Assembly (NCBI RefSeq): GCF_032813545.1 | Contig: NZ_CP136520.1 | Span: 676,001-740,000, forward strand | Direction of reading: 5' to 3' | Source: Nodosilinea sp. E11 | Lineage (GTDB): Bacteria > Cyanobacteriota > Cyanobacteriia > Phormidesmidales > Phormidesmidaceae | DNA length: 64,000 nt | Shown here: positions 1-64,000 of the stretch, piece after piece | How positions within the stretch are numbered: the stretch's first letter is position 1 | Layout of the letters: each line of letters opens with the position of its first letter | The notes under the pieces: generated by a model | Told to the model about the DNA's origin: nothing | The model's database searches: none | The model's input: the letters and a program-made list of their open reading frames with translations, nothing else | Position numbers and translations under genes: made by a program

Positions 1-1116
1 CAGATTACTCTGACAGCCATCCATACCCCTGGGCACACTCCCGAGCACATTAGCCTGCTGCTGGCCGATGCCCAGCAGGGAGATGAGCCCTTTGCGATTT
101 TTACCGGCGATTTTGTCTTTAACCTCGATGTCGGTCGCCCTGACTTGCTAGGCAGTGACACCAGCCGCACCCTGGCTAAACAGCTCTACCATTCACTGTT
201 TGATCGGCTGATGCCCCTGGGCGATCGCCTCGAGATCTACCCCTGCCACGGAGCGGGGTCGGCCTGCGGCACCTCCATTGGCGATCGCACCCAAACCACC
301 ATTGGCAACGAGCGACGGTTTAGCCCCGCCTTTCAATCGCGTAGCGAAGCAGAGTTTGTCGACTGGTTACTGGGCGATCTGCCCGAGCCACCCCGCCACT
401 ATGCCCGCCTCAAAAAAGTTAACGCCGCTGGACCGCCCCTTCAGGGTTGCTTTCAGACCCCCCAGGCAATGTCGGTGGAGCTGTTTCAACAACAGATGGA
501 ACATCCCGACACCCTAATCATCGATACCCGGTCGATGCTGGGCTTTGGCGGGGGCCATATTCCTGGAGCGATCAACATTGGGTTAGGGCCTGCGTTTCCC
601 ACCTGGGTGGGCTGGCTCATCGAGCCAGATACCTCAATTCTGCTCATTACCGAAGGGCCAGAGCAGCTTCAGCAAGCTAGCGAACATCTCTTTCGCCTAG
701 GCTATGACCGGGTAAGTGGCTATCTCCATGGGGGCATGACGGCCTGGCTAAACCAGGGATTGCCCCTACAACGCATTACCCAAATGCCGGTATGTGAGCT
801 CTATGACCAACTCGACCGCGACGATCTGCTCATTCTCGATGTGCGTAGTGACCAGGAGTTCTTAAAGGGCGCAGTGCCCCATGCCCAGCACCTCTATTTG
901 CCCTATTTAGAAAAAGAGCTGTCTCGGCTAGATCACACTAAGGCTGTGGCTACCTACTGCGGCAGCGGCTATCGGGCCTCAATCGCCGCCAGCCTGCTGC
1001 AAAAGTACGGCTTTGCCTCGGTGATCAATATTCCGGGGTCTTGGAGCGCTTGGCGATCGGCCAATCTGCCGGTCGAGCAACCCAAGACAACCGCGATGCC
1101 CAAGGTTGCCCTATAG
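1..1116 (+). CDS. MBL-fold hydrolase with two rhodanese domains (5' partial)
   Basis: The reading frame is open at the left edge, so the true start lies outside; 371 residues are visible. The first part is the C-terminal half of a metallo-beta-lactamase fold: HTPGHTPEH near residue 14, an Asp in NLDVGRPDL and a His in CHGAGSACG supply likely metal ligands. Two rhodanese domains follow, roughly residues 158-258 and 259-360. The second has a catalytic-type Cys in YCGSGYRAS; the first has LLITEGPEQ where the Cys loop should be, so it is probably inactive. The architecture resembles persulfide-dioxygenase/rhodanese proteins of sulfide and glutathione-persulfide metabolism in the cytoplasm. The substrate is inferred from the family and not shown by the sequence. 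Confidence 0.85.
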   Translation, partial: QITLTAIHTPGHTPEHISLLLADAQQGDEPFAIFTGDFVFNLDVGRPDLLGSDTSRTLAKQLYHSLFDRLMPLGDRLEIYPCHGAGSACGTSIGDRTQTTIGNERRFSPAFQSRSEAEFVDWLLGDLPEPPRHYARLKKVNAAGPPLQGCFQTPQAMSVELFQQQMEHPDTLIIDTRSMLGFGGGHIPGAINIGLGPAFPTWVGWLIEPDTSILLITEGPEQLQQASEHLFRLGYDRVSGYLHGGMTAWLNQGLPLQRITQMPVCELYDQLDRDDLLILDVRSDQEFLKGAVPHAQHLYLPYLEKELSRLDHTKAVATYCGSGYRASIAASLLQKYGFASVINIPGSWSAWRSANLPVEQPKTTAMPKVAL

Positions 1117-1219
1117 CGGTCGGGGGGTGATCTACAATCACCTCCCGCCAAGCTGGGTCATAGCTATCGTTATGGCCCTAGCAAAAACTAAAAACGTATT
1201 CAACCAACGACCGCTACCG

Positions 1220-1612
1220 TTAGTTACCCACCGTGATGTGGGTGCTATCGACGGCGCGAGTGCCATCGACGGCGCTGGCTATAGCAACAACGCGCTCTAA
1301 AAGAGTGCGATCGCTCACCTGCCCTGCCAGCGCAACGGTGCTCCCGTGTTGACTTAGAGTCACAGTATCTACAGCCTTAAGGGTTGGATCGTGGTCTAGA
1401 GCCTCAGCCACCCGCCGCACCAGGCCATAGTCGTCATACTCTCCCTCTAGGCCCATGCACTCCGGCGGCGGTGGCGGCGTGTGCATCCCCGCTTTTTCGC
1501 GCAACTCACTGTCGTAGGTATTGGTGAGGCCCGGGGTCATCGCCTGGTGCTGTGCCCCCGTGGTAACGGCCAAATCACACTGATCAAAATCGATCTGGTT
1601 GTGCCAAGTCAT
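1220..1612 (-). CDS. BON-domain protein
   Basis: A 130-residue protein. The C-terminal half (about residues 58-130) fits a BON domain: a short helix (YGLVRRVAEAL) followed by beta-strand segments with the characteristic valine/glycine pattern (VTLSQHGSTVALAGQVSD). The N-terminal half is polar and contains a run of five prolines. BON domains are thought to bind phospholipid surfaces and occur in osmotic-stress proteins such as OsmY. No signal peptide is visible, so the location is uncertain. A second BON protein lies at 8720-9184 in the same neighbourhood, suggesting a shared stress role. Confidence 0.7.
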   Translation of the reverse strand: MTWHNQIDFDQCDLAVTTGAQHQAMTPGLTNTYDSELREKAGMHTPPPPPECMGLEGEYDDYGLVRRVAEALDHDPTLKAVDTVTLSQHGSTVALAGQVSDRTLLERVVAIASAVDGTRAVDSTHITVGN

Positions 1613-1689
1613 AATTAAAAGTGGTTTACTAATGGACTGTTAAAAGAGCATTTCTGGATAGCGGTATAAAGTAAAATTTCAACGTCTCA

Positions 1690-1720
1690 GGTAGGGGCAA
1701 ACCACCGTTTACCCCTACCC
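1690..1720. repeat. Core of the dispersed palindrome family
   Basis: A GGGGCAAAC...GTTTACCCC palindrome (one mismatch) between two minus-strand genes. It matches the core of the fuller copies elsewhere in the window but lacks recognisable flanks. Confidence 0.5.
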
Positions 1721-1803
1721 AAAATTCAGGCTTCAGTTCAGCAACACCGTTAAAAGAGGCTTCAACGGGCTAATCCTAGGCAGGGCTTCGCCTGCCGCGA
1801 TGT

Positions 1804-2358
1804 CTATCGCTCTAGAGTTTCTCCAGGGCCAACAATACCGACTTTGTGGCGAAAGGTTAGCTCGCCACCAAACCAACCGCTGGCCAACAACAGCACTGCC
1901 ACCGTGCAAGACAAAATCAGCCCTAGGGGAACAATTGGAGCGGCTGGGTCGCCCAACCGCAGCAGAACGTTGATGAGGCTGAGCACCATGGCCCCAATGT
2001 TGAGCACCATGTGGGCCCACCCCGCCCGGCGGTTACGTACCCGAGGAATTTTGATAAAGTCGGCCATGCCCGTAACGGCAGCGCCGACCCCGGCTAATAC
2101 CCCTAACCCTAGCAGCCAAACCCCAGCCCTCGCCCAAAAGAAATCTTGGGTGAGCAAATAGCCCAGGTCAGTGCCGGCAGCCGCACTTAAAAAAGCAACC
2201 GGAAAAATGACGATGATGGGATGGATAGGATGGCCAAAAATTGCCACTGAACTGGTAATGCCTGTGCCGTGATATTCGGTTGCCCGACTGTCAATCAGCG
2301 GGGGCAGGTTAGGATACGGCACCGAATTAGACTGATTTTGGTAATCTTGAGCATCCAT
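1804..2358 (-). CDS. DUF2231 integral membrane protein
   Basis: A 184-residue membrane protein with about four hydrophobic segments. It carries the GHPIHP motif (after SSVAIF) typical of the DUF2231 family, which in other proteins is linked to haem-like or redox-active membrane domains; its function is not established. The ATG at 2358 is preferred over an upstream GTG at 2388 because AAAGGA sits about seven bases before it. It lies just downstream of crtO on the same strand but is transcribed before it is reached only by read-through, since crtO ends at 2425. The gap of 66 bases makes co-transcription possible. Confidence 0.8.
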   Translation of the reverse strand: MDAQDYQNQSNSVPYPNLPPLIDSRATEYHGTGITSSVAIFGHPIHPIIVIFPVAFLSAAAGTDLGYLLTQDFFWARAGVWLLGLGVLAGVGAAVTGMADFIKIPRVRNRRAGWAHMVLNIGAMVLSLINVLLRLGDPAAPIVPLGLILSCTVAVLLLASGWFGGELTFRHKVGIVGPGETLER

Positions 2359-2424
2359 AACAGTGTCCTTTAGAATAACGTTTGTCACCTCACAGGGTCG
2401 GCTAAAGCCAGGCTAGTGCCCCTG

Positions 2425-4125
2425 CTATGACCCCATGCCGACGGCAGACTTAAAGCGGTCTTTCAGCCAGTTGCCGGCTTCCTTGAGGTTGTAGCTCAGG
2501 GGTTCTTGCACCGACAAAAACACTCGCGCACAGTTGCGCCCTGGCATCCCTGAAATCGAGCCGCCGGGGTGAGTGCCGGCCCCTGTCAAAAACAAACCGT
2601 CAATCGGAGTTTGGTAGTTGGCTAGCTCAGGTAGCGGTCGAAAGAACACCATCTGGTCGAGGCTCATGTCGATGTGGTAGTGGTTGCCCTTGCGGACGCC
2701 AATCCGCTGAGTCAGCTCAGCGGGGCTTTCTACTCGCCGCGCGATCACCGACTGTTTGAGGTTGGGGGCGTAGTCGGCCAGCTTGTCGAGCACGCGATCG
2801 GCGACTTTATGCTTAAGTTCGTCGGTCCAGCCGGTGCCGAATAGCCCCGTGCCCTCAGCCCCTTTGACCTGGTAGGGGGCAAAGAACTCAATCCATAGAG
2901 TGTGTTGCCCGGGGGGGGCCATGGAGGGATCGAGCACCGTAGGCACCACCACATACAGCGATGGGTCGTGGTCAGGAATCAGCCCTTGCATGGGCATGGT
3001 GTGAGCCGTCTGCACTTGATCGACCGAGTCAGCAATCAAGACTGAGCCAATCAGGTACTCATCCTGGTGGTCGTGGGCCTCAAAGCGGGGCATTTCTGAC
3101 AGAGCGCAATCGATTTTGAGAATGCCTTCATTGTTGTTGACAATGCGGCGATCGAGGCGTTCGCCTAGGCCGGGGGCAAAGGCTTGGCTATCAGCCGCCG
3201 GCACCAAATCTTGGAAGAGGCGCTGGGCATCAATATTTGAAATCACCCCTTTGGTGGCCCGATATTCTTGCCCCCCGGCAACTCGCACCCCATCAACTCG
3301 CCCTTCACTGCTGATCAATAACCGCTCTACGGACTGATCACAGAGAATGGTACCGTCGTGGTCTTGCACCATGCGCACTAACGCATCGACTAGGGCACCG
3401 GTGCCGCCCCGGGGACGAGCTACCCCTGGGTTGTGGCGCAGCCCCATCATCATTGAGCCGACGGCTAGGGTCTTTTCGGAGGGGGGGCCACCCAGCTCTG
3501 AGGCCAACCGGGCCAGGGGAGCTTTAACCAATTCAGTGTCAAACCACTCATTCAGCGTGTTTTCGGGGCTGTTGAGCATGGTGCGCACCAGATCTAGCGT
3601 CTGATCAACACCACCCAAGATCGACAGCAGATCTTTTAAGTTATGCATCCCGTAGTTGCCCAGAATATCGATGATCGATTTTGGCGGGGCGTTAAAGATG
3701 GGGGTGATAGCCTGAGTGAGAGTATCCCAAAAGGCGATAAATTCTTTATATTTTTCTGCATCTCGGGTGCTGTAGCGGGCAATTTCAGCACAGGTTTTAT
3801 CGACAGAGCGGTGGGCCAAAAATGCCTTCCCGTCGGCCTGAGGGCAAAAGGCCACCGGGTCGCAGAATAGATACTCTAGGCCGTAGCGTTCTAGCTCTAG
3901 CTCATCGACGACAGGGCCAAGGTGAATAAACTCATGATCAATGGCACAGAGGTTGAAATGAAAGCCGGGAGCTTCCTCTGGCATAGCTTCTTCGGTAGTG
4001 GCCGCTCCACCCGGAATGGAGCGCTTTTCTAACAGCAAGACACTGTAGCCTGCCTTCAACAAATACCCGGCGCAAACCAAGCCATTGTGACCTGCACCAA
4101 TAATAATGACATCAAACGTTTGCAT
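2425..4125 (-). CDS. crtO: CrtO-type beta-carotene ketolase
   Basis: A 566-residue FAD-dependent enzyme of the phytoene-desaturase superfamily. The N-terminus has the dinucleotide-binding motif VIIIGAGHNGLVCAGYLL, and the C-terminus has the family signature FLTGAGTHPGGSISGMPGRN. The segment CAIDHEFIHLGPV and the overall length match cyanobacterial CrtO (for example the Synechocystis enzyme, from memory) better than CrtI or CrtP. CrtO adds a 4-keto group to beta-carotene, giving echinenone, and the product is a membrane carotenoid and the ligand of orange carotenoid protein. No purine-rich Shine-Dalgarno precedes the ATG. Its placement among stress genes fits a photoprotective role. Confidence 0.87.
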   Translation of the reverse strand: MQTFDVIIIGAGHNGLVCAGYLLKAGYSVLLLEKRSIPGGAATTEEAMPEEAPGFHFNLCAIDHEFIHLGPVVDELELERYGLEYLFCDPVAFCPQADGKAFLAHRSVDKTCAEIARYSTRDAEKYKEFIAFWDTLTQAITPIFNAPPKSIIDILGNYGMHNLKDLLSILGGVDQTLDLVRTMLNSPENTLNEWFDTELVKAPLARLASELGGPPSEKTLAVGSMMMGLRHNPGVARPRGGTGALVDALVRMVQDHDGTILCDQSVERLLISSEGRVDGVRVAGGQEYRATKGVISNIDAQRLFQDLVPAADSQAFAPGLGERLDRRIVNNNEGILKIDCALSEMPRFEAHDHQDEYLIGSVLIADSVDQVQTAHTMPMQGLIPDHDPSLYVVVPTVLDPSMAPPGQHTLWIEFFAPYQVKGAEGTGLFGTGWTDELKHKVADRVLDKLADYAPNLKQSVIARRVESPAELTQRIGVRKGNHYHIDMSLDQMVFFRPLPELANYQTPIDGLFLTGAGTHPGGSISGMPGRNCARVFLSVQEPLSYNLKEAGNWLKDRFKSAVGMGS

Positions 4126-4301
4126 AGGAGGAGGGTTTACAATGATAACCTGATGGTAAGGAATCTCAGTTTAAAAGCGACCTATCTCTGGAAGTAGATC
4201 TAGCTCAGAATGTCGTCAAGATGCTCCGTCACAGATGCTGCCAAGAGAGTGCTAATTTTGTCTATTTTTGCTAAAAAAAGAGGACTTTTGACCTGCACTA
4301 T

Positions 4302-4332
4302 AAAACCCCCTGCCACCTAAGGCAACAGGGGG
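4302..4332 (-). terminator. Rho-independent terminator of the 76-residue gene
   Basis: Reading the minus strand, CCCCCTG (4332-4326) pairs with CAGGGGG (4312-4306), with a short loop, and is followed directly by TTTTA. It lies 42 bases past the stop of the gene at 4374-4604 and separates it from crtO. Confidence 0.8.
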
Positions 4333-4373
4333 AATAAGCTGAGCCAATCTGTTTGCTAAAACAGCGTAGACCC

Positions 4374-4604
4374 TTAACTAGCCGCCATAGTTTTGGTCAA
4401 ATGCTTGCGAATTTCTTGTATTTGCTCTGCTTCAGTTTGCTTGAGCTGGTTGAACAGCTCAACGCATTCTTCTGAATTGGCTTCGCGAGCATCTTGAATG
4501 TATTTATCGTAGGCTTTCAGGGCCTCGGCTTTGTTCTGCATGACGGTCAGCCAATCGTATTCAAGGTTGCTGACAACGGGCTGAGATTGGGCGCTGTTAG
4601 CCAT
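4374..4604 (-). CDS. Small helical protein of unknown function
   Basis: A 76-residue, charged, mainly helical protein without signal peptide or membrane segment; it contains a long amphipathic stretch rich in Glu, Gln and Lys (from NKAEALKAYDKYIQDA onward). A good ribosome site (AGAGGTGA) precedes the ATG and a strong terminator follows, so it looks like a single-gene transcription unit. I do not recognise a named family. Its helix composition is reminiscent of small ferritin-like or stress-related proteins, but this is only an impression. Confidence 0.65.
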   Translation of the reverse strand: MANSAQSQPVVSNLEYDWLTVMQNKAEALKAYDKYIQDAREANSEECVELFNQLKQTEAEQIQEIRKHLTKTMAAS

Positions 4605-4758
4605 AAGAGATCACCTCTGAATGCTATGGTTTACTGTGGCTTTTGGAGCAAGGCTGCTCCATCTCTCGAAAGGCAGTTTTTGCCTCAAGCTGAGGGAGGA
4701 GAGCCGGGGTGCGATCGCCCCTGCTCATCCCCTCCGGCTCATCGTCTAGACAACCGCT

Positions 4759-5007
4759 CTAGTCGGAGTGGGGCGCATTGGCCGTGGGCAAGTCACTGGC
4801 CTCAGGATCAGAACTACTGGGCACATGGCCTTCGGCGGTTGAAGACTTGCCACCCCCAGCCGCGTTAGGCCCTTCGCCAGCATTAGCGTTGCGGGCTTCT
4901 TCCTTCGAGATTTCTGGGTTTTGGTGCAACGCCGCTGTCCGAGCCCCCGGATTCTCGGCCACGTCGTCGGTTAGGATATCGGATTGGTTTGACTGATCTT
5001 CTGCCAT
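4759..5007 (-). CDS. Small acidic disordered protein
   Basis: An 82-residue protein rich in Ser, Ala, Asn, Asp and Gly with almost no hydrophobic residues, predicted to be disordered. The ATG at 5007 is preferred over one 16 codons upstream because CAGGAG lies about seven bases before it and the upstream extension (LTKYLWVFNLSGV) is unlike the rest. It sits between the alcohol dehydrogenase and another small protein in a stress-type cluster. Such hydrophilic proteins often accompany desiccation or osmotic responses, but no family is recognised. Confidence 0.55.
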   Translation of the reverse strand: MAEDQSNQSDILTDDVAENPGARTAALHQNPEISKEEARNANAGEGPNAAGGGKSSTAEGHVPSSSDPEASDLPTANAPHSD

Positions 5008-5105
5008 GGAACTGACTCCTGATAGGTTGAAAACCCAAAGGTACTTAGTTAGCACCCTGTCTTGTGCGAAACCATTCTGCGAAACTGACGATGCCCTGTC
5101 CTTCG

Positions 5106-6287
5106 TTACGCCGCTGTCTCGAAGGGTTTGAGCACGACCTTGATGCAGTTCTCTTCTTTGTCGCGGAAAATTTTGTAGGCTCGGGGCGCTTCCTCTAGGG
5201 GAAGTCGGTGGGTAATGAGAAAGCTGGGGTCAATATCGCCCTGCTGTACGCGTTCTAACAGGGGTTTGAGATATTTGTGTACGTGGGTTTGGCCCGATCG
5301 CATGGTCAAGCCCTTATTCACAAACGCGCCCATAGGCATTTTGTCGATAAACCCGCCGTAGACGCCGGGCACAGAGATTTTGCCCCCCTTGCGGCAAGCG
5401 GCGATCGCCTGGCGTAGCACCTGAGGCCGTCCAGTTTCTAACCGCACCGCTTGTTTGACGGTGTCGTAGAGGGCCATGGGGCCAGTGCCGTGGGCCTCCA
5501 TTCCAACAGCATCAATACAGCAGTCGGGGCCACGGCCACCGGTCATTTCCTTCAAGGCTTCCCCGGCATCCAGCTCTTCGTAGTTGAGAATTTCGGCCCC
5601 ACCGGCTTGGGCTAGGGCCAACCGCTCAGGGACGCGATCGATCGCGATCACCCGCTCGGCCCCAAGCATAAAGGCGCTGCGAATGGCAAACTGACCAACC
5701 GGACCACAGCCCCACACTGCCACGACTTCGCCGGGCTGAATGTCGCAGTTTTCGGCAGCCATGTAGCCGGTGGGGAAAATATCGGTGAGAAACAGCACCT
5801 GCTCATCGGTAAGACCATCGGGCACCTTGAGCGGCCCAACATCGGCGAAGGGCACCCGCACGTACTCGGCTTGCCCCCCGGCATAGCCCCCCATCAGGTG
5901 GGAGTAGCCAAACAACCCCGAGGGCGAATGACCATAGAATTTTTCGGCCATCCAGGCGTTGGGGTTAGAGTTGTCACACAACGACCACAGATCGCGCTCA
6001 CAAAAAAAGCAGCTACCACAGGAGATAGTGAAGGGAATGACCACGCGATCGCCCGCTTTGAGGTTGGTGACGCTTGGCCCCGTCTCTACCACTTCCCCCA
6101 TAAACTCGTGGCCGAGAATATCGCCCGACTGCATAGTCGGAATAAAGCCATCATAGAGGTGCAGGTCAGACCCACAGATAGCCGTAGAAGTAACTTTGAC
6201 GATCGCATCACGCGGATTTAAAAGTTTAGGGTCGGGCACAGTATCGACCCGTACATCGTGGGTGCCGTGCCAGCAAACAGCTTTCAT
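5106..6287 (-). CDS. Zinc-dependent alcohol/formaldehyde dehydrogenase-like enzyme
   Basis: A 393-residue medium-chain dehydrogenase. Catalytic-zinc ligands are visible in AICGSDLH and [10 protein letters not shown], the structural-zinc cysteine cluster in [15 protein letters not shown], and the NAD(P)-binding turn in [11 protein letters not shown]. Length and motifs place it with the glutathione-independent formaldehyde dehydrogenase-like branch, whose members are often annotated simply as zinc-dependent alcohol dehydrogenases; the substrate is unknown. The ATG at 6287 follows CAGGAG by a better spacing than the GTG one codon earlier. Genes of this type often sit beside BON, SRPBCC and DUF2231 genes, as here. 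Confidence 0.85.
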
Positions 6288-6339
6288 CACAGTTCTCCTG
6301 AGGTAGTTTATGGATTGGCTTAGGCCTATTGGCTTGGGC

Positions 6340-6756
6340 CTATTGGGTGTCGGTCATGTAGCGATCGAAGGTCGGGTTTTTCTCAGGTTGAATGTCGCTG
6401 CGGGGCGCAACATCGCCTGCCCCGTCGGCGGAGAGGCCGGGCACCAGAGTTTTGATCGTGCCAACAAGGCCGCGCTCGGGCTCTGGAGTTTGCTGGCTAG
6501 CCTTGCCGTTGCGATCGATCGCAGTGCGATCGACGCCGCCCTGAAACGTTTCTTTACTGAGGGGGTTGTAGGTTTGACGAATGGGGCCAGCCTCGTACGC
6601 GTCAGACCCATTGGCGGCTTGGGCGCTGGGCGCGTAGAGCCCAACTACCAGCGCCACCGAGAGAATGGTCAACGCCAGCCTACGGCCCAATGTTCTAAGC
6701 GCACCTAGCTGGAGAGAATATTGGGCCGAGCAGAGAAATTGAAGCAAATTATTCAT
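6340..6756 (-). CDS. Exported protein of unknown function
   Basis: A 138-residue protein starting at the ATG at 6756 (an upstream TTG would add eight residues). A signal peptide is likely: basic LRTLGRR, hydrophobic [16 protein letters not shown], and the cleavage-type sequence PSAQA-A. The mature part is about 90 residues, polar, with [13 protein letters not shown] and no recognised domain. It would be released to the thylakoid lumen or periplasm. It is located 52 bases from the alcohol dehydrogenase gene. Confidence 0.65.
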
Positions 6757-6800
6757 TCGAACTATAGCTAAAAACGTCAAAAATCATTGCAGCCAACCGC

Positions 6801-7493
6801 TTAAGCTCCCGTAGATTGACCTTCCGTGGTGGCAATTTCTCCCGCTTCCATCAATTGTTTGAAGCGATTGAGGTCATCGCCAATCTGCTGCTCGGGTTCT
6901 TCGCCAAACAACTTGGCGATCGCAGCGGCCATGACGCCGCCCGGCAGCTCATACTCCATCACCACTTTGACTTCGGTGCCTCGGTTACCAGTGGCCGGTT
7001 GAAACCGTACAAAGCCTGAGTGGTCCACTTCGGCATCTTCGGCAGAAGCCCAGGCAATCAGGTGGTCGGGCTGATCGTTGACAATCACGGCATCCCATTC
7101 AATGCTCTGATCGAGGGGAGCGTTGACTACCCAGTGAGAGCGACTGTCATCAAACACCTGCACCGACTTGATGTGGCGCATAAACTCGGGCAAATTTTCG
7201 AGCCGCCGCCAGTAGCTGTAGAGTTCTGACGCCGGGCGGTTGATGGTGACCGTTTTTTCTACCCGAATGGCTTTGTCAAGGCCGGCAGCCTCGCCGACCT
7301 GCTTTAGGGTGCTTTTCTTTTGCGCTCCCTGGTAGACTAAACCACCACCGGCTACGGCCATCAGCACCCCCCGCAGCGATCGCTGCTGCAAGCCACCGAG
7401 CACGAGTGCGCTGCCGCCGATAATCGACGTCCACTGCTCTAGACTGCTAGCTTCGGTGTCTGTAGAAGAATGGGTGCTCATTGCGTTTTCCAT
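6801..7493 (-). CDS. SRPBCC (polyketide cyclase/dehydrase-like) protein
   Basis: A 230-residue protein. Two short hydrophobic stretches lie near the N-terminus (IIGGSALVLGGL and GVLMAVAGGGLVYQG), followed by a START-like SRPBCC domain (about residues 80-220) with VEKTVTINRPASELYSYWR and NLPEFMRHIKSV. The family binds hydrophobic ligands or acts as membrane-associated stress proteins; the ligand is unknown. The ATG at 7493 is chosen over a longer frame from 7574 because AAAGG lies nine bases before it, and the extra upstream residues look non-native. It sits 45 bases before the exported protein on the same strand. Confidence 0.8.
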   Translation of the reverse strand: MENAMSTHSSTDTEASSLEQWTSIIGGSALVLGGLQQRSLRGVLMAVAGGGLVYQGAQKKSTLKQVGEAAGLDKAIRVEKTVTINRPASELYSYWRRLENLPEFMRHIKSVQVFDDSRSHWVVNAPLDQSIEWDAVIVNDQPDHLIAWASAEDAEVDHSGFVRFQPATGNRGTEVKVVMEYELPGGVMAAAIAKLFGEEPEQQIGDDLNRFKQLMEAGEIATTEGQSTGA

Positions 7494-7619
7494 AGCAAGA
7501 CCTTTGATTGGGCAACAGGGCGATCGGTGGGTAAGGGAAGACAGACTGAGCAGACTGGAAAACTCGGCTCCCAACCCTCCTCAGAGGATTTCTGCTTTGG
7601 GCCTGAAACTCCTAGTCTT

Positions 7620-7710
7620 TATACCCCCGGTTTGTAGGGGCATTGCAGTGCAATGCCCCCTACGAGGTATCGGTTTCGAATCGGAGTTGTGTGACTCGGA
7701 TTTTGGATAA
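7620..7710. repeat. Dispersed palindrome, copy with CATTGC core
   Basis: The core at 7637-7659 is a perfect 10-bp inverted repeat, GGGGCATTGC with GCAATGCCCC, around AGT. The same core appears at 25177-25199. Flanks contain degenerate CCCCGG/CGAATCGGA blocks seen in the other copies. It lies in the gap between the SRPBCC gene and the holin-like gene. Confidence 0.65.
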
Positions 7711-7726
7711 CAGGCAGAAAATTACC

Positions 7727-8140
7727 CTACAGCCGGGAAGAGTTGTCAGTGCTGAGTTCAGTACTGGCAGTAGACCCGTCCTTGAGAAAAGCAGGCGCTT
7801 TTTTGTCTAAATAGCTGCCAATGAAAGTGTTGACTGCCGACAGCACCACAGGCCCTACCAAAAAGCCGATAATGCCATGGACGTAGAAACCAGGCACCAC
7901 TAGAGAAGCCAGCCACAGGCACAGACCATTCAGAATGAATGAAAAGGCCCCAAAGCTGATCGCATTGATGGGCACAGTTAGGGTTTGTAGCGCTGGTTTA
8001 AGCACAGCGTTGACTACCCCTACCGCAGCCGCAGCGATCGCAGCGGCAGTCAGCGTGTTAATGGTGACACCGGGCACAATTAGGTCAACGACTAGCAAGC
8101 TGAGGGCCGTAGCCAGACCTGATAAAAGAATGCTCCACAT
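7727..8140 (-). CDS. Phage-holin-superfamily-IV-like (PF04020) membrane protein
   Basis: A 137-residue protein with four predicted transmembrane segments, matching the small membrane family often called mycobacterial 4TM phage holin superfamily IV. The conserved pattern NAVLKPALQTLTVPI and a glycine-rich second half are visible; the tail (about residues 115-137) is polar. In chromosomes away from prophage this family is not known to act as a holin, and no phage genes are nearby. GGAGA precedes the ATG. It belongs to the stress cluster on the minus strand. Confidence 0.75.
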   Translation of the reverse strand: MWSILLSGLATALSLLVVDLIVPGVTINTLTAAAIAAAAVGVVNAVLKPALQTLTVPINAISFGAFSFILNGLCLWLASLVVPGFYVHGIIGFLVGPVVLSAVNTFIGSYLDKKAPAFLKDGSTASTELSTDNSSRL

Positions 8141-8719
8141 AATCCATCTCCAAGGTTTACAAACGACAACGTATCAATTGACCCATATCAACCAGTGCGT
8201 TGCTGTGGTCAAGCTGAAGCACTAAATCTAAAAGCAAAAGAGGAGTAGGTGAGCTTAATCAAACAAACGCTCCCGTAGAAGGCGCTGTAGCGAGTCGATA
8301 GGTTTAAGCTTGGGGCGTCCCAAGGGCAACAACGCTACGACAATTAAGACTTTTCCCTTATCTTTGCCTGCAAAATGCCTCACCTGTTCTCAAGATAAAA
8401 ATGAATTGGAGTATTGGTGTCTACTGTTTGATAGATAAATAGATAAAACACACCTATAAATTAATGCCACAGATAAGGTCACAGAAGTAGCGCCCCACAG
8501 ACAGGAGGCAAAATTAATTAAGCTTGGCTCTCAAAAATCTTTTTACAAAAAATAATACCGAGTGGAGATGTGCGATCGATAAGTTATGCCCTTGGGCGTA
8601 TGGGTCTTCTTTCGGCTGAGAGATACAGGCCAAAGTTTTGTTGTTTACACTACTAATCGACATTAGTGAATGCCCAACCACACGGTGGCCTTTTCTATTA
8701 CTTTTTTTGGAGTAAGCCC
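8141..8719. other. Intergenic region between divergent genes
   Basis: A 579-bp AT-richer stretch between the divergent holin-like and BON genes, presumably holding both promoters. No hairpin, RNA or ORF with credible start signals stands out. A 26-codon frame at about 8586 lacks support. Confidence 0.4.
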
Positions 8720-9184
8720 ATGATGATTTCTTTAGAAACTGGAATGCTAGTCCTCGGTTTAGGGGTAGCGATCGCCCTGCTGAGCCGTCTACCTAAAACG
8801 GTAAATGGCAGCTTGGTAGCCCTAACCTGTCTAGCAGTTGTACTAGTTGGCTTTACTCAGCCCGCTCTAGCGGGTGCAGTTAACGGCGATGTTTTATCTA
8901 ATGAGCAGAAAGATCTCAACGAAACACTTCAGACAACGCCTAACGACAATCAATACCAAGGTATTGAGTATGCCGATGTCAAAGGCACACCCTTAGGCGA
9001 TCAAGACATCACCGATCGAGTTGAGCGCCAGGTTCCTGAAAATCTGAAAGTCAGCGTTTCTAATGGTTCGGTACGACTGTCGGGTAAAGTCTCTGACCGC
9101 AGCACGGCCCAAGCCATCATTAACGATGTCAAAGCCATTCCTGGAGTGCACGAAGTCGCCTATGACCTCGGCCTAAAAAGCTAG
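8720..9184 (+). CDS. Exported or membrane-anchored BON-domain protein
   Basis: A 154-residue protein. The ATG at 8720 follows GGAG at a suitable distance; an upstream frame would add 18 improbable residues. Two hydrophobic segments occur at the N-terminus (MLVLGLGVAIALLS and ALTCLAVVLVGFTQPALA), the second ending in a signal-cleavage-like ALAGA. The C-terminal 70 residues form a BON domain (DITDRVERQVPENLKVSV and VRLSGKVSDRSTAQ). By analogy with OsmY-type proteins it may act at the membrane surface under osmotic stress. It is followed by a strong terminator and is probably monocistronic. Confidence 0.75.
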   Translation: MMISLETGMLVLGLGVAIALLSRLPKTVNGSLVALTCLAVVLVGFTQPALAGAVNGDVLSNEQKDLNETLQTTPNDNQYQGIEYADVKGTPLGDQDITDRVERQVPENLKVSVSNGSVRLSGKVSDRSTAQAIINDVKAIPGVHEVAYDLGLKS

Positions 9185-9211
9185 ACTAAGCTCAGATTAA
9201 ACTAAGTGTAT

Positions 9212-9244
9212 AAAAGCGACGGCAGAACTCTGCCGTCGCTTTTT
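9212..9244 (+). terminator. Rho-independent terminator after the BON gene
   Basis: AGCGACGGCAG (9215-9225) pairs perfectly with CTGCCGTCGCT (9230-9240) around a four-base loop, and is followed by TTTTG. The flanking A and T runs extend the stem. Confidence 0.9.
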
Positions 9245-9344
9245 GTATAAACACCAGGACTCTGTGGCGTAAGTTGACCCACGCTCCCAAACCCTGACAC
9301 CTGATATGACGTCCGATTGATTAGCCCATAGAAACCGGCTGATA

Positions 9345-9445
9345 CCCAACCCGAACGACATAACCCCAATTTCCAATCGGCAAAACCGGAGAGGCGCTGG
9401 CATGCGCCCAGTAGAATCGGGAGTAACTAAGTAGGATTTACGATT
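9345..9445. repeat. Dispersed palindrome, copy with GGCGC/GCGCC core
   Basis: GGCGCTGGCATGCGCCC forms the core at about 9394-9410, flanked by CCCCAATTTCCAATCGG and AATCGGGAGTAACTAAG. The flanks align with those of the other members. Confidence 0.5.
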
Positions 9446-9449
9446 ACCT

Positions 9450-9525
9450 GTCATTCCCGCCGAGGCAGGCATCCACCCTAAAGTAACTTATCCGTAATGG
9501 ATTCCCACGAAAGTGGGAATGACAG
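9450..9525. repeat. 75-bp MITE-like element, copy 1
   Basis: The ends are TGTCATTCCCGC and GTGGGAATGACAG, forming a terminal inverted repeat; internal small hairpins occur at both ends. A related element of the same length lies at 61996-62070. Confidence 0.65.
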
Positions 9526-9551
9526 ATTAGGAGCACTTCAGTGGGCCTGAT

Positions 9552-9635
9552 AAATACCCTCGATTCTCAAACGGCCAACCCGTAGGGGCTCATGGCATGC
9601 GCCCAGTTGAACCGGGGGTAGTCAGGTATAATACC
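9552..9635. repeat. Dispersed palindrome, degenerate copy
   Basis: Contains CCCGTAGGGGCTCATGGC followed by ATGCGCCC and ACCGGGGGTAG, matching other family copies in order but with several mismatches. Confidence 0.45.
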
Positions 9636-9730
9636 AATCGTCCATGTCGCCAAGACGATACCCCCAACGATGAAAATTGTAGGGTGCATCCGCGCAGCGA
9701 TGCACCGTCTCAGGGTTATTTTTAGAGCAA

Positions 9731-9831
9731 ATCCGAGTCACATAATCCCGATTCCCAACAGGCGGATTACGTAGGGGCAAATGGTGTTTGCCCAACCCAA
9801 CCGGGGCTAGCCAAATCGGATTCAGTATAAG
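9731..9831. repeat. Dispersed palindrome, CAAA-core copy
   Basis: The core GGGCAAATGGTGTTTGCCC lies near 9776-9793. The left flank CCCGATTCCCAACAGG and the right flank AATCGGATTCAGTATAAG match the ends of copies at 20210 and 57455. Confidence 0.65.
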
Positions 9832-9883
9832 ACACGAGCAAGATAGGACACGATCCAGTCTGCGAGTCTAGAGAAATCTGAGC

Positions 9884-9908
9884 AAAAAAAAGGTAGGCTT
9901 AGGCCTAC
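9884..9908 (-). terminator. Rho-independent terminator of the four-TM protein gene
   Basis: On the minus strand GGTAGGC (9908-9902) pairs with GCCTACC (9898-9892), and a run of seven or more T follows (poly-A at 9884-9891 on the plus strand). Confidence 0.85.
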
Positions 9909-9954
9909 CGAATTCACTATCTGCTGCGTTGATGGTTCTACGTTGATAACGGGT

Positions 9955-10638
9955 TTAGCGAGGGGCTACACCATAGGAGCGAGGGCTGCGAGCACCCACA
10001 GCGGCACCGGCCATAGCGGCAACCAAACCAAGCAAAGAACCCAGGGCAAAAGACCAACCGACAGTGGCGGCATTACCCGCAATGTCTTGGGCCTGCTGAG
10101 CCGTTATGTTTGGATCTTGAACTGCACCCGGGTTTGTGCCGGGCAGCTGGTTAGGAAATTGATTGATCACGGCATCAGCCCCTTGGGCGGCAATACCAAA
10201 CGCACCGGTTACGCCACTGGTCAAGAGCCAAGCGCTAACGGCCAGCGTAGTAGCCCATAGAATAGCGCCATTGAGCAGGGCAGTTTTGCTGTTCATGGGG
10301 CCACAGGCACGAGCCGTAACCCACCCACCCAGAAATAGGGCGATCAGCAGGCTGATAATGGACCAAATACCAACGGCAGCCCCAACACCACTGGCGTCAC
10401 TCTGAGGCGTGCCGGTATTTGCTAAGGTGGTCAGCCCAACGGCTGCACCGAGACCAGTCAATACAAGTTGGGTTGCGATCGCAACGACAAGTCCTGCAAA
10501 AATGGGACCCCAGCGCACTAAGTCATGGTACTCAGCGACGGGTACAGTAGTAGTTGTGGTATCAACTCGAACGTTGGGGTCGTCCCTATAGGCTCCGGGT
10601 TCGTTCCTGTAGGCTCCGGGCTCATTAGTGTAAGACAT
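9955..10638 (-). CDS. Multi-pass membrane protein with a tandem NEPGAYR repeat
   Basis: A 227-residue protein. The N-terminus contains the heptad NEPGAYR twice in tandem, then DDPNVRVDTTTT, then four hydrophobic segments, with loops rich in Gly, Asn and Gln (for example TNPGAVQDPNITAQQAQD). The ATG at 10638 is preceded by AAAGGAAAG. It looks like a member of the small-membrane-protein group with a glycine-rich TM core (YrzE/TIGR04086-like), but I cannot assign the family firmly. It has its own terminator and sits divergent to the gene at 11022. Confidence 0.65.
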   Translation of the reverse strand: MSYTNEPGAYRNEPGAYRDDPNVRVDTTTTTVPVAEYHDLVRWGPIFAGLVVAIATQLVLTGLGAAVGLTTLANTGTPQSDASGVGAAVGIWSIISLLIALFLGGWVTARACGPMNSKTALLNGAILWATTLAVSAWLLTSGVTGAFGIAAQGADAVINQFPNQLPGTNPGAVQDPNITAQQAQDIAGNAATVGWSFALGSLLGLVAAMAGAAVGARSPRSYGVAPR

Positions 10639-11021
10639 GGTTCTCTTTCCTTTCAATTCTTATCGATTGAGACTGAATTTCGGTGAATTCTTGCCCACTA
10701 CTCTATGCCGTACCCCAATTGCGCCCATCTATCTAGAGGCGCATAAGAGACACCAGTAAGCTGACCTAAAGTCATAGATCGTTTTATTGACATTTATTTA
10801 GTTATCATGGCCACCTTTCAGGTGCCGTTTTCGGCTTTGAGATATCGGTTAAAACCGTTCAGGCTCTAAGTATGGAGCCTTGGTCACCGCTTTTTAGATG
10901 TCTCTAATTGGGCCGTAAGAATTTTGGGCCATTAGAGAGATGGTAATTGCCTCTCTCGGGCGATGTTGTCCGCCTACCTAGATCGTTACGCTGAATCCAG
11001 TTGTAAATAGTTGGATAAACT
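10639..11021. other. Divergent promoter region
   Basis: 383 bp between the divergent membrane-protein and acidic-protein genes. It holds an imperfect hairpin (10898-10941) described separately. No further gene is visible. Confidence 0.45.
10898..10941 (+). promoter_or_regulatory. Leader hairpin candidate
   Basis: ATGTCTCTAATTGGGCC and GGCCATTAGAGAGAT form an imperfect inverted repeat with an 11-base loop, about 80 bases upstream of the gene at 11022. It could be part of a transcript leader. There is no direct evidence for function. Confidence 0.25.
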
Positions 11022-11408
11022 ATGGATACTCAAAATTCCCAGAACACCGAGCAACCTACTGACGAACAACGCTCTGAGCAGCGTCAGCCCATTCATCAAC
11101 CTTTAACCCCTGAAGAAGTCTCACCTGAGCAAAAAGCGGCCCACAAAAAGGCGTTAGAAGAGCATGATCTAGTGCTCAACCCAGGCGATATGGTAGATGG
11201 TGAAAAGACTCTCCAAGAGAAGTCTCAACAGGTTGCCGTTGACACTGGCGACATTACAGGCGATCGCATCGTTGTGCCGACCTACTTTGTTGTAGATGAT
11301 CCTGAAGAAGGCCAAAAAGCTCTGCACCACATCAAAGACGCCGAAGAGATTTCTGACGTGATTCGTCAGGCCCGCGTTGACGAATCGGGCGAACGAACCT
11401 GGAACTAG
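11022..11408 (+). CDS. Acidic hydrophilic protein of unknown function
   Basis: A 128-residue protein. The first third is disordered and rich in Gln, Glu and Pro (NSQNTEQPTDEQRSEQRQP); the middle and end are folded-looking, with VVPTYFVVDDPEEGQKALHH and EEISDVIRQARVDESGE. No signal peptide, membrane segment or known motif is seen. A 17-bp hairpin follows the stop, suggesting a single-gene transcript. The hydrophilic, charged make-up fits the stress-type neighbours. Confidence 0.65.
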   Translation: MDTQNSQNTEQPTDEQRSEQRQPIHQPLTPEEVSPEQKAAHKKALEEHDLVLNPGDMVDGEKTLQEKSQQVAVDTGDITGDRIVVPTYFVVDDPEEGQKALHHIKDAEEISDVIRQARVDESGERTWN

Positions 11409-11416
11409 TCTTTGTC

Positions 11417-11459
11417 ATAGTGATGGCCTGACTGAAAAGCATAGTCAGGCCATCACTAT
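11417..11459 (+). terminator. Strong hairpin after the acidic protein gene
   Basis: A 17-bp perfect stem, ATAGTGATGGCCTGACT (11417-11433) with its reverse complement (11443-11459), around a 9-base loop. No T-run follows, so classification as a terminator is inferred from position. A second stem, AGCTACCCTA with TAGGGTAGCT, lies at 11490-11522. Confidence 0.6.
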
Positions 11460-11888
11460 AGCTACCAAATTAAATTTTAATCAGCAATAAGCTACCCTAC
11501 CGTCGCAACAACTAGGGTAGCTATATAAAGTCTATTTTAATCATCATCAGCCTATTTAACTCTTACTTATAGCAGATACCCTTTTTACTCTAAACTTAAA
11601 CAATAATAAAACTCATGTACGCGAGAACTTCGCCTGCTGCGAGGCTCCTAGCCGGAGGTCTGATCATACCGGCAGGCAGACCACAATGCGAGCACATCTA
11701 CTTTTCTGGATACCTCTAGGTCTTGCTTTTGTTTAATCCGGCATTTTTCGGTTTTGCAACAGGTTGCAGATCTGACTCTAACCACCTAGACGAGACCTCG
11801 CTAGCTGCCTTTTCGGCACTCTGCTACAGCCAGGTTAGCGCATAGGGCAGGTTGAAGTTCCGTCTTCAAAACATTAAGGATCTAATCC
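11460..11888. other. Non-coding stretch upstream of the GH13 pair
   Basis: About 430 bp. It contains a second 10-bp stem (11490-11522) and an AT-rich part around 11540-11620; the GH13 promoter should lie in the rest. No gene, RNA or known regulatory motif is recognised. Confidence 0.4.
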
Positions 11889-13709
11889 ATGCAAACCGTT
11901 GAATGGTGGCAAAACGCCGTAATTTATCAGATCGTTCCCTGGAGTTTTTTAGACACCGATGGCGATGGTCGGGGTAACTTAAACGGCATTATCGATAAGC
12001 TCGACTATATCTCGGCCCTAGGAGTCGATGCGATCTGGCTCACGCCAATTTACGAATCGCCGATGGACGATTTGGGCTATGACATCACCGATATGCTCGA
12101 TATTGATCCGGTAATTGGCGATCTAGATGTCTTTGACAAACTGCTAGCGCTAACCCACGCCCGTGGTCTGCGCATGGTGGTTGACCAGGTGTGGGGCCAT
12201 ACCAGCGATCGCCACTTTTGGTTTTTAGAGAGCAGCGAGAGCCGTGATAATCCCAAATCTGATTGGTATATTTGGGCTGATCCTAAGCCCGATGGTTCGC
12301 CGCCCAATAATTGGCTTTCGGCCTTTAATGGTGATTCGGCCTGGGCTTGGGAACCCAAGCGCGAACAATATTTTCTGTTTCACTTTTTGCGCAGCCAACC
12401 CAAGCTCAACTGGGAAAACCCCGACGTGGTAGAAGCCATTCTCAGCCGGGCAAAATTCTGGCTCGATCGCGGTGTAGACGGCTTTCGCCTCGATGCACCT
12501 AACTTTTTTCTCCACGATCCTGAACTGCGCGATGAGCCATTGCGGGGCGAGGGCTGCCCTCATCCCGACGGCATTCACCCCGACAACCCAATGGCCAAGC
12601 TGATGTTTGAAAACAGCTTTTGTCGGCCCGAGGCCCTGGATATTCTCAAGCCGGTACGCGAGCTGATCGATCAATATCCCAGCACCGTTACCCTGGCTGA
12701 GGTAACCCTGTGCGAAGACTCGATTGTGCTATCGAGTGAGTATGTAAAGGGGAGCGATCGCGCCCACCTGGCTTACAATAGCGCCCTGCTGGTGGAAGAA
12801 CCGATCAGCGCCCAACTCATGCGCCGCACCCTCGAAAAAGTGCAGCAGCACTTTACCAACGGCGGCAACTGTTGGATGGTGGGCAACCATGACTACGGTC
12901 GCCTGCGCAGTCGCTGGCTGGGCCACGACGCCAATGGCACCCCCTACCCCGAAACCTTTTATCATCAGGCGGCGGCCATGCTAGTGGCCATGCCGGGTGC
13001 CCTCTGCCTCTACCAGGGCGACGAATTGGGGTTGAGCGAGGCCCGCATTCCTGAAGATATTCCGGTCAGCCAAATTCAAGACCCCTTTGGTAAAGCCCTC
13101 TACCCTGCCGTCGTGGGCCGAGATGGGTCACGTACCCCCATGCCTTGGCAGGCCAACGCCGTCAGCGCCGGGTTTTCAAGCCGCGAAGACACCTGGCTAC
13201 CCGTTCCCCAGGCCCACCACGGCTTTGCGGTAGATGTGCAAAACCAAGACCCCAGTTCGCTGCTCAACACCTGGCGCGGCCTGCTGCACTGGCGCAAAGA
13301 TCAGCCCGCCCTGATGCAGGGCGAGTGTCACATTCTTGAGACCGAAGAGCCCTTCTTTGCCTTTATTCGGGAGGCTCCCCAGCAGCGCCTGCTGTGCATC
13401 TTTAACCTCAGCGCAGAGACAACCCATTTCGATCTGCCCGAAGACATGCTGAGCTGCACCACGGCAACCGGCATTAGCTCAGCAGCCAAGCGCAACGATG
13501 GCATGCTACGCCTGCGCGGCTATGGCTATTTCTTTGGCAACTTACAGCCCTCTATACCGCCGGCCTATAGCGGTAGCGATCGCGATCGTGAGGCCGCTTC
13601 TCCCAACCCCTCGGCGGGCGATCGGGCCAAAACCGAGAAAGCTAAAACCGAGATCACCCAGGCCACATCCCAACCCAATGCTCAGGCCGCTTCAATTGCT
13701 GTTACTTAG
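11889..13709 (+). CDS. GH13 alpha-glucosidase-like enzyme (paralogue A)
   Basis: A 606-residue cytoplasmic GH13 enzyme. The (beta/alpha)8 barrel starts with WWQNAVIYQIVPWSF; the nucleophile Asp is in DGFRLDAPNFF, the acid/base Glu in TLAEVTLCED and the third acid in VGNHDYGR. Region I reads DQVWGHTSDRH, where the usual Asn before His is replaced by Gly. A C-terminal tail of about 45 residues is low-complexity (NPSAGDRAKTEKAKTE). Activity on alpha-1,4/1,6-glucosides or trehalose-type sugars is inferred. It lies 14 bases before paralogue B, so the pair is likely one operon, arising from duplication. Confidence 0.85.
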   Translation: MQTVEWWQNAVIYQIVPWSFLDTDGDGRGNLNGIIDKLDYISALGVDAIWLTPIYESPMDDLGYDITDMLDIDPVIGDLDVFDKLLALTHARGLRMVVDQVWGHTSDRHFWFLESSESRDNPKSDWYIWADPKPDGSPPNNWLSAFNGDSAWAWEPKREQYFLFHFLRSQPKLNWENPDVVEAILSRAKFWLDRGVDGFRLDAPNFFLHDPELRDEPLRGEGCPHPDGIHPDNPMAKLMFENSFCRPEALDILKPVRELIDQYPSTVTLAEVTLCEDSIVLSSEYVKGSDRAHLAYNSALLVEEPISAQLMRRTLEKVQQHFTNGGNCWMVGNHDYGRLRSRWLGHDANGTPYPETFYHQAAAMLVAMPGALCLYQGDELGLSEARIPEDIPVSQIQDPFGKALYPAVVGRDGSRTPMPWQANAVSAGFSSREDTWLPVPQAHHGFAVDVQNQDPSSLLNTWRGLLHWRKDQPALMQGECHILETEEPFFAFIREAPQQRLLCIFNLSAETTHFDLPEDMLSCTTATGISSAAKRNDGMLRLRGYGYFFGNLQPSIPPAYSGSDRDREAASPNPSAGDRAKTEKAKTEITQATSQPNAQAASIAVT

Positions 13710-13723
13710 ATAAGGTTTACCCT

Positions 13724-15391
13724 ATGGCTTTTCAATCAGACTGGTGGCGTAGCGCTGTCATCTACCAAATTTATCCACGCAGTTTTGCCGACAGCAATGG
13801 TGACGGCATTGGCGATCTGCCTGGTATTCTGCAAAAGCTCGACTACGTCGCCAGTCTCGGAGTAGATGCCCTCTGGATTTCGCCCTTCTTTAAGTCCCCC
13901 ATGAAGGACTTTGGCTACGATATCTCCGACTACCGGGCGGTAGACCCCCTATTTGGCACCCTTGACGACTTCAAAGCCATTTTGGCGGCGGCCCACGATC
14001 GCGACCTTAAGGTGCTCATCGACCAGGTGTGGAACCACACCTCCGACGAGCACGCCTGGTTTGCCGAAAGTCGAACCAGCCGCGACAATGCCAAAGCCGA
14101 CTGGTACGTGTGGGCCGATGCAAAACCTGACGGCACCCCGCCTAACAACTGGCTGTCTACCTTTGGCGGCAGCGCCTGGGCCTGGGAACCGCAGCGGCAG
14201 CAGTACTACTTGCACAACTTCTTAGACAGCCAGCCCGACCTCAACTGGTACAACCCAGCCGTGGTCGAGGCCATCTTAGACACCGCTCGGTTCTGGCTCG
14301 ATCTAGGGGTCGACGGCTTTCGCCTCGATGTGGTCAACTTTTTCACCTACGATCGCAGCCTTCAAGACAACCCCATGCGGCCCCCCGAGATCCCGCGTCC
14401 GGCGGGGGCGACCCAGAGCGATCCGTTCTTTGCGCAGATTAATCTCTATAACTTTTGCCAGCCCGACACCATTGCTCTGCTCAAGCCCATTCGAGAGCTG
14501 ACTGACCACTACGGAGCCACTACCCTAGCCGAAATCAGCAGTGCCGAAGATGCCCTGACCACCTCCCGAGACTACGTCAACGGCGATGACCGGCTGCACA
14601 TGGCCTACAACTCGTCGCTAATGACCGATGAGCCGCTCACCGTGCAGCGCATCGAGCACCTGATTCGCCAGGTAGAAACCCTGTTCGATCGCGGCATCAT
14701 TTGCTGGACCGCAGGCACCCACGATTTTCCCCGGCTCAAGAACCGCTGGAGTAAATATCAGCCCAGCAGCGAATTTCTTCAGGAGGCCTTTGACCACATG
14801 TTTGCCGCCCTGATGCTCTCTCTGCGCGGCAGCTGCTGCATTTACCAAGGTGAAGAACTGGGCCTCACCCAGGCCGAGATTCCCCATGCTCAGATGAAAG
14901 ACCCCTTTGGCATCCAGGGTTACCCCCATGTGCTGGGCCGCGATGGGTCGCGCACACCTATGCCCTGGGTAAAAACTGCGCCCCAGGCCGGGTTTACCAC
15001 CCACAGCGAACCCTGGCTGCCGATTCCTCAGCAGCACCGCCAGGCGGCGGTCGATGGTCAAGAGGCTGACCCTAACTCGCTGCTCAACAAGTATCGGCGA
15101 CTCATTCACTGGCGCAACCGGCAGCCTGCCCTCAAGCAGGGCCGAGTGCAATTGCTGTCGCTGAGCGACGATCGCCTGCTGGGGTTCGTACGCCAAAGCG
15201 AGGACCAGGCCCTGCTCTGCATGTTTAACCTCAGCCCCGAGACAGTCTACCAAGACATGACTGACCTACCCCAGGGGCATCCCACCGGGGAGATTGTCTT
15301 CAGCGATCGCAGCTACCACGACACCCTAGAGCTGCCGCCCTTTGGCGTCTATTTTGCGGCGCTTGAGCCAGGTACTGACTGGCAGAACTAA
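13724..15391 (+). CDS. GH13 alpha-glucosidase-like enzyme (paralogue B)
   Basis: A 555-residue GH13 enzyme, similar to paralogue A over its whole length (WWRSAVIYQIYPRSF, WYVWADAKPDGTPPNNW, GRDGSRTPMPW). The nucleophile Asp is in DGFRLDVVNFF, the acid/base Glu in TLAEISSAED and the third acid in AGTHDFPRLK. Region I is the standard DQVWNHTSDEH, but the Asn of region IV (NHD) is replaced by Thr. It lacks the low-complexity tail of A. It probably hydrolyses or transfers alpha-glucosyl groups; substrate unknown. Confidence 0.86.
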   Translation: MAFQSDWWRSAVIYQIYPRSFADSNGDGIGDLPGILQKLDYVASLGVDALWISPFFKSPMKDFGYDISDYRAVDPLFGTLDDFKAILAAAHDRDLKVLIDQVWNHTSDEHAWFAESRTSRDNAKADWYVWADAKPDGTPPNNWLSTFGGSAWAWEPQRQQYYLHNFLDSQPDLNWYNPAVVEAILDTARFWLDLGVDGFRLDVVNFFTYDRSLQDNPMRPPEIPRPAGATQSDPFFAQINLYNFCQPDTIALLKPIRELTDHYGATTLAEISSAEDALTTSRDYVNGDDRLHMAYNSSLMTDEPLTVQRIEHLIRQVETLFDRGIICWTAGTHDFPRLKNRWSKYQPSSEFLQEAFDHMFAALMLSLRGSCCIYQGEELGLTQAEIPHAQMKDPFGIQGYPHVLGRDGSRTPMPWVKTAPQAGFTTHSEPWLPIPQQHRQAAVDGQEADPNSLLNKYRRLIHWRNRQPALKQGRVQLLSLSDDRLLGFVRQSEDQALLCMFNLSPETVYQDMTDLPQGHPTGEIVFSDRSYHDTLELPPFGVYFAALEPGTDWQN

Positions 15392-15729
15392 AGCCTCTGA
15401 CATAGAAACCGTCTGGCTATAGCCATAGTCACCTGGGTTAGGACATCCAGAACCCTAAGAACGTTCGAAGTTCAAACGCTCTTAGGGGAAAGGTCTTAAC
15501 CAAACTGGTTACAGCTATAAAACCCCGGTTTCTCTGTCACTTATCTCTGTTACTTATAAGGGCACACTTACGTTTTGGCCTAGAAACCGGGGTTTTGTAC
15601 CGGCGTTCTAGGCCTATTTTTACTGGATTTCTGTATCGAAATTAGTAACCGCGCCCTGGGCTTGAGGTCGCCGTGGCACAGTAAATGGACATAACCCTTC
15701 TAAGCGTGTGAGGCAACCAGGTGAGTCCA
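15392..15729. other. Intergenic region with a widely spaced inverted repeat
   Basis: 338 bp between the GH13 pair and the SIMPL gene. It includes a 15-bp perfect inverted repeat (15519-15533 and 15582-15596); the rest holds no visible gene. The SIMPL promoter is expected here. Confidence 0.5.
15519..15596. repeat. Inverted repeat AAAACCCCGGTTTCT
   Basis: AAAACCCCGGTTTCT at 15519-15533 is the exact reverse complement of AGAAACCGGGGTTTT at 15582-15596, with 48 bases between. The spacing is large for a simple terminator of the GH13 operon, but it could act as one. Confidence 0.75.
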
Positions 15730-16473
15730 ATGACAATGAAACACTATGCTCCTAAACGACTGACAGCGGTGGCGCTGATGTCAATGGCCCTAGCCGCAGG
15801 GCTGAGCTTTACCCCTAGATTTACCCCCACGGCGATCGCCCAGGAGATCACAATGAGAACGCTAATGGTAACCGGCCAGGGCGAAGAGTCGGTGCCCACC
15901 ACTAAAACCCAGGTCGATTTGGGGGTTGATGTGCAAGGTACCGATGCCGCCGCCGTACAGCGCGAAGTGGCCCAGCGTACCGCAGCAGTGGTCGAGCTGC
16001 TGCGATCGCGCCAAGTCGAAAAACTCGAAACCACCGGCATTCAGCTCAGCCCCCGCTACAACTACGAAAATGGCCGCTCTGAGGTCATCGGCTACAGCGG
16101 CAGCAACACCGTCCAATTTCGCATGCCCACCGAGCGCGTCGGCACCCTGCTCGATGACGCCGTCAATGCCGGGGCCAACCAAATTCGCGGCATTAGCTTT
16201 GTCGCCGACGATGCCGCCCTCGAAGCCGCCCGCCAGGCCGCCCTTCGCAATGCCGTAGACGATGCCCAAGCCCAGGCCAATACGGTGCTCAACAGCCTCA
16301 ATCTCAGACCCGAAGAAGTGGTCAGCATCCAGATCAACGGCGCTGCATCGCCGCCGCCGGTACCCATGCCCCGTGTCGCGGAGTATAGCCGTGCCCAAGC
16401 CGACGTAGCCACCCCCGTCGTCGGTGGTGAGCAAACGGTGCAGGCTCAGGTCACCCTGCAAATTCGCTACTAG
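15730..16473 (+). CDS. SIMPL-domain (DUF541) exported protein
   Basis: A 247-residue protein with a signal peptide (KRLTAVALMSMALAAGLSF, cleavage near AIAQE) followed by a SIMPL/DUF541 domain: TLMVTGQGEESVPTTKT, LSPRYNYENGRSEVIGY and the region ALEAARQAALRNAVDDA. The domain occurs in periplasmic or outer-membrane-linked proteins such as BP26 and YggE, where a role in oxidative-stress protection has been proposed. The ATG at 15730 is chosen because AGGTGAG lies a few bases upstream. It converges on the oxidoreductase gene at 16510. Confidence 0.83.
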   Translation: MTMKHYAPKRLTAVALMSMALAAGLSFTPRFTPTAIAQEITMRTLMVTGQGEESVPTTKTQVDLGVDVQGTDAAAVQREVAQRTAAVVELLRSRQVEKLETTGIQLSPRYNYENGRSEVIGYSGSNTVQFRMPTERVGTLLDDAVNAGANQIRGISFVADDAALEAARQAALRNAVDDAQAQANTVLNSLNLRPEEVVSIQINGAASPPPVPMPRVAEYSRAQADVATPVVGGEQTVQAQVTLQIRY

Positions 16474-16509
16474 AGCCCCCGTTGTCTGGGCGGAGTACCC
16501 GACCCAACC

Positions 16510-17664
16510 CTAAGATCCCCCTGGGCTGGCGGCGTGAACGGGGTCAGGTTGGGTAGGGTTTTCTGGACGCACGGTAGCAATGGCTGGCGTGGGGCGCTGG
16601 TGGTGGTCTAACGGAGAAATAGCCACAGGCTTACCCGTCTGAATGGACTGGTGCAGCGCCTCAATAATGCGAATGTCATTGAGCCCTTCTAAACCCGAGG
16701 GCTCAAGATCGGTGTCTTGCAGAATGCTATCGGCAAAATAGTCGAACTCTCCCGCCAGTTGACTATGGGAAGCAAAGGTACGCGTCTCAGTTTCGCCATC
16801 GATCGTGAGATGGTGGGTTCTTTCGCCCTGCCAGCTGTAGGCGGGTTCTAGGCGCAGATCGCCCTGGGTGCCTATCACCCGGTAGGTTGAGACCTTACTC
16901 GCGCCAAAGCTAACGGTAAAGGTGGCCAGCCGCTGGTGCGGAAAGCAGAGAATAACGCTGGTCATTTCATTGACTTCGGCAAAGCGCGCTTCGCCATTGT
17001 TGGCGGCTACGGCAAACACCTCGACCGGTTCATCTTGAAAGAGATACCGCGCTGCGTTGATGCAGTAGATGCCAATATCTTCTAAACTGCCGCCGCCCGT
17101 CGCCTGTTGTAGACGAGTATTGCCCTGCTCTACCTGCTGAGAAAAGACGGAGTTGAAGATGCGGGGGTCACCAATTTGCCCCGACTGCACTATTTCTATT
17201 GCCTGCAAATTGGCCGGATCGAGATGCAAGCGGTAGGCAATCATCAGCTTGACGCCGTTGCGCTGGCAGGCCTCAATCATCTGCTCACCCTCAGCGGGGG
17301 TCGTAGCCATAGGTTTTTCACACAGTACGTGAATGCCCTGGTTAGCGGCCCGCACGGTGTACTCACAGTGCAGGTGGTTGGGCAGAGCGATGTAAACAGC
17401 GTCGATCGCCCCGCTGGTGAGGCAGTCTTCGTACTGGTCGTAGCTGTAGGTGTGGGCAATGCCGTATTGCTGACTGAGTTCCTTCAGTTTGGTGGGGTCG
17501 TCAGAAACCAAAGCCACAACTTCAGACTTCTCGGTGCTAGGAAACGCGGGCAGGGCCGCCACCTGGGCAAACCAACCCAGGCCCACGACTGCGTAGCGAA
17601 TTTTGCGGTGCTCTGCTTGAGCAGACTGGCTCTGGCCGTTAGTGGTGGGTTGGGGAGGTGTCAT
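16510..17664 (-). CDS. Gfo/Idh/MocA-family oxidoreductase
   Basis: A 384-residue protein. An N-terminal Rossmann fold has YAVVGLGWFAQVAALPAF, and HVLCEKPMATTPAEG carries the EKP motif that supplies the catalytic lysine. The C-terminal domain is typical of glucose-fructose oxidoreductase relatives (EEIGIYCINAARYL-type segment, here LEDIGIYCINAARYLF). These enzymes use NAD(P) to oxidise or reduce sugars and related compounds; the substrate cannot be read from sequence. The tail is Pro/His rich. Confidence 0.85.
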   Translation of the reverse strand: MTPPQPTTNGQSQSAQAEHRKIRYAVVGLGWFAQVAALPAFPSTEKSEVVALVSDDPTKLKELSQQYGIAHTYSYDQYEDCLTSGAIDAVYIALPNHLHCEYTVRAANQGIHVLCEKPMATTPAEGEQMIEACQRNGVKLMIAYRLHLDPANLQAIEIVQSGQIGDPRIFNSVFSQQVEQGNTRLQQATGGGSLEDIGIYCINAARYLFQDEPVEVFAVAANNGEARFAEVNEMTSVILCFPHQRLATFTVSFGASKVSTYRVIGTQGDLRLEPAYSWQGERTHHLTIDGETETRTFASHSQLAGEFDYFADSILQDTDLEPSGLEGLNDIRIIEALHQSIQTGKPVAISPLDHHQRPTPAIATVRPENPTQPDPVHAASPGGS

Positions 17665-17834
17665 GGGGGTTCCGAGCGTTGCTAGAGGAGTTTTAGGGCG
17701 CGGTCTGGAGCATGGTTGAAGACACGCCTACCCTTCAGCCTAAAAACTGCAACGGCTCTCAACCTCTAGCTAAGGGGGCACCTAGGCTAGGACCAAGGGG
17801 GAAGTTTTAGGGCAATGGCTGGCCACGGCCTCGG

Positions 17835-18542
17835 TCAGGCCGAGGGGTTGGCCTGGTGCTGAGCGATCGCAGCGAGCCGGTCAGGGTCGAGAATAGTGAT
17901 TTCGCCACCCCGCTGGTAGGCCACTGCGCCATTGAGCTGCTTAAACAGACGCACACATTCTTCGTAGGTGATGCCAATGCTGCGGGCGATCTGGTAATAG
18001 GTGAGGTGCGATCGCAGGCGTTGACCCTGGGGCACCGGCTCGGTGCCCGCCCTAGCCGCAAAATAGTCTAGATAGTGAATCAACCGCACGATCGCCCGCT
18101 CAGACACCAGCCCATGCACCCGGTCGTGCAGATGCTGCAGCCGCTGGTTAAAGATACTCAGCAGGTGCAGCGCCAATTCGGGGGCCTGGCGAAACCCCTC
18201 AAGCAGAGCCTCTCGCTGAATGGTCAGCACCTCAATGGGCTCCATCGCTGTCGCGGTGGCTGGGGCCTGGCCATTGCCAAACAGGGCCGGGGCCGCAAAC
18301 ATCTGATCGGCCCACAGCAGCCGCAAAATCGTCTCCTTGCCCGATTCAGAGGCCTTGGTTAAGCGCAGAGACCCCGTCACCAGCAGGTAAAGGCAGGCAG
18401 GCAAGGCATCGCCCTCATGAAACACAATCTCGCTGGTGTCGTAGGCTTTAATGCGGCTGTGCTCAGCTAACTGCACCAGCAGGGCGGGCTCTAAGTCTTT
18501 AAATAGAGCACTGTTCTGAAGCTGCTGAACATCTACCGGCAT
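17835..18542 (-). CDS. Crp/Fnr-family transcriptional regulator
   Basis: A 235-residue regulator with a cyclic-nucleotide-binding beta-roll (about residues 12-125, FKDLEPALLVQLAEHSRIK through LTIQREALLEG) and a C-terminal winged helix-turn-helix (LTYYQIARSIGITYEECVRL). The phosphate-binding-cassette arginine of true CRPs is not evident, and no Fe-S cysteine cluster is visible, so the signal is unknown. A linker helix (LALHLLSIFNQRLQHLHDRV) resembles the dimerisation helix. It may regulate the divergent small gene at 18832, as an inference only. Confidence 0.83.
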   Translation of the reverse strand: MPVDVQQLQNSALFKDLEPALLVQLAEHSRIKAYDTSEIVFHEGDALPACLYLLVTGSLRLTKASESGKETILRLLWADQMFAAPALFGNGQAPATATAMEPIEVLTIQREALLEGFRQAPELALHLLSIFNQRLQHLHDRVHGLVSERAIVRLIHYLDYFAARAGTEPVPQGQRLRSHLTYYQIARSIGITYEECVRLFKQLNGAVAYQRGGEITILDPDRLAAIAQHQANPSA

Positions 18543-18831
18543 AGTGCAACGCTGCTTGAAAAAGCTGGGTCAAACCTTCATTACACCACAGCCCTATCGA
18601 GCGCGATGGTTGAGCGAGCCAGCCCCAAGCATTGAAACCCAGCCAGCCTGACCTTCGCGGGACTGCCGGACCACCCTTAGCCAAAGCCAATTTTTGTCAT
18701 GGTTTGTGAACTTATCCGCTAGATAGCTGCTTTTTGGCCAGCATTTAGTAAAAATGGATACAGAAAAAAGCTTTCTATCTTCTCTGCGACAGCGCAGATG
18801 GATCCTTGTCAGCCCGATAGGAACCGAGCCT

Positions 18832-19074
18832 ATGGCCCTCCAACTGAATTCTCAAACCGAAGCCGCGATCGCCGCCAGCCGCCCCACCGCGAACTGGAAT
18901 CTGGTCTGCCACATTACCTACACCCGCGACACCTGGGTCAAGCTGCTGCACTCGCCCACCGAGTATGCAGCGGATGAAGCCAAGTTGCTGTGCCAGGAGT
19001 CGGCTGACGCCTGGGTGGCCTGGGTGCCCGACCACGGAGAAGTGGTGCTCGACAGACGCCATTTCTACTGTTGA
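18832..19074 (+). CDS. Small protein of unknown function
   Basis: An 80-residue protein starting at the ATG at 18832, preceded by TAGGAA eight bases upstream; a 26-codon longer frame is less likely. It contains TRDTWVKLLHSPTEYAADEA and VAWVPDHGEVVLDRRHF, a compact mixed alpha/beta composition without membrane segments. Similar small proteins seem to be common in cyanobacteria, but I cannot name the family. Confidence 0.6.
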   Translation: MALQLNSQTEAAIAASRPTANWNLVCHITYTRDTWVKLLHSPTEYAADEAKLLCQESADAWVAWVPDHGEVVLDRRHFYC

Positions 19075-19246
19075 TAACTTCAGGGGCAGCCCATTTGGGT
19101 GACGCCCTCCCAGAAAATCCAGCCATTATAGCTATAGCCGACCCTATGTAGGACGTTTCATAGCTATATCAGTTGTTCTATCCCTGATCCTCTGCCATTT
19201 TTTTGTACATTTTGTTGGGCGTTGAAACCGACGCCAAATCTGCGCC

Positions 19247-19477
19247 ATGGATAGCCAATCCCCCACCGACTGGGACGAGATGTTTGAGTACCTACCCGGC
19301 ACAGTCGTGGAGCTAGACGACCAGCCGGGCCTACTCTACGAAATTGATTGCTACGAGGCCGCGATGGTACCGCCGATCTGGCTCGTGAATGACCCCCGTC
19401 CCCGCTACCCCCACGAGCTGCGGATTGTGTCGCGCCAGCTTGCCCAGGTGTGCGCCCTAGACCTTCAGCCCGCCTAG
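19247..19477 (+). CDS. Small acidic protein of unknown function
   Basis: A 76-residue protein rich in Asp, Glu and Pro (WDEMFEYLPGTVVELDDQPG) without membrane segment or known motif. It is convergent with the MOSC gene and their 3' ends overlap by four bases. No ribosome site is obvious. Coding status rests on the compositional regularity and tight packing. Confidence 0.55.
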   Translation: MDSQSPTDWDEMFEYLPGTVVELDDQPGLLYEIDCYEAAMVPPIWLVNDPRPRYPHELRIVSRQLAQVCALDLQPA

Positions 19478-20127
19478 CGCTGCCGGAGCAGTTTTGCTTG
19501 CCAATTTTGCGATAGCAGTGGACAGTTCGCCAAGGCGACGGCGGCTGGGTTGTCGCGATCGTGGTGCATGATCTGGTTAGCGCGGGCAATGGTCCACTGA
19601 GGAAAAGGGCGATCGCACAGCAGCACCTCTAACCCTGGTTGCACCAGGCCCGCTTGCAGCACTCGAAAATACCACCCCGTGCGGCCATTGGCCTTCACTT
19701 GCAGGGCCAGATCGGCAACTCGCCAGCGGCGGGAGAGTTTCCAGCAGGGCTGCCGGGGCTGCGACACCTGCACCCTGGCCTCGCCGATTTGATAGACATC
19801 ACCAACGCAGACCGTCGCTTCGGTCTGCCCCACGATCGTAAAGTTTTCGCCAAAGGCACCGGGCGGCAGGTCGGGGCGGTCGAGCTGCGATCGCCAGTAG
19901 TTGTAGTGGTCGCCACTGTAGGCCAGCACGGCTTTGTCAAGGCCACCGTGGTTCTTGAGGTCGGCCTGGCCATCGCCAGCCAGATTGGTGAGGCTGAGCC
20001 ATCGCTCTCCCTCTACGGGCGTCTTAAAAAAACCGGTAGTCCAGGTTTGCTCCATGGGGTCGGAGGCATGGTCGGTGCCCAGGGTCTGGGGCAGGCCAAC
20101 CTGAATGGTTGCAACTTGAGGGGTCAT
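19474..20127 (-). CDS. YiiM-like MOSC-domain protein
   Basis: A 217-residue protein. The MOSC domain (about residues 15-165) carries GQADLKNHGGLDKAVLAYS and the conserved Cys in VSQPRQPCWKLSRRW; a C-terminal alpha-helical extension (about 50 residues) matches the YiiM 3-alpha region. MOSC proteins bind a molybdenum cofactor and in YiiM reduce N-hydroxylated bases; function here is inferred from family. It overlaps the end of the 19247 gene. No other molybdenum-cofactor gene is nearby. Confidence 0.82.
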   Translation of the reverse strand: MTPQVATIQVGLPQTLGTDHASDPMEQTWTTGFFKTPVEGERWLSLTNLAGDGQADLKNHGGLDKAVLAYSGDHYNYWRSQLDRPDLPPGAFGENFTIVGQTEATVCVGDVYQIGEARVQVSQPRQPCWKLSRRWRVADLALQVKANGRTGWYFRVLQAGLVQPGLEVLLCDRPFPQWTIARANQIMHHDRDNPAAVALANCPLLSQNWQAKLLRQR

Positions 20128-20209
20128 CGCACGGATCTCGCATCACCGGAGTTAGCTTAACCCAGGAGCCATGGGCTACTAAATGCAGCTAGGCACCTGT
20201 TATAGAATT

Positions 20210-20319
20210 GATACCAAATCCTGCTGGGTTACCCCCGATTCCGGCAGGGCGCATGGCCTGCGCCCCTACGAGTTGGCCTGTTGGGAATCGGGGGTATGGG
20301 GATTCGGATTCGGTATAAG
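20210..20319. repeat. Dispersed palindrome, fullest copy
   Basis: Runs from GATACCAAATCC to GATTCGGTATAAG, with CCCCCGATTC and its inverse GAATCGGGGG flanking a core GGGCGCATGGCCTGCGCCC. It ends 20 bases before the start codon of the FAD monooxygenase, so it could affect its leader. Confidence 0.75.
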
Positions 20320-20339
20320 GCACTTTTCCGGTATTCACT

Positions 20340-21650
20340 ATGGCTTCTCTAGCCCATGGAGTGGTAATTGGTGGCAGTGTGGCCGGTTTGCTAGCGGCGC
20401 GGGTGTTGCTCAACCACGCCGATCGGGTGACGCTGCTAGAGCGCGATCGCCTACCCACTGCCCCCGGCCCCCGGCCCGGCATTCCCCAGGCTCAGCATGT
20501 CCATGCCTTGCTGCTGCGGGGGCAGCAGATTTTAGAGACACTGTTTCCCAGCCTAACTGCCGACCTAACTGCCCAGGGAGCCCTGCGCCTAGACTGGACC
20601 GCAGACTGGCAGTTTCTCACCGCTTGGGACTGGATGCCCCAGCATGTGTCACACCTAGAGGGCCTGATCTGTAGTCGGCCCCTGCTGGAGTGGTACCTGC
20701 GCGATCGCCTGTTGCAAATGCCGGGCTTTGAGCTACAAGCCGCCACCACCGTCACTGGCCTGGTGTTTGAAGGAAAAGCCGCCCGCGTCACTGGGGTGGT
20801 ACTGGCAGAAGACGGAGGTGACCAAACCCTTGCCGCCGATTGGGTGGTCGATGCCTCGGGCCGCAACTCTAAGCTGGTCGACTGGCTGGCAGCTCAGGGT
20901 TTACAACGCCCCCCTGCCACCACCGTCAACTCCTTTTTAGGCTACGCCAGTCGCTGGTACCAGCGACCCTCCCACAGGCCTCCCAAGGGCATCATTGTGG
21001 CGTCTCAGCCGGGAGTGACTCGGCGGGGCGGGGTGCTCTATCCGGTAGAGGGCGATCGCTGTGTGGTCACCCTCAGCGGCATCGAAAAAGACTATCCCCC
21101 AGCCGATGAGGCCGGATTTCTGGCCTTTGCCCAGAGTTTGCGCGATCCATCCATAGCCCAGGCCATGCAGGATTGGGAGCCGATCTCGCCCATTCACAGC
21201 TACCGCCGCACCGACAACCACTGGCGTCATTACGAGCAGCTTGCCGATCTACCTGATGGAGTGGTCGCCCTAGGCGATGCTGTCTGTGCGTTTAACCCGG
21301 TTTACGGCCAAGGTATGACCGCCGCCGCCCTGGGCGCAACTCTGTTAGATCGCTGTTTGCAGCGTTCTGCCACAAGCGGGCAGGGCCGTCGGTTTCAAAA
21401 GCAGTTAGCTCAAGAGCTACTGTCTCCCTGGCTGATGGCCACAGGCGAAGATTTTCGCTGGCCGATGACGACCGGCGATCGCCCCGGTTGGCTAAGTCGA
21501 CAATTCCAGCGCTACTTTGACCGGGTGACCCAGGCCGCCAACCACGACCCTCAAATTCACTGCGCTTTTATTGAGGTGGCCCACCTGACCAAACCACCCA
21601 CCCACCTCCTCGCCCCCCGCATTGCCTGGAAAGCGCTGACCTTGCCCTAG
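20340..21650 (+). CDS. FAD-dependent monooxygenase/epoxidase-like protein
   Basis: A 436-residue flavoprotein of the aromatic-hydroxylase/squalene-epoxidase superfamily. The FAD-binding Rossmann motif is VVIGGSVAGLLAARVL, a second FAD segment is ADWVVDASGRNSKLVDWL, and the third is GVVALGDAVCAFNPVYGQGMT (GD motif). These enzymes use FAD and NAD(P)H to hydroxylate or epoxidise lipids and quinones; no substrate is indicated. The start ATG has a dispersed palindrome directly before it. It is a stand-alone gene. Confidence 0.82.
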   Translation: MASLAHGVVIGGSVAGLLAARVLLNHADRVTLLERDRLPTAPGPRPGIPQAQHVHALLLRGQQILETLFPSLTADLTAQGALRLDWTADWQFLTAWDWMPQHVSHLEGLICSRPLLEWYLRDRLLQMPGFELQAATTVTGLVFEGKAARVTGVVLAEDGGDQTLAADWVVDASGRNSKLVDWLAAQGLQRPPATTVNSFLGYASRWYQRPSHRPPKGIIVASQPGVTRRGGVLYPVEGDRCVVTLSGIEKDYPPADEAGFLAFAQSLRDPSIAQAMQDWEPISPIHSYRRTDNHWRHYEQLADLPDGVVALGDAVCAFNPVYGQGMTAAALGATLLDRCLQRSATSGQGRRFQKQLAQELLSPWLMATGEDFRWPMTTGDRPGWLSRQFQRYFDRVTQAANHDPQIHCAFIEVAHLTKPPTHLLAPRIAWKALTLP

Positions 21651-22133
21651 TCCTCTGCGGCGTAAATGCAGCACTCTGATTCGGGTCTCAGGTGCTCGGT
21701 TTCAGGTGTCAGGAATGGGTAGCCAATTAACGCCAGGCTGTACTAGGCCCAGTAGCCAGGGCAAATTCACGATTAAACAGGGGCCAGCCTGTCCGATCGC
21801 TCGATAACGCAAAAAGCTGTCTAGGCAGCATAGACACCACCGCACCTACCAGGCGAACAAGATTCATAGCCCGGAGTCAGTTTTTGACTAATGCTAGTCT
21901 GACAAGAGGGAATCTGTAGAATTTTGCCCCTTTTAACAAATCAATCCCCAATCGTTTTGCGGCCACAGCAGCATTGCAAAGCAGCCTTACTTAAGGTTTT
22001 TTTGCAGCGTTATCAGGTATTAAATCTGGGTTGTAGAGGTAAATAACTGCGAGAATAGAGTTAGTTAGGGAGCAATCAGAGGGCATCCTTAACAGATGCA
22101 GTTTGAACAAATGCAGTTTGGTTAGACACCCCC
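21651..22133. other. Intergenic region upstream of the sugar locus
   Basis: 483 bp without a recognisable gene or hairpin; the promoter of the GH2-galT-galK cluster is expected here. A region with short repeats (CAGGTGCTCGGTTTCAGGTG) is seen around 21690-21710. Otherwise nothing stands out. Confidence 0.4.
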
Positions 22134-24131
22134 ATGAAATTCTTCGGTAAATGTCTTGAAGAAGAATACCCCTGCGACTTGACGCCCAACATTCGAGCGC
22201 AGGCCATCTCAGCCTACCCCCGTCCTCAGCTTCAGCGTTCTCAATGGACCTCGCTGAATGGCTCCTGGAAGTTCACCTACGATGACGAAGGGCGCTATGC
22301 ACGACCCAACGATGTCAAAGCGTGGAATCAGACTATCGAAGTTCCCTTCGCTCCCGAATCTATCCGCAGTGGTATTCATGACCAGGGGTTTCATCCAAAT
22401 TGCTGGTACGAGCGAGAGTTTGAAGTATTAGCCGAGGGGGATGGTCAAAAACCAGCCAAAGGCCAACGCGTCCTGCTCCACTTTGGCGCGGTCGATTACC
22501 GGGCGCGGGTGTGGGTCAACGGCGAGTTTATGATTGACCACGAGGGCGGCCACACCCCCTTCTCGATGGATATCACCTCTGTCCTGCGCCCCGATGGCCG
22601 GCAGACCGTAACCCTCTGGGCCGCAGACGACCCCCACGACTTGGCCAAACCCCGAGGTAAGCAAGACTGGCAGCAGAACCCTCACAGCATCTGGTATCCC
22701 CGCACCAGCGGCATTTGGCAAACGGTGTGGCTAGAAGAAGTTCCGGCTACCTATATCGATCGCATCAAGTGGACTCCTCATTTCGAGCGCTGGGAAATTG
22801 GCTTTGAGGGCTTTGTTTCTGGCGACTCACAAAAGGAAATGCACTTAAAGGTGCGGTTGACCGTGGGCAAACAACTCCTGGTCAACGATATGTATGAGGT
22901 GCTGAATGGCGAAATTCACCGCCGCATCGCCCTCTCCGACCCCGGTATTGATGACTATCGCAATGAGTTGCTGTGGAGCCCTGAGAAGCCAACGCTGATC
23001 GATGCCCAGATTCAACTGTGGTGCGAGGGGCAGATGGTAGATGAGGTGCGATCGTATACCGCCATGCGGACGGTGAGCATTCAGCGCGATCGCTTTATGC
23101 TCAACGGCCATCCCTACTATCTGCGGCTGGTGCTCGACCAGGGCTACTGGGAAGACACCCTGATGACCGCCCCTTCCGATGACGCCCTGCGCCGCGATGT
23201 GGAACTGGTTAAGCAAATGGGCTTCAACGGCGTGCGTAAGCACCAGAAAATTGAAGACCCCCGCTTTCTGTACTGGGCCGATGTGCTGGGGCTAATGGTC
23301 TGGGAAGAAATGCCCAGTGCCTACCGCTTTACCCCCAAGGCGGTGGAACGGCTGACGAAGGAATGGACAGAGGTGATTGAGCGCGATGCCAGTCATCCCT
23401 GCATTGTGGTCTGGGTGCCGTTCAACGAGTCCTGGGGTGTGCCCGACCTGACGGCAACCCCGGCCCATCGTCACTGTGTTCAGGCACTGTACCACCTGAC
23501 CAAAACCCTCGACCCCACCCGCCCGGTAATCGGCAACGATGGCTGGGAAAGTACGGCCACCGATATTCTGGCGATCCACGACTACGACACCCAACCCCAC
23601 AGCGTGGCAAAACGCTACGGGCCTGAGGTAAAGCTGACGGATCTGTTCGATCGGCAGCGTCCCGGCGGTCGGGTGCTGACCCTAGACGGCTACCCCCACC
23701 AAGGACAGCCGATTATGCTGACCGAGTTTGGCGGCATTGCCTGTACCAAACCCGAAGAACAGAACAGCACCTGGGGCTATGCCCGCTCCGACAATGCCCT
23801 GGAGTTTCAGCGGCAGTATGCGGCGCTGCTGCAAACGGTGAATCGGGTGGAAATGTTTAGTGGTTTCTGCTACACCCAACTGACCGATACCTTTCAGGAG
23901 GCCAACGGGCTGTTATACATCGATCGCACGCCAAAATTCCCTATCGAGGCGATCGCATCTGCCACTTTGGGTAGGGGGATGGGGGAGGATGCTCCGTCTA
24001 TGCTGCAAGAGTCTGCAAAAGTAGCACAGGCCCAAATGGAACATGCATTCCCAGACGCTTTTGAAGCCAGATGGGCGCAACCTCACCCTGTACAGCCGCT
24101 CACCCATTGCGGCGGGAATAATCGCGCCTAG
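22134..24131 (+). CDS. GH2 family beta-galactosidase/glucuronidase-like hydrolase
   Basis: A 665-residue GH2 enzyme. An N-terminal sugar-binding jelly roll ([16 protein letters not shown]) is followed by an immunoglobulin-like domain and the TIM barrel. The acid/base Glu is in [10 protein letters not shown] (about residue 430) and the nucleophile Glu in IMLTEFGG (about 530). No signal peptide, so probably cytoplasmic. The linkage is inferred as beta-galactoside because galT and galK follow at once. Its 3' end overlaps the galT start by 89 bases, so its last 30 residues share DNA with the start of GalT. Confidence 0.85.
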
Positions 24132-25143
24132 TCCGAGTAGTGAACCCGTTCAGGCCAATCCCCACCTCCGCTGGCACCCGCTGCGGGGGGAATGGGTGGC
24201 CTATGCCAGCCATCGCCAGGGGCGCACCTTCATGCCGCCCCCCGAGTACAACCCGCTGGCTCCTACCAAAGACCCGCAGTTCCCTACAGAGCTACCCCAG
24301 GGCAACTACGATATTGCGGTATTTGACAATCGCTTTCCGTCGCTGATTTCGTCAGCGACGGATGCGCCGCATGAAATTGTGGACACGGTGCCCGCCAACG
24401 GTGCCTGTGAGGTGGTGGTGTTTACCCAAGACCCCCAGGCGGCCCTGAGTTCGCTACCGCTAGACCATATTGAGCTGCTGTTTCAGGTGTGGGGCGATCG
24501 CACCCAGGCCATCAGCCAGCATTCCCACATTCAGTACGTCCTCCCCTTTGAGAATAAAGGGGTCGAAGTGGGGGTGACGCTGCACCATCCCCACGGGCAA
24601 ATTTACGCCTATCCCTTTGTGCCGCCAGTGCCAGCTCGCATGGGAGCGTGTCAGCAGGAGCATTATCAGCAGCACCAGCGAGGATTGTTAGAGGATTTGA
24701 TTCAGGCGGAGATTGAGGATGATCAGCGGATTTTGTATCGGGATGAGTGGGCGATCGCCTTTGTTCCCGTATGCGCCCGCTATCCCTATGAAGTCTGGAT
24801 TGCCCCAATTCAACCCGTGGCCACCTTTCAGGCTCTAACGCCCAATCAACGGACGGGCTTAGCCCGAGCGCTAAAGACCGTGACCCTAAAATACGACGGC
24901 CTGTGGCAGCGCCCATTTCCCTACCTGATGGCCTGGTTTCAAGCACCCGTGAATGGAGAAGCCCACCCAGAATGGCACCTTCACGCTCAATTTTATCCCC
25001 CCTATCGCACCTCTGACCGGCTCAAGTATTTAGCCGGAACCGAACTGGCGGCGGGCATGTTTGCCAATGATGCGCTGCCGGAAGAAAAAGCCAAGGAATT
25101 GCAGGCCGTTAAGGTTGAGCTGGAAGAAGTCACGCGTGTTTAA
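24043..25143 (+). CDS. galT: Galactose-1-phosphate uridylyltransferase
   Basis: A 366-residue enzyme of the Leloir pathway. It exchanges galactose-1-phosphate with UDP-glucose. The HHPHGQ active-site motif lies near residue 180 (histidine nucleophile), and the N-terminal [17 protein letters not shown] and C-terminal HLHAQFYPP regions match the HIT-superfamily fold. The ATG at 24043, inside the GH2 reading frame, is kept because the following residues ([18 protein letters not shown]) resemble the N-terminal lead of other cyanobacterial GalT proteins. Translational coupling to GH2 is therefore likely. Confidence 0.88.
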
Positions 25144-25144
25144 T

Positions 25145-25250
25145 GTTGAGTCCTACCTGGCTACGCCCGATTAGTAGGGGCATTGCAGTGCAATGCCCCT
25201 ACGGGGTGCCTGTTTTAAATCGGGGTTTCTCATGGCAGATTTCGTATTAA
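25145..25250. repeat. Dispersed palindrome, CATTGC-core copy with trailing repeat
   Basis: The core at 25177-25199 is identical to that at 7637-7659. The right flank ends ATTTCGTATTA. About 30 bases further (25280-25338) lies a second repeat shared with 57606-57665. Confidence 0.7.
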
Positions 25251-25279
25251 GGGAGGTCTTTACTTTGGCTAAACGAAGC

Positions 25280-25338
25280 AGCCGCTGTAGGGTGGGCACT
25301 GCCCACCATTAGGGAAACTGTTTTTCAGAAGTCGCCTG
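25280..25338. repeat. AGCCGCTGTA...TCAGAAGTCGCCTG repeat, copy 1
   Basis: A 59-bp segment containing the short palindrome GTGGGCACTGCCCAC and the string TTTTTCAGAAGTC. It matches the copy at 57606-57665 nearly base for base and follows the same palindrome type in both places. Confidence 0.7.
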
Positions 25339-25381
25339 AGCAATGAGTCATCATTAACCACTGAGCAGAGCAATTTATGCC

Positions 25382-26485
25382 ATGAATCGGTTAGAAGAAA
25401 TTTCTGAAAAATTGGCCGTGCTGCGGCATACGCTCCAGCAAACGGACGCCGCCGGAATTCGTTTGCGGGGCACCGATTGGTTTGCCTGGGCGACGGCTGG
25501 AGGTTCCAACACGGTGCTGTTGGCCGCTGAAACGGGGGTGGCGGAGGTACTGGTAACGCCCACCAATGCCTGGGTGCTGACCGATGAAATCGAGGCCCAG
25601 CGGCTGAAAGATGAGGAACTACCCGAGGGGTCTCCCTACCAGCTTCAGGTCAACCCCTGGGCAGAAGACTCTGCGCGGGAAGCCTTTGTGCGGGAGGCGA
25701 CGGGGGGCGGCCAGGTGCTGAGTGACAAGCCAAAACAATCCTCTGAAGCTGCCCTACCCGCATCCCTCATTCACCACCGCAGGGTGATGTTGCCCAGCGA
25801 ACTCGATCGCTATCGCCAGGTGGGACGGCTGGCCAGCGAAGCGATGACCGAGGTGTTAACCCGAGCCCAACCGACCTGGACAGAAGACCAATTGGCGGGA
25901 GCGGGGGCAGAAGCGATGTGGTCTAGGGGGCTACATCCGGTGCTGACGCTAGCTGCGGGCGATCGCCGCCTTCCCCTCTACCGCCACCCCCTACCCAGCG
26001 GCGAAACCCTGGGTCGCCAGGCGATGCTGGTGTTTTGTGCGCGAGGGCATGGGCTGATTGTCAGCCTGACCCGCTTTGTGTTCTTCGAGAAATTATCGGA
26101 GGCGGACCGGCAACGCCATCGCACGATCGCTGAGATTGAAGCCGTTGCCCTGGCTCACTCCCAGGTGGATGCGCCGCTGAATGAGATCCATCAGACATTG
26201 GCCACGGCCTACGAACAGCACGGGTTCCCTAACGCGATTCGGGAACACCACCAGGGGGGCACCGCTGGCTATGGGGCGCGGGAAGTGATCGCGACCGCAG
26301 AGACGGGCGATCGCCTCGCTGCTGCCATGATCCTGGCCTGGAACCCCAGCATTCCAGGGGCCAAGGTTGAGGACACCTTTGTTTTGCACGCCGATAACCG
26401 CTTGGAAAACCTGAGTTTTGACCCCCAGTTTCCCCACCAGGAGATTGCCGGACGGCTGCGATCGATGCCCCTGGAGCGCGCCTGA
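25382..26485 (+). CDS. M24 (pita-bread) family-like protein, likely catalytically degenerate
   Basis: A 367-residue protein whose C-terminal half resembles the creatinase/aminopeptidase (M24) fold: LPSELDRYRQVGRLASEAM, TWTEDQLAGAGAEAMWSRG and HHQGGTAGYGAREV. In functional M24 enzymes a D-x-G...D-x-T-R segment supplies metal ligands; here the equivalent reads VFCARGHGLIVSLTRFVFF and lacks both aspartates. A His (HHQGG) and a Glu (GAKVEDTFVL) remain. It is probably not a metallopeptidase; its role in sugar metabolism is unknown. It sits between galT and galK, and the stop codon shares a base with the galK start. Confidence 0.7.
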   Translation: MNRLEEISEKLAVLRHTLQQTDAAGIRLRGTDWFAWATAGGSNTVLLAAETGVAEVLVTPTNAWVLTDEIEAQRLKDEELPEGSPYQLQVNPWAEDSAREAFVREATGGGQVLSDKPKQSSEAALPASLIHHRRVMLPSELDRYRQVGRLASEAMTEVLTRAQPTWTEDQLAGAGAEAMWSRGLHPVLTLAAGDRRLPLYRHPLPSGETLGRQAMLVFCARGHGLIVSLTRFVFFEKLSEADRQRHRTIAEIEAVALAHSQVDAPLNEIHQTLATAYEQHGFPNAIREHHQGGTAGYGAREVIATAETGDRLAAAMILAWNPSIPGAKVEDTFVLHADNRLENLSFDPQFPHQEIAGRLRSMPLERA

Positions 26486-27543
26486 TGAACTATACCCAGA
26501 TTTTCAACGCCGCCCCCGCCGTAGAAGCCCTCGCCCCCGGACGGGTGAACCTGCTGGGCGAACACACCGACTACAACGATGGGTTTGTGCTGCCCACCGC
26601 CATTCCCCAGCACACCACCGTTGCCATTGGTTTCAGCCCCGACGATCGCCACCATTTTTACTCTGCTGAATTAGAGGAACGGGTGGACTTCGACCCCGCA
26701 GGTGCTTCTCCCGAGGGCTTTGCCCGCTACATTGACGGCTGCATTCGCGTTTTGGCAGCCGCCGGGCACAAAATTCCGCCTTTAAATATCTTCGTCACGT
26801 CGTCCGTTCCCATCGGTTCTGGGCTATCCAGTAGTGCAGCGCTGGAGGTGGCCACCCTAAGGGGATTGCGATCGCTCCTCCACCTCCCCTTAGACGATGT
26901 GGAGATCGCCCAGCTCGGTCAGCAGGCCGAAATCCAGTATGCCGGGGTGAGCTGCGGCATTCTCGACCAGATGGCCTCCAGCCTGGCCGATACCGATCAC
27001 ATGCTGTTTCTCGATACCCGCACCCTCGATCGCCAAATTTTGCCCTTCCCCCCAGGCGCAGAGATTGTCGTGATCGACAGTGGCGTGGCGCGATCGCTGG
27101 CCACCAGCGGCTACAACCAGCGCCGGGCCGAATGCGAAGCCGCCGCCGACCAACTCGGCGTCAAAGCCCTGCGCGACATCACCGACCCCCAGCAGGCCGA
27201 GCCATTGCCTGAACCTCTCCGCCAGCGTGCCCGCCATGTGATCACCGAAAATAACCGGGTACTGAAAGCCCTAGAGGGCATTACCGCCGCCGCCTTCGGG
27301 AAGCTAATGAACGATTCCCACGCCAGCCTGCGCGACGACTACGAAGTCTCTGTCCCCGCCCTCGACACCCTGGTAGACATCCTTCAAACTACCCCCGATG
27401 TCTTGGGTGCCCGCCTCACTGGAGCTGGATTTGGCGGAGCCTGTGTAGCCCTGGTGACCGAGGGCAGAGGGGAGGCGATCGCCCAATCCACCCTTGACCA
27501 GTACAACCGCACCGGCAACCACGGACACATCCTCGTTAGCTAA
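26485..27543 (+). CDS. galK: Galactokinase
   Basis: A 352-residue GHMP-superfamily kinase that phosphorylates galactose at C1. Motif 1 PGRVNLLGEHTDYNDGF carries the galactose-binding signature, and motif 2 VPIGSGLSSSAALEVA is the ATP-binding loop; motif 3 GARLTGAGFGGACVAL is near the C-terminus. The start ATG overlaps the previous stop by one base (TGATG arrangement), suggesting translational coupling. It acts just before GalT. Confidence 0.92.
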   Translation: MNYTQIFNAAPAVEALAPGRVNLLGEHTDYNDGFVLPTAIPQHTTVAIGFSPDDRHHFYSAELEERVDFDPAGASPEGFARYIDGCIRVLAAAGHKIPPLNIFVTSSVPIGSGLSSSAALEVATLRGLRSLLHLPLDDVEIAQLGQQAEIQYAGVSCGILDQMASSLADTDHMLFLDTRTLDRQILPFPPGAEIVVIDSGVARSLATSGYNQRRAECEAAADQLGVKALRDITDPQQAEPLPEPLRQRARHVITENNRVLKALEGITAAAFGKLMNDSHASLRDDYEVSVPALDTLVDILQTTPDVLGARLTGAGFGGACVALVTEGRGEAIAQSTLDQYNRTGNHGHILVS

Positions 27544-27549
27544 ACCGCC

Positions 27550-27780
27550 ATGAACAGCAAACCACCCCAAACCCACTTGAAAACCCTGTCTCCTTCCGCT
27601 GAGGAAGATATCGAAGGGGCCATTGCAGAGGCGATCGAAGCGGCCCATCTACTGCTTTCGTCCCTAGAAAATCAAGTTAAACTGGGGTTCTTCACGGCTC
27701 CAGCCGAAACCAAAATTGTGCGATCCGACGAGCCACCATCGCCCCTCGAAGACGACCGATTTTCGACCGACTGGCTCTAA
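27550..27780 (+). CDS. Small protein downstream of galK
   Basis: A 76-residue acidic protein with no recognised domain: a middle helix rich in Glu and Ala (EEDIEGAIAEAIEAAHLLLSS) then LGFFTAPAETKIV and a polar tail. Its start lies six bases after galK, so it is probably co-transcribed and translated with it. It may be a regulator or accessory protein, but nothing supports a specific role. Confidence 0.5.
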   Translation: MNSKPPQTHLKTLSPSAEEDIEGAIAEAIEAAHLLLSSLENQVKLGFFTAPAETKIVRSDEPPSPLEDDRFSTDWL

Positions 27781-27882
27781 TCCCGAATCCGACTTGGCTA
27801 GCCCCGGCTGGGCCAGGCAAACACCATTTGCCCCTACGCAATCAGCCCATTGAGCATCGGGGTTATGGGATTCGGAGATGGT
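27781..27882. repeat. Dispersed palindrome, CAAA-core copy (inverse orientation)
   Basis: TCCCGAATCCGACTTGG opens the element, GGCAAACACCATTTGCC is the core and GGGATTCGGAGATGGTAC closes it. It starts at the stop of the small gene and lies upstream of the dioxygenase. Confidence 0.65.
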
Positions 27883-28066
27883 ACAACTCCTCCAGCATAG
27901 CCATCCACCAAAAGAAATTGAGATTTTTGAAGAATCCACAGAATCATAGGCATTCCGACTCTGCTAATGGGGAGAATAGAAATATAGCTAAGGGTACATT
28001 TTGTTCTGCTCACTGAATCTCAGCAGCAGGATGTCATCCCTAACTCTCCCTTTAGCGCCTTGCAAA

Positions 28067-28873
28067 ATGATTCAAAGCATTCCCACAACAACATTTAATT
28101 CAACCGATTTAGATCAACTTGCAGCAGACTTAAATCGCGATGGAATTTGCATCATTCGTGGATTATTTGATCGTACCCTAATTGACGACTGGAAAGCTGC
28201 CTTTGATGCCCTATTTCATCAGCGGCAGCAACAACCCGGTGGTGTTGCCCCCCGAGGCACCGCTCGCGGCTACGTTACTCTGCCCTGGGTTACCCCATTT
28301 GCCAATCCGGGCGTCTTCGCCAACCCGACTATTCTAGGTATTCTCGATCGCGTCTTTTATCAGGAATATAAGCTGGTACAGTTGGCCGCTGATGTTCCCA
28401 TGCAGGGGTCAGAGTATCAGGATATTCACCGCGACTTTCGCCCCCTCTTTTCTGACCAGATCGTGACGCCGCTCTATGCCCTGGCGGTCAACTTTCCCCT
28501 GGTCGAAGTCACCGCCGACAACGGCCCCTTTGAGATGGCGCGGGGCACCCATGTCATGTCTCGCGAAGCAGGCCTAGTCAAAATTCAAGCGGGCGAAATT
28601 GCGATGGAGCAGTTTTATATGCAGCCGGGAGATGTGATGGTGCGATCGCCCCTGGCCCTCCACCGGGGCACCCCCAACCGCACTCCTGAACCCCGCCCGA
28701 TGGTGGTGATGGGGTACGTCATGCACTGGCTTCATACCCACAAGGTAGATTTAACCCTAGAGCAAGCCTACTACAATGGGCTATCGCCAGAACACCAGCA
28801 GTTGCTGCGGTGTAACACCGTCGAGCAGCTATCCGACAACGCCACAGAAACCTATGTAAAGTTCGAATATTAG
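28067..28873 (+). CDS. Phytanoyl-CoA dioxygenase (PhyH) family protein
   Basis: A 268-residue Fe(II)/2-oxoglutarate oxygenase. The HxD metal pair is in DIHRDFRPLF (about residue 120) and the distal His in LALHRGTPNRT (about 197), completing the facial triad; PGDVMVRS precedes it. The family hydroxylates lipid and other small molecules. ATG at 28067 is chosen as the start of the folded protein; a 22-residue longer frame from 28001 is possible. It stands after the galT/galK cluster with a palindrome between; whether it belongs to the sugar pathway is unclear. Confidence 0.78.
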   Translation: MIQSIPTTTFNSTDLDQLAADLNRDGICIIRGLFDRTLIDDWKAAFDALFHQRQQQPGGVAPRGTARGYVTLPWVTPFANPGVFANPTILGILDRVFYQEYKLVQLAADVPMQGSEYQDIHRDFRPLFSDQIVTPLYALAVNFPLVEVTADNGPFEMARGTHVMSREAGLVKIQAGEIAMEQFYMQPGDVMVRSPLALHRGTPNRTPEPRPMVVMGYVMHWLHTHKVDLTLEQAYYNGLSPEHQQLLRCNTVEQLSDNATETYVKFEY

Positions 28874-28876
28874 GCG

Positions 28877-28963
28877 GTTCAGGGTTCAAGGATTCCCTCG
28901 AACCTTGAACCCTGAACTTTAAGCCTCCAACCCCACCCACCTGTCACCTTTAGTTTGACAGAC
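28877..28963. repeat. GTTCAGGGTTCAAGG...TGTCACCTTTAG repeat, copy 1
   Basis: Begins with a 15-bp hairpin (28877-28891 and 28903-28917, loop 11 bases) and continues with CCTGTCACCTTTAGTTTGACAGAC-like sequence. The second part matches 49425-49505. The hairpin immediately follows the dioxygenase stop and may also act as its terminator. Confidence 0.7.
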
Positions 28964-28982
28964 TAATCAATTGGGTCAAACC

Positions 28983-29969
28983 ATGGCTACGCAAACCTAT
29001 ATCAATCCGGTTTACCCCAAGTATTTTGCCGACCCGTTTGTGTGGCAACACCAGGGGATTTACTATGCGATCGGTACAGGGCCAGCGGAAGCCGCTGGAG
29101 AGGTGGATGAGCTTCATCAACAGCGGGTTTTTCCCCTGCTGCAATCCGAGGACTTGGTGCAGTGGCAACCTGCCGGGAATGCTTTGCTGCGGCCCGATCC
29201 AACCTTGGGAGACAACTTTTGGGCACCAGAAGTAGCGCACCATGAGGGCACTTTCTACCTCTACTATTCGGTTGGCCATGGCGATAAAAACCACCAGCTA
29301 CGGGTGGCCACCAGCGCCGACCCGCTGGGGCCTTATCAGGATGTCGGCGAGTCGTTAATCGATCCAAAAACCTGTGCCTTTGCCATTGATCCCAGCCCTT
29401 TTCAGGACGACGATGGGCAGTGGTATCTCTTCTACGCCCAGGATTTTTTGGATACGGTGCAGGGGGTGCGGGCGGGCACGGCCCTGGTGGTCGATCGCCT
29501 CTCAACCATGACCACCCTCGCCGCAGAACCCAGAGTCGTGCTGCGGGCACGGCACGACTGGCAGCGGTTTTTGGCCGATCGCCCCATGTACGGCGGCACC
29601 TACGATTGGCATACCTTAGAAGGCCCCTGCGTGCGAAAGCAGGGCGATCGCTACTACTGCTTCTATAGCGGTGGACGGTGGGAAACGGACAGCTACGGCG
29701 TTGACTACGGTGTGGCCGATCACGTTCTGGGGCCATACTCAGACAGTGGGAATGAGCAAGGGCCACGGGTGCTGCGATCGCGGCCCGGTTCTGTGCTCGG
29801 CCCCGGCCACAACTCGATCGCCCTACATCCTGACAACCAATCCGAGTACTTGGTTTACCATGCCTGGGATCCAGCAATGACCGCACGACGGCTCTGTATC
29901 GATCGACTGCTGTGGACAGAGGCAGGCCCTCGATGTAAAGGGCCAACCTGGACCCCCCAAGCGTTTTAG
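28983..29969 (+). CDS. GH43 family glycoside hydrolase
   Basis: A 328-residue five-bladed beta-propeller enzyme with the three conserved acids of GH43: base Asp in YFADPFVW, pKa-modulating Asp in AIDPSPF, and acid Glu in TLEGPCV. Typical substrates are arabinofuranosides, xylosides or galactans; because UDP-galactopyranose mutase lies downstream, a galactofuranoside target is plausible, but this is inference. No signal peptide is seen. The ATG at 28983 is chosen over an upstream ATG four codons earlier, and the difference is minor. Confidence 0.82.
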   Translation: MATQTYINPVYPKYFADPFVWQHQGIYYAIGTGPAEAAGEVDELHQQRVFPLLQSEDLVQWQPAGNALLRPDPTLGDNFWAPEVAHHEGTFYLYYSVGHGDKNHQLRVATSADPLGPYQDVGESLIDPKTCAFAIDPSPFQDDDGQWYLFYAQDFLDTVQGVRAGTALVVDRLSTMTTLAAEPRVVLRARHDWQRFLADRPMYGGTYDWHTLEGPCVRKQGDRYYCFYSGGRWETDSYGVDYGVADHVLGPYSDSGNEQGPRVLRSRPGSVLGPGHNSIALHPDNQSEYLVYHAWDPAMTARRLCIDRLLWTEAGPRCKGPTWTPQAF

Positions 29970-29993
29970 TTGGCTTCGAAACAGGGTATTGGA

Positions 29994-30332
29994 ATGCCAT
30001 CCAACATCACCACGGGTAATGCCTATAGCGATGGAGCAAACCGGCGAGGCTGGTTTGTAGGCTCGTTTATCACCCCATCTGACAGTCCCCGCTCGACCGC
30101 CGCACTGGAAGTTAAATGGGGCGTTCATCAAGCGGGCGATCGCCGTTCTGAATGGACAGAACCCGCCGACACCACGACCCTCTCTATCCTGGTTAGCGGT
30201 CGCTTTTGCCTACAGTTCCCCGAGGGCGACATCTTGCTGGCCGCTCAGGGAGACTATGTCCTCTGGCTTCCTGGTGTAGCCCATTGCTGGTGGGCAGAAA
30301 AAGATTCTGTAGTAGTTACCGTTCGGTGGTAA
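29994..30332 (+). CDS. Small cupin-fold protein
   Basis: A 112-residue protein with a single cupin-like beta-barrel: EVKWGVHQAGDRR near the first motif and GDYVLWLPGVAHCWWAEKDS near the second. The His residues that would bind metal (VHQAGD, VAHCWW) are visible but the canonical G-X5-H-X-H pattern is incomplete. It starts 24 bases after GH43 and is probably co-transcribed. Function could be sugar isomerisation, ligand binding or gene regulation; I cannot decide. Confidence 0.65.
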   Translation: MPSNITTGNAYSDGANRRGWFVGSFITPSDSPRSTAALEVKWGVHQAGDRRSEWTEPADTTTLSILVSGRFCLQFPEGDILLAAQGDYVLWLPGVAHCWWAEKDSVVVTVRW

Positions 30333-30663
30333 GCAGACGAGTCGGAGGCCCAGTTCACAAAAAACGGTCATTCGAGTCTTATAAATACATGACCTTTGGT
30401 TGTTTAAACTTCTACCAAAAGAGATGTTTCCAATCAAAACAAACCTCCTACTCTAAAGGTGTCAGCCCCACTAGCGATCTTTAGCGATGCCTGAAGTGGC
30501 GGATGAGATTGAATACTTTTCAAAACTGAAAATCGATTGTTGTTTTAGCAAAAAGCTATGCAATCCATAGAGTTTCGCCTTAAATCTTACCGGCACTAGC
30601 TCTAAGCAAAAGCCACAATTTTAAGAGCATTAGTTTGCCAAACTTTTGGACTGAGAGGTGAAA
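30333..30663. other. Intergenic region before the glycosyltransferase
   Basis: 331 bp of AT-richer sequence with no gene or strong hairpin; it may contain a promoter for the glycosyltransferase-glf-fusion subset. Nothing else is seen. Confidence 0.4.
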
Positions 30664-32022
30664 ATGTCAACCCACTACGTTTCAGAAAGCTCTTTAAATA
30701 GAAGATTTCCTGAAAAAAATTCGCTAGAAGATCAGTCTCATTCAGAGAAAATTACCACATCTCTTGGTTTACGGTGGCCTGAAGGTACAAAGCTAGACCC
30801 CCCAGTGCCTGAAATACCAGATTTGATTTGCTTCTCTCATCTCCGGTGGGATTTTGTTTACCAGCGACCCCAACATTTGCTTAACCGCTGTGCCCAGGCT
30901 CGCCGGGTTTTTATTGTGGAGGAGGCGATCGCTGTTCCTGACGAAACCTCCTGGCTCGACCTGAGTCAGCGTGAGAGTGGTGTATGGATCGTTGTTCCCC
31001 ATATGTCCGAAAGCCTCAGCGACGAGGCTTTTATCCTCTCCTTGCAACAGTTGTTGAGCACCCTGTTGGCCGAGGCTCAAATGCAACAGCCGATCCACTG
31101 GTATTACACACCCATGGCGGTGCCGTTTACCCAACATTTGCCGTCTTCCGCTGTGGTGTACGACTGTATGGACGAGCTTTCTGCTTTCAGGGGAGCCCAT
31201 CCCCAACTGCAAGCCTGGGAAGCCCAATTATTTAAGCTGGCGGATCTCGTCTTTACGGGGGGCCATAGCCTCTACGAGGCCAAGCGGCACCAACATACCA
31301 GCGTCCATGCCTTCCCCAGCAGCATTGAAGCGGTCCACTTTGCCCAAGCTCGCCAGCCCCTACCAGAGCCCCCCGATCAAGCCCATATTCCTCATCCCCG
31401 GTTGGGATTTTATGGGGTGATCGACGAACGGATGGATCTGGAATTGCTGGATGGCATTGCCCAGGCGCGGCCCGACTGGCATTTGGTCATGGTTGGCCCG
31501 ATCGCCAAAATTGACGAGGCTTCCCTCCCCCAGCGTCCCAACATTCACTATCTCGGGGGCAAGTCCTATCCAGAATTGCCCAGCTATCTAGCCGGTTGGG
31601 ATGTGGCTCTGCTGCCCTTTGCCCGCAATGAATCGACCCGGTTCATCAGCCCGACCAAAACGCCGGAGTACCTGGCCGCTGGCAAACCCGTGGTGTCTAC
31701 CTCGATTCGGGATGTGGTGCGGCCCTACGGCGATGAGAAATTGGTGCACATTGCCGATACGGTACCGGAATTTGTGGAGGCGATCGCCACCGCTCTTGAT
31801 CCCCAGCAAACCCCTGCCGATTGGCTCGACCGGGTGGATGAGTTTCTCGCCCAAACCTCCTGGGATCTGACCTGGGAAGCCATGAATGAGCGAATTGAGG
31901 CAGCGATCGCCGCCAATGCTCGCCAGCCCCTTCGATCTAAGACCGCCCCATCCAAGACCACTCAATCCAAGACCCAATATCCGACGGCGATCGCCGCCGA
32001 TCTTGACCAGCTAGCGATCTAA
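30664..32022 (+). CDS. Glycosyltransferase family 1/4 (GT-B) protein
   Basis: A 452-residue glycosyltransferase. The N-terminal part (LICFSHLRWDFVYQRPQHL) is of the TuaH-like type, with the C-terminal donor-binding region FISPTKTPEYLAAGKPVVST, where the EX7E-like Glu residue binds the nucleotide sugar. ATG at 30664 follows GAGAGGTG; a GTG two codons earlier is possible. The C-terminal 30 residues are low-complexity (TAPSKTTQSKTQYPTA). It is likely cytoplasmic or membrane-peripheral and transfers a sugar onto a polysaccharide. It ends 24 bases before glf, and a truncated homologue lies at 35804. Confidence 0.8.
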   Translation: MSTHYVSESSLNRRFPEKNSLEDQSHSEKITTSLGLRWPEGTKLDPPVPEIPDLICFSHLRWDFVYQRPQHLLNRCAQARRVFIVEEAIAVPDETSWLDLSQRESGVWIVVPHMSESLSDEAFILSLQQLLSTLLAEAQMQQPIHWYYTPMAVPFTQHLPSSAVVYDCMDELSAFRGAHPQLQAWEAQLFKLADLVFTGGHSLYEAKRHQHTSVHAFPSSIEAVHFAQARQPLPEPPDQAHIPHPRLGFYGVIDERMDLELLDGIAQARPDWHLVMVGPIAKIDEASLPQRPNIHYLGGKSYPELPSYLAGWDVALLPFARNESTRFISPTKTPEYLAAGKPVVSTSIRDVVRPYGDEKLVHIADTVPEFVEAIATALDPQQTPADWLDRVDEFLAQTSWDLTWEAMNERIEAAIAANARQPLRSKTAPSKTTQSKTQYPTAIAADLDQLAI

Positions 32023-32046
32023 TGTTCACCGCAGGGAGTAGCCCCC

Positions 32047-33303
32047 ATGTTCGACTATTTAATTGTTGGTGCTGGATTTGCTGGCAGTGTTTTAGCAGAG
32101 CGCTTAGCCAGTCAGCAGGATAAGAAAATTTTGATTGTAGACACCCGCAACCACATTGGTGGTAATGCCTACGATCACTACAACGAAGATGGAATTTTAG
32201 TTCACAAATACGGCCCCCACATCTTTCATACCAATTCCCGAGATGTGTTCGAATATTTGTCTACCTTTACCCAGTGGCGACGTTACGAGCACCGTGTTCT
32301 CGCCAGTGTGGATGGTCAATTGGTGCCAATCCCCATTAATCTCGACACCATTAACAAGCTGTACGGATTGAAGCTAACCGCCTTTGAGGTGCAGGAATTT
32401 CTAGATTCTCTAGCCGAACCTAAGGAGTACATTCGCACCTCTGAAGATGTGGTGGTGAGCAAAGTCGGGCGAGAACTGTACGAAAAATTCTTCCGCAACT
32501 ACACCCGCAAACAGTGGGGCATTGATCCCTCGGAGCTAGATAAATCGGTGACCGCCCGTGTCCCCACCCGTACCAACCGGGACGATCGCTACTTCACCGA
32601 TACCTACCAGGCCATGCCGCTCCACGGCTACACCCGTATGTTCGAGCAGATGTTGACCCACCCCAACATCAAAATCATGCTCAACACCGATTATCGGGAA
32701 ATTCAAGACATCATTCCCTACAGAGAAATGATTTACACCGGCCCGGTGGATGGCTTCTTTGATTATTGCTACGGCAAGCTGCCCTATCGATCCCTCGAAT
32801 TCAAACATGAAACATTGAACGAGGAGGTGCATCAGCCCCAGGCCGTAGTCAACTACCCCAACGAACACCTCTATACCCGGGTGACCGAGTTCAAATATTT
32901 GACCGGGCAAGAACACCTCAAAACCAGTATTGTCTACGAATATCCCCAGGCGGAGGGCGATCCCTACTATCCTGTGCCGCGCCCCGAAAATGCCGAGCTC
33001 TACAAGCAGTACAAAGCCCTAGCCGAGGCCGAACCGGGGGTTCACTTTGTGGGACGGCTGGCCACCTACAAGTATTACAACATGGATCAGGTGGTGGCTC
33101 AGGCCTTAGCACTCCACGCCCAACTGTCGGACCGCTCTACCTGGCACCCCAGAGCAGAAAGCCTGCCTGCGAAGAAATCAGCCGCCCCCACGACCAATGG
33201 CAACGGTAACGGCACCTTTAAGTCTCCTTCCAGCAATGGCTCCAGCCGTTCTGCTACTCCTGTAGCGGCAGGTAAAGCCGAACAAAATGGCAAATCCCGT
33301 TGA
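32047..33303 (+). CDS. glf: UDP-galactopyranose mutase
   Basis: A 418-residue FAD enzyme converting UDP-galactopyranose to UDP-galactofuranose. The N-terminus is FDYLIVGAGFAGSVLAERL, with HNIGGNAYDHYN-like (RNHIGGNAYDHYNEDG) FAD-binding region, KYGPHIFHTN, and RKQWGIDPSELD. The conserved core is about 380 residues; the last 50 are low-complexity (NGNGNG, SSNGSSRS) and absent from the family core. GGGAG precedes the start. The fusion gene begins near its stop, so the two are probably co-translated. Confidence 0.9.
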   Translation: MFDYLIVGAGFAGSVLAERLASQQDKKILIVDTRNHIGGNAYDHYNEDGILVHKYGPHIFHTNSRDVFEYLSTFTQWRRYEHRVLASVDGQLVPIPINLDTINKLYGLKLTAFEVQEFLDSLAEPKEYIRTSEDVVVSKVGRELYEKFFRNYTRKQWGIDPSELDKSVTARVPTRTNRDDRYFTDTYQAMPLHGYTRMFEQMLTHPNIKIMLNTDYREIQDIIPYREMIYTGPVDGFFDYCYGKLPYRSLEFKHETLNEEVHQPQAVVNYPNEHLYTRVTEFKYLTGQEHLKTSIVYEYPQAEGDPYYPVPRPENAELYKQYKALAEAEPGVHFVGRLATYKYYNMDQVVAQALALHAQLSDRSTWHPRAESLPAKKSAAPTTNGNGNGTFKSPSSNGSSRSATPVAAGKAEQNGKSR

Positions 33304-33335
33304 GCAAATTGCCTATTGAACCGAGTGAGTATGTG

Positions 33336-35603
33336 ATGAGTGCAAACCAGGTTTCACCCCAGCTAGAACTGTGGGGTGGCGTTGAATGTACCGTGAACCG
33401 GGTGGGCGATCGCTACTTTGACCAGCTCCAGCGCAACGGTCACGATACCCGCATCGAAGACCTCGATTGCTTTGCCGACCTGGGCATTCAGGCGATCCGC
33501 TATCCCATTCTGTGGGAACGCACCGCCCCCAACGGCCCCGAGCAGGCCGATTGGCGCTGGGCCGACGAGCGGTTGAGCTACCTGAAGGATATCGGTGTGC
33601 GTCCAATTGTGGGTCTGATCCACCACGGCAGCGGCCCGCCCCATACCAGCCTGTTAGACCCAGAGTTTGCCACCGGGCTAGCTCAGTTTGCCGAGGCCGT
33701 GGCCCGCCGCTACCCTTGGCTGGAATACTACACCCCGGTCAATGAGCCCCTGACCACCGCCCGCTTCAGCGGGTTGTACGGCCACTGGTACCCCCATGCC
33801 CAAGACGACCAGAGCTTTATTCGAGCCCTGCTGAATCAGTGCCGGGGGGTGGCGCTATCCATGCAGGCCATTCGCCGCATCAATCCGGCGGCCAAGCTGG
33901 TGCAGACCGAGGATCTGGGCAAGGTATTTGGCACGCCGCTGTTAGACTACCAGGTGGCCTTTGAAAATGCGCGGCGATGGTTATCCTTTGACCTGCTCTG
34001 CGGTCGGGTAGACCAGCACCACGAGCTGTGGGGCTATTTGCGCTACGTCGGTGTGGAGGAATCTGACCTCGCCTGGTTTCTCGATCATCCCTGCCCGCCC
34101 GATATTGTTGGCATTAACCGCTATTTGACCAGCGATCGCTTCCTAGATGAACGGCTCGATCGCTACCCACCCCACACCCACGGCAGCAACGGCCAGCACC
34201 AATACGCCGATGTAGAAGCGGTGCGGGTTTGCGCCGATGGCATTTGCCCCGCCGAGACCCTGCTGAAGGAAGTCTGGGAACGCTACCACCGCCCGATCGC
34301 CATTACCGAAGTGCACCTGGGCTGCACCCGCGAGGAGCAACTGCGCTGGTTCAAGGAAATTTGGGAGGCCGTCCAGCACCTGCGCCAGGAGGGGGTAGAC
34401 CTGCGGGCCGTCACCGCCTGGTCGCTGCTCGGAGCCTACGACTGGAATAGCCTGGTGACCCGCAACGAGTGCTTTTATGAACCGGGCGTGTTTGACCTGC
34501 GGCCCCCATGCAGCAGCATTTTGCGATCGCCCTCACCCCGCCCCACCGCGATCGCCACCATGCTCCGCCACCTATCTCAAGGCAAACCTTACAATCACCC
34601 CCTGCTAGAAGTCCCCGGCTGGTGGAACCGCAGCGATCGCCTGCTTTATCCGCCCGTTGCTTGCGGTCATACTGCTTCTCACACTCCAGAAGAGTCTGCC
34701 GATTTCCCATCCACCCGCCCACTCGCCCACCCATCTACCCACCCACCCATCCACCCGTCCCCCCTCCTGATTACCGGAGCGACCGGCACCCTTGGTCAAG
34801 CCTTTGCTCGCATCTGTGACGTGCGGGGCATTCCTTACCGCCTACTGAGCCGCCAGGAGATGGATATTACCCATCCCACCATGGTTGAGCAGGTGCTAGA
34901 TGACATGCGGCCATGGGCGGTAATTAACGCAGCGGGATATGTACGCGTCGATGATGCGGAGCAAGAGGCTGACCTATGCCTGAGCATTAATGCGGATGGG
35001 GCCGCTATTTTGGCGGAGAATTGTGCCCAACGCAATATTGGGCTGATCACCTTTTCCTCGGATCTGGTGTTTGATGGCGATCGCCATCAGCCTTACTTAG
35101 AGAGTGATTCAGTCGCTCCCTTAAATGTCTACGGCCATAGCAAAGCCCAAGCAGAACGACGGGTGTTACATCACTATCCCGATTCTTTAGTCATTCGTAC
35201 CAGTGCGTTTTTTGGCCCTTGGGATGACTACAACTTCTTGACAGTTGCCCTACGCACCCTGAGGGCAGGACAGCCGTTTTTGGCGGCGGCAGATGCGATC
35301 GTCTCTCCCACCTATGTTCCCGATCTAGTGCATGCCAGCCTCGACCTGCTGATCGATGGCGAGTACGGCCTCTGGCACCTGGCCAATCCAGGGGCGATCG
35401 CCTGGGCTGACCTGGCTCGTCAGACGGCGCAACTGGCCGGGTTAGATGCCTCCGCTATTCAATCTTGCTCCACCCAGAGCTTCGGCTATGCGGCATCTCG
35501 CCCCGCCTACAGCGTGCTCAGCAGCGAGCGGGGAGTGTTGCTGCCCAACCTCGACCGGGCGATCGCTCAATATTTGCATGATTGCGATCGGGTTTGTGTG
35601 TAG
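33336..35603 (+). CDS. GH1-like glycosidase fused to RmlD-type sugar-nucleotide reductase
   Basis: A two-domain protein of 755 residues. The N-terminal GH1-like domain (about residues 1-440) has WGGVECTVNRVGDRYFDQL, the NEP motif in YYTPVNEPLTTARFSG (acid/base) and ITEVHLGC in the nucleophile region. A Pro/His/Ser/Thr-rich linker (DFPSTRPLAHPSTHPPIHPS) joins it to a Rossmann domain (about 475-755) with LLITGATGTLGQAF and the YGHSK catalytic pair. The second part resembles dTDP-4-dehydrorhamnose reductase. Starts at 33300 (TTG) or 33336 (ATG); ATG chosen. It may build or modify a sugar nucleotide while the first domain trims a glycan. Confidence 0.78.
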   Translation: MSANQVSPQLELWGGVECTVNRVGDRYFDQLQRNGHDTRIEDLDCFADLGIQAIRYPILWERTAPNGPEQADWRWADERLSYLKDIGVRPIVGLIHHGSGPPHTSLLDPEFATGLAQFAEAVARRYPWLEYYTPVNEPLTTARFSGLYGHWYPHAQDDQSFIRALLNQCRGVALSMQAIRRINPAAKLVQTEDLGKVFGTPLLDYQVAFENARRWLSFDLLCGRVDQHHELWGYLRYVGVEESDLAWFLDHPCPPDIVGINRYLTSDRFLDERLDRYPPHTHGSNGQHQYADVEAVRVCADGICPAETLLKEVWERYHRPIAITEVHLGCTREEQLRWFKEIWEAVQHLRQEGVDLRAVTAWSLLGAYDWNSLVTRNECFYEPGVFDLRPPCSSILRSPSPRPTAIATMLRHLSQGKPYNHPLLEVPGWWNRSDRLLYPPVACGHTASHTPEESADFPSTRPLAHPSTHPPIHPSPLLITGATGTLGQAFARICDVRGIPYRLLSRQEMDITHPTMVEQVLDDMRPWAVINAAGYVRVDDAEQEADLCLSINADGAAILAENCAQRNIGLITFSSDLVFDGDRHQPYLESDSVAPLNVYGHSKAQAERRVLHHYPDSLVIRTSAFFGPWDDYNFLTVALRTLRAGQPFLAAADAIVSPTYVPDLVHASLDLLIDGEYGLWHLANPGAIAWADLARQTAQLAGLDASAIQSCSTQSFGYAASRPAYSVLSSERGVLLPNLDRAIAQYLHDCDRVCV
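34706..34770 (+). repeat. CCACCCATCTACCC-type minisatellite inside coding linker
   Basis: In-frame tandem-like units of CCCATCCACCC and CCCATCTACCC lie in the linker of the GH1-RmlD fusion. A 14-base string (34728-34741) recurs at 54846-54859, in the intergenic copper region. Confidence 0.75.
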
Positions 35604-35803
35604 AAATAGTCTTTTTCCTATCACTCAAAACCTTAAGATTTTGGGTGATAAATTATTTCGTCAAAACAAATTCTAGGAACAGTAGAACACCCGACTTTTT
35701 CTTGCCATTGGGGATATGGTCTATACCTCTTAAAGCAGTCGCCATTAAAGGGCAAAGGACGCTATTCTCAAAAATACCACTTTAAAAAATACAAAAGAAA
35801 TAA

Positions 35804-36334
35804 ATGACCATAAAAATGAGCCCCTCAACCCTCCATAGCCCATCAATGGCAAGCATTGAAAATCGCCTATCTAACGCTTCTGATCTGGTTTGTTTTTCCC
35901 ACTTGCGGTGGGAGCTTCTAGAACAGCGATCGCAGCAAATTCTAGGTGATTACGCTCAAGAGCAGCGGGTCTTTTTTATTGAAGAACCTGTTGTTGAATT
36001 TATTGATTCGTGGTGGATTGATGTCCACCAGAACGAGTGTGGTGTATGGGTAGTTGTGCCCCATGTGCTCGACTGGGTCAGCGACGAATTACGTAAAGCC
36101 ATGGGCCAGAGCTTGATAGACGAGCTATTTGAACAATTTGCGATCGTCACGCCAACCCTCTGGTACTCCACCCCTTCCGCTCCGCTACCCTTAACCCACC
36201 ATCTAAAATTTTCTAACCGTCGTGCACAGCCGTTCTCAGACAGTAAATTTTCCTCAGCTAAACTCGATCTAACTCAAGACCCTTTACAGCTGTTCAGGGC
36301 TGGGACAGTTCGAGAACAGATCCCCAACGGCTAA
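35804..36334 (+). pseudogene. Truncated glycosyltransferase fragment
   Basis: A 176-residue open frame. Its first 140 residues are homologous to the N-terminal part of the glycosyltransferase at 30664: LVCFSHLRWELLEQRSQQIL against LICFSHLRWDFVYQRPQHLL, and CGVWVVVPHVLDWVSDE against SGVWIVVPHMSESLSDE. No donor-binding half follows; the last 40 residues are unrelated (SNRRAQPFSDSKFSSAKL). It looks like a remnant of a duplicated gene at the right end of the sugar locus. It could be a truncated protein that is still made. Confidence 0.72.
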
Positions 36335-36413
36335 CGCCTCCGGCAAGTACGATAATGCGGTTGACTTAGAAAGGAGTAAGGTGACTTACTATCTGTCACC
36401 GTACAAAACTGTA

Positions 36414-36486
<73 letters not shown>

Positions 36487-36596
36487 GTGCTGCATTTGCA
36501 GTTTTATATCTTATCAGAGGATAGGCACCGTTTCAATCAATTTTCCAAAAAACTACCCAGCACTTGAAAGAGCAACTGGGTCTCTGCAGCGGAGCC

Positions 36597-36860
36597 TTAG
36601 TATTGGTCGTCAAAATAGTGATACCAGACCCAATTACCTGCGGTCGTCACCGCCAAAACGATGCCACCGCCCAGCCAGCCGAGGGTGGGGTTGTAGCCGC
36701 TACGGGCCAGGTTAGTCATCCATAGGTGCGTGAGATCGCTGCCCACCAGCCCATCGGCGATCGCAGGAAAGAGATACATCATGGCCGCACCCACCAGCAG
36801 CCACCCCACCATAGAGACTAAAAGAAACACAGTTTTTGCCGTTGATTGGCTGCCAATCAT
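36597..36860 (-). CDS. Two-TM small membrane protein
   Basis: An 87-residue protein with two hydrophobic segments (VFLLVSMVGWLLVGAAMMYLF and LGGGIVLAVTTAGNWVWY region) and no known motif. It begins 15 bases after the pepP stop, so it is likely in the same transcript. Cyanobacteria commonly have such small membrane proteins, but its function is unknown. Confidence 0.6.
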   Translation of the reverse strand: MIGSQSTAKTVFLLVSMVGWLLVGAAMMYLFPAIADGLVGSDLTHLWMTNLARSGYNPTLGWLGGGIVLAVTTAGNWVWYHYFDDQY

Positions 36861-36875
36861 AGAGATTCAAATCCC

Positions 36876-38186
36876 CTAACGTTCCATATCTTCTAGGGCC
36901 TTAGGTACCGCAGCGGTGAGCACTTCGCAGCCGCCCTCGGTCACCAGCACATCGTCTTCAATGCGGATGCCAATGCCTCGCCAGCGATCGTCGATCTGGG
37001 GCTGGCCTTCGACCGGCTCGTAGGTGGGTGAGATGTAGATGCCTGGCTCCACCGTGACCACGTTGCCCACCTCAAAAGGTTTCCAAGTTTTGTCGGGGTT
37101 GCGTAGAATGCCCGCATCGTGAACGTCTAGGCCCAAAAAGTGGCCGGTGCCGTGCATGAAGAAAGCTTTGTGCTTTTTCTCTTCGATCAGAGTGTCTACG
37201 CTGCCCGCCAGCAAACCCAGTTCCACTAGCCCTTCGGTGATAGTGCGGGTAGCAGCATCGTGGAACTGGTTGAAGGGGGCACCGGGCCTGACAGCCTCAA
37301 TGGCCCGCAGCTGCGCCTCCAGCACCAGCTCGTACAAAATCCGCTGCTCATCGCTGAAGCGCCCCCCCACCGGGAAGGTGCGAGTGATGTCGGCGTTGTA
37401 GTAGTCGTAGGCGCAGCCTGCATCGATCAGCAGCAGGTCGCCGTCCTGCATCTGGCAGTTGTTCTCAACGTAGTGCAGAATGCAGGCGTTGGCACCGGCA
37501 GCCACAATCGAAGTATAGGCTGGCCCCATCGCCCCTTCTAGGCGAAAGATATGCTCCATCTCCGCCTGAATTTCGTACTCGAAGCGACCGGGGCGAGCGA
37601 TCTCAAGGGCGTGATTGTGGGCCTTAGCCGCGATCGCGATCGCCCTTTTTAGCCGATCAATCTCCTCAACGGACTTCACCCGCCGCAGGCTTTGCATCAT
37701 CAGACCGGCATCTTCGAGCGCCACCGGGCCAGTGCCACGCTTGTAGTAGGTAGCCAGCAACCGCTGCCAGTGGCGCAGCATGCGCTGGTTCATAGCCTCA
37801 TCGTAACCAAGGTGGTAATAGAGGCGATCGGCTTTGTCTAAATACTTGGGCAGGTGCTCATCCAGTTCGGCGATCGGGTAGGCCGCATCGGCCCCAAACT
37901 GCGCTTTGGCCTGCTCAACCCCAACCCGGTAGCCCGACCAGGTTTCTTTTTCTGGATCCTTAGGTCGAACAAACAGCACAAATTTGTGCTCCTCGTGGTG
38001 GGGGGCCAGCACCGCCACTGCCCCCGGCTCGTTAAACCCCGTCAAGTAGTAAAAGTTGCTGTCTTGACGAAAGGGATAATCCACATCGTTGTGCATCACC
38101 GCTGGGGGAGCGCTGGCGAACACAGCGGTACTACCGCCAATCAAATCCATCACCCGCTGGCGACGTTGGCTATACACATTGGTCAT
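36876..38186 (-). CDS. pepP: Xaa-Pro aminopeptidase
   Basis: A 436-residue M24 metallopeptidase with intact ligands: IDAGCAYDYYNADITRTF (two Asp), MHGTGHFLGLDVHD (His), and VTVEPGIYIS and IRIEDDVLVT (Glu residues). The N-terminal creatinase-like domain has FRQDSNFYYLTGFNEPG. It removes N-terminal residues preceding proline, in the cytoplasm. ATG at 38186 is used rather than the GTG one codon upstream. It is a useful contrast with the degenerate M24-like protein at 25382. Confidence 0.9.
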   Translation of the reverse strand: MTNVYSQRRQRVMDLIGGSTAVFASAPPAVMHNDVDYPFRQDSNFYYLTGFNEPGAVAVLAPHHEEHKFVLFVRPKDPEKETWSGYRVGVEQAKAQFGADAAYPIAELDEHLPKYLDKADRLYYHLGYDEAMNQRMLRHWQRLLATYYKRGTGPVALEDAGLMMQSLRRVKSVEEIDRLKRAIAIAAKAHNHALEIARPGRFEYEIQAEMEHIFRLEGAMGPAYTSIVAAGANACILHYVENNCQMQDGDLLLIDAGCAYDYYNADITRTFPVGGRFSDEQRILYELVLEAQLRAIEAVRPGAPFNQFHDAATRTITEGLVELGLLAGSVDTLIEEKKHKAFFMHGTGHFLGLDVHDAGILRNPDKTWKPFEVGNVVTVEPGIYISPTYEPVEGQPQIDDRWRGIGIRIEDDVLVTEGGCEVLTAAVPKALEDMER

Positions 38187-38349
38187 CACAACAGCTTAAA
38201 CCCCAAGATCAGTGACCCAGCAGAACGCCCTAGGATGGCTATAAACAAGTGCATTTAAGCAAGTATTACCTGTTTTACCATCCTTGGCAAAGCACTGGCC
38301 GCCCCTTCCCCCACCCGTGGGGTCTGATCTGGGGCCTTAACCGTTGCCC

Positions 38350-39117
38350 CTAGGCCCTGGGGTACTGGTAAACCTGAATGCGCATACCCTCACTAGGCAA
38401 ATCATTGGGGCGCACGCCTAGAGAACCACTGGCGGCTCGGGTCACCGGGGTGCCCGGCATGAGGGCCAAAAAGTTATCAACGGGGTCAAGATCGCAGCTT
38501 TCACCGGCTACCGAAGACGAGTAATGGGTCGGAATCACAATCTTAGGTCTAAGAACCTGCACCGCCTGTACAGCTTCAGCCGCCGTGTAGGCCTTCGGCC
38601 CACCCCCGACAGGCACCAGCATAATATCAGGGCGACCTAGCAAAATCTGCTGTTCTACCCCTAGCGGTGCAGCGGCTCCGCCCATATGGACAATAGTGAC
38701 GCCCCCTTGGGTCCATTTCCAAATGGTATTAGTGCCAAAGCGACGGCCCCCTTGGCGATCGTGAGGGGTAAGAATGCCCTGCACCCGCAGGTTGTCAAAA
38801 TCATATACCCCTGGATCAGTCAGTACACGGGGCTCACCGGTCAACTCGTTGAGATAGCCCTCGTCAAACAGGCGGCTGCTGATCATGACAATATCAGCGG
38901 GCACAGCCGGAGAAGGGAAGCCAGCTGTACAGCCAAGGCGGCGGAAAGGGTTCACCAAAATACGTCGTCCGCCACCAGTAAATAGAAAAGACGTATGGCC
39001 AAGGCTGCGCACAGTAACCCCTGCGGCTTGGGCCTGGGCGGCTGGGCCGACTAGCCCAATTCCCAGACTAGCCCCTAGGCCCGCCCCTGCATAACCCAGT
39101 AGTTTTCGCCGTTGCAT
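38350..39117 (-). CDS. MBL-fold (UlaG-like) protein, degenerate metal site, Tat-type signal
   Basis: A 255-residue protein. The start MQRRKLLGYAGAGLGASLG resembles a twin-arginine-like signal, so it may be exported. The body looks like UlaG/L-ascorbate-lactonase MBL proteins: SLGHTSFLFTGGGRRILVNP, where ILIDP is usual, and VIPTHYSSS. The HxHxDH motif that should supply metal ligands is replaced by ISSRLFDEGYLNEL. A canonical HxGD is also changed (VHMGGAA). It may have lost metal-dependent hydrolysis. Confidence 0.75.
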   Translation of the reverse strand: MQRRKLLGYAGAGLGASLGIGLVGPAAQAQAAGVTVRSLGHTSFLFTGGGRRILVNPFRRLGCTAGFPSPAVPADIVMISSRLFDEGYLNELTGEPRVLTDPGVYDFDNLRVQGILTPHDRQGGRRFGTNTIWKWTQGGVTIVHMGGAAAPLGVEQQILLGRPDIMLVPVGGGPKAYTAAEAVQAVQVLRPKIVIPTHYSSSVAGESCDLDPVDNFLALMPGTPVTRAASGSLGVRPNDLPSEGMRIQVYQYPRA

Positions 39118-39302
39118 GACTCTCTTACTCCTGCACGTATAACTTTGGCTAGCCTAGTGTAGACCTCAAACCACCGGTATTTCCCCCTAATTTGGGCCAG
39201 CAGTTCAGCTGTACACTCCGCTTGAAGGTGCAATTTCAGATGGGGTCCCTAGTTTAGCCAGAGGGTTAACATTGGGCCGGTAAAGATGGGGCACCCAGCA
39301 GG

Positions 39303-40004
39303 CTAGCCGTTATTTTGCAGCAAGTTGAACTGGCGTAGCACCTTCAGGTTGTCGGGGGTCAACATTTCTTGCAGGTTAGCCACATCTTTTAGCAGGCGAA
39401 TTTCGCGGGCATACTCCTGCTTCAACACATTGATGTAGCGATCGCGATCAGCTTCGGTTTTGGCTTGGCCCAGCATGTGCAAAGCCAGGTTGACATTGCC
39501 TAGGGGTTCGCGCAGATCTTCGGAGAGCTTGCTCAGCAAGTTTTCTTGCATGGTGGCCAGTTCGGTGTTGTCATGCAGTTGCTGGGTTAGGGTTTTAGCG
39601 CGTTCGGCTTCATCTCGGTAGGGCTGCATTAGAGCAGCATTGCGCTCTAGCCGGGTGCGAATCGCCCGCAGCACTTCCTGGGGGCGAAAGGGTTTAGTCA
39701 GGTAGTCATCGGCCCCAAGATCCATCCCCTCGCGCTGGTCAAGACGGTCGGCTTTGGCCGTCAAAAAGATAAACGGAATGGTTTGGGTCGTTGGGGTTTC
39801 CCGTAGCACCTTAACAACTTCAAATCCATCCATCTCTGGCATCATCACGTCGCAGAGAATGAGATCGGGCCGATGCTCTAGGGCTGCTTCAACCCCCTGG
39901 CGACCATTGTGGGCGATGACCACCGCGTAGTTCTCAAGGGTCAAAATATCCTGTAGGTTATCGAGTACCGACGGCTCGTCTTCGATAATCAGAATTTTGG
40001 TCAT
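39303..40004 (-). CDS. Response regulator with a pseudo-HisKA C-terminal segment
   Basis: A 233-residue protein. The receiver domain (residues 1-125) has ILIIEDEPSVLDN, the phosphoacceptor Asp in LILCDVMMPEMDGFE, and FLTAKADR and DDYLTKPFRPQE. The C-terminal part (about 140-210) has a dimerisation-helix sequence similar to HisKA, but the H-box reads LSEDLREPLGNV: the phosphorylated His is replaced by Glu. No ATP-binding domain follows. AAGGA precedes the ATG at 40004, which supports it over a longer upstream frame. It lies downstream of the 1841-residue kinase and could be its partner. Confidence 0.82.
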   Translation of the reverse strand: MTKILIIEDEPSVLDNLQDILTLENYAVVIAHNGRQGVEAALEHRPDLILCDVMMPEMDGFEVVKVLRETPTTQTIPFIFLTAKADRLDQREGMDLGADDYLTKPFRPQEVLRAIRTRLERNAALMQPYRDEAERAKTLTQQLHDNTELATMQENLLSKLSEDLREPLGNVNLALHMLGQAKTEADRDRYINVLKQEYAREIRLLKDVANLQEMLTPDNLKVLRQFNLLQNNG

Positions 40005-40161
40005 GGCGATATCCTTAGGGGCAGCTAAGCCTAAATACTCTTCTGAGTTTGCCCAATTTTGAGGGTTTGGACGCGATGCCTTCATCAATCTGTTCTTTCA
40101 TACAGATAACCATCCTCACCGAGCGAGCTAGATAACCGCTCAAGGTGGGCTTCATCCGCCG

Positions 40162-43100
40162 TTATTGGGATAGGGTCGATGACTCTAGTAACCAACGAGG
40201 AAACCCCAGGGTGAAGGTAGTGCCCACGTCAACAGAGCTATGACAGATAATGTCGCCCTGGTGTAGCTCAACCAGCTTTTTGACAATAGAAAGCCCCAGA
40301 CCGGTGCCAGGGATATTGCCAACATTGCGGGCGCGGTGGAAGGACTGAAACAGATGCTTAAGGTCTTCGGGAGGAATGCCAATCCCTCGATCTTGGATTT
40401 CGATAGTGATGCGATCGCCTTGATAGGCAATGCGCAGGTCTACCTCGCTATCGGGGTAGGAATATTTGAGCGCGTTGGAGAGCAGGTTGGTGAGTATTTG
40501 ACGCAGCAACCGTTGGTCAAACATCAGCAGCCTTGAGCCGGCGAGATCGACCTCCAGGCCAATGCGAGAATTGCCGTCGCTGAGGTTGAGATCGTCAATT
40601 AGATCTTGGCAGAAATCGTCAATTGCCACAGGCACTAACTTGAGCTGAAGCTTGCCCGCCTCCACCCGGCTGAGCATGAGCACATCTTCTAACAGCTGGG
40701 TCATATGGACCACAGAGTCTTGGATACGGGCAAGGTGCTTGTGCTGTTTGGCTGTATCAAGGCGATCGCCATAGTCTTGCAAGATGCCCGCCGAAGAGGC
40801 AATCACCCCCAGGGGCGTGCGGAACTCATGGGAGGTCATCGAGACAAAGCGCGATTTGAGGTCGTTAAGCTCCCGCTCGGTTTCCAGGGCTCTGCGCATC
40901 TCAGCCTCGGCCTGCTTGCGCTCGGTTTCTAGCTGGGCCTTATCGCTAATATCTTGACAAACGCAAACCAGCCCGACGCCATCAATTTGGGTTAAAGACA
41001 CCTCTTGAGGAAAAGTAGAACCGTCGCGGCGCGAGGCGATCGCCTCTCCGCGCCAGTGGTGATGCTCGGCCAAGTAGGGAAATACCGCTTGCTCAAAGCG
41101 ATTAATTTCGGCGTCAGAGTAGAGGCAGTGCCAACTTTGCCCCAGCAGATCGCCGGGTTCAAGGCCAAACAGCCTACAGTGAGCCGTATTCACAAAGATG
41201 TAGCTGCCCTGGCTATCTAAAATAGCGATGCCATCGCTAGCGGCCTCAATGGCAGCAAGCTGCTGCTGCATCGACTGTTCGGCTCGCTGGCGCTCGGTAA
41301 CGTTGCGAAAAATGCCCCGAGTGGCCACCCGGACTCCATTCTCAATGCGCACATTAACACTGCCTTGCAGCAAAATTTCTTCGCCTGTCTTCGTCATCAG
41401 GGCCATTTCCACAGGGTCGATGGCGGTACAGTCACCCTGCAAAAGGGTTTGAAAAAGCTGCTGATAGTGCGGAATACAGCTAGGACTCAGCACATCAAAA
41501 ATGGTGTATCCCTCAATCTCAGCCTGGGTATATCCCAACGTATTTAGCCAGGCCTGGTTGACAAACAGCAGACGACCATCGGCCATAGAGATGCTCTGGA
41601 TCAGGTCACTGGCATTGTCAAAAAAGTCTTGGAGGAGTTCTTTACTCTCCCGCAGGGCCACCTCCGCCAGCTTGCGGGCGTTGATGTCGCGACAGACGCA
41701 AATCAGGTCACCATTGGCGCTCAGGGTGAGCGAAACATCTTCATAAAAGGTAGTGCCATCTTTACGAGTAGCTACGGCCTCGCCTCGCCAGTGCCCCTGG
41801 GCTGCCAGCGCAGGAAAGACCTCGGCGGCAAAGCGATTAATTTCGGCTTCAGAATAGAGTATCTGCCAGGACTGCCCCAGCAGTTCCTCGACCGAGTCAT
41901 AGCCAAATAGACCGACATGGGCCTGGTTAAGGTACTGATACTGGCCTTCTCGCAGAACAGCGATGCCGTCGATGGCGGTTTCAATGGCGAGTAACTGACG
42001 GCTAATTTGTTCTTCGGCCTGCTTGCGGTAGGTGACATCGGAGATCACCGCCAAAAATATTTTCTCGGCTTCGCGTTCAATTAGCTGTAGGTGTACATCC
42101 ACAGGGTAACAGCTGCCGTCAGCGCGCTGATGAACCATCTCAAAGCTGAGTTTCTCAGTTTCGTGGCGGCGGAGGGGAGCGCTCAGAGCCGCAAACTCGG
42201 TTTCGGAGAGCTGAGGCTCAATGTCGAACAGCGTCATCTGCTGCATATGTTCTAGGGAGTACCCCAGGTTGTCTAGGGCTCCATAGTTGACATAGCTAAA
42301 TCGCAGGGTGTCGGCGTCAAAGATGTAGATTTCATTCAGGCTGGCTTCTAGAATGCTGAGGAGGCGGGTGCGTTCTGCTTCTGCCCGTTTGCGGATAGTA
42401 ATATCTTCAATTTCAGCGACGAAATGTAAGGGTTGCGCCTCCCGATCGCGAACGGTACTCACGCGCACAATCGCATCAATCGTGGTGCCATCTTTGTGAA
42501 GGTAGCGCTTTTCGAGTTCGAAGGTTTGGATTTTGCCTGCGGCCAGCTGCTCCATAGCCTGCTGGCTAGCCGCGCGATCGTCGGGATGGGTAAGGCTGTT
42601 GAAAGCCTGCGCGGTTAGCTCTGCCGGGGTATAGCCCAGCATGGTGCAGAGGGCTTGATTGACCGTGAGAAACTTACCCGTGAGATCGGTGGTGGTGATA
42701 CCAATGGGGGCACTGTCGATGGTTAGGCGCAGTAGCTCTTCGCTGTGCCGTAGCTGTTCCTGACTCCTGAGCAGGGCGGCGTTGCTCGCCAGGAGAGCGG
42801 TATTGCTAGCGGAGAGTTCGCTAGTGCGGGCCTCAACCCGTGCCTCTAAGTCTTGGTTAAGCTGATAGAGAGCATCAATGGATTGCTGACGCTCAAGTTC
42901 GGCGGCGGCACGGGCGGCAAAGATTCTCAAGATGCCTTCGACGTGGGGCATGTTGTCGATAGGCTTGTCGTCTAAGATGCACAGGGTGCCAATGGGCTGG
43001 CCCTGGGTGTTGAGCAGGGCAACGCCACAGTAGCTCTCGGCCCCTAGAAATGCAATTTGCTCATTGGCGAAATGGTCTGATAGGTGGCTGGAGCAGCAGT

Positions 43101-45687
43101 AGACCTGCTGCTGGAGGGTGAGTTTGCAGGGAAGATGGGTGAGATCAAAGCTGATATTGGGCCGCAGCTGGTTCTGGGAGTATAGAGCGAGGGTTTGCCC
43201 CTGGTCACGGTCACAGGTGGTCACCAGGGCGTGCCGCACATTTAGAGCGGTGGCTAGGTGTTCGACCAGAGCTTCGAAGAAGTGTTCTCCGGTGACAGAG
43301 GCAGTGCCTTCTACCAGGCTTTGAAGCGCGGCGGTGGCCTGTTTCTCGGCATATTCTAGCCGCTTGCGTTCGCTGATATCGCGCACAATGCAGAGCACTT
43401 CATTGGGGCCGGAGACGGCGATCCGGGCTTCTTCGTAGAGCGTCTTGCCGTCTGTCTCGTCCTCATACTCATACTCATAAACCTGGGTTTGCCCAGTGGC
43501 TAGAGCCTGCTGGATATAGCCCATCCGCTCTTGGGCGAGGCTTTCGGGTAGGGCTTGATAGATGCTTCGGCCCACCATAGTGGTGAAGGGTTGAATCACT
43601 TTAAACCCGTAGGAGGGTAAAAAGTCGAGGTAGGTGCCATCCCCTTTAATCCGAATCATCAGGTCAGGAATGGTATCGAGGAGCGCTCGATTGGTATCTT
43701 CGCTCTTGCGCAGGGCCGCTTCGGCCTGGCGGGTTTCGGTGATATCAATGCCGGTGCCGATGATATAGTCGACCTGGCCCTGGTCATCGAGCAGGGTGGA
43801 GTGGGTCCAGGCGATCAGGCGGCGATCGCCGGTTTTGGTCAGCCAGTAATGTTCTGACACCCCTCGGGAGCGGTTGGACAAGACATCGTCAATCAGATTT
43901 TGGATAGGGTCACGGTCTTCGGGCGCAACCAAAAACTCTGAGACCCGTCGGCCTTGTACCTCGGCTAAGCAATATCCGGTCAGCTGCTGGCAGGTATGGT
44001 TAAACTGCACAATCTGCCCCTGGTGGTCAGAGACGACAACCAGGGCTCCGGCAGCGTGCAAAATCGCACTGGCAAAGTTACGCTCCTGTTTGAGTTCCTG
44101 TTCGGCCTGCCGTCGTTCTTGAATCTCGGCTTGGGCCTGCTGGTAGAGCTGGCTTTGCTGAATGGCAATGGCTAGCTGGGTGCTGAGGCGATCGAGTAGG
44201 TCGAGGTTGTGGTACTCCCACGCCTTGGCCGCCGCGCATTGGTGGGCCTCTAGCAGGCCCCACAACTGATTGTTAATCACGATGGGGACAATCAAATATC
44301 CCTTAATCTGTAGCGACTCTAAAACTGCAAGGTGATCGGGGCTGAGATTGGCCTGATAGATGTCATCGACAATCTGCTGGCGATGCCCGAGGGAGTCGGT
44401 CTCTACCCATTGGAGAAAGCAAACATCGCGGCAGTGGCTCCCCAGGGTAGGGCGCCAGGGGGGATCTACGGCTTCGGCGGTAACGGTGCCCTGCCGCTCG
44501 TTGTCAAACTTGTAGATCACAACGCGATCGCATTCTAAAAATCGCTTTACCTCCTGCACTGACGAAGTCAAAATAGGGCTGAGATCAAGCGCCTGGCTGA
44601 TCTGGCGGGCAAAGCTGGCGAGAAATTCTTCGCGATCGGCGCGTTTCTTGAGCTCAGCCGTGCGCTCAACTACCTGCTGCTCTAGGGTCTGGTTGCGACT
44701 GTGGAGCAGCTCTAACTTTTCGGCTTCGAGCTGGTGAACGCGCTCTTGCAAAATCTCGAGGGTTTCGTAGATTTCGCCAGCGCTAAAAATATTCAACATG
44801 CTGGTTTGGGTGATCAACCCAGTCAGATGTCCCTCGCGATCGGTAATCACCAGCCGCCGAATCCGCTTTTCCTGCATGAGCTGATGAGCCATCCACAGGC
44901 TGTCTTGGGGATACAGGCAGCATAGGGGTGCACTCATCACCGTTGCTGCCGATAGCGTCGCCAGGTTGAGACCTAAACACTGAAATTGAACGATGTCGCG
45001 CTCAGTAACAATACCGATGGGTTGGGGTGCCCCGCCAGCAGGATGCGGAGCCACAATGACGACGCAGCTAACGCGGCCATTGGCCATCTGGCGAGCAATC
45101 TCTAAAACAGAGGTGGTGGGTTGCGCCTGCACCACCTGCGGCTGCATCACTTCTTCAATCTGCCGCAGGCGCAGCAGATCGAGCAGCTTAAGCAGCTGCC
45201 GCAAACTCTGGGGCGTCACCACCCCCAGCAGTTTCCCCTGCGGATCGCCCCCTTGCCGATCGACAATGGGCAAATGGCGAATGTGATGGCGCTGCATAAA
45301 TTGCAGGGTCGGGAAAACATCCGTCAATTGCTCTAGGCCCCAGGTAATGACTGGGGTCGTCATCACATCAGCCACCGTCAGGCCTTGTGCCGAGCGCCCC
45401 TGGGCTGCCAACCGCACCAAGTCACGTTCGGTACAAATGCCGACTACCTGACCCTCAGCCATGACGATCGCACAGCTTTCTGCGGTCGCAGCGGTAATCT
45501 GACCAGACCCATCGGCGATCGAGCAGGCACTATGCTGAGCCTGGCCAATGCCGGCTATCACCTCCATCAGCGGTGCTTCAGGACCAAAGATAACTGGGTT
45601 CGGGAGAATGGCATCGGTGAGGGCAGAGCCCGTCCCTTGAACACCAGAAGCACTGAGGGAAGGCAGCATAGGTGTGCTTGTAACCAT
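40162..45687 (-). CDS. CBS/GAF/multi-PAS sensor histidine kinase
   Basis: A 1841-residue kinase. Domain order: two CBS pairs (about residues 28-305), coiled-coil (310-345), GAF (355-515), two PAS (540-780), GAF (795-945), five PAS (1010-1590), HisKA (about 1610-1675) and HATPase (about 1720-1835). The H-box is MTSHEFRTPLGVIASS; the N, G1 and G2 boxes are visible as NLLSNALKYSY, DRGIGIPPE and GTGLGLSIVKKL. No transmembrane segment is seen, so it is a soluble sensor. CBS domains usually bind adenosyl nucleotides. PAS5 and PAS7 are near-duplicates. The response regulator at 39303 follows at a 157-base interval. Confidence 0.88.
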   Translation of the reverse strand: MVTSTPMLPSLSASGVQGTGSALTDAILPNPVIFGPEAPLMEVIAGIGQAQHSACSIADGSGQITAATAESCAIVMAEGQVVGICTERDLVRLAAQGRSAQGLTVADVMTTPVITWGLEQLTDVFPTLQFMQRHHIRHLPIVDRQGGDPQGKLLGVVTPQSLRQLLKLLDLLRLRQIEEVMQPQVVQAQPTTSVLEIARQMANGRVSCVVIVAPHPAGGAPQPIGIVTERDIVQFQCLGLNLATLSAATVMSAPLCCLYPQDSLWMAHQLMQEKRIRRLVITDREGHLTGLITQTSMLNIFSAGEIYETLEILQERVHQLEAEKLELLHSRNQTLEQQVVERTAELKKRADREEFLASFARQISQALDLSPILTSSVQEVKRFLECDRVVIYKFDNERQGTVTAEAVDPPWRPTLGSHCRDVCFLQWVETDSLGHRQQIVDDIYQANLSPDHLAVLESLQIKGYLIVPIVINNQLWGLLEAHQCAAAKAWEYHNLDLLDRLSTQLAIAIQQSQLYQQAQAEIQERRQAEQELKQERNFASAILHAAGALVVVSDHQGQIVQFNHTCQQLTGYCLAEVQGRRVSEFLVAPEDRDPIQNLIDDVLSNRSRGVSEHYWLTKTGDRRLIAWTHSTLLDDQGQVDYIIGTGIDITETRQAEAALRKSEDTNRALLDTIPDLMIRIKGDGTYLDFLPSYGFKVIQPFTTMVGRSIYQALPESLAQERMGYIQQALATGQTQVYEYEYEDETDGKTLYEEARIAVSGPNEVLCIVRDISERKRLEYAEKQATAALQSLVEGTASVTGEHFFEALVEHLATALNVRHALVTTCDRDQGQTLALYSQNQLRPNISFDLTHLPCKLTLQQQVYCCSSHLSDHFANEQIAFLGAESYCGVALLNTQGQPIGTLCILDDKPIDNMPHVEGILRIFAARAAAELERQQSIDALYQLNQDLEARVEARTSELSASNTALLASNAALLRSQEQLRHSEELLRLTIDSAPIGITTTDLTGKFLTVNQALCTMLGYTPAELTAQAFNSLTHPDDRAASQQAMEQLAAGKIQTFELEKRYLHKDGTTIDAIVRVSTVRDREAQPLHFVAEIEDITIRKRAEAERTRLLSILEASLNEIYIFDADTLRFSYVNYGALDNLGYSLEHMQQMTLFDIEPQLSETEFAALSAPLRRHETEKLSFEMVHQRADGSCYPVDVHLQLIEREAEKIFLAVISDVTYRKQAEEQISRQLLAIETAIDGIAVLREGQYQYLNQAHVGLFGYDSVEELLGQSWQILYSEAEINRFAAEVFPALAAQGHWRGEAVATRKDGTTFYEDVSLTLSANGDLICVCRDINARKLAEVALRESKELLQDFFDNASDLIQSISMADGRLLFVNQAWLNTLGYTQAEIEGYTIFDVLSPSCIPHYQQLFQTLLQGDCTAIDPVEMALMTKTGEEILLQGSVNVRIENGVRVATRGIFRNVTERQRAEQSMQQQLAAIEAASDGIAILDSQGSYIFVNTAHCRLFGLEPGDLLGQSWHCLYSDAEINRFEQAVFPYLAEHHHWRGEAIASRRDGSTFPQEVSLTQIDGVGLVCVCQDISDKAQLETERKQAEAEMRRALETERELNDLKSRFVSMTSHEFRTPLGVIASSAGILQDYGDRLDTAKQHKHLARIQDSVVHMTQLLEDVLMLSRVEAGKLQLKLVPVAIDDFCQDLIDDLNLSDGNSRIGLEVDLAGSRLLMFDQRLLRQILTNLLSNALKYSYPDSEVDLRIAYQGDRITIEIQDRGIGIPPEDLKHLFQSFHRARNVGNIPGTGLGLSIVKKLVELHQGDIICHSSVDVGTTFTLGFPRWLLESSTLSQ

Positions 45688-45943
45688 GACAGGACGAATC
45701 AGGCGCGTTAGCTAAGTAAACCCCAGCGCTCGAAGCACTGAACTTTTCAAGCTTATCTGCTGTTTTTGAGAGTTTGAAGGTTCTGTCGTGATTTGTGAAC
45801 TTTGCGGCCAGGCCCAAAGCCGCTACCCAAGCCCGCTTGGTTACCGCCTAGGTAGCTCGACGAATGCCCAGATCGCTCCAAAAGCGTGGCAAAAGCGTGG
45901 CAAAAATCCTGCGGAACTACGGCGCATCGCTGAGCAGTGATGA

Positions 45944-48139
45944 TCAATCCACTGGGCGGCCATAGTGCCACTGACAGAGATCTTGATCGTTAAGCATGGC
46001 GGTAGCACAATCGATCGCCAGGGGTTTGGCAAAGAGATATCCCTGACCAAAATCGCACCTTGATGCTTGCAAAAGCAGCAGATGTTGGCCAGTTTCAATG
46101 CCTTCGGCCACTACCTTAACCCCCAGATTGTGGGCGAGACCAATAATAGATTGCACGATACTGAGTCCGGTAGTTTCGTTGGCACTGCCCATGCCTGTGA
46201 CAAAGGAGCGATCGATTTTGAGGGCATCAATGGGAAAGCGGTTGAGATAACTCAGGGAAGAATAGCCAGTGCCAAAATCGTCAATACAGACCTGCACTCC
46301 TAGGGTTCTAAGCTGGTTAAAGATAGCGATCGCCGACTCGCTATTTTCCATCACAATGCTTTCTGTGATTTCGAGCTTAATTTGACAGGGATTGAGTCCG
46401 TATCGCATCAACAACACCTCAATGTTATCGACCAGGCTAGGATCAGCCAACTGCTTAGCAGAAATATTAATATTTATCGCAAAACCCGGCTCTAGTTTGA
46501 AGTGATGATTCCAGGTGGCAAGCTGCTGACACGCTGACTGTAGCGCCCAATAGCCAATTTCAGTGATCAGGCCATTTTCTTCTGATTGAGGAATAAAATC
46601 GTGCGGCCCCAGTAGACCTCGATCGGGATGCAGCCAGCGAATGAGCGCCTCAAACCCGACTAACTTCTGGCGCTTGAGATTGACGATGGGTTGATACATC
46701 AGTCTAAATTCTTGCTTTTGAATGGCGCGCTTGAGATCGCCGTTTAGCTTGAGGTTGTCCTTAGCTTGATTGCGCATGTGATCGTTAAACACGGCAAACT
46801 GAGCCCGTCCGGAGAGCTTTGCCTGGTACATCGCGGTATCGGCATCCCGCAGAATCTCGTCTACGCTCTGGTAGCCCAGATCGCTGGTGGCAACCCCAAT
46901 GCTGGCGCTGGGAAAGAGCTCATAACCGTTGAGCACCAGCGGTTTTTCGATTTCTGCCTGCAGCCGCTTGGCCACTTCAATGGCTTCGTCTAGGTGGTTA
47001 ATCTCTTCTAACAAAATGGCAAATTCATCGCCACCGAGGCGGGCAATCAAATCGTGGGGGCGCACACTGACTTGAAGGCGCTGGGCGATCTGAACTAAAA
47101 ACCGATCGCCAATTAAATGTCCAAAACTGTCGTTAACTAGCTTAAAGCGATCTAAATCGACAAACAGAACGGCATATTTGGCTGCATAATTTTGATTACT
47201 AAATTGCTGAATCAGCCGGGAAACTCTATTTTTAAACAGAGTGCGGTTGGGCAACTGGGTTAACGCATCGTGACGCACCTCGTGCAGCAGCTTTGCCTCT
47301 AGAGAGCTTTGCCGAACAATCGGTTCGATCCGGGCTATTAACCCTCCCTGGGCACTCAAAAAAATTTCGATTTCACAAAAGATACCCTCTTTCTCAAGAT
47401 TGAGTTCGCTAATTAGGGTGTGGGGCTGCTGCGATCGCAGTACCTGATAAATAGCCTCCGTCACCTTAGGCATGTCGTCGGGTAAAACGATAGCCGTTAG
47501 GCTCTGGTGAATAAAGCCTTTCAGCAAAGGATATAGACTCTGATTTTGCAACTCCACCACTTCTTTCATGGCTTGGATCTGCCCAGTCTCGCTCAGACAG
47601 AGCGTGACGCTGTTGTAGGGCCGAGGATCTCTATTTTTTTCGAGGAGTGTTTCGAGGTAGGCCGAGGTATCGCAAAAATTCACCAGCTTTTCGACTAGGG
47701 TAAAGCTCCAGGCCGCCGCCGAAGCAGTGGGCAAAACCACAAAAAAGGCGTATACCCCCTGGCAGAAAGTAATCACATCCCCCGATTGCAGCCGCTGGTG
47801 ACTGCATGCCTGCCGGTTGACGTACAAACCGTTGATGCTTTTGCGGGATTTGCCATCACCATCGGTGATGTAATAATTTGCCCCCAAGCGGTAGAGCACA
47901 GCGTGGTGCCGCGATACGCCTCTGGCATAAATAATGATGTCGTTGCTGGCATGACGCCCTAGACAGCTGCGTTCACCTGCGATCGGGTAAGTTTTCACCC
48001 CGGTAGCCTGCTTGACGATCAGCGCGCAGTGGGGCTCTCCGGTGCCGCCAGGGGTGTCGGCCAAGCCTAGTAATGAGGACAGATTGCCCTCAAGATCGTA
48101 AGCGCTCGTGGGTAGTTCGCTAAGCTGGGTTGGTTTCAT
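45944..48139 (-). CDS. FHA-PAS-GGDEF-EAL c-di-GMP protein
   Basis: A 731-residue protein. An N-terminal FHA domain (about 35-125) has CLGRHASNDI and VSRHHAVLYR, then a PAS-like segment (about 160-280), a GGDEF domain (about 285-450) and an EAL domain (about 465-725). The GGDEF site is LGGDEFA with an RxxD inhibitory site (RPHD) five residues before it. EAL is FEALIRW with DDFGTGYSS, EITES, and EGIE residues retained, so both activities may be intact. FHA domains bind phosphothreonine, giving a possible link to Ser/Thr phosphorylation. It is likely soluble. Confidence 0.88.
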   Translation of the reverse strand: MKPTQLSELPTSAYDLEGNLSSLLGLADTPGGTGEPHCALIVKQATGVKTYPIAGERSCLGRHASNDIIIYARGVSRHHAVLYRLGANYYITDGDGKSRKSINGLYVNRQACSHQRLQSGDVITFCQGVYAFFVVLPTASAAAWSFTLVEKLVNFCDTSAYLETLLEKNRDPRPYNSVTLCLSETGQIQAMKEVVELQNQSLYPLLKGFIHQSLTAIVLPDDMPKVTEAIYQVLRSQQPHTLISELNLEKEGIFCEIEIFLSAQGGLIARIEPIVRQSSLEAKLLHEVRHDALTQLPNRTLFKNRVSRLIQQFSNQNYAAKYAVLFVDLDRFKLVNDSFGHLIGDRFLVQIAQRLQVSVRPHDLIARLGGDEFAILLEEINHLDEAIEVAKRLQAEIEKPLVLNGYELFPSASIGVATSDLGYQSVDEILRDADTAMYQAKLSGRAQFAVFNDHMRNQAKDNLKLNGDLKRAIQKQEFRLMYQPIVNLKRQKLVGFEALIRWLHPDRGLLGPHDFIPQSEENGLITEIGYWALQSACQQLATWNHHFKLEPGFAININISAKQLADPSLVDNIEVLLMRYGLNPCQIKLEITESIVMENSESAIAIFNQLRTLGVQVCIDDFGTGYSSLSYLNRFPIDALKIDRSFVTGMGSANETTGLSIVQSIIGLAHNLGVKVVAEGIETGQHLLLLQASRCDFGQGYLFAKPLAIDCATAMLNDQDLCQWHYGRPVD

Positions 48140-48490
48140 GGGCGGTGACGGTTAGATAGAGCAATAAAACCAACTCTGCCCAGAGTGCGGGAGTAGTGGT
48201 TTCTAAGGTTTGGGCGGGCTGGGTTGACGAGGTCGGTGAAGGACGAGGCGAGAGCACTTTTACCGGCAAGAATACGTAGCGGGTCGGGGTTGGGCCGTAG
48301 GGGTGAGGCGATCGCCCAGATAGGCTTGGGAAGCGCTGCTGCTATGGGCCGGTTGTGCACCAACAGCGTGGGTAACCTGACCGACACCACCTGCATTCTC
48401 GTTGAGGCTAGGGCTAGAAGAGGGTTCACCGTTTGGATCGCGAAGGGAACAACGCATGGGCTCAAGATTGGCAAGGACAAGTCAAATGGC
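48140..48490. other. Gap between the c-di-GMP protein gene and a small conserved gene
   Basis: 351 bp. A minus-strand frame at 48136-48480 overlaps the next start as ATGA, but its composition is poor in coding features; I do not call a gene. Otherwise it probably contains a promoter. Confidence 0.35.
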
Positions 48491-48856
48491 CTAGGCGACT
48501 TGCAGGTGTAGGGGCTGCAAGCGGTCGGGTTGGCGGTTTACGGTGGGTAGCAGTTCTAGTTCTGGTTTTGGCTCTAGTTCTAGCTCTGGCTCTGGGACAC
48601 CATAGAGGCTTTGGGCCAGCGGCGATCGCAGGTTGACCCAAGCCGTGTACTGCTGTTTTGAGACCGTCAGCAGCAGCCCCGTCGTCGTCGCATACTCTTG
48701 GTCAAGACGCTGAAAAAACTGCTGTCGACTTTTGAGCGAAGTACTAAATAGCTGGGCAAATAGCTCATTGCGGAAACTCATGCCGGTGGCGATCTGTTGG
48801 TTGTGCCAAAACTTAAAGGGCCTAATTTGGTCTTCTGCAATCAGTAGCGTATCCAT
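48491..48856 (-). CDS. Small protein with an ELEP-type repeat
   Basis: A 121-residue protein. The ATG at 48856 is chosen because the preceding 38 codons show no conservation-like pattern. The first 90 residues (AEDQIRPFKFWHNQQIATG and QYTAWVNLRSPLAQSLYG) look folded; the tail PEPELELEPKPELELLP is an acidic proline repeat. No TM or signal. A perfect palindrome (48918-48929) lies about 60 bases upstream. I cannot name the family. Confidence 0.6.
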   Translation of the reverse strand: MDTLLIAEDQIRPFKFWHNQQIATGMSFRNELFAQLFSTSLKSRQQFFQRLDQEYATTTGLLLTVSKQQYTAWVNLRSPLAQSLYGVPEPELELEPKPELELLPTVNRQPDRLQPLHLQVA

Positions 48857-48908
48857 GGTGTTGTACAGTGCCAACGGGGTAATTGATGCGGCTAAAACCG
48901 TTGCGATC

Positions 48909-48938
48909 GCCCCCCGTGATGACGTCATCCTAGGGGGC
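48909..48938. promoter_or_regulatory. Operator-like palindrome upstream of the ELEP gene
   Basis: GATGACGTCATC (48918-48929) is a perfect 12-bp palindrome, flanked by GCCCCC on the left (48909) and GGGGGC on the right (48933-48938), giving a 30-base near-symmetric site upstream of the gene at 48856. A regulator-binding site is suggested; none is known. Confidence 0.3.
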
Positions 48939-49424
48939 TGTTGCAATACCCTAACCAGGGGTAATGGCACGGCTGGGGTCGCTGTTCAGCGGTGACATTA
49001 AAACGGTCTTGAGTCAGATAAATCCAGCCGAGCCAAGCATAAATGTTTGCTGGTGGCGGGACCCAGGGTCTAGATCTAGGCTGAGCAAAGCTGGCAGTAG
49101 AGCTAGCAGAAAACTATGCGTAAACGTCATTGCCTCAACTAGGTTTGTTTATCTCACCTTAGAAAAAAATTGATGGTTTGATAAACGGATTTATTCGGAA
49201 GTTCAGTCAAATTCAAGTTGCTGAAAATTACTTAGGTGGTTAAGTTATAAGACCGTAATTCTACGGAACTCTAGGCAAGGGGTCGCTGGAGCCTATCCCC
49301 ATGCCCCCAGCCAGGCCATAGGTAGCTACAGCAGGAAGCGTCAGGATTATGGGACTGGAATTTAGGAATCCTCTCTGGCCACTAGTACTTGACCAAGCTG
49401 ATTGCGACAGGTTTTAAACGTTGA

Positions 49425-49505
49425 GGGTTTCAGGTGCAGGGTTCAAGATTTAATCTCTGCCATGAGCCTTAAACCCACTAACCTGTCACCTTTAGCTTGG
49501 CAGAC
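49425..49505. repeat. GTTCAAGA...TGTCACCTTTAGCTTGGCAGAC repeat, copy 2
   Basis: Shares the CAGGGTTCAAG, AACCTGTCACCTTTAG and GGCAGAC-type blocks with 28877-28963, in the same order. The first hairpin is less perfect here. Confidence 0.65.
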
Positions 49506-49724
49506 AACTAGTCTCTGGCTACTTCCTTGTTAGCCTTCCGCCGATTAGCACCAGTCTGGCGCAAGTGATCTATGATCAGGTGCAGTGGGACATAGTCTAT
49601 CGCCACACACTATCACCCCAGACTACTGCCACAAACGTTAGCCCCTGCGCGATCTTTCAACTCCCTCTGTGCCGGTGACGTTTGCCGTTTTAGTTGCCAA
49701 CCACCCTGCACCCCCAATGCCCCC

Positions 49725-50390
49725 ATGGCCACCTCCCCCGCTCAATTCCAAAATCGCACCGATGCTGGACGGCAGCTAGCGGCACTGCTCAAACCCTACG
49801 CCCACCACCCTGGCGGGCTGGTGTTGGGGCTGCCCCGAGGCGGTGTGCCCATTGCCTATGAGGTGGCCCAGGCTTTGGGGTTGCCCTGGGATATTTGCCT
49901 GGTGCGCAAACTGGGGGTGCCCGACCACCGGGAACTGGCCATGGGGGCGATCGCATCGAGCGGCGTGCAGGTGCTCAATGACGAGGTTTTAAACCGATTA
50001 CAGATTGCGCCCTCTACGGTGTCTGCCGTGACTGCCACCGAGCTGCAAGAATTGCAGCGCCGCGATCGCGTCTACCGGGGCGAGCGGCCTCAGCCGACCC
50101 TGCGCGATCGCACCCTAATTCTGGTTGATGACGGCATTGCCACAGGGCTGACCATGCGAGCTGCGATCGCCGTGCTCAAACCTCAGCAGCCCGCCCGCCT
50201 GATTGTGGCCGTCCCTGTGGCCCCACCTGAGACCTACCGCACGCTTCAGGCGGAGGTCGATGAGGTGGTGTGCTTGGCCCTGCCTGACGACCTCCATGCC
50301 ATTAGCCTGTGGTACGCCGATTTTGCCCAACTGACCGATGCAGAAGTGTGTGAGCTGTTGACCCAATCACCCCGCCCTCTGCACGCCTAA
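49725..50390 (+). CDS. Phosphoribosyltransferase-family protein
   Basis: A 221-residue protein with the PRPP-binding loop LILVDDGIATGLTMRAA. The N-terminal part has GLPRGGVPIAYEVAQALG and CLVRKLGVPDHRELAMGA, typical of the phosphoribosyltransferase group found in many cyanobacteria (uracil or xanthine-type or regulatory). The substrate is not evident. It stands alone between intergenic DNA and the lipoprotein gene. Confidence 0.82.
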   Translation: MATSPAQFQNRTDAGRQLAALLKPYAHHPGGLVLGLPRGGVPIAYEVAQALGLPWDICLVRKLGVPDHRELAMGAIASSGVQVLNDEVLNRLQIAPSTVSAVTATELQELQRRDRVYRGERPQPTLRDRTLILVDDGIATGLTMRAAIAVLKPQQPARLIVAVPVAPPETYRTLQAEVDEVVCLALPDDLHAISLWYADFAQLTDAEVCELLTQSPRPLHA

Positions 50391-50473
50391 CCCGTAACTA
50401 AATCTGTAACCAGCGCCGTCGGCCTGCCCAGACTGCTTAGGGTAGAGGTATCAACGTTAGTGTGGTGTCTCCT

Positions 50474-51349
50474 ATGCCCCGTTATCCCGTTACTAAACCT
50501 AAAATGCTGCCTGCGATCGCCGGTCTATGGGTGCTTGGCCTGGTGGTTGGTTCACAGCTAGCAGTGGCCTGTCAGCCCAGCCCTCCCCCCGCTGCCGACG
50601 GCAATGGCGATATCGTCACGCCCAGCCCCGAGCCCCAACCCTTGCCCGTCGACGGAGACCAGGCGGAGGTAGACGCTGTACTCACTCCGGCGGTGCGCGA
50701 TCGCATTCTGCAAACCGTGGCTGCCGAGGTTAATCGCCCCGCCGCCGCTTTGCGCATTGCCGACGCCGAAACCACCACCTGGGATGGCTGCATGGGCGTC
50801 TACGTCCCCGACCAAATGTGTACCATGATCGCGATCTTTGGCCTGCGGGTGGTTGTCACCGATGGCGACCAGAGCTGGGTCTACCACACCCAGCAAAATG
50901 GTGAGAATGTCGTTCAAAACCCCACCGCCAGCGGCAGTCGCAACGGCCTGATTGTCGATTTGATTCCTACCCTTGACCCAGAGCCCACTCCTGAGGGCGT
51001 GGTTTTTCGCTCGGTAGAGTCGGGCAGTTTGGCGGGCGGGCAGCGCGAGGTGGTGCTGTTTAGCGACGGGCGACTGGTGCACCAAACCAACGATACCGTA
51101 GTAGCCGAGACGCGCCTCTCCCCAGAGCAGGTGGCCGATTTTGAGCAAATGCTGAGCCAGCAGCGGTTTCCCAACCTGCATCGTATGCGCTACATTACCG
51201 ACGCCGCCTTTGCCGACTACCCCACTGTGCGGCTCTCCGCTGGCTATCTCCAAACCGAATACATCGATCTGGCCCTAGACGATGCCCCGCCTGCCCTCCA
51301 GGCGATCGTGGAAGCATGGAGCGACTTGACCCAGCCGCTGATGAACTGA
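50474..51349 (+). CDS. Lipoprotein of unknown function
   Basis: A 291-residue protein with an N-terminal hydrophobic segment and a lipobox, QLAVAC, so it is likely lipidated and outer-membrane or periplasmic. A proline-rich stretch follows (PSPEPQPLPVDG). Later segments include TTTWDGCMGVYVPDQMCTM and FRSVESGSLAGGQREVVLF, and FEQMLSQQRFPNLHRMRY near the end. ATG at 50474 is chosen. It converges with the next lipoprotein gene. Confidence 0.7.
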   Translation: MPRYPVTKPKMLPAIAGLWVLGLVVGSQLAVACQPSPPPAADGNGDIVTPSPEPQPLPVDGDQAEVDAVLTPAVRDRILQTVAAEVNRPAAALRIADAETTTWDGCMGVYVPDQMCTMIAIFGLRVVVTDGDQSWVYHTQQNGENVVQNPTASGSRNGLIVDLIPTLDPEPTPEGVVFRSVESGSLAGGQREVVLFSDGRLVHQTNDTVVAETRLSPEQVADFEQMLSQQRFPNLHRMRYITDAAFADYPTVRLSAGYLQTEYIDLALDDAPPALQAIVEAWSDLTQPLMN

Positions 51350-51366
51350 GCTACCCCCAAGTCCAC

Positions 51367-51390
51367 TGGGCGAACCGCTGTTCGCCCCTA
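51367..51390. repeat. Palindrome core GGGCGAAC...GTTCGCCC
   Basis: GGGCGAACCGCTGTTCGCCC (about 51368-51387) followed by CTACAGG: the core of the dispersed palindrome family with another variant sequence. Confidence 0.5.
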
Positions 51391-51394
51391 CAGG

Positions 51395-51429
51395 GCGGTG
51401 GGCTAGACCTCAAGGGGCTAGCCCACCGC
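51395..51429. terminator. Bidirectional terminator-like hairpin between converging lipoprotein genes
   Basis: GCGGTGGGCTAG (51395-51406) pairs perfectly with CTAGCCCACCGC (51418-51429) around 11 bases. No T tract follows on either strand, so it could also be a structure of the repeat family. Confidence 0.5.
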
Positions 51430-51437
51430 TCACATTG

Positions 51438-51977
51438 TTAACAACCGGCGTCGCCTTGCACCGGCAGGTCTAGCGTCGTACCGTTGTGCTGAAGTTGCAG
51501 AGTACCCTCCACCGCGACCGACTCAATTTCTCCTGGTTCGCCGAGGGTGGTCTCGACTTGAACCTGCAGGGCATTGTCTGGGCTGGCAAAGGTTTGCGAT
51601 CGCTGCTGGCCGTAAAACTCTTCCCCCGCTGCGGCGGTGCGGCGGAGGCGAACAAACTCGCCATCGAGCTTCATCAGGGCACCCTGGTGGCCAGCAGCGT
51701 CGGGTAACCCGTTAAAAAATAAGAATTCCGTTGGCTGCTGGCCATCGGCTTGGTGCCAGAGGGTCATGCCGCAGCCACCGCTACCCTGGGCAAACAGTTC
51801 GTCGAGGGTGAACCCCTCCACTTGAAGGGACGGTTGCGATCGCTCCGGGGGAGCCGAGACCGTGTCCCCAGCGTTGGTCGTCGGTCGATCTAGGGTGGGG
51901 GTACAGGCGGCGATCGCACTACCCCACCCCACGACCAACAACAGCAGAAAAGACCTTTTTGGTCTGCGGTGGATCAT
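51438..51977 (-). CDS. Lipoprotein of unknown function
   Basis: A 179-residue protein with a hydrophobic leader and lipobox SAIAAC (signal RSFLLLLVVGWG). ATG at 51977 follows GAGAGG; an upstream start at 52004 is less supported. Its mature region contains FTLDELFAQGSGGCGMTLWH and FYGQQRSQTFASPDNALQVQV. No family recognised. It converges with the lipoprotein at 50474. Confidence 0.7.
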   Translation of the reverse strand: MIHRRPKRSFLLLLVVGWGSAIAACTPTLDRPTTNAGDTVSAPPERSQPSLQVEGFTLDELFAQGSGGCGMTLWHQADGQQPTEFLFFNGLPDAAGHQGALMKLDGEFVRLRRTAAAGEEFYGQQRSQTFASPDNALQVQVETTLGEPGEIESVAVEGTLQLQHNGTTLDLPVQGDAGC

Positions 51978-52093
51978 GCCATTACCTCTCTTTTGATCGA
52001 TCATGAATAATCCGGGTTAGGGCTGTTGGGTTGGGGCAGCCAGAAAATCGATTGGGCCTACCCCTTGACTCTACAGTTCACTAGAGGCTTCAA

Positions 52094-52120
52094 GATAGAG
52101 TGACTTACCCATTCACTATC
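52094..52120 (+). promoter_or_regulatory. Imperfect inverted repeat upstream of the copper set
   Basis: GATAGAGTGA and TTCACTATC form an inverted repeat (one inserted base) ending 19 bases before the ATG at 52139. It could be a metal-responsive operator, by position only. Confidence 0.25.
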
Positions 52121-52138
52121 ACAAACGAAGAGGTTCCC

Positions 52139-52333
52139 ATGACGATTCAACTAACGGTGCCTAACCTGGCCTGCTCCGCCTGTGTCGAAACCGTCACCAA
52201 AGCCATTCAGGCCGTTGACGCCGACGCCCAGGTGGCCGCCGACCCCAAAACCAAACTGGTCAATGTGACCACCGCCGCCTCCGAAACCGCGATCAAACAA
52301 GCCATTACCACCGCCGGTTACACCGTGGCCTAA
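52139..52333 (+). CDS. Atx1/CopZ-like metallochaperone (HMA domain)
   Basis: A 64-residue single HMA domain. The metal site is [11 protein letters not shown], a variant in which the usual Met before CxxC is Leu; copper or another soft metal is likely. AGAGG precedes the ATG at 52139, so an upstream frame of 13 codons is not used. It ends 35 bases before the ATPase gene and is probably its chaperone. Cyanobacterial Atx1 delivers copper to thylakoid ATPases. Confidence 0.85.
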
Positions 52334-52368
52334 CCCCACAGACCACTCACCCTTGGAGGCGGAAACCG

Positions 52369-54618
52369 ATGAAACATCAAATCCTTAAACTGCAGGGCAT
52401 GAGCTGTGCGGCCTGCGCCAGCAACATCGAAACAGCGATTCGGGAGGTGCCCGGTGTAGCTACGTGCAGCGTCAACTTTGGCGCGGAGCAGGCCGCCATC
52501 ACCTACGACCCCCGCCAGACCAACCTCACCCACATTCAGGCGGCGGTGGATGACGCGGGCTATGGGGCTCAGCCGATCAGCGATGACCCCCTAGCCGCCG
52601 AGGACGATGCCGAACGCCGCGATCGCGCCGCCAAACACCGCGAACTCACCCGCAAGGTGATCGTCAGCCTGGCCATTGGCGGCGTGCTGATGGTGGGTGG
52701 TCTGCCGATGATGACCGGCATCCCCATGCCGTTTATTCCAATGTGGCTGCACAACCCCTGGTTTCAGCTGGTGGTGACGCTGCCGGTAATGCTGTGGGCC
52801 GGCAGCCACTTTTTTGTCAACGCCTGGAAGTCGTTTAAGCGCCGCACCGCCACCATGGACACACTGGTGGCCGTGGGCACCGGCACCGCCTACCTATACT
52901 CCCTGTTCCCAACGCTGTATCCCCAGTGGTTCCTCGCCCAGGGGCTCAGCCCCGATGTGTACTTTGAGATTTCTGCCATCATCATCGCCCTAATTTTGCT
53001 GGGCAACCTGCTCGAAAACCGGGCCAAGGGCCAGACCTCCGAGGCCATTCGCCAGCTCATGGGGTTACAGGCCAAAACGGCACGGGTGATTCGCGATGGC
53101 CAGGCGTTTGACTTGCCCATCGCCGAGGTGGTGGTGGGCGACGTGATTTTGGTGCGCCCCGGCGAAAAAATTCCGGTGGATGGCGAGATCATCGACGGCG
53201 CATCTACTCTTGATGAGGCCATGGTGACCGGCGAAAGCGTCCCTGTGCAGAAGACGGTGGGCGATGAGGTGATCGGCGCAACCCTGAACAAGACCGGCAG
53301 CTTCAAATTTCGGACCACCCGCGTCGGCAAAGACACGTTTTTAGCTCAGATCGTCAAGCTGGTGCAGCAGGCCCAGGGGTCAAAGGCCCCGATTCAGCAG
53401 CTGGCCGACCGGGTGACCGGCTGGTTTGTACCGGCGGTAATTGCCGTGGCCATTCTCACCTTTGTGGTCTGGTTCAATGTCATGGGCAACCTCAGCATGG
53501 CGCTGATCACCACCGTTGGGGTGCTGATTTTGGCCTGCCCCTGTGCCCTAGGCCTGGCAACACCAACCTCGATTATGGTCGGCACAGGCAAGGGAGCCGA
53601 GCACGGCATTTTGGTGAAAGGGGCCGACAGCCTAGAGCTAGCCCACAAGATTCAAACCCTTGTGCTAGACAAGACCGGCACCATCACCCAGGGCCAGCCC
53701 ACCGTGACCGACTACCTGACGGTCAACGGCACTGCCACCGAACTGCACCTGCTGAAACTGGCAGCAACCCTAGAGCGCAACTCCGAGCATCCCCTGGCCG
53801 AGGCGGTGGTCAACTACGCCCAGGCCCAAGGGGTGAGCCTAGAGGAGGCCCAACAGTTTGAAGCCGTGGCGGGCAGCGGCGTGCAGGGGGTCGTCGCCGG
53901 GCAATCTGTGCAGATCGGCACCCACCGCTGGATGCAGGAACTGGGCATCGCCACCGATCGCCTGCAAACCCAGTGGGACCAGCTCGAATCGCTAGGTCGT
54001 ACCGTGGTGTGGTTGGCGGTAGACAGCCAGGTAGAAGCTCTCTTGGCGATCGCCGACGCGGTCAAACCCTCCTCCATTCAGGCGATTGCCATCCTGCAAC
54101 GCATGGGCCTAGAGGTGGTGATGCTGACCGGCGACAACCGCCGCACCGCCGAAGCGATAGCCCGCGAAGTCGGCATCACCCGCATCTTTGCCGAAGTGCG
54201 CCCCGATCAAAAAGCCGCCCAGGTTGAAAGCCTCCAGCGGGAAGGCAAGGTCGTGGCCATGGTGGGCGACGGCATCAACGATGCCCCAGCCCTGGCCCAG
54301 GCCGATGTGGGCATGGCGATTGGTACAGGCACCGATGTGGCGATCGCCGCCAGCGACATCACCCTAATCTCCGGCGACCTGCACGGCATTGTCACCGCCA
54401 TCCAGCTCTCCCGCGCCACCATGGCCAACATTCGCCAAAACCTATTCTTTGCCTTCATCTACAACGTCGCGGGCATCCCGATCGCCGCCGGCATTCTCTA
54501 CCCCGTCTTTGGCTGGCTGCTCAACCCGATCATCGCCGGAGCAGCCATGGCCTTTAGCTCGGTGTCAGTAGTGACCAACGCGCTGCGGCTGCGGAACTTT
54601 CGCCCCAGGTTGGGGTAG
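52369..54618 (+). CDS. copA: Copper-transporting P1B-type ATPase
   Basis: A 749-residue heavy-metal ATPase. An N-terminal HMA domain ([15 protein letters not shown]) is followed by the CPx transmembrane motif [13 protein letters not shown], the phosphorylation Asp in [11 protein letters not shown] and [18 protein letters not shown]. Eight TM segments are expected. The CPC motif supports Cu+ specificity; in cyanobacteria this could be CtaA or PacS (import to, or export from, compartments). GGAGG precedes the start. It is followed at once by a G-rich/C-rich minisatellite. Confidence 0.9.
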
Positions 54619-54885
54619 GTGGGAGGGTAGATGGGTGGGAGGGTAGGCGGGTAGGCGGGTAGGTGGGCAGGTGGGCAGGTGGGCAGGTGGATTCTCGCCC
54701 TCTCATCTACTCATCCCTTCCCTCCTTCACCCCTTCCCTCCTTCACCCCTTCCCTCCTTCACCCCCTCTCTCCTTCACCCCCTCTCTCCTTCACCCCTTC
54801 ACTCCTTCACCCCTTCACCCCTTCCCTCCCCACCCATCCACTCATCCACCCATCTACCCTCTCACCCTCCCTCCTCAAGGAGCAC
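54604..54885. repeat. G-rich / C-rich minisatellite between copA and cupredoxin genes
   Basis: From the copA stop, GGGAGGGTAGATGGGTGGGA-type units (54604-54692) are followed by CTTCACCCCTTCCCTC-type units (54698-54885). A 14-bp inverted match, GGGTAGATGGGTGG (54625-54638) with CCACCCATCTACCC (54846-54859), spans the block. The same 14-mer occurs at 34728-34741. Confidence 0.85.
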
Positions 54886-54889
54886 CCCA

Positions 54890-55432
54890 ATGACCACCCT
54901 CTACCTGACGACGCTCGCCAGCCTTGGCCTGGCCCTCGCTACCGCTACCGCCACCCCAGCCCAGCTCAATCACAGCATGGGAAATGATCCCACGATGGAG
55001 CGAACGGGGCAGTTTCAGCGGGTTGATCAACCCTTGGGGCTGAAAGTGGCGGTGACCGGGGCGGGCTTAGGCCTCATCGGCCTTGAGCTGTGGTGGTTTT
55101 TACTGAGCAAGCCGAAGTCGCGCCAGGCCAGCGTCACGGGCGACCGGCAAGAGGTGACGGTGACTGTCGATGGGGGCTACGACCCCAACCATATTGTCGT
55201 GCAGGCAGGGCAGCCGGTGCGACTCAACTTCTACCGCAAAGACCCCAGCAGTTGCTTAGCAGAGGTGCGTTTCCCGGCCTTTCGCATTGCCCAGGGGCTG
55301 CCGGTAAATCAAACGACGGCGATCGAGTTTACGCCAACGCAGCCGGGCCGCTACGAGTTTGCCTGCGGCATGAATATGGTGCGCGGCACGGTAGAAGTGG
55401 TGGCAAACGGAGGCGATCCCAGCTCACCCTAA
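54890..55432 (+). CDS. Cupredoxin-domain protein, membrane-anchored
   Basis: A 180-residue protein. The ATG at 54890 follows AAGGAG; the longer in-frame segment upstream is repeat-derived. An N-terminal signal-like segment (YLTTLASLGLALATATAT) is followed by a TM segment (VAVTGAGLGLIGLELWWFLL) and a cupredoxin-like domain with SSCLAEVRFPAF and FACGMNMVRG; Cys and Met/His residues could bind copper. It is likely on the periplasmic or lumenal side of the membrane. Position in the copA set supports a copper-handling role. Confidence 0.78.
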   Translation: MTTLYLTTLASLGLALATATATPAQLNHSMGNDPTMERTGQFQRVDQPLGLKVAVTGAGLGLIGLELWWFLLSKPKSRQASVTGDRQEVTVTVDGGYDPNHIVVQAGQPVRLNFYRKDPSSCLAEVRFPAFRIAQGLPVNQTTAIEFTPTQPGRYEFACGMNMVRGTVEVVANGGDPSSP

Positions 55433-55771
55433 TCTACAGAGTTGGATGGCTGAGGAACGAGGGCAATTTTGCCGGGACACAGTTGTGTATACACGAGAGC
55501 CTTCAGGTAGAGGAGTTTAGGGTGAGGGTTACACAACTGGGAGTCACCCAGCTCTGCTCTCTTCTAATCCTTAGGACGGATATGATTTTGGGGTTTGTTT
55601 GCAAGGATAGATTGGATTGGGTTTTTGGCAGGTAATACATCTATTTAGAGTTAGATCGAGTTATCGTCTGGATCAGCTTTAGTTGGCCCCTTGATGCAAC
55701 GACGGCTTCTCCCCAAAAACTCGGTTTTGCTGGTATATTAACCCATTCATCCAATTTCGAAGGCTTTCTCC
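55433..55771. other. Intergenic region upstream of the PAS-GAF-GGDEF gene
   Basis: 339 bp without clear gene or hairpin; the promoter of the next gene should be in the AT-rich part near 55620-55770. A frame continuing across from 55090 is a shadow of the cupredoxin gene. Confidence 0.4.
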
Positions 55772-57391
55772 ATGGCCAAGGTGCCACGAGATAAACACAA
55801 TACTCCCCGATTTTGGAACGAAATTACGCCAGAATCTGTAGAGAAAAATCTACCCTCCACCGCCTGGCGGCATGAGGCTACCGTTAACAAGCAGATTCAG
55901 GTTTATGCCCAACTGTACCTGCTGCAGCAGCTGATGGATTCGCTGCCGGTCTGTGTGTCCTACATAGACAAAAATCGCTGTTATCAGTATGCCAATAGCA
56001 CCTATCAAGCCTGGTTTGGCGTCAACCCCGAAGACATCTATGGTCACCCCTTAGAGTCAGTGATTGGGCCAGCCGCCTATCAACTGCTCAAAGCCCATGT
56101 CGATCGCGCCCTGGCGGGGGAGCGGGTAGTCTATGAAAGCGTCATGCCCTACAAGGTTGGGGGCAGCCGTTACGTGCAGGGCACCCTGGTACCCGACCAC
56201 AGCACTGAGGGGGGGGTGCAGGGATATTTTGCCTTGATTCAAGACCTCAGCGATCGCAAAGCGGCAGAACTGGCCCTTCAACGCAAAGCCGAGCGAGAGC
56301 AAACCCTTTGGCAAATCACCCAGCGCATTCGGCAAACCTTAGATCTACAGAGCATTCTAGCCACCGCCACTGAGGAAGTACAGCGCTACCTACAGGTCGA
56401 TCGCACCTTCATTTTTCAGTTCACCTCCGACCACACGGGAGAAATTATTCAGGTTACGACCCAGCCCACCTGCCCTGTACCCTCTGCCATTCAACAGTGG
56501 CAGGCGGATAGGCTACGGCACCTCTGCCGCGATCGCTATGGCCAGGGTTCTGCCTGGGCCATCCCCGATCTGAGCACCGAGTTAGAGGATTTGTGCCTCA
56601 ATCCTTGGATCAAGCCGATGGCGGCTAAGTCAGCGATCATTGTTCCGATTCTGCAACCCCAGCCCGAACAGAGCAGCCATTTCTGGGGGTTCTTGATTGT
56701 GCAAACCTGTGCCGACTACCGCCAGTGGGAGCCCGGCGAAGCCGAGTTGCTAGAACAGGTGGCCGACCAACTGGCGATCGCGGTGCAGCAGGCTGATCTC
56801 TTGGCCCAGGTGCAGAGCCAGGCCCAGCGCCTAGCCGAAGCCAACCAGGCCCTAGAGCAGGCCAACCAGCGCCTCAACGACCTCAGCCACCGCGATGAGC
56901 TTACCCAGATTGCCAACCGTCGCCATTTTGATGCGGCCCTTCAGCGCGAATGGAAGCGTTTGGGTCGCAGCCGAGCGCCCCTGTCGCTGATTATGTTTGA
57001 TGTCGATCACTTCAAGCAGTTCAACGACTGCCACGGTCACCCCGCTGGCGATCGCTGCTTAATCGAGGTTGCTCAAGCCAGTCAGCAAGTGGTCAATCGC
57101 CCGCCCGATATCGTCGCCCGCTACGGCGGTGAAGAATTTGCGGTGATTTTGCCCCACACCGACCTCGCCGGGGCAATTACCCTGGCCGAAACCATTCGTA
57201 GCCGCATTCGCGACCTCAACATTGTGAATTTCAAAACGGCCACTGAGACGGTTTATGTCACGATCAGCTTGGGTGTAGCCTGCCAAATTCCCAGCCGCGA
57301 CACGTCGCTTCAAACCCTAATTTCTGCCGCCGACCAGGCCCTCTACCGGGCGAAACAAGAGGGCCGCAACCGGGTAGTCTGCTGGGAGTAA
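55772..57391 (+). CDS. PAS-GAF-GGDEF diguanylate cyclase
   Basis: A 539-residue protein: PAS (about 50-165; SLPVCVSYIDKNRCYQYANS), GAF (about 180-345; LQVDRTFIFQFTSDHTGEI), coiled coil (345-370) and GGDEF (about 375-535). The cyclase site is RYGGEEFAVIL, and an inhibitory RxxD site (RPPD) lies just before it. It probably makes c-di-GMP in response to a small-molecule or light signal; no bilin Cys motif is evident in the GAF. No membrane segment is seen. Confidence 0.87.
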   Translation: MAKVPRDKHNTPRFWNEITPESVEKNLPSTAWRHEATVNKQIQVYAQLYLLQQLMDSLPVCVSYIDKNRCYQYANSTYQAWFGVNPEDIYGHPLESVIGPAAYQLLKAHVDRALAGERVVYESVMPYKVGGSRYVQGTLVPDHSTEGGVQGYFALIQDLSDRKAAELALQRKAEREQTLWQITQRIRQTLDLQSILATATEEVQRYLQVDRTFIFQFTSDHTGEIIQVTTQPTCPVPSAIQQWQADRLRHLCRDRYGQGSAWAIPDLSTELEDLCLNPWIKPMAAKSAIIVPILQPQPEQSSHFWGFLIVQTCADYRQWEPGEAELLEQVADQLAIAVQQADLLAQVQSQAQRLAEANQALEQANQRLNDLSHRDELTQIANRRHFDAALQREWKRLGRSRAPLSLIMFDVDHFKQFNDCHGHPAGDRCLIEVAQASQQVVNRPPDIVARYGGEEFAVILPHTDLAGAITLAETIRSRIRDLNIVNFKTATETVYVTISLGVACQIPSRDTSLQTLISAADQALYRAKQEGRNRVVCWE

Positions 57392-57454
57392 ACCACCGAA
57401 GTCGGCGATCGGCACATACTCCTCTAGCTGCTGCACGCCACGGCTTACAACAAC

Positions 57455-57564
57455 TAATACGAAATCCGGCATGGCTACCCCCGATTGGTTGAGGGCAAAC
57501 AACCGTTTGCCCCTACGGGTTGGCCCGTTGGGAACTGGGGTATGGAATTCGGATTCGGTATAAG
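57455..57564. repeat. Dispersed palindrome, CAAAC-core copy
   Basis: Opens ATACGAAATCCGGCATGG, has core GGGCAAACAACCGTTTGCCC and closes ATTCGGATTCGGTATAAG, matching both ends of the fullest copy at 20210. Confidence 0.75.
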
Positions 57565-57605
57565 ATTTTCAGGGAAAAAGATACCAGCTTCAATCCAGCG
57601 ACTGT

Positions 57606-57665
57606 AGCCGCTGTAAGTTGGGCACTGCCCACCATTAGGGAAGCTCTTTTTCAGAAGTCTCCTCG
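57606..57665. repeat. AGCCGCTGTA...TCAGAAGTCTCCTC repeat, copy 2
   Basis: Near-identical to 25280-25338, with TTGGGCACTGCCCACCATTA and TTTTTCAGAAGTC. It lies about 40 bases after the palindrome, the same arrangement as at 25145-25338. Confidence 0.7.
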
Positions 57666-57764
57666 GCTGCCCCACGAGCGGTCATGATTTGGTGATGTTT
57701 AGGCCCCTGCGCCTTGGTTTGCAGCCGGTATAGTCTGGGGTGGCGACGCATCTAGGAGCAGACT

Positions 57765-58724
57765 GTGCAGGGATTTTTGATCGTGGTTTTGGGGTCGCTG
57801 TGCCTGGCTCTGCAAAATGTGGTTTTGCGGGTCATTTTTTCTGAAAGCACCATTCTGGGGCAAATCAGCTGGGGTGGGTTAATTCCACCGACCCTCTCTA
57901 ACTCCCTGTTAGTCTTGCACATGAGAACGCTGCTGATTTTACCGGCGATAGCGGTGCTCTCCTACCGGCTGTATCCTGCTACCACCCAGGCCCTGCGGCA
58001 GTTATTGCAGCCCCAGCAGCGGTCTACTCTGGGGCTGGCGATCAGCAGCAGCAGCTTTTTGTATCTGGCCCTGGCTCTATTGTTTATTGCGATCGCTAGC
58101 ATTCCGGCTGGGGTGGCCACTGTGCTATTTTTTATGCACCCGATCATCACTGGACTGCTGGCCTGGAAGGTCTTTGGCCATCGGCCTAGCCGTCTGCGGA
58201 TGGGGGTGACCCTCGGCGTGCTGCTGGGCAGTGTTTTGGTGGTGCCTAGTTTTGTTGATGCCCCAGGCAGTTCCCTGGGGCTGGGAGTAGGCGCTGCCCT
58301 GGGGGCCAGCGTTGCCTATGCCGTGCAGGGCATTCAAGCTCAAATTTGCTTTCGCCATATTCATCCCGTGCCCTTTACCCTCATCAACTTTGGCGTCATG
58401 GCGATCCTGTCGACCCTGAGCCTGGGGGTGATTCAAATTGAGGTGCCCGCCGACCAATGGGGTGCACTGTGGTGGCTGAGCCTAATCACAGCGGGCCTAA
58501 CCTTGCTCGGTCAGCTTTGCTACAACATTGGCATTCACCTGGTGCGGGCCGCCTCCATGTCGATTGTGGCGGTCAGCAATCCGGTCTTGACCGTCGCGAT
58601 CGCCTGGGTCGTTTTGCAAGAAAGCCTTCAGATCCGGCAGACGCTGGGCATTGTGTTGGTGATTGCCAGCATTGTCACCCTGGGCCAAGAGCACAGGCAG
58701 AACAGCAATGCCTCCACCACTTAA
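57765..58724 (+). CDS. EamA/DMT-family transporter
   Basis: A 319-residue membrane protein with about ten predicted transmembrane segments arranged as two EamA repeats (for example FLIVVLGSLCLALQNVVL and LGVGAALGASVAYAVQG). A GTG start with AGGAG six bases before it is used. EamA proteins export metabolites and drugs; the cargo is unknown. It precedes the hli gene. Confidence 0.8.
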   Translation: MQGFLIVVLGSLCLALQNVVLRVIFSESTILGQISWGGLIPPTLSNSLLVLHMRTLLILPAIAVLSYRLYPATTQALRQLLQPQQRSTLGLAISSSSFLYLALALLFIAIASIPAGVATVLFFMHPIITGLLAWKVFGHRPSRLRMGVTLGVLLGSVLVVPSFVDAPGSSLGLGVGAALGASVAYAVQGIQAQICFRHIHPVPFTLINFGVMAILSTLSLGVIQIEVPADQWGALWWLSLITAGLTLLGQLCYNIGIHLVRAASMSIVAVSNPVLTVAIAWVVLQESLQIRQTLGIVLVIASIVTLGQEHRQNSNASTT

Positions 58725-58829
58725 AGCCAAATTGTTATATCAAGCACTAACATAGGCCAGAAGCTGTGTTAAGATTTGTAACATAAGCTTGAACGATTAA
58801 AGCTTTTACACATTCGGAGATTGACGATT

Positions 58830-58973
58830 ATGGAAAGCACCGAAAGCAAGTTTGGGTTTGTTAACTTTGCCGAAACCTGGAATGGTCGTCTGGCAATGCT
58901 GGGCTTCGTGATTGGGGTCGCGACCGAGCTGGTGACCGGCCAGGGCATTTTGGCTCAGATCGGTCTGATGTAG
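58830..58973 (+). CDS. High-light-inducible protein (Hli/Scp)
   Basis: A 47-residue single-helix CAB-like protein: FAETWNGRLAMLGFVIGVAT carries the chlorophyll-binding ExxNxR-type motif of the Hli family. It is a thylakoid membrane protein protecting photosystems and chlorophyll intermediates under high light. It is very short but has a clear frame ending in a terminator. It is a reliable cyanobacterial marker. An individual hli gene name cannot be given. Confidence 0.93.
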   Translation: MESTESKFGFVNFAETWNGRLAMLGFVIGVATELVTGQGILAQIGLM

Positions 58974-58996
58974 GCCATTTGGTGTAAATCTTTCTG

Positions 58997-59030
58997 AGCC
59001 GGGGTGTGCAGTCGCACACCCCGGCTTTGT
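58997..59030 (+). terminator. Rho-independent terminator after hli
   Basis: AGCCGGGGTGTGC (58997-59009) pairs perfectly with GCACACCCCGGCT (59014-59026) around AGTC, followed by TTGTTAT. Confidence 0.93.
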
Positions 59031-59054
59031 TATATATCTGGTTTAGGCTGGTCG

Positions 59055-59438
59055 CTAGCGATCGCTCTTCAGCCCTTGGGCCACCGGGTCAAACCCCTGG
59101 GGAAAATGGGTCTCCTGAGGATCGTAGTCAGCGGCGGCTAGCAGGGTACCGCCCAAGTTAGCGGTCATCAGATTAGTGCCAATCAGCATAGCCCCTCGCA
59201 GATCGGCGCTAGCAAGGTTGGCTTCGGCCAGGTTGGCATAGCTCAGATCGGCTCCTCGCAAGTTAGCGCTACTCAGATCGCTACCGCTGAGGTCGGTATA
59301 GCTGAGGTCGGCCCCTTTGAGGTCGGCTCCGGCCAGGTCAACCTCTGACAAAATAACGTTGGCAAAGTCGCGCTGCCCATTGGCGTAGGCACGTAACAGA
59401 TCGGTAGCGGTGGCTATATCGGTGGCGGGCTGAGTCAT
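59055..59438 (-). CDS. Pentapeptide-repeat protein
   Basis: A 127-residue protein with about nine A(D/N)LxX pentapeptides in series (ADLKGADLSYTDLSGSDLSS and so on), which form a right-handed beta-helix. Short helical caps lie on both sides. The family has varied roles, including DNA-mimic gyrase protection; nothing specifies this one. It is transcribed toward the hli gene. Confidence 0.87.
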   Translation of the reverse strand: MTQPATDIATATDLLRAYANGQRDFANVILSEVDLAGADLKGADLSYTDLSGSDLSSANLRGADLSYANLAEANLASADLRGAMLIGTNLMTANLGGTLLAAADYDPQETHFPQGFDPVAQGLKSDR

Positions 59439-59808
59439 GGCAAAGACTAACTTGACCTCTTCAGCTTAGGGGGTAGCTGCTGAGGTACACCACAGTTGTA
59501 ATCATCTTTTAAGCGAACTGGGCTAACCAGCAGTTAGTTCTGGTAGGGGCAAACGGTGTTTGCCCATCCTCACCAGGGGGAGCCAAGGCGCATTGCAGGA
59601 TTAGAGGCTTGACGCGATCGCTATATGCCGTGGCGCTGTCCCAGTTTTTAACTATGCAAGGGTTGATGCCCTGAGCGCCATGGCGATCGCTGTAGTTGCC
59701 CCGCCCCGCCGCACCGAGAATTGGCCCAGCGGCGTGGGCCGAAAGGCGGGCTCTGGCGGTATGCTTAGTCCGTCGGGTTGAGCTATTCCAGCCCCGATTG
59801 AGTTGTTT
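59439..59808. other. Intergenic region with a palindrome core
   Basis: 370 bp. It contains a palindrome core, GGGGCAAACGGTGTTTGCCC, at 59546-59565. No credible gene is visible. Confidence 0.45.
59537..59600. repeat. Dispersed palindrome, partial copy
   Basis: TAGTTCTGGTAGGGGC, the CAAACGGTGTTTG core and GCCCATCCTCACCAGGGGG resemble the middle of the family. The outer parts are not evident. Confidence 0.5.
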
Positions 59809-60447
59809 ATGACCTTTTCTCCGGCTTTAGCGGCAGCTTTGTTTGTTCCGGCTACGGTGGGGCTGCTCTACCAGACCGTGCAGCCTAACCCGTGGCCCTA
59901 CCGTCTGCTAGCCCTATCGCTGATGTTGATGAGCCTAGAGCAAGCCCATATGGCCAGGGTTGACCTGCGCAATGTCGATGGGGTGGGGCTGCGATCGCCC
60001 GATGCCCGACTGAACCATTTTAGGCGCGTGGTGATGCTAACCATCGCCGGTCAGGTGGCCGGTTTCTCAGTGGCGGCCCTAGGCCATCTGGGCTGGGGGC
60101 TGGGGTTGATTTTGGTCAGTGTGCTGGGATTTAACCTGGCGGCGACCATTCGCCTAGAGCCGGCCAGTCGCCAACCCATTCAAGCGGCGGGCTGGCGATC
60201 GCGCCTTGAGGTGCTGATCTTAGATGCGATCGCCCTAGCGCTGGCGGTGCTATGGATTGCCCAACGCGCCCAAGGCTGGGTGGCGGGGGGCCTGTTTGCC
60301 ATCACCCTAGTCTACGGCGGCAGCAAACTCTTGGCTTACGCCACCGCCGCCCTCGGCCCTGGGGCGACCCCCAACACCACTAGCTCAGCGGTCCATGTCG
60401 CCCACACCGCTCAAGAGCATCCACAGCCCCCCCAGCAAAATCAGTAG
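59809..60447 (+). CDS. Membrane protein of unknown function
   Basis: A 212-residue protein with about six hydrophobic segments (for example PALAAALFVPATVGLLY and GWGLGLILVSVLGFNLAA). Its C-terminal tail is polar (TTSSAVHVAHTAQEHPQPP). It converges with the small gene at 60385, with 63 bases overlapped. No family assigned. Confidence 0.65.
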   Translation: MTFSPALAAALFVPATVGLLYQTVQPNPWPYRLLALSLMLMSLEQAHMARVDLRNVDGVGLRSPDARLNHFRRVVMLTIAGQVAGFSVAALGHLGWGLGLILVSVLGFNLAATIRLEPASRQPIQAAGWRSRLEVLILDAIALALAVLWIAQRAQGWVAGGLFAITLVYGGSKLLAYATAALGPGATPNTTSSAVHVAHTAQEHPQPPQQNQ

Positions 60448-60492
60448 GGCTAGCCCGCCCATCAGCCCGTCTAGCCAGGGGGTTGCGTCCAT
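60385..60492 (-). CDS. Candidate 35-residue membrane protein
   Basis: A 36-codon frame whose ATG shares one base with the exonuclease stop (TAATG). It encodes a single-TM peptide, with WLDGLMGGLALLILLGGLW as the hydrophobic core and a short DMDR tail. The start coupling and clean hydrophobic segment are the only evidence, and the 3' part overlaps the convergent gene at 59809. Confidence 0.4.
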   Translation of the reverse strand: MDATPWLDGLMGGLALLILLGGLWMLLSGVGDMDR

Positions 60493-61484
60493 TAGATATC
60501 TCCCTCTCCTTCAAACAATGTGTCTAGGGGCATGGCCGCTAGGTTCAATGATTCTTGCAGATAGCGCGACACCACGTCAGATTGGCCGTGGGTGACGTAG
60601 ACCGTCTTAGCGCCCGTATCTTGCACAGTTTGAATCAAGCCGGGCCAGTCGGCATGGTCAGAGAGCACAAAACCCCGCTCGTAGCCCCGCCGCCGCCGCG
60701 CTCCCCGCACCGCCATCCATCCCGAGGCAAAGGCGGTCTGAGGGTGCTTAAAGCGTTTCATCCAGCTAGAGCGGTGGCCCGAGGGCGGGGCCAGCACCAG
60801 GTCGCCCTGGTAGCTGTGGGTGCGAGGCATCTCTGAGGTGCAGATCGTCGGCACCATTTTGACCCCTTGCTCCCGGTAGATCTCGGTTAGGGCATGAATG
60901 GCACCGTGCACGTAGACCGTCTGATCGGTAATTTTCGCCAGCTCACTCAGCACTCGCTGGGCCTTGCCAAAGGCATAGCAAAACAAAATTGAGGGGCGCT
61001 CTAAATCACTCTGCCACCAGTCGTAGATGCGGCGGGTAGTGGTCGCACCGCTCTCCCATCGATAGATCGGCAGCCCGAAGGTAGCCTCGGTAATAAACGT
61101 GTCGCAGGGCACCACCTCGAAGGGGGTGCAGGAGGGATCGGCACAGCGCTTGTAGTCGCCCGATACCACCCAAACCTCATCCCGGTGTTCTACCCGAATT
61201 TGGGCCGACCCCAGCACATGCCCCGCCGGGTGAAACGATACCCAGGTGTCGCCCAGCTTGAGGCGATCGCCATACTCTACCCCCTGAAGCCGAATGTCTT
61301 CGCCCAGCCGGCGGCGCAAAATGCCCTCTGACTGGCCAGTGGCAATGTACTGGGTAGAGCCAGCCCGGGCATGGTCGCTATGGGCGTGGGTAATCAACGC
61401 CGTTGACACCCCTCGCCAGGGGTCAATAAAAAAGTCACCGGTTTCGCAGTAGAGCCCCTCGGGGCGCACGGTAATTAATGGCAT
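60492..61484 (-). CDS. DNA-ligase-associated MBL-fold exonuclease
   Basis: A 330-residue member of the CPSF/MBL group usually annotated as ligase-associated exonuclease (Lhr-helicase neighbour family). The metal motif is ITHAHSDHARAG; FHPAGHVLGSAQI and VSGDYKR are typical of this group, and FVLSDHADW and YVTHGQSD are further ligand regions. The ATG at 61484 is used; a longer frame is possible. It probably processes DNA in repair. No ligase is in the window. Confidence 0.85.
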   Translation of the reverse strand: MPLITVRPEGLYCETGDFFIDPWRGVSTALITHAHSDHARAGSTQYIATGQSEGILRRRLGEDIRLQGVEYGDRLKLGDTWVSFHPAGHVLGSAQIRVEHRDEVWVVSGDYKRCADPSCTPFEVVPCDTFITEATFGLPIYRWESGATTTRRIYDWWQSDLERPSILFCYAFGKAQRVLSELAKITDQTVYVHGAIHALTEIYREQGVKMVPTICTSEMPRTHSYQGDLVLAPPSGHRSSWMKRFKHPQTAFASGWMAVRGARRRRGYERGFVLSDHADWPGLIQTVQDTGAKTVYVTHGQSDVVSRYLQESLNLAAMPLDTLFEGEGDI

Positions 61485-61535
61485 GGGGGCGCAAGTAAAG
61501 CTTAGGGACGAACCAACCCTAGGGACAAACAAACA

Positions 61536-61913
61536 CTAGGGACGAATATTTTCATAGTGAATCAACTGGCGAATACTTGCCTCAGATACCTTGAGCCGCC
61601 GCGCCATCTCGGCCTCAATGGTAGAGGGGGTCTGTAAGGGCAAGTAGAAGTCGAGGGTGCGAGGCACCGGCTGCACCACCGTGACCTCAACTCGGGTAAA
61701 GGGGCGATCGCGGTTGATCGTCGCATTAATGCTCAAAATGCCTGTCTCTCGAACGGCGGCATTGGGAGCCAGCACCAGCGGCTGAATGGGGCGACCAGAC
61801 ACCGCCAAGTAGTGCTGCGACCAGCCCAGACCCGCCAGCCACAAGGCTACTCCCAGCAACCCCAGGGGCAGCCAAAACTCTAGGCCAGAACGAGCAATCA
61901 GACGTTTGAGCAT
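61536..61913 (-). CDS. Single-TM protein of unknown function
   Basis: A 125-residue protein with an N-terminal membrane segment (LPLGLLGVALWLAGLGW), then PLVLAPNAAVRETGILSINA and PVPRTLDFYLPLQTPS, ending in MARRLKVSEASIRQLIHYE. It lies 51 bases before the exonuclease and is likely in one transcript. No family recognised. Confidence 0.65.
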   Translation of the reverse strand: MLKRLIARSGLEFWLPLGLLGVALWLAGLGWSQHYLAVSGRPIQPLVLAPNAAVRETGILSINATINRDRPFTRVEVTVVQPVPRTLDFYLPLQTPSTIEAEMARRLKVSEASIRQLIHYENIRP

Positions 61914-61995
61914 AAACTATGCCGAGGGGAATGCCAGCGAGAGGTATCGCTATAGCTGACACCATTAGGACGTTTTGCTTACAACAATCCCTGGC

Positions 61996-62070
61996 TGTCA
62001 TTCCCGTTTCCACGGGAATCCATTCAAGGATATGGCGGGCTAGTGGATTCCCGCCTCCGCAGGAATGACG
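61996..62070. repeat. 75-bp MITE-like element, copy 2
   Basis: Ends TGTCATTCCCGTTTCC and CCTCCGCAGGAATGACGG; a terminal inverted repeat and internal GGGAATCC/GGATTCCC segments are seen. Same length as 9450-9525. Confidence 0.65.
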
Positions 62071-62197
62071 GCTCTGCCCTAACCGGATTGGCTATAGCGA
62101 TAAGCAAGAGAGGTGACGAGGGCATGGGCAATGGGGATTACTTCCGCCTACTTCACTTTAGTAAACTAGAGGTGACTTAGCCGGAGCACCAGGGGCG

Positions 62198-62881
62198 ATG
62201 AGAATTTTACTGGCCGAAGATAACCCCGACCAGCTAGAACCCATGCAAACCGCCTTAGAGCGCGAGCATCACATTGTCGATCCGGCGGAGGATGGCACCA
62301 TCGCCGCCGAAATGCTGGTCGCTCACACCTACGACCTGTTGATTCTCGACTGGATGCTGCCGGGGATGAGCGGCTTAGATCTGTGCCGGCAATATCGCCA
62401 AAGCGGCGGCAAAGCACCGGTCTTAATCTTGACGGCGCGGGGCAGCCTCAAAGACCGGGTGACGGGGCTAGACTCTGGGGCCGACGACTACCTGGTCAAG
62501 CCCGTTAGCCTGCTCGAACTGCTGGCCCGAGTGCGGGCCTTGGGCCGACGCCTGCCCCAGTGGCAGGGCGATGTGGTTACCCTGGCCGATGTCAGCCTCT
62601 ACGTCAGCAGCCTGGAGCTCGAGCGATCGGGTAAACGGGTCAAGCTCTCAAAACGGGAGTTTCAGCTTTTAGACTATCTGCTGCGCCATCCCCACCAGGT
62701 GCTGACCCACACTCAGCTAGAGCAGGCGCTCTGGGCGCTAGGCACCGAACCCGAGAGCAACGCCCTCTCCAAGCTGGTGCGGCGGCTGCGGTTGCGGCTC
62801 GAAACCCTGGGCATCGACACCTGGATTGAAACCGTCTACGGCATGGGCTATCGCCTCAGCGTGCCAGAGCTGTGTGGCTAG
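62198..62881 (+). CDS. OmpR/PhoB-family response regulator
   Basis: A 227-residue regulator with a receiver domain (ILLAEDNPDQLEPM, phosphoacceptor Asp in LLILDWMLPGMSG, conserved Lys in YLVKPVSLLE) and a C-terminal winged helix (KLSKREFQLLDYLLRHP to WIETVYGMGYRLS). It binds DNA as a dimer when phosphorylated. No partner kinase lies nearby; the partner is probably elsewhere. Confidence 0.9.
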   Translation: MRILLAEDNPDQLEPMQTALEREHHIVDPAEDGTIAAEMLVAHTYDLLILDWMLPGMSGLDLCRQYRQSGGKAPVLILTARGSLKDRVTGLDSGADDYLVKPVSLLELLARVRALGRRLPQWQGDVVTLADVSLYVSSLELERSGKRVKLSKREFQLLDYLLRHPHQVLTHTQLEQALWALGTEPESNALSKLVRRLRLRLETLGIDTWIETVYGMGYRLSVPELCG

Positions 62882-62896
62882 TCTGGGGGTCGCGGT

Positions 62897-63208
62897 TTAG
62901 TCTTTTTTCTCTAGCCGAAATAACAGAATCACCACGGCGATCACCGCTAGCTGCACACCCAGGTTAGGTAAGGCCCCGCTGACATCGCGCCCGGCCAGCA
63001 GCTGGGTGAAAAAAACAAACGCACCGATCGCCCCCGAGGCCCCCACGGCCCCATAGACAAACTTGCGCAGCCCCTTGTAGGGGGCTTTGGCCTCAGCCCT
63101 AAGGCGAGCATATTTTTCGGGGTTCATGCCCGGCGGCGGCTGGTCGGGCAGCTGGTCGGGGTGGCTATAGTCGGGAGGCATGGGCGGGCAGGCATTCAAG
63201 GACGACAT
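62897..63208 (-). CDS. DUF3493 (LPA3-like) protein
   Basis: A 103-residue protein. The conserved block is RLRAEAKAPYKGLRKFVYGA, followed by two hydrophobic segments (GAIGAFVFFTQLLAG and LGVQLAVIAVVILLF). In plants the related LPA3 is linked to photosystem II assembly; in cyanobacteria the role is inferred. A proline-rich N-terminal lead is not conserved. It points toward the regulator gene, ending 16 bases from its stop. Confidence 0.82.
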   Translation of the reverse strand: MSSLNACPPMPPDYSHPDQLPDQPPPGMNPEKYARLRAEAKAPYKGLRKFVYGAVGASGAIGAFVFFTQLLAGRDVSGALPNLGVQLAVIAVVILLFRLEKKD

Positions 63209-63331
63209 ACTGTCATCCTACAGGCTGTTACCCGAGCGAGGGTGCCCGCCAACGCCAGAGAACCAGCCCAGCCCCCAGCGACCCGCCACGACTCCAACCA
63301 GCAGAAGCATGGGATGCTTAGCCACCGTACC

Positions 63332-64000
63332 TTAACGACTAGGCCTGCCCGCCCGGCTGGCAAAGGTCTGCTGAAGCTTTTCTACCCGCTGGCTGGCGGT
63401 CTCAGGCGGTGGTGCAATCCACAGCGATTCGTAGAAGAAGAACGACATGCCAGCGTAGGCGCGATCGCGCACCGCCGCCATCTGATCCGCAATGAAGTCC
63501 ATCCGCACCGGAGCCGCCCGCAGCCCGCTGAGAATGCCGATGCTAACCGGAATTCTGCGCCGCGCCGCCTGAATCGATGGCTTGTTCATCTCCCACATAA
63601 AGCGGTTTTGGTCACTGCGATAGACCTGCACTATCAGCTCGTCAACCAGGCCTCGGTTCACCCAGGTAGGCCAGTCTTGCAGGTAGTTGGTGTAGGCAAA
63701 GGGGTAGGGGTTGGGCGAAATCGACACCACTGCGTTGGGTCGCCGCGCCTTCACCAGCTTATAGACTTCATCGAGAAAGTCAGAGATTTTGTTGGCCCGC
63801 CAGGCCATCCACTCAGGGTCTTGGGGGTTGTTCGAGGGAGCACGCCCACCGTGCTCGGCCCGATAGAGGTTGATGGTGTAGGGATCGTAGCCAAAGTCCA
63901 CCGGCAGACCCAGGTGGTCGTCAAACTGAAAGCCATCCACCTCGTAGTTGCTGACTAGATCGTTGATCAGCTCCAGCTGAAACTTCTGTACCTGGGGGTG
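63332..64000 (-). CDS. GHL10-type (DUF187) glycoside hydrolase-like protein, 5' partial
   Basis: The frame continues past the right edge; 222 codons are visible. It contains the catalytic-barrel region of family GHL10: VDGFQFDDHLGLP, VSISPNPYPFAYTNYLQ, and a Trp/Tyr-rich end, SFFFYESLWIAPPPE. Such proteins are secreted or periplasmic hydrolases of cell-wall or polysaccharide material, though activity is not proved. The true start is beyond 64000. Confidence 0.82.
   Translation of the reverse strand, partial: HPQVQKFQLELINDLVSNYEVDGFQFDDHLGLPVDFGYDPYTINLYRAEHGGRAPSNNPQDPEWMAWRANKISDFLDEVYKLVKARRPNAVVSISPNPYPFAYTNYLQDWPTWVNRGLVDELIVQVYRSDQNRFMWEMNKPSIQAARRRIPVSIGILSGLRAAPVRMDFIADQMAAVRDRAYAGMSFFFYESLWIAPPPETASQRVEKLQQTFASRAGRPSR

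Follow-up and report, generated by a model that had tools for sequence, protein, structure and literature searches.

A GH1:RmlD fusion encoded next to UDP-galactopyranose mutase in Nodosilinea sp. E11, with relatives in nine phyla

GH1 beta-glucosidases such as Thermotoga maritima BglA (PDB 2j7h/1od0) combine a (beta/alpha)8 fold with two catalytic glutamates, a conserved histidine and a C-terminal tryptophan, while RmlD (PDB 1vl0, 3sc6) is marked by its fold and by GxxGxxG, YxxxK and RP motifs. All of these features recur in a single protein of Nodosilinea sp. E11, encoded in the window analyzed here (64,000 nucleotides, positions 676,001 to 740,000 of contig NZ_CP136520.1). In contrast to the beta-glucosidases, its GH1 half is fused to a reductase and is only about 18–20% identical to them. 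The RmlC/D fusion of Prymnesium parvum likewise places an RmlD domain within a multidomain sugar-nucleotide enzyme, although in the available part of that report RmlD is joined to RmlC of its own pathway and not to a glycosidase (PMC6556577). Mycobacterial arabinogalactan synthesis starts with Glf, WbbL and GlfT1: a glycosyltransferase attaches galactofuranose (Galf) made by Glf to a lipid-linked unit that contains rhamnose; the available part of that account describes no GH1 enzyme or fusion, and the system has more genes and an ABC exporter (PMC10951656). The accessible portion of PMC5702140 treats fusions in general and not GH1:RmlD. No description of the fusion appears among the open-licence literature matches listed (titles and abstract starts), and we found no open-licence paper that pairs UDP-galactopyranose mutase with "family 1 glycosylhydrolase" or a GH1 domain with RmlD.

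Architecture of the fusion protein

The fusion gene (Table 1) is a single stop-free ORF in which a GH1 domain is followed by a disordered linker and an RmlD domain. The initial annotation had read one chain with a glycosidase-type and an RmlD-type domain, and the ORF, the Pfam matches, the structure model and the relatives all confirm it. Its placing of the gene's start at the glf stop is very nearly correct: the reading frame stays open upstream to a TTG at 33300, which overlaps that stop (33301–33303), and the ATG (33336) follows the stop by 32 nt. The AlphaFold model, which had been proposed as a check, shows two domains predicted with confidence (mean pLDDT 87, pTM 0.88) and, separating them, a disordered stretch at residues 444–471; within the GH1 half, the loop at 370–378 is of low confidence. 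The linker DNA is partly a C-rich tandem array (34706–34764). Because no hydrophobic N-terminus or secretion signal is seen in the ORF on inspection by eye, the protein is probably cytosolic.

Table 1. Features of the fusion gene and its surroundings, numbered from the first nucleotide of the window
Feature	Position	Strand	Evidence or remark
GH2 family glycosidase, neighbouring galactose cluster	22134..24131	+	linked to fusion in other loci
GalT, galactose-1-phosphate uridylyltransferase	24043..25143	+	TIGR00209 172.3 bits vs cut-off 102.1; start probably further in
M24 peptidase-like protein, between GalT and GalK	25382..26485	+	equivalent position in both Geomonas loci
GalK, galactokinase	26485..27543	+	TIGR00131 293.6 bits vs cut-off 226.65
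GH43	28971..29969	+	within the genus, the genomes with this gene are the same as those with the trio
Glycosyltransferase, Pfam Glyco_trans_1_4	30658..32022	+	PF13692 44.1 bits vs cut-off 27
glf, UDP-galactopyranose mutase	32047..33303	+	TIGR00031 399.9 bits vs cut-off 303.75
GH1:RmlD fusion gene, 755 aa	33336..35603	+	ORF translation, Pfam, full-length relatives, structure model
GH1 (beta/alpha)8 domain, about residues 10–430	33363..34625	+	Pfam 41–372; structural match, about residues 6–420, to GH1 beta-glucosidases, Z about 33
NEP motif, N136 E137 P138	33741..33749	+	E137 aligns with GH1 acid/base; N136 and E137 in 76/76 rows
E325	34308..34310	+	aligns with GH1 nucleophile (ITE), then VH in place of NG; E in 77/77 rows
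Inter-domain linker	34665..34763	+	pLDDT <50 at 444–471; compared with relatives
RmlD-type reductase domain, about residues 477–750	34764..35585	+	Pfam 214.5 bits; Z 38.3 to 1vl0
YGHSK catalytic motif of RmlD domain (Y599–K603)	35130..35144	+	Y in 70/77, K in 66/76 rows
Terminator-like stem, 12 pairs (3 G-C), directly 3' of fusion gene	35619..35650	+	
Short ORF, probable remnant; resembles (39%) the N-terminal third of the glycosyltransferase in the trio	35804..36334	+	

The GH1 half matches Pfam Glyco_hydro_1 (PF00232) at 42.2 bits against a cut-off of 22.6, and its fold aligns with 2j7h_A over 379 residues (Z 33.8, rmsd 2.9). Both catalytic motifs noted at the outset, NEP and YxxxK (as YGHSK), are present. 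Residues H96, H97, N136 and E137 are invariant in 76/76 rows, and E325 and W362 in 77/77, in counts that take in near-identical strains. A pure sensor role, which had been suggested for this domain, is not supported because the two catalytic glutamates and the neighbouring histidine and asparagine never vary. The canonical glycon pocket of the classical GH1 gluco- and galactosidases, in contrast, is altered: the W that follows the conserved H is replaced (HW to HH), the nucleophile is followed by VH instead of NG (ITENG to ITEVH), and residue 369, which corresponds to the E of NFEW, is D, G or E. The GH1 family beta-glucosidase equivalog TIGR03356 is widely missed (54.8 vs 478.5 bits). On its sequence, this half is a divergent GH1 enzyme with an intact catalytic site and a remodelled glycon pocket.

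The RmlD half belongs to the RmlD superfamily by profile, Rossmann fold and YxxxK motif, with a match to RmlD_sub_bind (PF04321) over residues 477–732 (cut-off 27) and an rmsd of 1.7 to 1vl0 over 275 residues. A PHROGs search of the fusion returned a sole match, to a nucleotide-sugar epimerase family, on this half. The dTDP-4-dehydrorhamnose reductase equivalog TIGR01214 is narrowly missed, at 213.5 against a cut-off of 224.05; three other fused rows with an intact active site score 208.9–211.6, and the genome's own solo RmlD, the control, reaches 371.3 (L002). The score below the cut-off suggests that the substrate of the fused domain may not be the rhamnose precursor. A separate rmlC-rmlD-rmlB set lies elsewhere in the same genome, and in a tree of 43/78 rows, thinned by hand, the fused domains form one side of a 100/98 branch, apart from the 11 solo cyanobacterial RmlDs that make up the comparison set.

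Distribution and repeated loss of the reductase half

The initial annotation supposed that similar fusions might exist in databases, and they do. Near-full-length relatives occur at 41/45 related genome loci (48–88% identity), and 19 plasmid records cover ≥80% of the fusion (sequences examined for 18, all but H8); six further records carry GH1 only (H20–H25), of which four were examined (all but H22 and H23). The relatives span nine phyla, on chromosomes and on plasmids, and none was found in the viral contigs scanned. A frameshift or misassembly, or halves kept as separate genes in all relatives, had been named as findings that would undo the reading. The second is false, as the relatives carry the fusion, and the fusion is not an assembly error because so many loci and plasmid records carry relatives of it. 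Nothing was found in support of two genes joined by artefact, and with the fused RmlD domains on a branch of their own, that explanation can be dismissed with near certainty. The combination was called unusual, and it is uncommon (8/292 genomes sampled in the phylum); it had, however, already been deposited, mostly under the generic name "family 1 glycosylhydrolase".

The RmlD half is dead or missing in 10 loci, lost at least five separate times, with GH1 intact and the loci nested among fused relatives; the GH1 tree was built on 75 rows and had just two rows as outgroup. All 10 have the glycosyltransferase and Glf nearby. In S. montana (L045), no RmlD match is found in any frame at E 1e-3, which rules out a mere frameshift; the domain has truly been lost or has decayed in this locus. 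The reverse of this general pattern is seen at L066, where the GH1 half is split over two frames and RmlD is intact; the split possibly stems from a sequencing error. The repeated loss of RmlD with GH1 kept argues that GH1 is the indispensable half; judged from these sequences, RmlD acts as a dispensable aid.

Rates of substitution were also compared. In Caballeronia, dN/dS is 0.065–0.082 for GH1 and 0.18–0.24 for RmlD, ratios that are rough because several dS values exceed 1; RmlD persists there with Y and K missing from its motif, and the constraint on it is relaxed but not absent. In ten non-Caballeronia pairs, both halves are under purifying selection, with similar dN/dS in most.

The glycosyltransferase–Glf–fusion cassette

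The fusion closes a tight trio with the glycosyltransferase and glf. The Glf is a true UDP-galactopyranose mutase by its TIGR00031 score, and the genome has no second strong match to it, just one further, partial match (E 3e-5). The glycosyltransferase is weakly TuaH-like (NF047676, 81 bits, far below the cut-off of 550). In the genus, the fusion, a strong glf, a full-length glycosyltransferase and GH43 co-occur in the same 4/17 genomes. Inspection of the window and of annotated plasmid regions, without profiles, identified no rmlABC, flippase or polymerase genes beside the trio. A promoter scan of the trio gave nothing exceeding chance, and the stem 3' of the fusion is weak evidence for a terminator because shuffled sequences hold no fewer such sites (mean 6.2, vs the 4 found).

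Across loci, flanks of 6 kb were taken for genomes where the contig allowed and of about 5–8 kb for plasmids; the neighbour count leaves aside L041 and L046 (contig ends), L049 (a fragment) and loci with short flanks. Both the glycosyltransferase and Glf lie within 6 kb of the fusion in 34/34 cyanobacterial and 17/30 other loci, one of these 17 having a Glf neighbour only 35% identical (L039), and the glycosyltransferase is near in 21/30 of the non-cyanobacterial loci. The two are a single ORF in 32/64 loci, as confirmed by HMM in one, Gloeothece; Sphingobium likewise has a natural GT-Glf ORF. GalE is found within 6 kb in 24/34 cyanobacterial loci (in 19 of them on the same strand and at most 400 bases away) vs 1/30 others; one such neighbour checked by HMM scored 460 bits against a cut-off of 262.3. 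Because the glycosyltransferase and Glf adjoin the fusion across phyla, the coupling to sugar-nucleotide biosynthesis proposed at first is borne out, and more strongly than it was then seen. Adjacency indicates a shared pathway and does not indicate the direction of the GH1 reaction. Together with the single ORFs, it suggests that the glycosyltransferase moves Galf.

Neither partner lies in the flanks of 9/30 non-cyanobacterial loci, one of the nine being cut by a contig end. Among eight non-cyanobacterial genomes checked, seven have a Glf relative and one lacks Glf altogether. Local absence of glf means little, since five of the seven relatives lie beyond the flanks examined and cyanobacteria keep both Glf and RmlD; on these grounds the idea that lineages can do without RmlD only in the presence of Glf was dropped. 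EcfG general-stress control of the alphaproteobacterial cassettes was likewise not supported. The strict EcfG promoter motif gave 8 matches in the 11 alphaproteobacterial loci vs 5.3 expected from shuffles, and 13 vs 9.2 over all 22 loci searched; it stands just upstream of the glycosyltransferase only in L068 and perhaps L066.

A candidate Galf pathway and its alternatives

The reading we prefer, at a probability of roughly 0.45, is that this conserved but patchy cassette makes a Galf glycoconjugate in the cytosol, which GH1 would trim or remodel and for which the fused RmlD would supply a 6-deoxysugar. GalE or GalK/GalT would provide UDP-Galp, Glf would convert it to UDP-Galf, and the glycosyltransferase would transfer Galf onto an acceptor. 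A second sugar for this glycoconjugate would come from the RmlD domain by reduction of an NDP-4-keto-6-deoxysugar, for which dTDP-4-keto-L-rhamnose made by the housekeeping Rml enzymes is the most likely candidate. GH1, a putative retaining beta-glycosidase whose glycon pocket has been remodelled, may trim, proofread or transglycosylate the glycoconjugate. As far as the available part of the source describes it, mycobacterial galactan offers a precedent for Galf added to rhamnose (PMC10951656).

Were GH1 instead to hydrolyze imported beta-galactoside-type sugars, with galactose passing to GalK and GalT and RmlD incidental, its intact catalytic residues would be accounted for, as would the GH2, GalT and GalK genes, which lie upstream in the window and, in Gloeothece, both Geomonas loci and elsewhere, beside the fusion. 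Such salvage is rather unlikely, however: Leloir/GH2 genes are near only 15/64 loci (8/34 cyanobacterial and 7/30 other, three of these seven at only 29–39% identity) vs 55/64 for the glycosyltransferase and 51/64 for Glf, the classical beta-glucosidase model is missed, and the presence of Glf, glycosyltransferase and reductase is left without a reason. A biosynthetic GH1-fold transferase (transglycosidase), its sugar or donor prepared by the fused reductase, would suit the altered glycon pocket and a probably cytosolic protein among anabolic enzymes, whose GT-Glf partner likewise couples a bond-forming to a sugar-nucleotide enzyme. GH1 transglycosidases are known in plants; to our knowledge, however, no GH1 enzyme uses a sugar nucleotide. 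Moreover, GH1 stays intact in loci that have a dead RmlD or none, which argues that it does not need a reductase of its own, and sequence cannot separate transfer from hydrolysis; we hold this reading to be unlikely.

It seems improbable, too, that the GT:Glf and GH1:RmlD of the cassette mirror each other as bifunctional enzymes, in each of which a bond-maker is joined to the enzyme that prepares its sugar, with GH1 as a cytosolic biosynthetic transglycosidase that adds or moves a 6-deoxy or furanose sugar on the Galf glycoconjugate. If it were so, cyanobacteria, Deinococcus and soil proteobacteria would hold a Galf glycoconjugate of which we found no account. The RmlD half might also be a non-enzymatic binding or regulatory module that steers GH1, comparable to the beta subunit of human methionine adenosyltransferase; MAT2B is among its sequence and structural matches, and the Caballeronia domains retained without the motif Y and K would fit. 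Yet bacterial RmlD structures outscore MAT2B, most rows keep the motif intact, and outside Caballeronia most of the ten pairs show comparable dN/dS for the two halves, leaving this role highly doubtful.

Under the preferred reading of a Galf glycoconjugate pathway, a compact Galf-linked cassette spans nine phyla, one coherent family that the labels "family 1 glycosylhydrolase" and "sugar nucleotide-binding protein" mask. The fusion offers a glycosidase living among biosynthetic enzymes, and the lineages that lack RmlD but keep GH1, the glycosyltransferase and Glf are a natural experiment that makes the division of labour testable. The cassette also gives a starting point for finding Galf glycoconjugates in Deinococcus and in cyanobacteria.

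Domain structure of the GH1:RmlD gene

The last gene of the glycosyltransferase (GT)–glf–fusion trio is open throughout, and its translation is a single chain of 755 residues. The initial annotation had proposed from the sequence a GH1-like glycosidase joined to an RmlD-type reductase, with both catalytic motifs present, and these are indeed found (NEP at residues 136–138, YGHSK at 599–603). A Pfam profile search places a GH1 domain at residues 41–372 (PF00232, 42.2 bits versus a cut-off of 22.6) and an RmlD domain at 477–732 (PF04321, 214.5 bits versus a cut-off of 27). An AlphaFold model computed from an alignment of 28 sequences has a mean pLDDT of 87 and a pTM of 0.88, with a disordered linker at 444–471. 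By structure comparison, the GH1 half matches GH1 β-glucosidases (Z 33.8, rmsd 2.9, 379 residues) and the RmlD half matches RmlD (Z 38.3, rmsd 1.7, 275 residues). On inspection of the protein by eye, an export signal was not seen.

The linker DNA contains a C-rich repeat array (CCCACCCATCCACCC, ≤1 mismatch), and the repeat recurs elsewhere in the window. Across the genome, CCCACCCATCCACCC at ≤1 mismatch is counted 218 times, whereas the pattern reversed as a control gives 25. A motif of this kind lies in the fusion linker at six other loci of the genus and is absent from the seven compared fusion loci of other genera. It is a dispersed repeat residing in the coding linker.

Positions in the window of the trio and of neighbouring features
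Feature	Position	Strand	Remark
M24 peptidase-like protein	25382-26485		between GalT and GalK
PhyH-family dioxygenase	28001-28873		adjoins GH43
Glycosyltransferase	30658-32022	+	first of trio
glf	32047-33303	+	second of trio
GH1:RmlD fusion	33336-35603	+	last of trio
C-rich repeat array	34706-34764		linker of fusion
Short GT-like ORF	35804-36334		resembles N-terminal third of trio's GT (39%)
tRNA-Val	36414-36486		follows short ORF
C-rich repeat	54613-54859		

Distribution and age of the fusion

Both domains are known, and their join is widely deposited under generic names; among the matches listed, the open-access literature holds no description of it. We confirmed 45 fusion loci on genome contigs, 41 of which cover nearly the whole protein at 48–88% identity; of the other four, two run off their contigs (L041, L046; L-numbers denote individual loci) and two are partial (L045, L049). 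Among plasmids, 600 records match, 19 at ≥80% coverage; one of the 19 is divided between two ORFs (L066), and in some the RmlD half is broken. By record name, several being metagenome bins, the fusion occurs in Cyanobacteriota, Verrucomicrobiota, Thermodesulfobacteriota, Acidobacteriota, Planctomycetota, Bacteroidota, Bdellovibrionota, Pseudomonadota, and Deinococcota. Of 292 genomes from the same phylum as the window, eight carry a nearly full-length fusion and one more a contig-end piece; the remaining matches, among those listed, span the RmlD half only. Azospirillum thermophilum has two copies ∼3 kb apart on opposite strands (L068:12391-14817).

A tree built from 43 RmlD domains has a branch with 100/98 support that separates all 32 fused domains from 11 solo cyanobacterial RmlDs, a topology that fits one fusion event. 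GH1:RmlD is a real and old fusion.

Unequal conservation of the two halves

Conservation was counted over 79 aligned rows, near-identical strains included, with the rows covering a site as its denominator. In the GH1 half, H96, H97, N136, E137, R143, and Y263 are kept in 76/76 rows, E325, W362, and W370 in 77/77, and H327 in 75/77. The motif residues of the RmlD half vary more (Y599 kept in 70/77 rows, K603 in 66/76). The RmlD half is dead or missing at ten loci: four Caballeronia plasmids, in which the motif Y has become F or L and the K has become M, Deinococcus taeanensis, Deinococcus KNUC1210, Sphingomonas montana, Ensifer, and two Mesorhizobium. All ten retain GT and Glf nearby. At two further loci (L034, L090), the lysine is replaced by Q or R with the tyrosine retained. 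On the GH1 tree, the ten are nested among fused relatives at five positions (Caballeronia; D. taeanensis; KNUC1210; the rhizobia, next to fused Microvirga; and S. montana); RmlD has therefore been lost or broken at least five times, and GH1 has not. The reverse case is the Sphingomonas record L066, in which RmlD is intact and GH1 is spread over two reading frames; this may be a sequencing fault. Selection agrees with RmlD being the half that is lost: dN/dS in four Caballeronia pairs is 0.065–0.082 for GH1 and 0.18–0.24 for RmlD, some with dS >1. For ten further pairs, GH1 and RmlD mostly have similar values (e.g., 0.136 and 0.133 in Geomonas), the widest gaps being 0.277 versus 0.366 and 0.156 versus 0.215 in two Deinococcus pairs.

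In an alignment with solved GH1 enzymes, E137 falls on the acid/base, E325 on the nucleophile, and H96 on the conserved histidine. Unlike those enzymes, the fusion has H97 in place of the tryptophan following that histidine, VH rather than NG after the nucleophile, and D369 at the NFEW glutamate (G or E in 12/77 rows). Because these positions, which we take from GH1 residue roles to hold the glycon, are altered, its natural sugar is unlikely to be a common glucoside or galactoside. The fusion also falls far short of the GH1 β-glucosidase equivalog (54.8 bits versus a cut-off of 478.5). On the RmlD equivalog (cut-off 224.05), the RmlD half scores 213.5 bits, three other fused rows with intact active sites 208.9–211.6, a Caballeronia row 140.3, and the separate RmlD of the Nodosilinea sp. 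E11 genome, beside rmlC and rmlB, 371.3. The RmlD half is an RmlD relative in a subfamily of its own.

A putative galactofuranose cassette

Within the trio, 24 nt separate GT from glf and 32 nt separate the glf stop from the fusion ATG; an in-frame TTG overlaps the same stop. This glf encodes a true UDP-galactopyranose mutase (TIGR00031, 399.9 bits versus a cut-off of 303.75), the only strong Glf match in the Nodosilinea sp. E11 genome. In the genus, the fusion is present in 4/17 genomes, some of the 17 assemblies being just 83–86% complete. Strong matches to glf (E no higher than about 1e-266), GH43, and a full-length GT are confined to the same four; the other 13 give at best a partial glf match with E 7.8e-6, and one has a 41% partial GT match.

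GT and Glf both lie ≤6 kb from the fusion at 34/34 cyanobacterial loci and at 17/30 others, one of these (L039) with a Glf at just 35% identity; four more have GT without Glf and nine neither, one of the nine cut by a contig end. At 32/64 loci (L010, L011, L050, L087, and 28 others), GT and Glf form one ORF, mostly of ∼800 residues. The one checked by HMMs, the 808-residue Gloeothece ORF, has a TuaH-like GT at 129–413 and Glf at 442–800. These single ORFs mirror the adjoining GH1:RmlD fusion. GalE is within 6 kb at 24/34 cyanobacterial loci (on the same strand and ≤400 bases away at 19 of them) and 1/30 others, and the reference copy clears its cut-off (460 versus 262.3 bits).

Upstream of the fusion, the window carries GH2, GalT, M24, and GalK genes, a set also found ahead of the fusion at both Geomonas loci; galK, galT, and GH2 lie near it in Gloeothece. 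A Leloir or GH2 relative is nearby at 8/34 cyanobacterial loci and 7/30 others, three of the seven at 29–39% identity. The placement of the M24 protein between GalT and GalK is repeated in two Geomonas genomes (54% identity), and a PhyH relative is found ≤6 kb from the fusion at 12/34 cyanobacterial loci and 1/30 others. Nodosilinea LEGE 06152 has a similar short GT-like ORF downstream of its fusion gene.

What the sequence shows is the common neighbourhood, the intact GH1 site, the mostly intact RmlD site and, by eye, no export signal; the following scheme is inferred. GalE or GalK/GalT would supply UDP-galactose, which Glf would convert to UDP-galactofuranose for transfer by GT onto an acceptor. 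For this product, the RmlD half may generate a reduced 6-deoxysugar nucleotide, and the GH1 half may trim, proofread, or move a sugar on the product itself, bond breaking and bond making both being compatible with its sequence. Rhamnose and galactofuranose are likewise linked where the mycobacterial galactan begins (PMC10951656).
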